Below, piece after piece: positions 1-27,305 of a stretch of 27,305 nucleotides of DNA. This DNA is from a virus. Below the pieces are notes generated by a model. The model had not been told where the DNA came from, ran no database searches, and saw nothing but the letters and a program-made list of their open reading frames with translations. Position 1 is the stretch's first letter; the number at the start of each line of letters is the position of its first letter. The stretch spans positions 1 through 27,305 of IMG/VR virus record IMGVR_UViG_3300020281_000107; one strand, given 5' to 3'. The position numbers and the translations under genes were made by a program.

Positions 1-283
1 CAAATACCCATTTTGCATCTGACAGACTACCTCTGTCAATTTCGATACCAGCTTGATAATTATTACTAGCACTGATTCCAGGTCCAGTTTCACCTTTGTT
101 TAAAGTGATAATATTGTCAGCTATTGTGGTATTGACAGCTGATATAGTTTGTGTTTGACCTTTTACTTCTAAATCTCCAGTCACTATTGTTTTACCAAGT
201 ACTGGACCAGTATCTAAAGTAATTGTGTTACCCGGAGTAACGCTTACTTTGTAATCACCATCAACTTTAACAATTCTTGCCAT
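1..283 (-). CDS. Phage structural or tail-fibre-type protein, N-terminal part only
   Basis: An open frame starts at an ATG (complement of 281-283) and runs off the left edge after 94 codons. It begins MARIVKVDGDYKVSVTPGN and continues with a Thr/Gly-rich, beta-type sequence containing TGDLEVKGQTQTI and NIITLNKGE. Repeated short 'ITGDLEVKG' style strands are common in virion fibre and adhesin-like proteins of marine T4-like phages. The start is supported by an AGGGAAG Shine-Dalgarno-like sequence just upstream. It lies 42 nt downstream of the 153-aa structural gene and is probably in the same late transcript, although a hairpin lies between them. The role as a virion or fibre protein is inferred from composition and context; nothing seen fixes the exact function. 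Confidence 0.6.
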   Translation of the reverse strand, partial: MARIVKVDGDYKVSVTPGNTITLDTGPVLGKTIVTGDLEVKGQTQTISAVNTTIADNIITLNKGETGPGISASNNYQAGIEIDRGSLSDAKWVF

Positions 284-297
284 ATTCTTCCCTAAAA

Positions 298-319
298 TTA
301 GGGAGCGTTAACTCCCTAA
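298..319 (-). terminator. Weak hairpin between two structural genes
   Basis: An 8-bp perfect inverted repeat (TTAGGGAG / CTCCCTAA, 6-nt loop) lies between the stop of the 153-aa gene and the next start. On minus it is followed by only four Ts. It may be an attenuator or an mRNA-stability hairpin rather than a full terminator. It also lies next to the ribosome-binding site of the downstream gene. Confidence 0.4.
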
Positions 320-325
320 TAATTA

Positions 326-787
326 TTATGCGTCATCTGTGAAATCGTCGTCGTCTGTACCTGATAATGTGTTATCATCACCAGCTTCTTCCATCCTAAC
401 GATACCTGTTGCGGCCGCTCCTGTCAATGCATATTGAAGTGATTGTCCGTCAAGTGCGTTTGAACCAGTAGAACTTGGTTGTGCTAATGTTACCTTACGT
501 CCAGCAATTTTGCTTACGCCGTAGGTTTCTGAATCAGCACCTTGAACAGAAATTGACATTTCACCTGATGATAAAGCCGCAGGTAATTTACCTGTTGCTA
601 AAGTGCAATCAAATGTTCCTGCTGTTTCAATTTCTTCAACACGGAATTTTTTTGATCCAAGTTGCTTCACAATATAACCTTCTTTAACACCTGAACCGTT
701 ATGAAAGTTAACTTTGATTTCGTTTCCTGAAGCTGTAGGACCTGTGCCTGCTACTCCAAAAAGTCTTTTGTTTAGTGGTCTTCCCAT
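326..787 (-). CDS. Small virion structural protein of marine T4-like phages (hypothetical)
   Basis: A 153-aa protein starting MGRPLNKRLFG, with the motif IKVNFHNGSGVKEGYIVKQL and a very acidic tail (about residues 133-153, many Asp). From memory of the family, short proteins with the MGRPLNK start, a basic SKKF segment and beta-rich repeats are frequent next to gp23 or fibre genes in T4-like cyanophages and pelagiphages, where they are usually called structural or hypothetical. The ATG is preceded by AGGAG (AATAGGAGAAAACAAATG). The gene has its own late promoter box at 882-890 and an unusually structured leader of about 95 nt. Function is unknown; virion location is inferred. Confidence 0.65.
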   Translation of the reverse strand: MGRPLNKRLFGVAGTGPTASGNEIKVNFHNGSGVKEGYIVKQLGSKKFRVEEIETAGTFDCTLATGKLPAALSSGEMSISVQGADSETYGVSKIAGRKVTLAQPSSTGSNALDGQSLQYALTGAAATGIVRMEEAGDDNTLSGTDDDDFTDDA

Positions 788-795
788 TTGTTTTC

Positions 796-881
796 TCCTA
801 TTTAGAAGTCCGATGCGGGTTCTATCCGCTACGCTGTGGGTTACAGCATAAGTCCGCCTCGCGGCTCGCTATCTGACACAT
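796..881 (-). promoter_or_regulatory. Structured 5' leader of the late 153-aa gene (three GC hairpins)
   Basis: Between the late promoter box and the start codon at 787 lie three short GC hairpins: GCGG/CCGC (815-818 with 826-829), GCTGT/ACAGC (833-837 with 843-847) and CCGC/GCGG (854-857 with 861-864). The 7-mer aagtccg occurs directly repeated at 806-812 and 850-856. Other late boxes in this window sit 20-52 nt from their start codons, so this leader is long. It could affect mRNA stability or translation; that is inference. Confidence 0.45.
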
Positions 882-890
882 GTATTTATC
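882..890 (-). promoter_or_regulatory. Late promoter box GATAAATAC
   Basis: On minus the box reads GATAAATAC and matches the core of the T4 late consensus TATAAATA. It lies just after the terminator of the noncoding RNA and before the 153-aa structural gene. The same TAAATA(C/T) core occurs before five other late genes or operons here. Confidence 0.6.
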
Positions 891-896
891 AAATAA

Positions 897-1147
897 GAAA
901 AAAGGCTCTATCAAGTGAATGATAGAGCCCGTTAATAATGAGTAGGGAGGACTTTGGGTTCACCTCCAACTAGGTCGACCGAGATACCATTCTCCAAATC
1001 CCCTAGCACTTACTTCCGCCCGGTAGGGCGATGTGATTCTTAGTCGCTAAACTTTGAACCTGGCTACCACGCCTAAGCAATCAAGTTATGCCTCTTGGTC
1101 AGACACGTTTCCTTGCACTACTCTAATAAAGCCGTCGCCTTACTATG
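897..1147 (-). ncRNA. Stand-alone structured noncoding RNA, about 250 nt, family not recognised
   Basis: A transcription unit without a credible ORF lies between the gp23 terminator and the next structural gene. It has its own sigma70 promoter (1153-1181) and ends in a strong intrinsic terminator (898-929). GC is about 50% (lines 961-1080), against well under 40% for neighbouring genes. On minus it folds by eye with a closing helix GAGUAG/CUACUC (1118-1123 with 940-945) that encloses hairpins: GUGUCU/AGGCAU with two G-U pairs (1101-1106 with 1088-1093), CGCCC/GGGCG (1017-1021 with 1026-1030), CUAGG/CCUAG (1002-1006 with 970-974) and GGAGG/CCUCC (946-950 with 963-967). The wobble pairs favour the minus strand. 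It is not a tRNA, and I see no RNase P or tmRNA hallmarks. T4 itself makes stable RNAs of unknown role (RNA C and D), but no homology is claimed. Confidence 0.7.
898..929 (-). terminator. Intrinsic terminator of the noncoding RNA
   Basis: A 10-bp perfect stem (904-913 with 920-929, 6-nt loop, GC-rich base) is followed on minus by six Ts (898-903). It sits at the 3' end of the noncoding RNA and just before the next late promoter, so it separates two transcripts. Confidence 0.85.
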
Positions 1148-1152
1148 TGTTT

Positions 1153-1181
1153 AATATAACAAATAAAAATACTAATGTCAA
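1153..1181 (-). promoter_or_regulatory. Host-type sigma70 promoter for the noncoding RNA
   Basis: On minus: TTGACA (1176-1181), a 17-bp spacer, then TATATT (1153-1158). The start of transcription would be near 1146. The -35 is consensus and the spacing ideal. It lies immediately after the gp23 terminator, so the RNA is expressed independently of the late head operon, probably early by host polymerase. Confidence 0.8.
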
Positions 1182-1202
1182 CCTTTTTTTTTAAAAAAAG
1201 TC

Positions 1203-1231
1203 AAAAAAATAGGCCCCGTAGGGCCTATTTT
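1203..1231 (-). terminator. Terminator after gp23
   Basis: An 11-bp stem (AAAATAGGCCC at 1206-1216 with GGGCCTATTTT at 1221-1231, 4-nt loop) is followed on minus by a T-run (complement of the A tract 1203-1209). It lies 18 nt after the gp23 stop and closes the head operon. Confidence 0.85.
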
Positions 1232-1248
1232 GTAATTTAAGTGTAGAC

Positions 1249-2427
1249 TTAGCTGAAAGTTACGTTGCTTACTGCAATTCTTTCAACATAGTCAGCTGCG
1301 TTACCTAGAGACGAAGCTGTGTTGTTTAGTTCCACATATCCGTAACGTGTCATGAAACTCACAACTGGCTCGAATGTTGATGGATCTAGTACAACGCCAC
1401 TGCTCATTAGCGGAATGTATGGGCAGTAGAACGCGGCTGCGTCTGATTCGCTTGAACCTTTGTAACCAACAAGTACATCTGTATCGTCGGCTGCATATGT
1501 ATCTACGTAGATACGCATTGCATTGTTAAGCGTACCAACCATTTTTGTGTTAGTTGGAGCTTCAAAAGCACCTTCAGTTGTACGTGCAAACGCTGATGTT
1601 GTAGCTGATTGTAGCACTGTTAGTGCAAATGGGCTAACAACAGCAAAGTTACCAGCACCACGACGTGTACGCTGAGCAATTTTGTTTGCTTGTCTGTTGA
1701 TTAATACAGCAAGAGCCGCATGCTCGTCACCTACATATGTAGCTGTACCTGATACTGCTGCTTGGTTGTATGTTTCACTGGCTGAACCAGCTAGTGTACG
1801 TAGAGAACGTAGGATTTCCTGATCGATCTCAGCGGTAATTTCTTGTGCTAGAGCAGCCATAATTTCTGCTTCAACATCAATACCATGCTGTGATTGAGCA
1901 TCCTGAGCAGCTTCAAATGTCCATCTTGCTTGTAGCTTACGTGAACGAGCTTCTACAGTTTGCTTTAGGATCTGGATTGATAGCTTTCTACCACCGGAAC
2001 CTTCAAGACCTGGAGTAGCATCAGCTTTCGCTGTTGATAGCGAACCTGAATATGCTTCTGCAACCTTGAATGGTGATAGTGCTTCTTCACCAGCTGTTGT
2101 ATCTACGTTTGCTGCTGAAGCATCGTTTGTTGTTTCAGCATAACGTACTCTTAGTGTATGAATCTGGCCTACTGGACCAGTCATAGGCTGGACACCTACG
2201 ATTTCGTTTGCGATAACCGTTGGCATCACACGTCTGATCACTGGAAGGATCACACGATTTAGTGTCGCTATGTTACCAGCAGCGGTTGCACCTGTTGTAG
2301 CAGCCTCAGAAAGATACTTGCGTGTATTTTCTAGTGTACTTGCCATTACAGCTTTCTTGTTGCCGTTAAGGCCTTCAAGAAGTGCGCCTTTGGTCTCTTG
2401 CCAGCGACTTTCTAGTAGTTCTGACAT
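1249..2427 (-). CDS. 23: Major capsid protein gp23
   Basis: A 392-aa protein recognised as the T4-type major head protein. It starts MSELLESRWQETKGALLEG and contains NRVILPVIRRVMPTVIANEI and VGVQPMTGPVGQIHTLRVRY, segments highly conserved in gp23 of marine T4-like phages. It assembles as hexamers around the gp22 scaffold. In T4 the N-terminal about 65 residues are removed by gp21, and the charged, helical N-terminus here (about residues 1-50) fits such a propeptide, but no cut site is assigned. It is shorter than T4 gp23 (521 aa). The ATG follows a good AAGGAG. It is last in the gp21-gp22-gp23 series, 13 nt after gp22, and is followed by a strong terminator. Confidence 0.95.
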   Translation of the reverse strand: MSELLESRWQETKGALLEGLNGNKKAVMASTLENTRKYLSEAATTGATAAGNIATLNRVILPVIRRVMPTVIANEIVGVQPMTGPVGQIHTLRVRYAETTNDASAANVDTTAGEEALSPFKVAEAYSGSLSTAKADATPGLEGSGGRKLSIQILKQTVEARSRKLQARWTFEAAQDAQSQHGIDVEAEIMAALAQEITAEIDQEILRSLRTLAGSASETYNQAAVSGTATYVGDEHAALAVLINRQANKIAQRTRRGAGNFAVVSPFALTVLQSATTSAFARTTEGAFEAPTNTKMVGTLNNAMRIYVDTYAADDTDVLVGYKGSSESDAAAFYCPYIPLMSSGVVLDPSTFEPVVSFMTRYGYVELNNTASSLGNAADYVERIAVSNVTFS

Positions 2428-2440
2428 TTCTTTCTCCTTA

Positions 2441-3529
2441 TTACAATCCAGCTAAACGACGAATGTCAACGACTTTTTCATCATTTGCCTTACTACTAAC
2501 GTTAGTTTCTGTTCTGTTGCCTGTTACTTCTGTGCCTTCTGTTATTACTGCCTTTTTGGCTGGACTCTTTCCGTCAATTACTGCCGGTAGATACTTGTCA
2601 AACGCAGAACTTAATTTCTTCGTCTGAACTGATTCCAGTAAATCTGTCATTATCTCACGCTGAGTCTTGTTCAAAGGCTCAATTAGTGAGTTAATTGTTT
2701 CTTTTCTTTCTGATTCTGCAACCATCTTCTTGATTTCAGCATCTTTGCTTTCAGCAAGTGTCTGTTTTTCGTCAACTGCTGACTTTGCTTCTTCTAATTG
2801 CTTGTCTTTCAACTTAACAACCTTCATAAGTTTAGCAACTTCTGACTTTTCATTGAGATAGCTGTTTGCATATTCGTTTGCAAATGCTTCGAATAGCTTG
2901 CGTCCAAAATCATTTCTACGTGCTGTTTCAATATCATCCTTCAATTGTGACATTTCACCTTTGAGTGTATTTTCTACGATTGTTGATACTTTTGCAGCAC
3001 TCTTTTCGATAAAGTTTTTCTTAACTTTAGCAAATTGTGATTTAGCTTCACGTACTAAACGTACTTTTGTTTCTGCTACATCTTTTTTATCTTCGTTAAA
3101 TTCTGCTATTTCTTTAGCTAGTGCTTCAACAACGAATTCTTCAAGCATTGTAAATTTGCTTGCCATCTGCTTCTGATCTGTGTGTAGTTCGTTAATCTCT
3201 TTTGCAAGTGATTCTACAACAAACTTCTTCAATAGATCTGAATTTTCACGCATTTTGACAGCATATTTTGCTTTGGCTTCGGCCAACTGCTTGCGATCAT
3301 CCTGAAACTCTGCAATTTCTTCTGCTAATTTTTCTGTAATCATAGCATCAATGGCTTCAACCATTGTTGCTTTGTCATGTTCATACTTTTTAGCAAATTC
3401 TTCACGTAGCTCTGCGGTAGCTTCTAAGCGGTTTTCCTTAACTTTTGCATTCCATGCTTCTTCGATGTCACGGCGAACTTCTTCTGAAACAACGTCATTT
3501 TCGAATAATGTTTTTAGTGCATCCAACAT
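2441..3529 (-). CDS. 22: Prohead core scaffold protein gp22
   Basis: A 362-aa protein, almost wholly helical and highly charged (Lys/Glu/Ala), with heptad-like repeats such as AKEINELHTDQKQMASKF and AKEIAEFNEDKKDVAETK, which predict long coiled coils. It starts MLDALKTLFENDVVSEEVRR, as T4-like gp22 proteins do. It forms the internal core around which gp23 assembles and is later degraded by gp21. The near-repeated 'ESLAKEINEL/EALAKEIAEF' blocks (about residues 105-145) suggest internal duplication. It is longer than T4 gp22 (269 aa). An AAGGAG lies before the ATG. It is sandwiched between gp21 and gp23, the canonical T4 order. Confidence 0.92.
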   Translation of the reverse strand: MLDALKTLFENDVVSEEVRRDIEEAWNAKVKENRLEATAELREEFAKKYEHDKATMVEAIDAMITEKLAEEIAEFQDDRKQLAEAKAKYAVKMRENSDLLKKFVVESLAKEINELHTDQKQMASKFTMLEEFVVEALAKEIAEFNEDKKDVAETKVRLVREAKSQFAKVKKNFIEKSAAKVSTIVENTLKGEMSQLKDDIETARRNDFGRKLFEAFANEYANSYLNEKSEVAKLMKVVKLKDKQLEEAKSAVDEKQTLAESKDAEIKKMVAESERKETINSLIEPLNKTQREIMTDLLESVQTKKLSSAFDKYLPAVIDGKSPAKKAVITEGTEVTGNRTETNVSSKANDEKVVDIRRLAGL

Positions 3530-3543
3530 TTATTATCTCCTTA

Positions 3544-4164
3544 CTATTGGAGTCGGTTGATTATATTAACCAACGATTCTTTTAGATATCTTTGTGCCTT
3601 GGTGTCTTCTTTTGTTGCCTGAGCTAATTCATATGCCTTGTAGCCACCGCGAGCATTCATTAAATGCTCGTAGATAGGTGTAGGGTAAGCACCTGGGGCG
3701 CTTGGCTGTGCCACAACGTCCACGGTGATTATTTCAAAATCTGAAACTTCGCCGCTACCTTCAACGACGTTACCAGATCCCCTACTGGAAACACCTAGCT
3801 TACAATCCGATTCAAGCATTGTTCTCACTAATTGTCCCATAGGGGTTGGCAAAATTTTTAGTTTACCATAACCGTTTGGGCCATCCATCCACATTTCTGT
3901 GACCATATGACACACACGATCTAGGTTAATGTTTAAACCTTCTGGATGATCAACTTCTCCGAGAACTGAATATCCTCCCGAAATTTGTTCATTGAGAGTT
4001 TTGACAGCCCTACCAATTTCATTCACAGGATACACACGCTGATTAGCGTTGCGTACTCCGCCTTGTATACAAATACCCTTCATATACAAGTCTTTTCCTT
4101 CATTGGCGTTCTCAAGCACAATATTAGCTTGGTCGAATGACAAGTTCTCTCGTAAGTTTACCAT
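3544..4164 (-). CDS. 21: Prohead core protease gp21
   Basis: A 206-aa protein, close to T4 gp21 (212 aa). It matches the T4 prohead serine protease family: the His motif LGEVDHPEG (His73) and the Ser motif KLGVSSRGSG (Ser126/127) are both present, followed by the conserved ITVDVVAQPSAPGAYPTPIYE (residues 146-166). It cleaves the scaffold and trims gp23 during head maturation and is packaged in the prohead core. The ATG is preceded by only a weak AAGGAC. The gene lies between the acidic core protein and gp22, as expected. Confidence 0.93.
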   Translation of the reverse strand: MVNLRENLSFDQANIVLENANEGKDLYMKGICIQGGVRNANQRVYPVNEIGRAVKTLNEQISGGYSVLGEVDHPEGLNINLDRVCHMVTEMWMDGPNGYGKLKILPTPMGQLVRTMLESDCKLGVSSRGSGNVVEGSGEVSDFEIITVDVVAQPSAPGAYPTPIYEHLMNARGGYKAYELAQATKEDTKAQRYLKESLVNIINRLQ

Positions 4165-4186
4165 ACATTAAGTCCTTACTATTTTA

Positions 4187-5170
4187 TTAGCCGCCAATAA
4201 TTGGCTTTTTATTGTCAGCTGTCTCTGGCTTTGACTTCTTTTCAGCGCCATGGCCAGGTTCGTTTTTCATGCCTTTTTTGGCACTCATACCGCCTGGAGT
4301 ATTTCTATTTCCAGCGGAATCTTCTTTTGAAGTTGGTGCAGGACGACCTTTCTCTTCTGAACTTCCTGAAGCAATGTTAGATGCTGATCCGCCCATATCA
4401 TTTTTACCAGCTACTGGAGACTTTTTATTGTCTGCTGTGTCGCTGTGTGATACGTTAACTTTTTCAACATACTCACGCATTTGTTCAGCGTCTGACTTAG
4501 GTGACTCTTCTACTTCTTCATCTGATGCTTCATCAACTTCTTCATCTTTTGTTTCGTCAACTTCTTCATCTGTAGCTTCTAGTTCTAATGACTCTTCTTC
4601 TGCGTCATCTTCACCTTCGTCATCCATTTCCATGTCATCATCGCCGCCTTCATCATCATCATCTGACATCATTTTTTCAAACTCAGCCTTTAGATCATCA
4701 AGGGCATCTTCAAGATCAACTACACGATCTTCAATATCTTCATCGCTATCGCCTTCGTCATCCATGTCCATGTCCATATCCATGTCAGCGTCATCGCCGC
4801 CTTCCATGTCTTTCATCATGTCATCTGTTGGATCTTCTTCAGCAACTTCAAACTCATCAAGATCAAACTCTTCGTTTGTCTCTTCGTCTTTAGCTTCATC
4901 AACTTCTTCGTCGTTAGCTTCGTCTACTTCTTCATCCTTAGCTTCATCGACTTCTTCATCAGTAGCTTCATCGACTTCTTCATCTTTTGTCTCATCTACT
5001 TCTTCGTCTGTTGTTTCATCAATTTCGTCCTCTAGATCTGATTCTAGTAGTCCTTCATAAATATCACGTGATTTTTCAACCACAATTTCGTGGAATAGCT
5101 CTTCGGCACCAGCTTTGTCTTCATTGACTAGGCGCTCAAGCATTTCTTCAAATTTGTTACGATCTGCCAT
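4187..5170 (-). CDS. Acidic prohead core protein, gp67/gp68-like
   Basis: A 327-aa, extremely acidic protein. Residues 1-45 (MADRNKFEEMLERLVNEDKA and the following IVVEKSRDIYEGLL) match the N-terminus of prohead core proteins of marine T4-like phages, which sit in this place between gp20 and gp21. Residues 55-94 are five 8-residue repeats of the form DEEVDEAx, and a second array of three lies at 201-224. Between them is an Asp/Met/Gly-rich stretch. The last 100 residues (Gly/Ser/Lys/Pro-rich) look disordered. Homologues are internal head components cleaved by gp21. The ATG follows AGGAG, and a late box lies 52 nt upstream. Assignment to gp67 rather than gp68 is not certain. Confidence 0.75.
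   Translation of the reverse strand: MADRNKFEEMLERLVNEDKAGAEELFHEIVVEKSRDIYEGLLESDLEDEIDETTDEEVDETKDEEVDEATDEEVDEAKDEEVDEANDEEVDEAKDEETNEEFDLDEFEVAEEDPTDDMMKDMEGGDDADMDMDMDMDDEGDSDEDIEDRVVDLEDALDDLKAEFEKMMSDDDDEGGDDDMEMDDEGEDDAEEESLELEATDEEVDETKDEEVDEASDEEVEESPKSDAEQMREYVEKVNVSHSDTADNKKSPVAGKNDMGGSASNIASGSSEEKGRPAPTSKEDSAGNRNTPGGMSAKKGMKNEPGHGAEKKSKPETADNKKPIIGG
4499..4570 (-). repeat. Tandem 24-bp coding repeats (DEEVDExx), array 2
   Basis: Three units (DEEVDETK, DEEVDEAS, DEEVEESP) of the same 8-residue type recur about 110 residues after the first array in the same protein. The two arrays bracket an Asp-rich region, suggesting duplication or convergent expansion of an acidic spacer. Confidence 0.85.
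4889..5008 (-). repeat. Tandem 24-bp coding repeats (DEEVDEAx), array 1
   Basis: Five consecutive 8-codon units encode DEEVDE followed by TK, AT, AK, AN and AK. Degenerate units lie on both sides (about residues 47-54 and 95-102). The 24-bp units differ at synonymous positions, so this is not a very recent expansion. They lie within the acidic core protein gene. Confidence 0.9.
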
Positions 5171-5221
5171 TTTATTCTCCTGTATATGTTTGTAAATGTA
5201 CCTATGGCTAGGCTGTCAATA

Positions 5222-5229
5222 GTATTTAG
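5222..5229 (-). promoter_or_regulatory. Late promoter box CTAAATAC before the core/gp21/gp22/gp23 operon
   Basis: On minus the box and what follows read CTAAATACTATT, matching the 3' part of the T4 late consensus TATAAATACTATT almost base for base. The next start codon (5170) is 52 nt downstream. It lies just after the terminator hairpins of the preceding gene and so opens a new late transcript. Confidence 0.65.
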
Positions 5230-5237
5230 TAAAGAGG

Positions 5238-5279
5238 AGAAAAAGTGCGTAGAAATACGCCAAAAACGGGCCGTTTTTG
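5238..5279 (-). terminator. Double hairpin terminator after the 242-aa gene
   Basis: Two hairpins lie in tandem on minus: CAAAAACG/CGTTTTTG (5261-5268 with 5272-5279, 3-nt loop), then GCGTA/TACGC (5247-5251 with 5256-5260), followed by ACTTTTTC. They lie between the stop codon of the 242-aa gene at 5295 and the next late promoter. Confidence 0.65.
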
Positions 5280-5294
5280 TTACACCAGCCGTTT

Positions 5295-6023
5295 TTAACT
5301 AAGATTTAGCTGTGTTTTGAACTGATCTACAGTGATCGTTTTGTAATTTAGAAAAATATTTAGTTCTTCTGGCTCAAAATTATCAGCTAGTTTTACACGA
5401 ATATATTGAATATTTGGATTTTCTTTTATAACTTGCTTAGTCTGCCTAAGCCAATTACCGTAAAATGTTGCTCCATCTAAACTTTTTTTATAGTTTGGTG
5501 TATCAGCATATATGTTGTTAAATTTACTTCCGTCATTTAAACCTTTATAGTCAAATCCTAATATGTATATCTTTTCGTAACCATGTTGACTAGCAAACCA
5601 TAAGGCTGTAGGTCCGCTTGACCATCCTTTGCTAGGTTGAAAAAAATTAAGTCCTTTCATAGACTGAAATGCTTTGTTAGGATTTGTCCATACTGTATGT
5701 TTGTGCTGAAATTTAGCTTTGTTTATTTCTAAAACCATTTTTACATCAACAGCTACCAAATAGTCAGGAACAAAAGTTCTATATAAAGCATTACAACCAT
5801 ATATTTTTCCATGAACTATGAGTTCATCTGGTATAATATCTGCTCTACTTGTGCCATTACCTAACACAAATGCTTGATGTTTGCTTCTTTTAGTGTTTGC
5901 ATGTGGGTCGTTTTTTACTGGAGGTGGCTTTAAGCCGCGTTTAATTGCTTTTTCTCGACGTCTTTCGTCTCGAATACGATGCCATTCTTCTTTTGTGTAT
6001 TGGTGCTTATCAATTTTTACCAA
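5295..6023 (-). CDS. Unknown protein with MptE/DUF115-like nucleotide-binding look
   Basis: A 242-aa protein of unknown role in the head operon. After a basic N-terminus (residues 1-50) it has a Rossmann-like stretch AFVLGNGTSR (51-60), then IYGCNALYRTFVPDYLVAVD (74-93) and GPTALWFASQHGYEKIYILG (136-155) ending in GFDY. This pattern (GNGxS, xGCNxxYR, DYLVAVD, GFD) resembles the DUF115/MptE-like fold found in some pyrophosphokinases and in glycan-related proteins; that is a fold guess, not a reaction. The start must be the TTG at 6021-6023, because a stop (the TAA of the upstream gene) lies two codons before it and no ATG occurs in the N-terminal part. A GGGGTG upstream may serve as the ribosome-binding site. 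It follows the 82-aa gene by 3 nt and is followed by terminator hairpins. Confidence 0.65.
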   Translation of the reverse strand: MVKIDKHQYTKEEWHRIRDERRREKAIKRGLKPPPVKNDPHANTKRSKHQAFVLGNGTSRADIIPDELIVHGKIYGCNALYRTFVPDYLVAVDVKMVLEINKAKFQHKHTVWTNPNKAFQSMKGLNFFQPSKGWSSGPTALWFASQHGYEKIYILGFDYKGLNDGSKFNNIYADTPNYKKSLDGATFYGNWLRQTKQVIKENPNIQYIRVKLADNFEPEELNIFLNYKTITVDQFKTQLNLS

Positions 6024-6026
6024 AAT

Positions 6027-6275
6027 TTACACCCCGGCTGCGGCTTGTTGTGCGGCTATTCCATACATTTGTCTAATAAAGTCAAGTTCTTCTTGCTTTT
6101 CTTTAATATGTAGCTCGCTTGCTTTCCTTGCTCGGTTGATTTGGTTTAAAGTAAGTCTTGTTTTTCTTGTATCATCTATATCTAGGATACTGTCGTCACT
6201 AAGAGGTTCATACCTGTTGTCTTCTACAGGTTCTAGTGTTTCTTTATCATAATAAAATAATTCTCTTAGTATCAT
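6027..6275 (-). CDS. Small conserved head-operon protein (hypothetical)
   Basis: An 82-aa protein starting MILRELFYYDKETLEPVEDN, with a helical, charged second half (RLTLNQINRARKASELHIKE) and an Ala-rich C-terminus. It starts 8 nt after the gp20 stop and ends 3 nt before the 242-aa gene start, so it is translated as part of the portal operon. Short proteins of this type next to gp20 are known from marine T4-like phages without an assigned role; a head assembly or core function is only inferred from position. Confidence 0.65.
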   Translation of the reverse strand: MILRELFYYDKETLEPVEDNRYEPLSDDSILDIDDTRKTRLTLNQINRARKASELHIKEKQEELDFIRQMYGIAAQQAAAGV

Positions 6276-6283
6276 ACTGTTAT

Positions 6284-8035
6284 TTATATCGTTTGATCAG
6301 TTGCCGGAGGTGTAGCTCCTGCGGCTGGTGTATCTCCTGTTGCAGTTTCAGGTCCTGCATCATCTGCACCCACTTCAGGTTGTTCTCCTTCTGTAGCAAT
6401 ATCTTCTGCACCTGCTATATCTGCACTAATACCTGCACTGTTAATACCTACACTTCTCATTTCTGCGGCGGCATCACCAGGTAGTGGTGTGATATTTTCA
6501 GCGTTTTCTTCTTTCCACATGCGTTCATTTTCTGCAATCTCTTCCATACTCATGCCTAAAAAGCGTTTCATTGCATATCTATTAGAAATATGCGGAATTT
6601 GTGCCATTTGTTGATATGTCGGTACTCTTGCATTGTCAACTTCTGATTGTCTATAAGCGGCAAAATTTTGAGGTGGTAAAAATTTAAGATCAAACATTGA
6701 TGTATCAATGTTGACACCCTTTTCTAACAAATATCTTTTGAATTCTTGATTGAAATCTTCTACTATAAGATTTTGTAATCTTTCACAGTAAGTATTAAAT
6801 CTTAGTTCTTGTATAAATGCAGTTCCAACTCTTCCATCCTGGAAAGCGTTAGTTCCTTCATCAGCGCCTGTAGGGAGATAGCTGGAAGGTATTCGTAAAC
6901 CGCGTACGAGCTTATTAGTAAAATATCTAAGGTCATCTATTTCTCCTAGGTTAGTTCCTCCAGGAAGTGTTTCAACCTTAGATCCACGTCCTTCTGCTGT
7001 TTGTGGAAAAAAGTAATCTTCGTTGATTGACAGCGGATTATAAGAACTGTCTATGACATTTGTGCCTCCGCCTGTTGACGATGGAATACGTCTTTGATGT
7101 ATTTCTGTCTTTACACGCTCAACAAACTGCATAGCTAAGTGTGACGGCATGTTACCCACATCAACATAGAATACTCTGCGTTCTGGTGCTCTCTGCACCC
7201 TGTAAATAATTATTGCATCTTCTAGTAGTTCTTTTTGTTTGTAAACTTTAAAAATACTTTCTAACAAACTGTTTCCAAAAGGTGCATTGTTGTCTAGTCC
7301 TTCAGACAGACTGAGATGCATCATGTTATCTGCATCCACAGCAATCTCGCCTTGTTCTTTATTGAATCTAGAACTGTTTGTTATGTTAGTATGACCAACT
7401 TGTCCTCTAGCTCCACCTATATTATATTGAGATCCTCCAGGTGAAGTTGCATCTCCATTGGTAGTATATGGTTTAGTTGCTACCAGATCTCTAAAGTTAA
7501 AATTAATATCTTTAACAATATACTGTTCTGGTTTTTTGCCTTCTGATTCGTTTACAATAATTTTTGTAACTTTAGCAGGATCTACATGAAAAAGTTTTTT
7601 TGTTTCAGGATCACGCATAAAAAACGCATCACCCATTTTAAAAACATTTCTGAAAATTCGAAACATGCGTGTTTCAAATTGATTCATCTTACACCACTGT
7701 TTTAAATATTGACCTAATATTTGAACTTCAGAATTAGTTGCATTTTTGTGGAAATTGAATGTGAAGTTGGTGCCATTTTCCTTGCTTTGCTGTGTGCAAA
7801 ACTCTGCAAGTATGTCTAGTGCGGCATTGACTTCTGAATCCATGTCCATTGTGTTGTATTGACCATAGCGTTCAACTCTATTTGGCGATCCAACATAGAC
7901 ATCTGGCAAAAAACTTGAATAATTGGAACGAGCAGGTCCTACTCCTGAAGCACTAGAAGGGCCTCCCATAGCACTATAGCCACCGTCTGGATTGTTTGTT
8001 GCGTCTAATGGTGTAAAATATTTTTTCCAACTCAT
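6284..8035 (-). CDS. 20: Portal vertex protein gp20
   Basis: A 583-aa protein (T4 gp20 is 524 aa). Conserved portal sequences are present: NTMDMDSEVNAALDILAEFC near the N-terminus, IIYRVQRAPERRVFYVDVGN in the middle, then KVETLPGGTNLGEIDDLRYF and GLRIPSSYLPTGADEGTNAF. These are the segments used to recognise gp20 in marine phages. It forms the dodecameric DNA entry ring, starts prohead assembly and docks terminase and neck. The C-terminal about 70 residues are Ala/Gly/Pro/Thr-rich and probably disordered. The ATG overlaps the stop of the upstream tape-measure-like gene by 4 nt (ATGA), suggesting translational coupling. Confidence 0.95.
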   Translation of the reverse strand: MSWKKYFTPLDATNNPDGGYSAMGGPSSASGVGPARSNYSSFLPDVYVGSPNRVERYGQYNTMDMDSEVNAALDILAEFCTQQSKENGTNFTFNFHKNATNSEVQILGQYLKQWCKMNQFETRMFRIFRNVFKMGDAFFMRDPETKKLFHVDPAKVTKIIVNESEGKKPEQYIVKDINFNFRDLVATKPYTTNGDATSPGGSQYNIGGARGQVGHTNITNSSRFNKEQGEIAVDADNMMHLSLSEGLDNNAPFGNSLLESIFKVYKQKELLEDAIIIYRVQRAPERRVFYVDVGNMPSHLAMQFVERVKTEIHQRRIPSSTGGGTNVIDSSYNPLSINEDYFFPQTAEGRGSKVETLPGGTNLGEIDDLRYFTNKLVRGLRIPSSYLPTGADEGTNAFQDGRVGTAFIQELRFNTYCERLQNLIVEDFNQEFKRYLLEKGVNIDTSMFDLKFLPPQNFAAYRQSEVDNARVPTYQQMAQIPHISNRYAMKRFLGMSMEEIAENERMWKEENAENITPLPGDAAAEMRSVGINSAGISADIAGAEDIATEGEQPEVGADDAGPETATGDTPAAGATPPATDQTI

Positions 8036-10002
8036 GCGCCTATACCTCTTAGCATGTTTCCTTTAGCATGGATTGCGTCAATCGTTTGCTTTTGATTTCT
8101 GTTTTGTGTAGTATTTATCGCTATCATTACATCTAGCTTGTCACTTACGGCAGTCATAGTTTCGTTTAGCTTGCCAAAATCTTTACTACTTTGACTAACT
8201 GCCTGTGTGATCAAATTGTTTGACTGTTCCGCACTGAGCATTGTTTCGCTACCTGTAGCTTTGATTATTTCTCCGCTGAGGGGCTGTTGGGCTTCGTTGT
8301 AATTGTATAGTCCTCCAGCGGTCATACCACCACCTGTCTTTCTACCATCTGGCTCATCATCATCTTTAAAGTAATTCATTATGCCTTTGGCTACTCTTTC
8401 AAAGAAGTTATCACCTTTATCTACTTCTCCTTGATATTGGTTAGCCAGCTCGTTTTGTTTTTGTGTTATTTCTTCCTCTGTAGCAGTAGGAGGAAGCCCT
8501 ACAGTTTCAGCTTCTGCTATTTGGTTTATACGTGTGTTGATTTTTCCTAAGGCTTCACTGAGATTTTCAAACTTTGTTGCTAATTTTGCTTTATCCAATG
8601 TATCGGCTACTGTGTCTAGTGCTTCGGTGATTGTTTTATTATCTTGTAATTGTTGACCCATAGCACCTCTGACTGCACTACTTGCATTCGCTATAGCTTG
8701 TTGTGATTCTGTGACTGCTCTCATAGCCGCTGTTGAGGACTCTGAATCAGATAATTGCTTGTTTTGTTCTGTTTGTAGGTCTGTCATTAAACTGTTAAAT
8801 ACTTTAAAATATCCGCCAGTTTCACCTAGTTTTATACCAAGATCATCTGCATGCTGTCCTATTGCATTAATTAATTTGTCCATTTCCTGTATAGATGATG
8901 CCGCAATAGCACCAGCATCTGTCACAGCGGCTGTTCTTGCAATCCTTAAGTTTTGTGTGGAATCAGCTTCCATTGCGGCCGCAGCAGTTATTTCTTTCAT
9001 AAGCTCTACTGATCTCTTCTTCCGTTCCTTAGCAGACAAAGAAGTATCTGCATTAATCTGATCCATCTGTTTAACTAAAGCCGCAGTTTTTGGATTCAAT
9101 GATGCATAATAGCTTGTTTGTTCATCTATAGGGCCGCCTAAATTAAATGTTTGTTTTAGAAGTTTTTGTGTCGCTGCCGGTAATAGAGCTAAGTCTCCTT
9201 GAATAGCTTGGAATGCTTCAGTAGAACCTTTTGCACCTTCTCTTTCGCGTAAACGCAATGTGGCATTTATGTCGCCTTCATTCATTCTAGCATCTGCTTC
9301 TTTTTGAATTTCTTTAGCATTTTTACCTGTTAGTTTTGATATGATATTTAAATTTTTTGCATACTCTTCGGCAGCTCTTAGCTGGTCTATTTCTTCCATC
9401 TGCCTAAATCTTGCAGAACGCTGATTAACAGCTAGTGCCTGTAACATAAATTCATTAGATTCTTCAATGGTCATGCCCAAACGCATAAACGTGTTTATAG
9501 GTGCTTGTTCTCCTTTGAACATTGCATCACTTAGAGCACCAAATTTTTTAACGCTGTCTGTCATGCCGCCGCCAAATTGTGACAGCAATGTACTGTTGTT
9601 TTTAACCATTTTTGCAAATTGAGGCAAAGACATGCGGGTTTCAGCCGCTGTCATTTGTAATTCTCCTAAATCGCCAGTCAAACCAGCACCAACTTTGGCT
9701 AAACCTTCAAATTCTTGTTTAGTGCCTACTACATAGTCTATTATAGCAAGTCCTGCATTTGTAAGTGTATTACCAAACGTACCTAACATACCAAGAGGTA
9801 TAGCCTTACCAAAGTCACGTATTTTGGCCGTTCCAGTAGCCACACCACCAGCTAAATCTTTAAGGTTTTTTGTAACTCCGCCATCATTCTTGTTGGCCAG
9901 TCCGAGCGTAGAAGTACTACTACCACCAGATGCAAGTTTACCTTCAAGTTTTTCTAATGCTTTTGTCAGTGCATCAATTTGAGCACCTGTTACTTCAGCC
10001 AC
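8032..10002 (-). CDS. Tail tape-measure-like protein (possible gp29 counterpart)
   Basis: A 656-aa helical protein. It has a Gly/Ala-rich, mildly hydrophobic region (about residues 50-110, e.g. AIPLGMLGTFGNTLTNAGLA), a long charged helical middle with MRLGMTIEESNEFMLQALAV, and a C-terminus rich in Gln/Asn (AINTTQNRNQKQTIDAIHAK). This composition and the 'SLPQFAKMVKNNSTLLSQFG' type segment are typical of tape-measure proteins in marine T4-like phages; the assignment is from overall character, not from a motif. The start is the GTG at 10000-10002, with AGGAG about 11 nt upstream. It stands where T4 has gp19, directly before gp20, and shares a divergent promoter region with the gp26-like gene. 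Confidence 0.6.
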   Translation of the reverse strand: MAEVTGAQIDALTKALEKLEGKLASGGSSTSTLGLANKNDGGVTKNLKDLAGGVATGTAKIRDFGKAIPLGMLGTFGNTLTNAGLAIIDYVVGTKQEFEGLAKVGAGLTGDLGELQMTAAETRMSLPQFAKMVKNNSTLLSQFGGGMTDSVKKFGALSDAMFKGEQAPINTFMRLGMTIEESNEFMLQALAVNQRSARFRQMEEIDQLRAAEEYAKNLNIISKLTGKNAKEIQKEADARMNEGDINATLRLREREGAKGSTEAFQAIQGDLALLPAATQKLLKQTFNLGGPIDEQTSYYASLNPKTAALVKQMDQINADTSLSAKERKKRSVELMKEITAAAAMEADSTQNLRIARTAAVTDAGAIAASSIQEMDKLINAIGQHADDLGIKLGETGGYFKVFNSLMTDLQTEQNKQLSDSESSTAAMRAVTESQQAIANASSAVRGAMGQQLQDNKTITEALDTVADTLDKAKLATKFENLSEALGKINTRINQIAEAETVGLPPTATEEEITQKQNELANQYQGEVDKGDNFFERVAKGIMNYFKDDDEPDGRKTGGGMTAGGLYNYNEAQQPLSGEIIKATGSETMLSAEQSNNLITQAVSQSSKDFGKLNETMTAVSDKLDVMIAINTTQNRNQKQTIDAIHAKGNMLRGIGA

Positions 10003-10031
10003 TTATAATACTCCTATATTACTTATATAAG

Positions 10032-10053
10032 TAAATACTTTATAAAGTATTTA
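10032..10053. promoter_or_regulatory. Palindromic divergent late promoter
   Basis: The 22-bp stretch starting TAAATACTTTA is a perfect palindrome. It provides a late box on each strand: plus AGTAAATAC (10030-10038), 28 nt before the gp26-like GTG start, and minus GATAAATAC (10047-10055), 44 nt before the tape-measure-like GTG start. Both match the late core TAAATAC. Confidence 0.65.
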
Positions 10054-10066
10054 TCGGAGTTATAAA

Positions 10067-10924
10067 GTGAGCAGTTTTCTCGAAAAACACAAAAGACAAC
10101 CTAAATTGTTTATTGATTTACCTACACAAGGAAAATTTTATGATGCTTCTGTATGCGAAAAAGCCGAATCCTTACCCGTTTTTGGCATGACAGCAATGGA
10201 CGAAATGTTGCTACGAACTCCTGATGCACTGTTTTCAGGCGAAGCTACAGCTCAAGTTATTAAAAGTTGTATACCAGATATAAAAGATCCATGGGGGTTA
10301 GTAGGATATGACATAGACTACGTACTGTTATCTATTAGAATAGCAACATATGGAGAAACTATTCCCATTAGTACAAAATGTACAAAGTGCGACTCAGAAA
10401 ATGAAGCTGACATAAATCTGCAAAATTTATTAAAATTAGTTAATGAGTTCGAAATCAAACAATCATTTGAAATAAGAGATTTAGAATTTCATTTGATACC
10501 TATCACGTATAGAAAAACCACAGATTTTTCTATACAAAGTTACACTCTACAAAAACAAATTGCATCTGTAGATCAACTGCCTTTAACAGACAGCGAACGT
10601 GATGTAAAACTAAATGATTTGCTTCATGCATCAGCTAATCTAAACATACAGGTAGCTCTGTCTCATATTAGCGAAATTGTAGACGGCGAAGATAAAGAAG
10701 CTGATCCAGAAGTGATTAAAGAATGGGTAAGTCAAAATGATGTAGAATTCTACAACAAAATAAAAGAAACAATTATGAATATGACGGAATCTTGGAAACT
10801 ACCAACCTTTGACGTGACATGCTCCAATGAAGAATGCAAACATAGATATAAAACACAGCTAGACATGGACTACTCAAATTTTTTCGGAGCACGATCGCTC
10901 CGCTCGAGGAATCTGGTCTCTTAG
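10067..10924 (+). CDS. 26: Baseplate hub assembly protein, gp26-like (zero-frame product)
   Basis: A 285-aa protein. The pattern KLFIDLPTQGKFYD at the start, MTAMDEMLLRTPDALFSGEA and SCIPDIKDPWGLVGYDIDYV matches the T4 baseplate protein family that includes gp26. Two cysteine pairs, C105-x2-C108 and C252-x4-C257, may form a metal site. It is thought to help assemble the hub and tape measure and is probably not a main virion part. The start is the GTG at 10067 after CGGAG. The last 12 residues (after Phe273) lie beyond a slippery sequence, read GARSLRSRNLVS and look unlike the conserved body; a -1 frame product of 350 aa is likely as well. It stands opposite the tape-measure-like gene. Confidence 0.75.
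   Translation: MSSFLEKHKRQPKLFIDLPTQGKFYDASVCEKAESLPVFGMTAMDEMLLRTPDALFSGEATAQVIKSCIPDIKDPWGLVGYDIDYVLLSIRIATYGETIPISTKCTKCDSENEADINLQNLLKLVNEFEIKQSFEIRDLEFHLIPITYRKTTDFSIQSYTLQKQIASVDQLPLTDSERDVKLNDLLHASANLNIQVALSHISEIVDGEDKEADPEVIKEWVSQNDVEFYNKIKETIMNMTESWKLPTFDVTCSNEECKHRYKTQLDMDYSNFFGARSLRSRNLVS
10876..10902 (+). promoter_or_regulatory. Probable -1 programmed frameshift site
   Basis: In the gp26 frame the codons AAT TTT TTC follow an A, giving overlapping slippery heptamers A_AAT_TTT (10876-10882) and T_TTT_TTC (10879-10885). A perfect 6-bp GC hairpin CGGAGC/GCTCCG with a 6-nt loop follows at 10885-10902. The spacer is shorter than usual (2 nt from the first heptamer). Slipping joins the gp26-like protein to the startless ORF ending at 11118. 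Confidence 0.65.
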
Positions 10925-11118
10925 AACTAGCTAGAAAATACGAAAACGAAATCAAACAAATCAAAGACGATGTGTATAGACTAGGTTGGTATATGCGTGG
11001 TAGTTTTACTTACGAAGATTTGATGTTTAGAATTAGTAAAGAAGACAGAGACATTATAAATCGTATTGTAAAAGATAATATAGAAGTTGTAAAAGAAACT
11101 AAGTTGCCTTTGCTTTAG
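10885..11118 (+). CDS. -1 frame extension of the gp26-like gene (tail assembly chaperone-type domain)
   Basis: A 77-codon segment in the -1 frame after Phe273 of the gp26-like protein, ending at TAG 11116-11118. It reads ...ELARKYENEIKQIKDDVYRLG, then WYMRGSFTYEDLM, then a helical SKEDRDIINRIVKDN and a KETKLPLL tail. The frame is open only from 10852, and there is no ATG until 10993, inside the WYMRG motif, so it lacks a normal start; a GTG at 10972 would cut off part of the domain. Fusion by frameshift gives a 350-aa protein. In lambda (G/GT) and P2 (E/E') tail assembly chaperones are made this way; applying it here is inference. Confidence 0.65.
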   Translation, partial: RSTIAPLEESGLLELARKYENEIKQIKDDVYRLGWYMRGSFTYEDLMFRISKEDRDIINRIVKDNIEVVKETKLPLL

Positions 11119-11129
11119 TTTCTTTTTTT
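11091..11129. terminator. Terminator built into two convergent, overlapping gene ends
   Basis: A 12-bp perfect stem (11091-11102 with 11115-11126, 12-nt loop) is followed on plus by more Ts (run 11123-11129). On minus the stem ends in a short T-run as well. The stem contains the stop codon of the plus ORF (11116-11118) and the stop and last codons of the minus gene ending at 11099, so one element ends both transcripts. Confidence 0.75.
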
Positions 11130-12106
11130 ACTTTTTTAATCATTTTCATTAATTTAGGATCATCTTTGATAATTTTCATTACATCTTTTTTGACAGCAGT
11201 TTTGCTAACTGTTTCTACAAATAATTCTTCTTCTGATGAGTTATCAAAGTTTTCAGTCTTGTTAGCATCACATAATTTATATAAATCAGGTTCTAAAAAG
11301 CGTCCATAGTCTACCATCTGCTGTTTACTTAAATATTTGCTCCTGAACATATTAGCAAGTCCTTCTGCTACTGCACTGCTACCTAGCACTTTTCCTAGTG
11401 CATAGAACGCTGCTTCTATTCCTATAAAAGAAATTATTCTAGCTATCCAACCAACAGCTGGTGCTAAAAGGGTATAATTGGCCATTAATTGTATAACTGA
11501 CTTAAGATTTTTTATCCTTTTAAGCTGAGTTGCCGCGGCCCCGCCGGCAGCAAACGATGCCGCTGATGAAATAAAAACACTGGTAACTTCCTCTGCCACA
11601 GCATATTGATAAGCATTAACTTTAGGATCGCTACCATTACAGCCTGCTTCAATATATACGTCATTAAATCTACGAATCATATTTCCTATGTCTTCGTATC
11701 CCATGTAAAGTTGAAAAACAGTACCAAGTCCTCTAGCTTGCGGTCCTATATACTTATAAAATTTTTTACCTAATTCTTTTATACCACGACGCTTTTTCGG
11801 CTTCTTTTTATCTAGATAATCTTGTGCGGCATCTTTACCTTTGCGTCTGTCAATATCAGTGGCTTTGTTGGCTTTTGCTTTTAGATCATCTACTGGCTTT
11901 GTAGTAGGAGCTTGCTTGACTGCGTTGGCTTTTTTAAATTGTTTTGTAAGTTTGTCTGCTGTAGCTTTTGCACGACTAAATTGCTTTTCACTGCCTACAG
12001 TGTTTCCATCTGGATTGATAATATTGAATACTTTGTCTTTTCCGATTCCAAACTGTTGAACCGTAAATTTTCCTTCATTTTCAGATAATATTTCACTTAC
12101 AAACAT
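11099..12106 (-). CDS. Hypothetical protein with basic linker and hydrophobic segments
   Basis: A 335-aa protein starting MFVSEILSENEGKFTVQQFG. Residues 1-40 look like a small beta domain (DKVFNIINPDGNTVGSEKQF). Residues 41-115 are Lys-rich, with KKPKKRRGIKELGKKFYKY. Two apolar stretches, about 172-193 (VTSVFISSAASFAAGGAAA) and 211-242 (LLAPAVGWIARIISFIGIEA), could cross or insert in a membrane. The C-terminus is Lys-rich. I do not recognise the family. A late box lies 22 nt upstream of the ATG, so it is probably a virion or late protein. Its 3' end overlaps the convergent ORF by 20 nt. Confidence 0.65.
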   Translation of the reverse strand: MFVSEILSENEGKFTVQQFGIGKDKVFNIINPDGNTVGSEKQFSRAKATADKLTKQFKKANAVKQAPTTKPVDDLKAKANKATDIDRRKGKDAAQDYLDKKKPKKRRGIKELGKKFYKYIGPQARGLGTVFQLYMGYEDIGNMIRRFNDVYIEAGCNGSDPKVNAYQYAVAEEVTSVFISSAASFAAGGAAATQLKRIKNLKSVIQLMANYTLLAPAVGWIARIISFIGIEAAFYALGKVLGSSAVAEGLANMFRSKYLSKQQMVDYGRFLEPDLYKLCDANKTENFDNSSEEELFVETVSKTAVKKDVMKIIKDDPKLMKMIKKVKKETKAKAT

Positions 12107-12127
12107 TTGATGTTCCTTACTATCTAT

Positions 12128-12136
12128 ATATTTATC
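12128..12136 (-). promoter_or_regulatory. Late promoter box GATAAATAT
   Basis: On minus the box reads GATAAATAT, with the start codon of the 335-aa gene 22 nt downstream. This spacing matches the late boxes before gp6 and the gp48/54-like gene. It directly follows the hairpin series 12137-12213. Confidence 0.55.
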
Positions 12137-12213
12137 AATTGCTACTTCGTAGCAATTAGTTTTCGCTTACGCTCAAACTATAAACTTCGTTTATAATAAG
12201 TGCGAAGCACTTA
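12137..12213. repeat. Series of small hairpins with TTC/GAA triloops
   Basis: Three short perfect hairpins have 3-nt loops: AATTGCTAC/GTAGCAATT (12137-12145 with 12149-12157), TATAAAC/GTTTATA (12179-12185 with 12189-12195) and TAAGTGC/GCACTTA (12197-12203 with 12207-12213). All have C-TTC-G or C-GAA-G at the tip. A fourth, AGTTT/AAACT, lies at 12158-12162 with 12175-12179. None is followed by a T-run. Confidence 0.75.
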
Positions 12214-12490
12214 CGTTTCATGTAGATTGTTCAGTCAGACGGAACCTAACTGCGGTTCCATCTACCTCAAGCTTCATGTGAGTTTGCACAGCCGAGATCG
12301 GAAGTAGGTGTTTGACTATGCTACTGGGCTCTGACCTTTCCCAACCTACGTCGACATCACACTTTGCAGTGCTATCCCTAGCTTCGTTCCTAGTGCTTAG
12401 GGTTTTCGTAGCATACAGCCTGTTGGACTCGCTAGTATCTGACGGCGAGGTACGCAGTCTCAAAGCGGATCATACGATCAACAGTGTCCT
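12214..12490. ncRNA. Large structured noncoding region, strand not settled
   Basis: About 280 nt without a credible gene, near 48% GC (e.g. 12361-12420), against 18% in parts of the neighbouring gp46. Perfect long-range helices form separate domains: CTGTTG/CAACAG (12420-12425 with 12479-12484) enclosing CTCGC/GCGAG (12428-12432 with 12445-12449) and CGC/GCG; TGCTA/TAGCA with CCCTA/TAGGG (12370-12413); GTAGGT/ACCTAC with TGGG/CCCA (12304-12349); and GTAGAT/ATCTAC with GGAACC/GGTTCC (12222-12265). Minus-strand transcription from the GIY-YIG gene is the simplest source. No own promoter or terminator was found. It is not a tRNA. An adjacent homing-type endonuclease raises the idea of an intron-like or mobile RNA, but no group I core is recognised. 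Confidence 0.55.
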
Positions 12491-12497
12491 GATTTGC

Positions 12498-12923
12498 CTA
12501 TTTGTTTTCTAGTAGTGCCTTACGCAACTTATCTGATCCGCCAACTCTCACATTAATAATTCCGTTGTAATAATCATCCGTCTCTAACACACGGCGGTCA
12601 AATTGTTCTCTAGCCTCTATGTAACTCATTTCTGCTCTGCTTTTGCAAAAATAAAGTATTTCTCTTGTGAATTTTTTTGGGCCTAACTTGTCTACATCCT
12701 CTTGTAATCTATCTGAAGATCCCCAATAGTCTCTCCAATCACTTTCTTTGTAGCCTCGTCTTTTATTTTTTTTGCCTTTTAATGGTGGCTTGGTAGTTTT
12801 AAACTTTGCTAGTTTTTTGCCTACATATTTTTGCCCGGTAGTGGTATTGGTAATAAGATACACAAACCCTTCATACTCTTCAGATATAGAGTTTATCACT
12901 TTACCGTTATAAGTCCACTGCAT
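12498..12923 (-). CDS. SegE-type GIY-YIG endonuclease-like protein
   Basis: A 141-aa protein. The GIY-YIG hallmark is seen as GFVYLITNTTTGQKYVGKK (about residues 19-37). A basic PPLKGKKNKRRGYKESDWRD and YWGSSDRL follow, with a later Glu in YIEAREQFD as candidate metal ligand. The layout resembles the T4 SegE-type putative homing endonucleases found widely in T4-like phages. It would cut DNA site-specifically and spread its own locus; whether it is active is unknown. It is the last protein gene before the structured noncoding region. It starts at an ATG 18 nt after the 72-aa gene. Confidence 0.75.
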   Translation of the reverse strand: MQWTYNGKVINSISEEYEGFVYLITNTTTGQKYVGKKLAKFKTTKPPLKGKKNKRRGYKESDWRDYWGSSDRLQEDVDKLGPKKFTREILYFCKSRAEMSYIEAREQFDRRVLETDDYYNGIINVRVGGSDKLRKALLENK

Positions 12924-12941
12924 GAACTTATATACCGATGC

Positions 12942-13160
12942 TTAGCCTTCTTCGCCTTCTTTTTTGGTTACACGACTTGTGTTGTGCTTGATGTGTATTT
13001 CATCCATACGCAACTTTGCAAGAGTTCTGATTTCACGTAACCATCTCCTTGCTTCTCTGTGTGTGCGTACAGAATTACGGCTTTCAAATTTTTCGTTAGC
13101 CTTGAAATACTGCATATAAGCCTGTGTCAACTTATCGTGTATATCGTCTTCTATACTCAT
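12942..13160 (-). CDS. Small conserved hypothetical protein downstream of gp46
   Basis: A 72-aa protein starting MSIEDDIHDKLTQAYMQYFK. It is helical and charged, with NSVRTHREARRWLREIRTLA in the middle and a Lys/Glu tail. Short proteins of this appearance follow gp46 in marine T4-like phages, without assigned function. The ATG overlaps the gp46 stop by 4 nt (ATGA), so it is translationally coupled to the recombination genes. A helper role in recombination or replication would be a guess. Confidence 0.65.
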   Translation of the reverse strand: MSIEDDIHDKLTQAYMQYFKANEKFESRNSVRTHREARRWLREIRTLAKLRMDEIHIKHNTSRVTKKEGEEG

Positions 13161-14929
13161 TCTACTATCTCTATGTCATTCTCATATGATGTAAAGCCGT
13201 TTTCTTTTACAACTTTCATCAAATGGTTGACTCTCCCTATTAGTTCGTCCTTATGTGAAATAAGGAAAACATTTTTATCCCTCTCTCTGCCCATTTTTTT
13301 GATTACAGCTAGAGAACTTTCTACACCAGCTGTATCCATTCCTGAATCTATCAACTCGTCGATAAACAATAAGTTTACATTTTGATATAAACTTTCCCAA
13401 ACATCTCTAAAAGCAAAACTCATACCAAGTATCAATCTGTTGCGTTCACCTCTACTTAAATTATCAAAATCAAGATCTTGTCCTAGTTGTGTAATTTCAA
13501 CATTTAAATCATTTTGAAAAATAACCTGATGTGGTAGTCCTAGTTTATCTAAGTAATATGTTAACCTATTGTTAAGATATGTAAGATTTTGATCAATAAT
13601 TTTTTTACGTATAAAACTATCTTTGTTAGTAAGAAGTTTCAATAAAAATTCTTGATGATCTTTATAATTTGTCAAATCATTTACAGGTGTCCAATCTATT
13701 TCTTGCATGGCGGTTGTTGCCAACTCATCTATCTGTGATTGATATGGATCATTTTCTTGTTCTTTGTTGTTTAAATTTGTACGCAAACTTTCAAGATTAT
13801 TTCTATGGTCATATGCTTCTCTTATTGTTTCATAGAATGTTTCTGGTTTGCCGTTAATATCTCCAATATCATTCAGCCCTCTTATAATTTCATCTAACTT
13901 ACCAGCAACTTCTGTTTGATATGCCATTGCATCGTTTAATTCTTTATTTTTATTTGACACAATTTCTTGTTTTTTATCTTCTTGTAGTTCTTGCCCACAT
14001 GCATAACACACAGCATCTTGTAAATTTGCGATGTCTTTTTCGACCTTATCTACAGACTTTGTGGCACGTAGTAATGCACTCTCTAATGTGCCTTTTTCTT
14101 TGTTAAGAGCCGTAATTGCATTGTTTAGTTCAGTCCAATTTTGTAATTTTTCATGTGCTTCTAATTCTTTTTCTATATCAACACGCACTAATTCGTCTAT
14201 ACTAATTTGTAGTTTTTCTAAATCTTTTACTTTTTTAGCTTGCCATGCACGTTGATTATTTTTAAGGCTGTTAATAGTTGTTTCAATCTTACTATTAGCA
14301 GTCTGTATTGCTTCTATTTTAAGTCTTTCTTGTGTTGTTGCATCTTTTGTTTGTCTTATTTGATCTTTGAGACTTTCAGCTTTTTCCGATAGTATAGTAA
14401 TACCTAATAGCTGTTCAATGATAGCACGTTGATCATTTTGTCTCATGCTTAAGAAAGGTTCTGTGTAAGTGTTTAGTGCAACAATATGTTTGAACATGTC
14501 ATGACTCATACCCAATAAGTCATTTATATATTCTTGTGTTCTACGGCTGTCACCTTGTGATTCGTCAAGTAATTCTTGTTCTTGATTGTCTATATAAAAT
14601 CTTAACACATTGGGAGAACGTCCACGTTCTATTCGAAAATCTTGATTGTCTTTTTCGAAGTGTAGGGTGACCAACATGCCTTTTGAATTAGTCTTATTGA
14701 TAAGATTATTTCGTTTGATGTTGGTCAGTGCTTGGCCGTATAGTGCGTATGACAATGCGTTGATAATTGTTGTTTTGCCTGTACCGTTTCGTGAGCCAGA
14801 ATCGTCACCTCCTTGATCGAGATTTTCACCAAGCACGAGTGTTAGTTGCTCTTTGTTGAAATCAACAGCCTGCGTTTGATTACCAACACTCATAAAGTTT
14901 TTTACTGTTAAATCTTTTACTTTTATCAT
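13157..14929 (-). CDS. 46: Recombination endonuclease subunit gp46 (SbcC/Rad50-like)
   Basis: A 590-aa SMC-like ATPase. The Walker A motif is GSRNGTGKTT (residues 45-54), coiled-coil arms run from about 170 to 420, with a zinc-hook CYAC (308-311) in the middle, the ABC signature is LSRGERNRL (491-499) and Walker B is NLLFIDELID (519-528), with a switch His in FLISHKDE. With gp47 it forms the nuclease that resects DNA ends for recombination-dependent replication and, in T4, helps degrade host DNA. The ATG overlaps the gp47 stop by 4 nt. Length is near T4 gp46 (560 aa). Confidence 0.96.
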   Translation of the reverse strand: MIKVKDLTVKNFMSVGNQTQAVDFNKEQLTLVLGENLDQGGDDSGSRNGTGKTTIINALSYALYGQALTNIKRNNLINKTNSKGMLVTLHFEKDNQDFRIERGRSPNVLRFYIDNQEQELLDESQGDSRRTQEYINDLLGMSHDMFKHIVALNTYTEPFLSMRQNDQRAIIEQLLGITILSEKAESLKDQIRQTKDATTQERLKIEAIQTANSKIETTINSLKNNQRAWQAKKVKDLEKLQISIDELVRVDIEKELEAHEKLQNWTELNNAITALNKEKGTLESALLRATKSVDKVEKDIANLQDAVCYACGQELQEDKKQEIVSNKNKELNDAMAYQTEVAGKLDEIIRGLNDIGDINGKPETFYETIREAYDHRNNLESLRTNLNNKEQENDPYQSQIDELATTAMQEIDWTPVNDLTNYKDHQEFLLKLLTNKDSFIRKKIIDQNLTYLNNRLTYYLDKLGLPHQVIFQNDLNVEITQLGQDLDFDNLSRGERNRLILGMSFAFRDVWESLYQNVNLLFIDELIDSGMDTAGVESSLAVIKKMGRERDKNVFLISHKDELIGRVNHLMKVVKENGFTSYENDIEIVE

Positions 14930-15936
14930 AGTTCGTTATAGATGTCCAATAGCATTTTCTTGTTAAAATTATCGCTGTCAATAGCAGATATTTCTTTACT
15001 TACAATTTCATCAACTGATTCAAATTTGCTTATGTCAAGTTCTGTTGATATTTCTTCAATTTGTTTTTGCGGAATAAGTGTAATTTCTCTACACTTGTGA
15101 TTGTTAATATATGTTTCTTTTATAAATTGTGCTTCTTCATAAGAGATAGGCAAGTCAAGTGTTACACGCAAATACATATTAGGTTTAATAATATTTGAAT
15201 CCGGATCAAGAAGTTTACTTAGTGTTGTTGTTCTATACTTTGGACAGTCTGCCCAATTTAAATATTCTGGTTCAGCATTGTTTTTTCTGTCAAGAATCAT
15301 CATGCCTCTATTATCGTCCCAAGCATCTGCATAGTTGTGCGGAAGTGCATTACCAATGTAATGTATTTTTCCTTGTTTTTGTCTTTTATGAAAATGTCCT
15401 GAAAATACATATTCTTGATGTTCAAAATGTTTTGCTTGAAGTTCTCCAGTGTCAGGCATCTGAACCATTGCATTCATATAGAAACTAGGCAGTTCAAAAT
15501 GACCAAACATATACTTGCTTTTAATTTTAGGAATTTTTTTCCATTCCTCACCCACTAGCCACGGTACAAGTGTAACATCTTCTATAGTTGTAATTTTATC
15601 TATAAATGTTATTCCAGGAATATATTTGCTAAATGCAGTAGAGTTTACATCACGCCTATCTTTGTAGTATAAATCGTGGTTACCGTCGAAGAAGTAAAAA
15701 TTTTCAAATACTTCTCCTAGTTTTTCCATACAGCGGATAGTAACATCCATTGTAGTTAAATTAAGACTGTTTCTATTGTGGTGCCAATCACCACAAAATA
15801 TACCAGTTTCGCAGTTATTTTTTTGTGCTTGTTCTATATACCAATCAATAAAACGTTCACAATCTTCATTATGTACTTTAGAGTTGCCTTTTAAACCAAA
15901 ATGAATGTCGGTAAAGACAGCCGCTTTATTAAACAA
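14926..15936 (-). CDS. 47: Recombination endonuclease subunit gp47 (SbcD/Mre11-like)
   Basis: A 336-aa metallophosphoesterase (T4 gp47 is 339 aa). The metal-binding motifs are in order: DIH (D10, H12), GDWHHN (49-54), GNHD (85-88), GHFE (145-148) and GHFH (180-183). It is the nuclease partner of gp46. The start is a TTG at 15934-15936, preceded by AGAGGA at good distance; no in-frame ATG is nearby and the family N-terminus begins here. A sigma70-type promoter sits 27 nt upstream. It heads the operon gp47-gp46-72 aa-GIY-YIG. Confidence 0.95.
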   Translation of the reverse strand: MFNKAAVFTDIHFGLKGNSKVHNEDCERFIDWYIEQAQKNNCETGIFCGDWHHNRNSLNLTTMDVTIRCMEKLGEVFENFYFFDGNHDLYYKDRRDVNSTAFSKYIPGITFIDKITTIEDVTLVPWLVGEEWKKIPKIKSKYMFGHFELPSFYMNAMVQMPDTGELQAKHFEHQEYVFSGHFHKRQKQGKIHYIGNALPHNYADAWDDNRGMMILDRKNNAEPEYLNWADCPKYRTTTLSKLLDPDSNIIKPNMYLRVTLDLPISYEEAQFIKETYINNHKCREITLIPQKQIEEISTELDISKFESVDEIVSKEISAIDSDNFNKKMLLDIYNEL

Positions 15937-15962
15937 TTTAGAGTCCTCTCGTATTTTTCTTT

Positions 15963-15991
15963 ATAATACAATACTTTGTGTATAAAGTCAA
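15963..15991 (-). promoter_or_regulatory. Host-type sigma70 promoter for gp47-gp46
   Basis: On minus: TTGACT (15986-15991), a 17-bp spacer, TATTAT (15963-15968). The -35 begins directly after the gp55 stop codon (15992-15994). It allows gp47/gp46 to be transcribed by host polymerase before late expression. Confidence 0.78.
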
Positions 15992-16819
15992 CTACTTTTT
16001 TGACATCTCTTTTTCTCTTTTTACAGCCGCTTCCCATTCGCCTGCATGCTGTCTAGTGTAACTTGGATTCATATCGTTCATTTCAAGGATGTCGTCTCGA
16101 ATATTTTGATTACGTTTTTCTAAATTTATTACTCTAACAAAACTATTTGTTACAGCGGCAGTATAATATGCAAATGGATTATTAGATTTACTTTCATCAA
16201 ATTGTAATCCTATTTGTGCAAGTTGCAAGATAGCTTGTCCACGCATTTCGTCATTATATGTGTAACCACGAACATTGCCTCTTGTTGCATATCGATCACA
16301 CAGCTTCATCCACATCATAGCAAGTTTGTTAGTTGCTTTTCCGTGTGTTAGATCAAAACAACCGTTTTCCATACCACCTTGCCAGTGTGATTTCCCTACA
16401 CAAATCAGTTGATCTTGGTCATTGAATCTATAGTGTTGAAATGGAGGAAAGTTTAGTTTGACTTTAGTATCTGCTATTGTTTTAGGATTTTTCTTTCTAC
16501 CAGGTTCTTCTGGTATATGATCGAACGTCATTATTCTAAATACTAAATCTGTTTTGTCAATTTTTCTGTAGTCTATTTCAAATTCTGCTTGTTTTACTTT
16601 TTTGCCTGCTAATTTTGCTGATTCATAAGCGTGTAATGCTAATCTTTTTGCTTTGTTTCTTTTTGCTTCTGCTATGGTTCTTATGTTTATTTTTTCAATA
16701 CTAGGAAGTATAATATCAAATCGATGATCTTCATCTCCGACAAAACTACAAAATGTGCTTTTTGATTTATGTATTTCTGCTAGTATATCCCTGTTGTTTA
16801 GGTAATTAGTCCTTCGCAT
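15992..16819 (-). CDS. 55: Late transcription sigma factor gp55
   Basis: A 275-aa protein. The C-terminal half matches gp55 of marine T4-like phages: KLAMMWMKLCDRYATRGNVR, GYTYNDEMRGQAILQLAQIG and QFDESKSNNPFAYYTAAVTN followed by SFVRVINLEKRNQNIRDD. This is the sigma2-like core that directs host RNA polymerase to late TAAATA boxes, with gp33 and gp45 in T4. It is longer than T4 gp55 (185 aa) because of about 90 extra N-terminal residues, rich in Lys/Arg/Ala (e.g. AKRNKAKRLALHAYESAKLA). The ATG follows GGAG, and a consensus sigma70 promoter lies just upstream. It faces the baseplate operon, which starts with a late box. Confidence 0.88.
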   Translation of the reverse strand: MRRTNYLNNRDILAEIHKSKSTFCSFVGDEDHRFDIILPSIEKINIRTIAEAKRNKAKRLALHAYESAKLAGKKVKQAEFEIDYRKIDKTDLVFRIMTFDHIPEEPGRKKNPKTIADTKVKLNFPPFQHYRFNDQDQLICVGKSHWQGGMENGCFDLTHGKATNKLAMMWMKLCDRYATRGNVRGYTYNDEMRGQAILQLAQIGLQFDESKSNNPFAYYTAAVTNSFVRVINLEKRNQNIRDDILEMNDMNPSYTRQHAGEWEAAVKREKEMSKK

Positions 16820-16841
16820 GATTTCTCCAATTTATAGTTAT

Positions 16842-16870
16842 ATTATAATATACGCACATTAAAAAGTCAA
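16842..16870 (-). promoter_or_regulatory. Host-type sigma70 promoter for gp55
   Basis: On minus: TTGACT (16865-16870), a 17-bp spacer, a consensus TATAAT (16842-16847), then GGAGAAATC and the gp55 ATG at 16819. It is the best match to the bacterial consensus in the window. Confidence 0.85.
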
Positions 16871-16878
16871 CTAAATAC
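16870..16878 (+). promoter_or_regulatory. Late promoter box ACTAAATAC before the baseplate operon
   Basis: Plus-strand box with the late core TAAATAC, 19 nt before the ATG of the gp48/54-like gene, followed by AGGAGTAAG as ribosome-binding site. It touches the -35 element of the divergent gp55 promoter (shared base 16870). Confidence 0.65.
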
Positions 16879-16897
16879 TTACATAGGAGTAAGAAAT

Positions 16898-17749
16898 ATG
16901 CCAATAAATTTTCCGGCCGTTGCCTCAAATTTAAAATCACAAGCTAGAAACATTCAAGGTAGTGTTGAAAGTCTTGTTGGTCCTAACAATATTAAACAAA
17001 ATTTATCAAAAACTTTTAATGATTTCAAATCAAATCCGCTTAAAGCCGCAGGCAGTCTATTTGGAAAAGCATTACGTAGTAGAGGCCTACCAGGATTTGG
17101 CATGCCAATACAAAGATTTGCTCCATTTACAGATGTAGGTTTTGTAGGTGACGAATATGATTGGCGAGTAAGAATCAGTTTACCATCAGGTAACAACTTC
17201 GAAGCTTCACCATATTTACAACCCCTATACGAAACAAACGGATTAATTTTTCCTTATACTCCTCAGATACTAATTAGCCACAGTGCTAGTTATAATGCAA
17301 TACAACCTATACATACTAATTATCCCTTTATGGCATATCAAAATAGTAGAGTTGAACAGTTTAGTATTGTTGGAGATTTTTTTATTGAAAATGCAAGAGA
17401 AGGTGCATATTGGGTAGCGGCAGTGCATTTTTTACGTAGTGCAACAAAAATGGCATATGGAGCAACAGATCAACAAGGATCTCCGCCTCCTGTAGTCAAG
17501 GTAAAAGGTTATGGTGATTTTATGTTTAACAATGTGCCTTGTGTAATTACACAGTTTAGTGTTGAATTAGGATCAGAAGTAGATTATATTCAAGTTCCTT
17601 CTCCTATTAATGCTTGGGTGCCTGTACAGAGCAACATACAAGTAACACTGCAACCTATATACTCAAGAAAAGCTGTAGAACAATTTAGTCTAGCAAGTTT
17701 TGTAGGAGGTGCATCACTAGGGAAAGGTGCAGATGGAGGATTTATCTAA
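16898..17749 (+). CDS. Baseplate tail-tube cap/initiator protein, gp48/gp54-like
   Basis: A 283-aa protein starting MPINFPAVASNLKSQARNIQ. The core, from DYDWRVRI-like DEYDWRVRISLPSG through NGLIFPYTPQILISHSASYN, then PIHTNYPFMAYQNSRVEQFS and AREGAYWVAAVHFLRSATKM to PPPVVKVKGYGDFMFNNVPC, matches the tube-like domain of gp48/gp54 proteins in marine T4-like phages. These sit on the central hub and start tail-tube growth. I cannot decide between gp48 and gp54 by eye. It is the first gene of the plus-strand baseplate operon, with AGGAG before the ATG, and its TAA overlaps the next ATG by 1 nt. Confidence 0.75.
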   Translation: MPINFPAVASNLKSQARNIQGSVESLVGPNNIKQNLSKTFNDFKSNPLKAAGSLFGKALRSRGLPGFGMPIQRFAPFTDVGFVGDEYDWRVRISLPSGNNFEASPYLQPLYETNGLIFPYTPQILISHSASYNAIQPIHTNYPFMAYQNSRVEQFSIVGDFFIENAREGAYWVAAVHFLRSATKMAYGATDQQGSPPPVVKVKGYGDFMFNNVPCVITQFSVELGSEVDYIQVPSPINAWVPVQSNIQVTLQPIYSRKAVEQFSLASFVGGASLGKGADGGFI

Positions 17750-18051
17750 TGGCAACATATGGAAGTAGCAGTGCTTATGCAAAAACAAATTTAAAGAATA
17801 ACCAGTATTTAGATATATTATCTATTAGGCCTGTGCCTGAAAATTCAGATGATTTTAGATATGCAATCGAACCGCAATATGCATACCGTCCTGATTTACT
17901 TGCATATGATCTTTACGGTGATAAAAATTTGTATTGGGTTTTTGCACAACGTAACATGGATATTATCAAAGATCCTGTTTATGACATGGAACCAGGAGTA
18001 GAAATTTTTATTCCGCAAGGTGAGTCTTTATTTAGAGTATTGGGATTGTAA
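17749..18051 (+). CDS. 53: Baseplate wedge protein gp53
   Basis: A 100-aa protein. The conserved gp53 core AYRPDLLAYDLYGDKNLYWV and FAQRNMDIIKDPVYDMEPGV is followed by a LysM-like EIFIPQGESLFRV end. It is shorter than T4 gp53 (196 aa) but typical of the marine form. In T4 gp53 clamps neighbouring wedges around the hub. Its ATG overlaps the previous stop by 1 nt, and the next gene follows without a gap. Confidence 0.85.
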   Translation: MATYGSSSAYAKTNLKNNQYLDILSIRPVPENSDDFRYAIEPQYAYRPDLLAYDLYGDKNLYWVFAQRNMDIIKDPVYDMEPGVEIFIPQGESLFRVLGL

Positions 18052-20703
18052 ATGCCAATTGGAAATTTTAAACCACAGAATCTGTTAAACAGAGCAAAGG
18101 CAGGTGGATTTAGCATAGATAATGCTGTAAGCGAGATACAGTCCAAAATTCCTAATCTTCAACAAGCGGCAAATATTGATATAAACGGTACACTATCAGG
18201 AGTACAAAGTCAAGCACAGTCAGCAATCAATAGTGCTGTTCAAAATCTTGCAGGCAAAGTAAAATTGCCAAGCGGTTTAGATTTGATTGGATTGACAGGC
18301 ATAGGTAATATAAACCAGAACGGCGGAGCAAGTGCTGTAGATGACTTAGGCGGTAGCCTCCCATTCCCTAACCAATTAGAACCTTTTTCTAGTATGAATT
18401 ATATTTTCACACTAGGATGTTTAACACCATATGAATTAAATTATCCAGATTTGACCTATAGGTATGCAGATCCTGAGATAATAATATTGAAATCAGGAGG
18501 AGGAGCAGGACAAAAAAAGGTTAGGACTGCTTTTGAACAATCTGGTGCTGTAGAATATTTTATAGACAATGTAAACATTAAAACTATAATTTCACCTATG
18601 GACGGAAGTAGATCCACAAACGCTACTAACATATTTTTTGAAGTTCTTGAACCCTATAGTATGGGAATATTTTTACAAACTTTAAATCTCGCCGCGAAAC
18701 AAGCAGGATATAAAAATTATGTTGGCTCTCCGTATGTACTAAGTGTTGAATTTGTAGGATTTGATGATGACGGAAATTATATGCGTCCTCCAAAAGCAAG
18801 ACGTATTTTTCCATTAAATTTAATGAAGGTAGATTTTAGTGTACAAGAAGGAGGAAGCTCATACAATGTAAGAGCAGTGCCTTATCACGAAACAGCTTTT
18901 TCTGATGAAGTACAAAAAGTCAAAACAGATATTAGTTTAACAGGCACAACAGTTGGTGAATTACTACAATCTGGACCAAGAAGTTTAGCAACCGTGTTGA
19001 ATGATAGAGAAGTAAGACAAGAGGAAGCTAAACAAACACCAAGAGGAGATCAGTTTGTAGTTGCTTTCCCACAAGAATTATCCAGTGTCACAGAAGTGCT
19101 ACTTGGAGCTTTAGATAATCAACAAGGAGCTACAACCAAGTCGAAACTTTCACAAGCTGGCGAGGAAATTAGAGAATTCACAGAAGAAAATAAAGATAAG
19201 GCTATAAAACTTGCATTTGGTGATATAGAAGATGACGAACTGCTTGAAGTAGCAGAAAGAGAACTTCAAAATGTAAAAGGATTCGTGTTAAAGCGTAGTG
19301 AGTTTGGTGAACAAATTAGATCTAACGCTGAAAATAGTATCAACATTAATGACATTGGAAATTCTAAAATAGTAAAAAGTTTTTTAGATGGGGGCGATGT
19401 TCCTTTTGGTAGACCTAAATTCACAGAAGTAAAAGATAAACCAGGCGTTTTCAGTAGAGGTAGTCTATCAATTAGTGAAGATCAAAGAACTTTTACATTT
19501 GCTGCAGGTACAAAAATACAAGACATAATAGAAGAAATAATAATCTTATCAGATTATGGTAGAAAACTAGCTGAAAACGTAAACAATCCTGATGCAAATG
19601 GTATGGTAGATTGGTATCGGGTAGAAGTAAACATTTATATGGTTGATGAACCTGAAGGAGTAAATTTTAACGGCAAGTATCCTAAAGTATATGTATATCA
19701 AGTCGTGCCTTATAAAGTGCATGTAAGTGCAATGGCCAATCCTAACACAGCAACACCTGGGATAGATCAAATAAGGCAACAAACTTGTAAAGAATACAAT
19801 TACATATATACTGGTGCTAATAAAGACATTTTAGATTTTGACATTGAAATAAATTATGCATATTATCTTGCAATTCATGCAGACAAAGGACAACTAAACG
19901 CAGATAGTAAACTGGCTGGACAAAATAATAGTGTTGCAGGAAATGACGAGCAACCAACTGCTGTTGCTGAAGGAAATAATGCTAACAGTACCTCTGGAAC
20001 AAGCCCTACTATCGAAACCACAGGAGTGCCAAATTCATCAGGTGGAGGCGGCGGTGAAACTCATGCACAGAATCAAGTTGCTAGGCAGTATAATGAAGCA
20101 ATAACAAATGGTACAGATTTAATTGTTATTCATATTACTATAATGGGCGATCCATACTATATTGCTGATAGCGGAATGGGTAATTATAATGCTGAGTCAG
20201 ATCCTGCATCAATTAATTTGACAAAAGATGGCACAATAGAATATCAACGTAGTGAAGTTGACATTACTCTTAATTTTAGAACGCCCATTGATACTGGCGA
20301 AAATTGGATGGAATTTCCAGGTCTCGGAACTAAACCAGTAGGAGCATTTAGCGGAGTATATAGAGTAATGCTAGTTGAAAATGATTTTTCAGATGGCAAG
20401 TTTACACAGCGTTTAAAGTGTATACGTAGAAAGAACCAAGATACAGATACAAAGGCGGTTCCGGCACAAGATGGAAACGGAATGGTCAAAGACGGTGATA
20501 AAGAAAACAACTTAAATGAAAGCACAGACCCAACAGGAAATCCAACACAAGTGCCTACTAATAAAAATGATCAAAAAACAAGTAAAACTAACAGTACTGG
20601 CGGAGGAGCAAGCCAGACTACAACAAGTGCTGACACTAACAAAGGCAGTAATCCTAAACCAAAAGAAGCAACAGTAGTGAATAGAATTAGAGGAACATTA
20701 TAA
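18052..20703 (+). CDS. Large baseplate hub/structural protein (possible gp27-type role)
   Basis: An 883-aa protein between gp53 and gp5. Residues 1-105 are Asn/Gln/Ser-rich helices (IQSKIPNLQQAANIDINGTL), residues 110-300 contain FSSMNYIFTLGCLTPYELNY and YVLSVEFVGFDDDGNYMRPP then ARRIFPLNLMKVDFSVQEGG, and a second folded region near 480-610 contains DIIEEIIILSDYGRKLAENV and YRVEVNIYMVDE. Low-complexity linkers lie near 630-670 (Gly-rich) and 795-870 (Thr/Asn/Lys). In related marine phages a large structural protein occupies this spot; the neighbouring gp5 and the absence of a separate gp27 suggest it carries the hub function. That is inference. It overlaps the gp5 start by 1 nt. Confidence 0.6.
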   Translation: MPIGNFKPQNLLNRAKAGGFSIDNAVSEIQSKIPNLQQAANIDINGTLSGVQSQAQSAINSAVQNLAGKVKLPSGLDLIGLTGIGNINQNGGASAVDDLGGSLPFPNQLEPFSSMNYIFTLGCLTPYELNYPDLTYRYADPEIIILKSGGGAGQKKVRTAFEQSGAVEYFIDNVNIKTIISPMDGSRSTNATNIFFEVLEPYSMGIFLQTLNLAAKQAGYKNYVGSPYVLSVEFVGFDDDGNYMRPPKARRIFPLNLMKVDFSVQEGGSSYNVRAVPYHETAFSDEVQKVKTDISLTGTTVGELLQSGPRSLATVLNDREVRQEEAKQTPRGDQFVVAFPQELSSVTEVLLGALDNQQGATTKSKLSQAGEEIREFTEENKDKAIKLAFGDIEDDELLEVAERELQNVKGFVLKRSEFGEQIRSNAENSININDIGNSKIVKSFLDGGDVPFGRPKFTEVKDKPGVFSRGSLSISEDQRTFTFAAGTKIQDIIEEIIILSDYGRKLAENVNNPDANGMVDWYRVEVNIYMVDEPEGVNFNGKYPKVYVYQVVPYKVHVSAMANPNTATPGIDQIRQQTCKEYNYIYTGANKDILDFDIEINYAYYLAIHADKGQLNADSKLAGQNNSVAGNDEQPTAVAEGNNANSTSGTSPTIETTGVPNSSGGGGGETHAQNQVARQYNEAITNGTDLIVIHITIMGDPYYIADSGMGNYNAESDPASINLTKDGTIEYQRSEVDITLNFRTPIDTGENWMEFPGLGTKPVGAFSGVYRVMLVENDFSDGKFTQRLKCIRRKNQDTDTKAVPAQDGNGMVKDGDKENNLNESTDPTGNPTQVPTNKNDQKTSKTNSTGGGASQTTTSADTNKGSNPKPKEATVVNRIRGTL

Positions 20704-23249
20704 TGTCAGAACAAACTAGAAGCCCTTCTGGACAGGTAATAAAAGATCCTGGTCCTTTTCTTGCTAAAGTTGTTAATCACCTTGATGCAAAGTATATGGG
20801 CTCACTAGAAGTTGAGCTATTGAAAGTAGTAGAAAGTGGCAATTCTACACAAGGTACAGGTGAAATAATTACTGTAAGATATATGAGTCCTTTCTACGGT
20901 GTGACACCTTTTTCTGGTTTAACTAAAAATGAAGGGTACAAATACACACAAAAAAGTTATGGCATGTGGGCAATACCGCCAGATATAGGCACTCAAGTGC
21001 TTGTTATTTTTGCTGAAGGTAATCGCAGCAGAGGATTTTGGATAGGGTGTGTGCAAGACGAATATATGAATTTTATGCTGCCAGGCATGGCAAGTTCCTT
21101 TTATAACGATGAAGATACTTCTAAACCTTATCCTGTAGGTGAGTACAATAAAAAATTAGAAACTGGAGCAGGAAAAAATCCTACAAAGTTTATAAAGCCG
21201 CATAGTGACGACCAAGAATTAAATTTAAAAACACAAGGATTATTTGAAGACAGTATTAGAGGAACAAGTACTTCTAGTGCTAGACGAGAAGTGCCTAGTA
21301 TGGTTTTTGGATGGAGTACTCCTGGGGCCGAAGATAGACGAGATGGCGCACCAAAAACACAATACGGTAGTCCAGGTTCAGGCGGAACACAAAGATTTTA
21401 CAATAGACTAGGTGGATCTACATTTGTTATGGATGATGGCGACCCTGCAATTTTGCGTACAGGTTATGCTAGTGAAACCAAAGCAGAATATGTAAGTGTA
21501 GAAGAAGATAAAGACAAAAAAGGTTTTGCAGATGTACCACATAACGAACTGATTAGACTTCGCACACGTACAGGACATCAACTGTTGATGCACAACTCTG
21601 AAGATTTAATTTACATAGGTAATGCTAAAGGAACTGCTTGGATAGAACTTACTAGTTTGGGTAAGATAGATATCTACAGTAGAGATAGTATTAGCATCCA
21701 TACTGAATTAGATTTAAACATTGCGGCTGACAGAGATATCAATATGTATGCAGGAAAAAACTTTAATTTGAATACAGGTGAAAATACCAAAATAAGGACA
21801 GGGCAACGCACCGATATTAAAACAGGCATAGATATGAATTTTGAAGTTGGTGCAGAACTTAACATGTTAGTAGGTGACACAGCAAATTTTAGCACAGGTA
21901 AAGATCTAAACATTAACGTCACTGCCAATGGCAAGTTAACTGTTGAAGAAGCCTTAGATATAAATTCAGGCACTACAACAAAAGTATTAGTGGGTAGTGA
22001 ACTAGATATTAAATCAAAGACTAATACAAGATTTACACAAGAAGGCACACTAGATATAAACACCACAGGAGCATCAAAGATTACAGGTGCCACTATTGAT
22101 TTGAATCCTAGTAGTCCGGCTGCTGTTGCTAATGAAGCGGATGTAGCACCAAAAGCTAAAAAAGCTCTAGACGCCGCCTTTCCGGTAAGACTACCAGAAC
22201 ATGAACCTTGGTTAGGTCATGAACATTTAGATCCAACAATTTTTACAGCAACTAACACTAAAGCTAATGATGCACCTAGTTATGTTAACAGAAATGCTAG
22301 TCCTCCAATTGAAACCGAAAATGATCAACGTCCAACCACAACACAATGGCGAGAACAGGCAAATGCAAAAACAGAAATAAAAGATGGAAAAACAGTTGAA
22401 GTTGAAGGCAACGGAATCGTTCCAGGTCAAGAAGGTGAAATAGGCGATCAACCAAATAAACCAGCTCCTCCGTCAGATATGGAAAGATACTTTATAAATC
22501 AACTTTGTACTAAACTAGGACTTGATGAAACAAAAAGTGCAAAACAAGGTGGCAACGCAGAAGCAGTTGGAATGGCAATGGCACAAATACATCATGAATG
22601 TACGTTTGAACCAAAAAGTGAAATTTTAAATTATAGTGCGAGTGCATTATTAAGAGTTTTTGATTATAGACTTAAACTTGCGGCAGCAAAAGAATTTAAT
22701 AAACCTAAGAACAAAGTCACTACGAATGATAAGGTTAGGATAGCAAATGCTATTGCACGAAAGCCAGCAACGATTGGTAACACAGTATATGGAGGCAGAT
22801 ATGGAAATGCCCGAGATGAAGGATACAAGTATAGAGGTAGAGGAATGATACAAATCACGTTCAAAGACAACTATACTACATACGGTAAAAAATCAGGTCA
22901 TCCTGAAATTGTTCAAAATCCAGATCTTGCTAATGATCCTGTGATTGCAACTAACATTGCTGTTGCTTATATGGAATCAAAAAATATTAATTGGTCTAGT
23001 AGTAGTGCAAGCAGTCTTGCTAATCAATTTAAATCTGCTGTTGGATATTCTGATGCGATTGATCCAAAAACTGGTTTAACACAAACACAACTACGCCAAA
23101 AAACAGGCACTGGTTACTTCTACAAATTAATAAACGGGCAGTATACAAGATTGACAAGCCTAACATTAGAACCTGATGGAACAAACGTAAAGGCAGAACC
23201 TTTACCTCCTGTGAATACCAACAAACAAGAGGTTAAAGGAGCAAGGTAA
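20703..23249 (+). CDS. 5: Baseplate hub spike gp5 with C-terminal GH19-like lysin domain
   Basis: An 848-aa cell-puncturing protein. The N-terminal OB-fold domain (about 15-135) contains KSYGMWAIPPDIGTQVLVIF and NRSRGFWIGCVQDEYMNF. Then PHNELIRLRTRTGHQLLMHN (279-298) leads into a triple-stranded beta-helix of short repeats (about 315-470, e.g. DINMYAGKNFNLNTGENTKI). After a Pro/Thr/Asn linker, residues about 590-800 resemble GH19 chitinase/endolysin: AQIHHECTFEP with Glu632 as likely catalytic acid, and YKYRGRGMIQITFKDNY (708-724). In T4 gp5 the lysozyme lies between OB fold and helix and belongs to another family; here none is seen there. It would cut peptidoglycan as the tail penetrates. 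Coupled to the upstream gene by a 1-nt overlap. Confidence 0.88.
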   Translation: MSEQTRSPSGQVIKDPGPFLAKVVNHLDAKYMGSLEVELLKVVESGNSTQGTGEIITVRYMSPFYGVTPFSGLTKNEGYKYTQKSYGMWAIPPDIGTQVLVIFAEGNRSRGFWIGCVQDEYMNFMLPGMASSFYNDEDTSKPYPVGEYNKKLETGAGKNPTKFIKPHSDDQELNLKTQGLFEDSIRGTSTSSARREVPSMVFGWSTPGAEDRRDGAPKTQYGSPGSGGTQRFYNRLGGSTFVMDDGDPAILRTGYASETKAEYVSVEEDKDKKGFADVPHNELIRLRTRTGHQLLMHNSEDLIYIGNAKGTAWIELTSLGKIDIYSRDSISIHTELDLNIAADRDINMYAGKNFNLNTGENTKIRTGQRTDIKTGIDMNFEVGAELNMLVGDTANFSTGKDLNINVTANGKLTVEEALDINSGTTTKVLVGSELDIKSKTNTRFTQEGTLDINTTGASKITGATIDLNPSSPAAVANEADVAPKAKKALDAAFPVRLPEHEPWLGHEHLDPTIFTATNTKANDAPSYVNRNASPPIETENDQRPTTTQWREQANAKTEIKDGKTVEVEGNGIVPGQEGEIGDQPNKPAPPSDMERYFINQLCTKLGLDETKSAKQGGNAEAVGMAMAQIHHECTFEPKSEILNYSASALLRVFDYRLKLAAAKEFNKPKNKVTTNDKVRIANAIARKPATIGNTVYGGRYGNARDEGYKYRGRGMIQITFKDNYTTYGKKSGHPEIVQNPDLANDPVIATNIAVAYMESKNINWSSSSASSLANQFKSAVGYSDAIDPKTGLTQTQLRQKTGTGYFYKLINGQYTRLTSLTLEPDGTNVKAEPLPPVNTNKQEVKGAR

Positions 23250-23257
23250 ATAATGTT

Positions 23258-23707
23258 ATGAGCACAAAAGAAAAACAACTTTACAAACAGATAGAGGTAA
23301 AAGGCACAGGTACAAGCACACAGTATGGTGTAGGCAGCCGTGCTTATAGGGGTATCTCTACAGTAAATCCTGAAAATAATGAGACTGTGCTTTATGACCT
23401 TGCACTAATAAAACAAGATATTTTAAATCATTTCCATATACGACAAGGAGAAAAACTTTCTGACCCTGAGTTTGGAACAATAATTTGGGACGTACTATTT
23501 GATCCTTTAACAGAACAATTAAAAGAATCAATAGTTGAGAATGTAACAAAGATTGTTAATTATGATCCAAGAGTGCAAGTAACAAATGTTGCCATAGATC
23601 AATATGAAAGTGGATTGCAAATAGAAATAGATCTATCATATTTGCCATACAATATATCCGAAAACTTAAAATTACAGTTTGATCAAAATGCAGGCTTTTT
23701 GGGCTAA
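23258..23707 (+). CDS. 25: Baseplate wedge protein gp25
   Basis: A 149-aa protein with the gp25/GpW-type core DILNHFHIRQGEKLSDPEFG, TIIWDVLFDPLTEQLKESIV and IVNYDPRVQVTNVAI, close to the T4 length (132 aa). gp25 joins wedge to sheath and starts sheath polymerisation. The ATG at 23258 is correct because the earlier ATG at 23252 runs at once into TGA. It lies 8 nt after gp5 and is followed by a late box before gp6. Confidence 0.9.
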   Translation: MSTKEKQLYKQIEVKGTGTSTQYGVGSRAYRGISTVNPENNETVLYDLALIKQDILNHFHIRQGEKLSDPEFGTIIWDVLFDPLTEQLKESIVENVTKIVNYDPRVQVTNVAIDQYESGLQIEIDLSYLPYNISENLKLQFDQNAGFLG

Positions 23708-23733
23708 AATAAAGTACGCACTTTTCCAATCAT

Positions 23734-23742
23734 AATAAATAC
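23734..23742 (+). promoter_or_regulatory. Late promoter box AATAAATAC before gp6
   Basis: The plus-strand late core ATAAATAC lies 22 nt before the gp6 ATG, the same spacing as other late boxes here. It gives gp6 its own late start inside the baseplate operon. Confidence 0.6.
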
Positions 23743-23764
23743 AATATAGAACAAGGAAGCAAAC

Positions 23765-26700
23765 ATGTCATCTACAGATAGGCAAAATAGATTACTTGTA
23801 GCAGAAGATTGGAAGCGTGTATATCAAAGCTACAGAAACGCAGATTTTCAAAGTTACGATTTTGATAATTTAAGAAGAACAATGATAAACTACCTCAGAG
23901 AAAATTATCCTGAGGATTTTAATGACTACATAGAATCAAGTGAATATATAGCACTTATAGATTTAATTGCTTATCTAGGACAGAACCTTGCATTCCGTAC
24001 CGATTTAAATGCTAGAGAAAATTTTCTTGAACTAGCTGAACGCAGAGAAAGTGTGCTACGTCTTGCACGTTTACTTTCATATAATCCAAAGCGAAATCAA
24101 GCCGCTAACGGACTGCTTAAAATTGAAAGTATTTCTACAACCGAAGAAATACTAGATTCAAACAATACTAATTTAGAAAATCAAACAATACTATGGAATG
24201 ATCCATCAAATCCAGATTGGTATGAACAGTTTATTTTAGTAATGAACGCAGGATTGCCTGTAAATGGAACATTTGGTCGTCCTTTTAAAAAAGACACTAT
24301 AGCTGGAGTGCCAACAGAACAATATAGATTTAATTCCACAAATCAGGATGTACCTGTTTTTAGTTTTAACAAAGCTGTCAATGGTGCAAACAATAGGTTT
24401 GAAATCGTAAGCACAGATATAGGTGACGGAGTTATTGAAGAAGAAGCACCATTTCCTGGAAACAATTTTGCCATATTGTACAGAAATGATGGTAGAGGTA
24501 ATGGAAGCACTAACACAGGATTCTTCAGTCATTTCCGTCAAGGTGCTTTAGATCAAGGACCATTTACAATTACTAATCCGACCACTAATCAAGTGGTTGC
24601 AATTGATGCTGTAAATGTAAATGATACAGACGTGTGGTTATACAAGTTAGATACCAACGGTCAAGAAGTTGAACTTTGGTCAAAAGTTGCTTCAACTGAA
24701 GGAAATAATGTAATTTACAATAGTTTGAGTAAAAGTGTTAGAAATTTTTACAGTGTGTTAACAAGGGTAGAAGATAGAATATCTATTGTATTTTCAGACG
24801 GTGTTTTTGGTAATTTACCAAAAGGTACATTTAGAACATATTACAGAACAAGTAAAAATCAACGTATGATTATTACACCAGATGAAATGAAAGGTATTAG
24901 TATAAAAGTTCCTTATATATCTAAAACTGGAGGAGTTGAAACTTTAACTTTTATATATTCATTAGAGTATACAGTAGACAACGCAACTGTAAGTGAAACT
25001 AGTGAAAGCATAAAAAATAATGCACCTGCTACATACTACACACAAAACAGGATGATTACAGCAGAAGATTATCAAATTGTTCCATTGACAGTTTCGCAAG
25101 AAATTGTTAAAACTAAAAGTGTTAACAGAACAGCTAGTGGCATATCAAGATATTTTGATCTTTTAGATGCTACAGGAAAATATAGTAAAACTAATATGTT
25201 TGCTACAGACGGTGTAATCTATAAAGACTTTTTAGATTCAAAAGCGATGTTTAGTTTCACAACTACCACTGATATAAGTGGTGCTATCAATAATACCATA
25301 CAGCCTATTTTAAGAAGCACACTTATAAAAAACTTTTATTCTAATAGTTTTCCAAAAATTGATGTAACTGACCTAAATATTTTATGGCAAGGTAAAACAA
25401 ATGAAACAAACACTAATACTGGTATTTTTGAAAGCACTGCTGGTGTAAAGATACAACTAGGTTCATTTACTAGTTCTACACTACAGTTTGTAAAACCTGG
25501 CTCTTTAGTTAAATTTGTAGCACCTGCAGGTCAACATTTTATGGCAGACAATAGTCATAGTCTGATGCCAGGTGCAGCTGATCATCCGCAAGCAGTTTTG
25601 TATAAATGGAGCAAGGTAGTATCTGTAACCGGTGACGGTACAACAGTAACAGAAGATGGAGTAGGTGCTGTTCAACTAAATGATATTATTCCAACAGGAG
25701 CCCAACTAGTAGAAATTAGACCTTTTATTGCTTCCGAAATAACAGATGAAGTGCAAACACAAATTATAGACCAAGTTACTGCATACAATGCTTTTGGATT
25801 ACGTTTTGATAGAACTAGCGGTGAATGGAAAGTTATATCAGAAGAAAACTTAAGATTAAATACCCCATTTAGTATTGGTAAAACTGGTGATGTATCGGGA
25901 CAAAAGTTAGATGCAAGTTGGTTACTATTGTTTCAAACTGACGGAGAAAAGTATACAATTACCTATCGCGGTAGCAGATATGTGTTTGAAAGTGATCAAG
26001 AAGTTAAATTTTATTATGATAGTAGCGATAAAATTTATAATAATCTTACTGGAAAAACAATCAAAGATAAAATTAGTGTATTAAGTGTCAACAAAAAACC
26101 TGATAGCACAGAAAACTTTACTGTTGATTTTGATTGGGAAATAAAAGAAGAATTTAGAGATGCAGAAGGATATGTCAATTCAAAAAAAATACAAGTAAGT
26201 TTCTTTGACTCAGATGACGACGGCGTGGTTGATGATCCACAAATTTTTGAAGAAATTGTAGATGAAACTACAAATCCCCTAAACAAATATATATTTTTAC
26301 GCAAACTAAAATCTGCGGACGGAGTAGAAGATTATAATTATGTAAGTAATACAATTTTGAAAATACAAGTAAAACAAAATCAAACGGCAGTAGGTGCATA
26401 CAGTGCCTATGATGATGGACAAGTATTTTATCTTGTTGATGAAAATGTATTTAAAATATTAGATAAAACAACAAGCACATTAAATCTTACAGATGATTAC
26501 AAAGCACAGATTGGTAGAGATAACTTAAAATTTCATTATGTACATGCGGCAGATGCAAGCACACGTATCGATCCTAGTGCCAGTAATATTGTAGATACAT
26601 ACATACTAACAAGAAGTTTTGACACACAATTTAGACAATGGTTAGATGGTGCTATAAGTGCTCAACCTTTACCTCCTAGTAGTGATGCTCTTTTTCAAAA

Positions 26701-27305
26701 TTTTGGTGTTAAATTAAATGAAGTAAAATCTATAAGTGACGAAATAATATATCATCCTGTAAAATATAAAGTTTTATTTGGTGATAAGGCGAGTGGTGAT
26801 TTGCAAGCACAATTTAAGATAGTAAAAAATCCTGATAAAGTATTAAATGACAATGACGTAAAATCTAGAGTGATAAGTGCAATAAATGAATTCTTTAGTT
26901 TAGAGAATTGGGACTTTGGTGAAAGATTTTATTTTAGCGAATTAAGTGCATATGTGATGAATCAGCTTGCGCCTGATCTTTCAACATTTGTTATTGTACC
27001 TCAGGATGATACGCAAACATTTGGTAGTTTGTATGAAATAAAATCCGAGAGCGATGAAATATTTATAAGTGGAGCTCAAGTTACAGATATAGATATTATA
27101 GATGCAATTACAGCAAGCAGACTAAAAGCCGCAGGTAATGTAGTAACAGAAAGTACAACAGCAAATACAGGTATTATTAGTTCATCCACAGCAACAACAA
27201 CATCAACCCGTGCCAGTTCATCTTATAGAACAAGCACAAGTACAAGCACAAGTAGTACTAGTACTAGCAGTAGCTCAAGCAGTAGCTCAAGTAGTAGTTC
27301 AAGTA
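23765..27305 (+). CDS. 6: Baseplate wedge protein gp6, cut by the right edge
   Basis: The frame is open from the ATG at 23765 to the window end, at least 1180 codons. The start MSSTDRQNRLLVAEDWKRVY is followed by DYIESSEYIALIDLIAYLGQ and NLAFRTDLNARENFLELAER, then NNAPATYYTQNRMITAEDYQIV-type sequence near residue 420, all characteristic of gp6. It forms the ring of wedge dimers that holds the baseplate together. It is much longer than T4 gp6 (660 aa). From about residue 1136 it turns into Ser/Thr-rich low-complexity sequence. AAGGA precedes the ATG. The C-terminus is not in the window. Confidence 0.9.
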   Translation, partial: MSSTDRQNRLLVAEDWKRVYQSYRNADFQSYDFDNLRRTMINYLRENYPEDFNDYIESSEYIALIDLIAYLGQNLAFRTDLNARENFLELAERRESVLRLARLLSYNPKRNQAANGLLKIESISTTEEILDSNNTNLENQTILWNDPSNPDWYEQFILVMNAGLPVNGTFGRPFKKDTIAGVPTEQYRFNSTNQDVPVFSFNKAVNGANNRFEIVSTDIGDGVIEEEAPFPGNNFAILYRNDGRGNGSTNTGFFSHFRQGALDQGPFTITNPTTNQVVAIDAVNVNDTDVWLYKLDTNGQEVELWSKVASTEGNNVIYNSLSKSVRNFYSVLTRVEDRISIVFSDGVFGNLPKGTFRTYYRTSKNQRMIITPDEMKGISIKVPYISKTGGVETLTFIYSLEYTVDNATVSETSESIKNNAPATYYTQNRMITAEDYQIVPLTVSQEIVKTKSVNRTASGISRYFDLLDATGKYSKTNMFATDGVIYKDFLDSKAMFSFTTTTDISGAINNTIQPILRSTLIKNFYSNSFPKIDVTDLNILWQGKTNETNTNTGIFESTAGVKIQLGSFTSSTLQFVKPGSLVKFVAPAGQHFMADNSHSLMPGAADHPQAVLYKWSKVVSVTGDGTTVTEDGVGAVQLNDIIPTGAQLVEIRPFIASEITDEVQTQIIDQVTAYNAFGLRFDRTSGEWKVISEENLRLNTPFSIGKTGDVSGQKLDASWLLLFQTDGEKYTITYRGSRYVFESDQEVKFYYDSSDKIYNNLTGKTIKDKISVLSVNKKPDSTENFTVDFDWEIKEEFRDAEGYVNSKKIQVSFFDSDDDGVVDDPQIFEEIVDETTNPLNKYIFLRKLKSADGVEDYNYVSNTILKIQVKQNQTAVGAYSAYDDGQVFYLVDENVFKILDKTTSTLNLTDDYKAQIGRDNLKFHYVHAADASTRIDPSASNIVDTYILTRSFDTQFRQWLDGAISAQPLPPSSDALFQNFGVKLNEVKSISDEIIYHPVKYKVLFGDKASGDLQAQFKIVKNPDKVLNDNDVKSRVISAINEFFSLENWDFGERFYFSELSAYVMNQLAPDLSTFVIVPQDDTQTFGSLYEIKSESDEIFISGAQVTDIDIIDAITASRLKAAGNVVTESTTANTGIISSSTATTTSTRASSSYRTSTSTSTSSTSTSSSSSSSSSSSSS
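27170..27305 (+). repeat. Ser/Thr low-complexity coding tract at the gp6 C-terminal part
   Basis: The DNA is built from AGC, AGT, ACA and TCA triplets, encoding long runs of Ser and Thr (TSTSTSSTSTSSS and so on). It continues to the edge of the window, so its full length is unknown. Confidence 0.85.

Follow-up and report, generated by a model that had tools for sequence, protein, structure and literature searches.

A gp26-like gene in an uncultured marine virus runs into a stretch of six thymines beyond which a second reading frame stays open. Does this locus encode a single protein followed by an unrelated small gene, or does it yield two forms of one protein? The initial annotation, made from the letters alone, had proposed a programmed -1 frameshift in a gp26-like hub assembly gene. 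Our comparison with related loci supports this proposal, as the slip site, the -1 offset and the -1 domain are kept as far as complete isolate genomes. Judging from these comparisons, the locus is very probably a single gene from which two forms of a tail assembly chaperone are made via a -1 slip, in a manner resembling lambda G/GT.

The gene and its neighbor

The window, i.e. the whole stretch of DNA analyzed here, is an IMG/VR record of 27,305 bases. Besides the gp26-like gene it encodes a gp20 portal, a gp23 capsid protein and a gp25 wedge protein and is therefore a fragment of a T4-related myovirus. The following features define the gene and its surroundings:

8032-10002 (-): divergent tape-measure-like gene, 656 aa, named from its kinship to the neighbor gene of relatives and from the RaK2 annotation
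10056-10059 (+): GGAG, probable ribosome-binding site 7 nt before the GTG, read from the sequence
10067-10924 (+): gp26-like gene with GTG start, predicted short chaperone form (TAC-N) of 285 aa (PF12322, phrog_150)
10922-10924 (+): frame-0 stop TAG, which ends the 285-aa ORF

The gp26-like ORF matches the T4_baseplate profile PF12322 with 59.7 bits, above the curated cut-off of 24.5 bits, and phrog_150 (baseplate hub) with E=8e-17. The gene on the opposite strand is akin by sequence to the gene found at the same place in many relatives, RaK2-type phages included, and its RaK2 counterpart is noted as similar to tape measure protein. Its tape measure role rests on annotation, and we refer to it as tape-measure-like. 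That the two genes adjoin each other, as had been pointed out before, was confirmed, and the arrangement is kept in relatives; the genes are divergent, not co-directional.

Elsewhere in the window, 785-865 (-) matches the Rfam cis-regulatory RNA freshwater-2 (RF02980, 70 bits); the match separates the gp23 capsid gene from the minus-strand gene that comes next. A SegE-type GIY-YIG endonuclease (PF19835) is encoded at 12498-12923 (-) and adjoins gp46/gp47-like recombination genes. Further, 20703-23249 (+) encodes a baseplate spike-like protein that combines an OB domain with a glycoside hydrolase 19 (chitinase-like) domain.

Slippery site and -1 frame

Close to its end, the gp26-like gene contains these elements:

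10876-10882 (+): first slippery heptamer, A AAT TTT, in X XXY YYZ register
10879-10885 (+): second slippery heptamer, T TTT TTC, the conserved one and, from the family comparison, the probable shift site
10885-11118 (+): -1 frame extension of 77 codons plus TAG, the predicted C-terminal domain of the 350-aa form, supported by pN/pS and a structural model

The frame-0 codons at the site are AAT (10877-10879), TTT (10880-10882) and TTC (10883-10885), which places both overlapping heptamers in register, as originally described. The -1 frame is closed by the TAG at 11116-11118, 77 codons after position 10885, and contains no ATG, GTG or TTG from the last upstream stop to about 25 codons beyond the heptamer. 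An open -1 frame of 77 codons lacking a start codon of its own had been predicted and was found, and the predicted product sizes of 285 and 350 aa proved exact. When the bases of the -1 stretch were shuffled, 77 open codons were seen in 0.09% of cases; conservation in more than 100 contigs is a stronger argument for the -1 ORF than these odds.

Based on this arrangement, most ribosomes would stay in frame 0 and stop at 10924, resulting in the 285-aa short form. A fraction would slip back by one base with two Phe-tRNAs on U UUU UUC (10879-10885) and continue in the -1 frame to 11118, yielding a 350-aa form that carries a three-helix domain in addition. Slipping presumably takes place at a useful rate in the host.

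Conservation across relatives

A scan of viral contigs yielded 66 loci and a tblastn search against phage genomes 63 records. Counting the window, the gene end was readable in 79 loci, and 76 of them had an in-frame T6 heptamer together with the -1 ORF or domain. Unless the contig stopped earlier, the -1 ORF ended 57-75 codons beyond the frame-0 stop. In a second scan of contigs, both parts were carried by 36 of 38 additional loci, always in the -1 frame and always with TTTTTTC. The complete isolates RaK2, 121Q, PA5oct, GAP32, CBB, BF, Atu_ph07, Phosso and SCTP-2 likewise possess heptamer and -1 domain. The slippery sequence and the frame offset are thus conserved across these relatives, as the initial annotation would lead one to expect. 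A frame break at a homopolymer run in a metagenome contig could also mean that a continuous gene was broken by faulty sequencing or assembly, and a continuous version does exist in two contigs (L037 and L038, discussed below). This explanation is excluded, as more than 100 contigs and the complete isolate genomes share the site and its offset. A very distant gp26-like gene in an uncultured 484-kb phage (L082, LR756508.1) has neither a slippery site nor a clear -1 domain, and a long-form chaperone was not found in this phage.

The loci with heptamer and -1 ORF were grouped at 80% identity into 31 families, which were chosen for holding T6. The heptamer reads TTTTTTC in 30 families and TTTTTTT in one (XacN1), the Phe codon pair accordingly being TTT-TTC in 30 of 31. 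Different residues (D, N, S, H, R, A, Y) precede Phe-Phe, while their codon always ends in T. Under pooled codon usage and with relatedness ignored, the odds are about 10^-7 for the codons seen and about 10^-21 for all families having TTT-TTC; as the families were chosen for T6, both values describe the constraint around the site and not the frequency of T6. The additional A AAT TTT heptamer of the window also occurs in L002-L007, L011-L014, L017 and L018.

With a T6 run as the constant feature, the long form might alternatively stem from edited transcripts generated by RNA polymerase slipping on these six bases. However, six T are short for efficient transcriptional slippage, and the observed constraint reaches the X XXY YYZ register and the C at the seventh base. 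Together with a stem at ribosomal spacing in a related clade (see below), this makes polymerase slippage a very improbable source of the long form compared with slipping of the ribosome.

Downstream RNA structure

A downstream stimulatory RNA structure is a common, not a universal, component of -1 frameshifting of the lambda G/GT type. In the window, the candidate is:

10885-10902 (+): 6-bp hairpin CGGAGC-ACGATC-GCTCCG of doubtful role, -10.1 kcal/mol, z -3.8

This hairpin, reported by the initial annotation as following the heptamer at once, is present but neither conserved nor canonically spaced. Its first base coincides with the heptamer's last, leaving zero spacer, and the hairpin is lost in L002, the closest relative of the window (z +1.8). 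It is therefore not a canonical conserved stimulator, and the idea that it would be kept across gp26 loci along with the slippery sequence has to be given up. In the window, no downstream structure combined conservation with canonical spacing.

In the set of 31 families, folding was better than in shuffled sequences for 50-nt stretches whose first base lies 7-12 nt past the heptamer start (mean z of -1.5 to -1.8), while upstream stretches of the same families showed no better folding than shuffles. In a related clade of 23 relatives, a 14-bp stem begins 6 nt downstream of the heptamer. At this position 83% of cells are paired, compared with 42-51% when the stem is slid, and double changes are seen at two inner pairs; for this clade, RNAalifold predicted no more than a weak structure. 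This stem speaks for ribosomal frameshifting in the family.

Selection on the -1 domain and the question of a separate gene

Past the frame-0 stop, the -1 domain has a pN/pS of 0.14 between the window and L002; in 24 near pairs the values are mostly 0.0-0.3, and changes fall mainly at third positions. The -1 domain is under purifying selection.

Annotators have treated the -1 ORF as a separate hypothetical gene, as in Phosso, 121Q and BF, or have omitted it. Ribosomes that terminate at the frame-0 stop could reinitiate on a nearby ATG to translate such a small gene, and an ATG does overlap the stop in some relatives (GGATGA, e.g. L010, L024 and L035), while Pseudomonas phage Cygsa01 shows TAATG and no heptamer. 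However, in 14 of the 31 families, namely the window and 13 others, the second ORF has no ATG, GTG or TTG within reach where a separate ORF would have to start. In the remaining families start codons near the junction lack Shine-Dalgarno matches. Further, the heptamer is kept where the ATG is not, and L037 and L038 encode the -1 domain only as a fusion. Based on start codons, heptamer conservation and selection, we rejected the reading of the -1 ORF as an independent gene, and we regard reinitiation as a highly unlikely account of the locus. In case of Cygsa01 (L088, 2572-3482), where the second ORF starts with the ATG overlapping the stop, there was possibly a switch from frameshifting to reinitiation.

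Fold modelling covered the window and IMG/VR loci. The C domain of the window gave a confident three-helix model (pLDDT 86), for which, taken in isolation, Foldseek returned nothing significant; the fusion fold had no PDB match at E<=0.001. Likeness to the gp26 fold was tested on a relative, the natural fusion of L037, whose model matches 'Baseplate hub assembly protein, bacteriophage T4-like' with E=2.6e-21 and Aeromonas phage 25 gp26 with E=5e-6.

A lineage with two genes

Neither of the identical loci L037 and L038, which lie on two contigs of 260 and 148 kb, contains a heptamer. In L037, a 350-aa single-frame fusion of N and C parts (2968-4020) is followed in tandem by an N-only gene (ATG at 4072, 272 aa). 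The pair spans 2968-4890 and, in L037 and L038, adjoins the same divergent tape-measure-like gene. Relatives with both parts in one frame had been named as a finding that would speak against a programmed frameshift. Such a fusion does exist here, but a separate N-only copy stands alongside it, which fits a need for both products: since the lineage carries a single-frame fusion as well as an N-only copy, both proteins are evidently needed. In a tree, which has long branches, both L037 copies fall inside the frameshifting clade and apart from T4 gp26 and gp51. The split in L037/L038 therefore looks independent of that in T4, and the pair is, by this placement, probably an independent counterpart of T4 gp51/gp26. 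It seems likely that the lineage dropped the frameshift via gene duplication, with one copy becoming a permanent fusion (350 aa) and the other N-only (272 aa). PMC10885494 describes one short and one long gene in some T4-like phages, a solution of the same kind.

Relationship to T4 and other phages

Both gp26 and gp51 of T4 belong to PF12322. T4 gp51 consists of the N domain and a short C region and thus represents a long form; T4 gene 26 has no -1 extension of the kind seen in the window and no T6 heptamer. T4 genes 26 and 51 are two separate divergent genes, whereas the window has one gene read in two frames; L037/L038 conforms to the two-gene scheme while the window does not. The C-terminus of gp51 is found in phrog_634 ('baseplate hub assembly catalyst'), as is the -1 product of the cyanophage Sf-FS3 (a Synechococcus phage), which follows T TTT TTC. 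Heptamer and -1 extension also occur in Rhizobium phages IC12 and RL38J1 and in Aeromonas phage phiAS5. In profile comparisons, the N and C families matched T4 gp26/gp51 weakly, with a probability of 31% for the window-type C domain against the gp51 C-terminus. The proposed tie of the window family to T4 gp26/gp51 rests on the Pfam and PHROG profiles, and the link between its C domain and the gp51-type C domain is at most suggestive. The RaK2-type and other jumbo phages (RaK2, 121Q, GAP32, CBB, PA5oct, Atu_ph07 and SCTP-2) have the same heptamer and -1 domain as the window and, in most of them, the same divergent large neighbor gene, at about 23-31% protein identity to the window.

Lambda (gpG/gpGT) and P2 (E/E') produce a short and a fused product, as predicted for the window, by shifting to the -1 frame late in a gene that adjoins the tape measure gene. 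The analogy to these phages drawn by the initial annotation holds for the mechanism and does not imply homology: the likeness is one of architecture, as the modelled fold has no PDB match. The lambda chaperone gene is also co-directional with its tape measure gene, in contrast to the divergent arrangement in the window. By analogy with gpG and gpGT, the short form may bind the tape measure protein and the long form may recruit tail-tube subunits. Given that databases name the family 'baseplate hub' and that the CBB homologue is annotated as a structural protein, a genuine frameshift could instead serve to make a structural baseplate hub protein. We consider this rather unlikely, as short and long forms encoded beside a tape-measure-like gene follow the chaperone pattern and gp26 and gp51 have been proposed as chaperones or cofactors (PMC9024508). 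The sequence comparisons back each of these elements of a frameshifted chaperone gene: a conserved slip site, the -1 offset, selection on the -1 domain and a need for two forms.

Chaperone frameshifting in this T4-like gene family is already known, and the window adds one further member. Vladimirov, Gautam and Davidson reportedly found in 2022 that frameshifting is conserved in several T4-like groups and assigned T4 genes 26 and 51. A 2016 review had described G-T frameshifting as widespread in long-tailed phages 'except T4' (PMC5009743). Vladimirov et al. 2022 (Virology 566:9), who identified T4-like chaperones, are credited in PMC10885494 with the two-gene arrangement of some T4-like phages and in PMC12846349 with poly-T -1 shift signals in TAC-N genes of T4-like phages. 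The window shares this T4-like setting and represents an uncultured marine member with a double heptamer.

Conclusions

In conclusion, our analysis widens the range of tail-chaperone frameshifting to uncultured T4-like viruses and RaK2-type jumbo phages. This indicates that in many annotated genomes the gene named 'baseplate hub' and the small 'hypothetical' ORF behind it should be joined. If the L037/L038 split is independent of T4 gp26/gp51, it would represent a convergent replacement of recoding by gene duplication. Comparing this lineage with its frameshifting relatives sets side by side two ways to fix the ratio of short to long chaperone, and L037/L038, given such independence from T4, would be a natural experiment on that ratio.

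Follow-up and report, generated by a model that had tools for sequence, protein, structure and literature searches.

The stretch of DNA analyzed here (the window) comes from an uncultured marine virus that infects bacteria. It is a linear virus record of 27.3 kb and carries T4-like genes for a portal, SbcCD, a late sigma factor, and a baseplate hub. The RNA described below lies at a locus with the gene order late sigma factor, SbcD, SbcC, a 72-aa gene, a GIY-YIG gene, the RNA, and a late gene. The genes and promoter-like sequences around the RNA are as follows.

12942..13160, minus: 72-aa gene, the usual upstream neighbor
12924..12936, minus: late-promoter-like sequence GGTATATAAGTTC, a predicted promoter just ahead of the GIY-YIG start, its position kept in relatives
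12498..12923, minus: gene for a SegE-type GIY-YIG endonuclease of 141 aa, immediately preceding the RNA (PF19835, phrog_447)
12128..12136, minus: T4-like late promoter sequence GATAAATAT of the 335-aa gene
11099..12106, minus: late gene downstream of the RNA, 335 aa, without a known family

The adjacent GIY-YIG protein matched PF19835 with an E value of 3.6e-33 and 114.9 bits (cut-off 25), placing it among the SegE-type proteins, and we could confirm the position between a SegE-type GIY-YIG gene and a late gene that a preliminary description of this DNA had given. In public phage records, GIY-YIG proteins of phrog_447 are often labelled "NAD synthetase." In Pseudomonas phage Deifobo (L359, Arenbergviridae), the baseplate hub, SbcC, SbcD, late sigma, and virion genes are ordered as in the window, and no GIY-YIG gene is annotated after SbcC. 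Elsewhere in the window, between the major capsid gene and an ORF at 326-787, the minus strand of 866-1248 holds a stretch of about 250 GC-rich nucleotides along with a sigma-70-like promoter (TTGACA-N17-TATATT) and a strong terminator; by its appearance this resembles a noncoding RNA gene of its own. A freshwater-2 RNA (RF02980, 70.3 bits) was found at 785-865 on the minus strand, in the 5′ UTR of the same ORF, and also in L296.

The RNA region was originally delimited as 12214-12490. The element itself stood, with its borders slightly shifted: conservation of the RNA starts at the GIY-YIG stop (12497) and extends to about 12216, beyond which lie four hairpins (12137-12213). As first described, the GC content is raised, at 0.48-0.51 across 12200-12500 versus 0.27-0.41 in both flanks, and there is no usable ORF; the ORFs there are short (81 and 66 aa, with TTG starts), and relatives differ through numerous indels, which vary in length. 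ARAGORN detected no tRNA or tmRNA. The minimum free energy was modestly better than chance on the minus strand (z −2.1) and less so on the plus strand (z −0.7). Since this folding energy is only mildly unusual, single-sequence folding would not decide the question, and the model of the fold below draws on comparison with relatives.

12216..12497, minus: conserved structured noncoding RNA, with homologues in many loci and covariation
12416..12497, minus: 5′ module, type C5, recognized from module combinations (A5, B5, or the Polynucleobacter-1 module in other phages)
12408..12415, minus: pseudoknot helix X, 5′ strand TATGCTAC, partner 12317-12324
12376..12402, minus: hairpin Pa, with the conserved loop ACTAGGAACGAA at 12383-12394
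12359..12372, minus: hairpin Pb, very variable in length, GCACTGCAAAGTGT
12344..12349, minus: helix Pd, 5′ strand GTAGGT, partner 12304-12309
12326..12346, minus: nearly invariant core GGTTGGGAAAGGTCAGAGCCC, with helix Pe (GGG/CCC) inside
12317..12324, minus: pseudoknot helix X, 3′ strand GTAGCATA
12304..12309, minus: helix Pd, 3′ strand ACCTAC
12272..12283, minus: twin motif copy 1, ACTC-ACATGAAG, changing in concert with copy 2
12235..12264, minus: hairpin Pf, TAGATGGAACC/GGTTCCGTCTGA, with the G-U bias given below
12216..12227, minus: twin motif copy 2, ATCT-ACATGAAA, changing in concert with copy 1
12197-12213, 12180-12194, 12159-12178, and 12137-12157, minus: four short 3′ hairpins, in relatives too, which possibly mark the end of the transcript

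The long-range, multi-helix pairing reported at the outset was found in the window and is kept in relatives through compensatory changes. The inverted repeat 12317-12324/12408-12415 is paired at 8/8 positions, and further inverted repeats lie at 12301-12309/12344-12352 and 12230-12246/12254-12270. In the A subtype, the 8-bp helix X crosses Pd to give a pseudoknot, with Pa, Pb, and Pe placed between the two X strands. Cognate strands paired better than permuted ones both for helix X (−10.1 versus −6.1 kcal/mol, z −14.3) and for hairpin Pa (−8.4 versus −5.6 kcal/mol, z −12.7). Double changes were seen in 6/6 pairs of helix X, covariation in 4/4 pairs of Pb, and compensatory variants in Pd (GTAGGT/ACCTAC and GCAGGT/ACCTGC). 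Among 17 aligned sequences, pairing held in 97.7% of cells compared to 79.9% after shuffling, with L119 omitted from the pair count, as an alignment that included it put its X strand wrongly. The covariation score for the 17 sequences was 0.492, compared to 0.165 in shuffles, which ignore relatedness among the sequences, and ≤0.11 in a slid control, which retains it. Cells changed on both sides numbered 65, compared to 18 in shuffles, and 0/500 shuffles matched the observed pairing fraction or covariation score. Unpaired loops were conserved as well. A 5′ hairpin (z −1.7) and a helix Pg (z −0.4) that were convincing by eye were unsupported under permutation, as was a hairpin spanning the GIY-YIG stop codon, and a GUC/GGC pairing seen only by eye was left out because it is broken in some relatives.

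Taken together, comparison of the aligned sequences shows an architecture of a pseudoknotted core (X, Pa, Pb, Pd, and Pe) followed by a 3′ domain (Pf and the twin motif). The preliminary description had called the strand uncertain, and hairpin Pf settles this point: among its 36 distinct copies, G-U pairs occur 34 times versus 2 for A-C, so the minus strand encodes the RNA, as it does the GIY-YIG gene. A conserved structured RNA is thus present on the minus strand at 12216-12497. The large noncoding RNA first proposed for this region is strongly supported by covariation, the pseudoknot included, and by conservation in relatives. The relatives showed no shared protein-coding frame, and those closest to the window retain the unit.

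We found homologous or allelic RNAs in about 250 uncultured viral loci, nearly all of them at one locus. A search with the GIY-YIG protein gave 80 viral loci, and a conserved noncoding stretch followed the gene in nearly all of those where the contig continues. When viral contigs were scanned with the 21-base core pattern, independently of GIY-YIG, at least 119 loci were recovered. Scans with the remaining cores found 73 loci for B, 40 for P, 25 for Q, and 16 for the CAGG variants of A. L240 and L254, from the scan with the B pattern, were judged to be chance pattern matches. Subtypes A, B, P, and Q were all found at the same SbcCD/GIY-YIG locus, with additional genes inserted in some. Eight large contigs (83-169 kb) carried one GIY-YIG gene apiece, and an A-type query found one RNA copy per A-type record searched. 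Fixed synteny across the subtypes rules out a hopping element; the fixed locus is a matter of lineage conservation. The RNA had no DNA match in cultured phages: one candidate match covered only a coding part of GIY-YIG, and another, of 39 nt (E 0.04), was judged a chance match. The RNA core also occurs in L201 and L202, contigs of a Neomarinimicrobiota metagenome bin that are probably binned phage contigs.

GIY-YIG genes are frequent passengers of group I introns, and the region had also been suggested to hold the remains of an intron-like mobile element. That the RNA is a remnant of a self-splicing intron or mobile element that once carried GIY-YIG is scarcely credible, however, as no Rfam group I or II model matched at E 10, there is no interrupted gene, the RNA lies between genes in all subtypes and at one fixed locus, and the compensatory changes show that the fold is maintained.

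The window RNA reached the gathering score of no Rfam family and had no credible match at E 10, including to the group I intron, GOLLD, and HEARO models named in the preliminary description. It did not match the Polynucleobacter-1 motif (RF01718) either at the 37-bit cut-off or at E 10. At the same locus in other phages, following GIY-YIG, RF01718 matched in L010 (71.8 bits) and L066 (67.4 bits), and it then matched in 14/14 further P-type loci (59.5-76.2 bits), i.e., in 16/16 tested. In the P subtype the model covers the first ~140 nt past the GIY-YIG gene, so the motif represents just the 5′ segment of a modular RNA that extends some hundreds of nucleotides further. Polynucleobacter-1 was tabled in 2010 as a candidate cis-regulatory motif from Burkholderiales, fresh water/estuary (Weinberg et al., PMC2864571), whereas the loci here are in viral contigs. 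Although the 5′ module of the window RNA differs and is unmatched by the model, P-type RNAs share its locus and likewise have a 3′ domain with a twin motif, a feature found here that lies outside the Rfam model; the link between the window RNA and Polynucleobacter-1 is thus drawn from the agreement of locus, 3′ domain, and module exchange. The models for GOLLD, ROOL, HEARO, and other Rfam families gave no match in the window RNA or the relatives scanned. GOLLD and ROOL are phage-associated RNAs. Like them and OLE (ornate RNAs, PMC12286853), the window RNA is large and complex, but it is smaller, is unmatched by their covariance models, and comes with no evidence of oligomers.

The modules also recombine among subtypes. 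By short patterns, which make the module counts approximate, the C5 module was seen with A, B, and Q cores and the B5 module with A and B cores. The 5′ and 3′ modules are thus swapped between phages, and the locus is fixed. Contigs ended ≤450 nt 3′ of GIY-YIG in 32/80 cases, compared to 4/80 that started ≤450 nt 5′ of it; either assembly breaks or exchange may be concentrated at the RNA. Both this excess and the module exchange would fit a feature that acts at the DNA level, for instance a hotspot for recombination or a target site of a nuclease, with inverted repeats that work as DNA, and homing endonuclease genes are frequent markers of exchange borders between phages (PMC10448857). We consider this reading very improbable, because G-U but not A-C is tolerated, and on one strand only, which is not expected from DNA pairing, and because the unpaired loops are conserved too.

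The association with GIY-YIG is close. The gene lies directly upstream in 114/115 A-type loci with enough sequence (among the matches listed), in 67/69 B-pattern loci (the two exceptions being the chance matches), in 37/37 P-type loci, and in 24/24 Q-type loci. This linkage, together with a short GIY-YIG nuclease that seems to have no separate DNA-binding part, would suit a single ribonucleoprotein in which the RNA guides or controls the nuclease, as in TnpB/IscB (HEARO), where a nuclease gene likewise sits beside a structured RNA. Against it, the RNA occurs without an adjacent GIY-YIG gene in L119/L275-L277, where it lies beside genes judged terminase-like from sequence alone, and in L286. 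Conversely, full-length relatives of the GIY-YIG protein, of the same size, are found in cultured phages, where the gap to the next gene is ~149 bp (Melnitz), 48 bp (ACG-2014d), 88 bp (S-SRM01), and 48 bp (a Rhizobium phage), and gaps of 48-149 bp are too short for such an RNA. Each is therefore found without the other, which makes an obligate nuclease-RNA system unlikely; obligate pairing was not observed across these loci. The nuclease fold also differs from that of TnpB/IscB, the RNA and nuclease here are separable, no guide region or mobility was seen, and fixed synteny suffices to explain the linkage, so that we regard one common ribonucleoprotein as decidedly unlikely. The adjacent protein resembles the free-standing SegE homing endonucleases of T4-like phages in belonging to PF19835; it differs from the cultured relatives checked in that these leave no room for an RNA after the gene. 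We know of no structured RNA that accompanies SegE free-standing homing endonucleases.

The main rival to a free RNA is a 3′ UTR element that belongs to the preceding gene and works only in cis, by affecting how stable the GIY-YIG mRNA is, where it ends, or how it is translated. Much of the evidence is compatible with it: in the contexts inspected, the RNA starts soon after a stop codon, be it that of GIY-YIG, of a small ORF (L119), or of a 341-aa gene (L282), and hairpins come after the RNA. Nonetheless, the RNA stays while the upstream gene changes, the 341-aa gene being inserted between GIY-YIG and the RNA in L282, L283, and L285. Nor would a terminator or a stability element need a structure anywhere near as elaborate and conserved as this one, and a 3′ UTR role leaves the concerted change of the twin motif, described below, unexplained. 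We therefore rate this explanation as rather unlikely. In L119, a consensus sigma-70 promoter was seen by eye ahead of the small ORF and the RNA, and another palindrome-rich noncoding stretch, also seen by eye, lies ~600-450 nt upstream of the RNA core.

A role as a cis-leader of the following late gene was likewise considered and rejected. At 179 loci with a long downstream ORF, the longest ORF was on the same strand as the RNA in 165/179 and on the opposite strand in 14/179, with ORF calls that are mechanical and may be wrong in individual cases. In 149/165 of the same-strand genes, TAAATA stood ≤60 nt before the start. Since a TAAATA promoter of the gene's own usually intervenes, and since 14 loci have an opposite-strand neighbor, the RNA is unlikely to serve the late gene as a leader. 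In relatives, the late genes after the RNA belong to different families and have a common MKxxEI-like start. Such starts recall T4 capsid-targeting sequences.

The 3′ domain carries a motif of 7-8 nt in two copies, one after ACTC and the other after ATCT, in the A, B, P, and Q subtypes. Among 257 RNAs we found 19 distinct 7-mer pairs, 16/19 of which were identical, and positions matched between the copies in 130/133 cases, compared to 89.6 (SD, 4.6) with permuted partners. The two copies agreed in 110/112 members of the A and CAGG sets. Variants include ACATGAA, ACATAAT, ACAGGAA, ACGTGAA, and ACAGAAA, as well as AGATAAT, AGATGAT, GAATAAT, and GCATAAT. A search for the complement of the motif showed no enrichment in the flanks and no consistent position within the RNA. 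Given this absence and the joint change of the two copies, the simplest inference would be a single partner that reads both. The twin motif could further be a site that tracks a fast-changing, phage-specific partner, making the RNA a two-handed adaptor or guide that may have GIY-YIG among its protein partners; this extension is quite unlikely.

Overall, we put at slightly better than even the chance that this is a free phage noncoding RNA of ~280-500 nt, a version of a modular class of which Polynucleobacter-1 would be the only described member. In the mechanism that we propose, the RNA would be transcribed together with GIY-YIG from the late-like promoter GGTATATAAGTTC, as the 3′ part of the transcript, and thus probably be made late in infection. 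Processing would then release it from the GIY-YIG transcript, and the freed RNA would act in trans through the twin motif, with the 3′ domain offering its two copies to one partner, which might be a phage protein that forms a dimer or a nucleic acid that is bound twice. A trans-acting phage RNA is, in our judgment, the best reading of these comparisons.

These results make an orphan Rfam motif of ~140 nt the 5′ portion of a longer modular RNA that a widespread, uncultured group of aquatic T4-like phages has retained at a single locus, and they give the subtype in the window a strand, a genomic context, and a consensus core. The concerted twin motif offers a concrete handle for a partner search, and if the RNA were indeed a two-handed adaptor or guide, it would represent a new class of phage ribonucleoprotein. 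Kept beside core replication and late genes, the RNA probably matters for infection.
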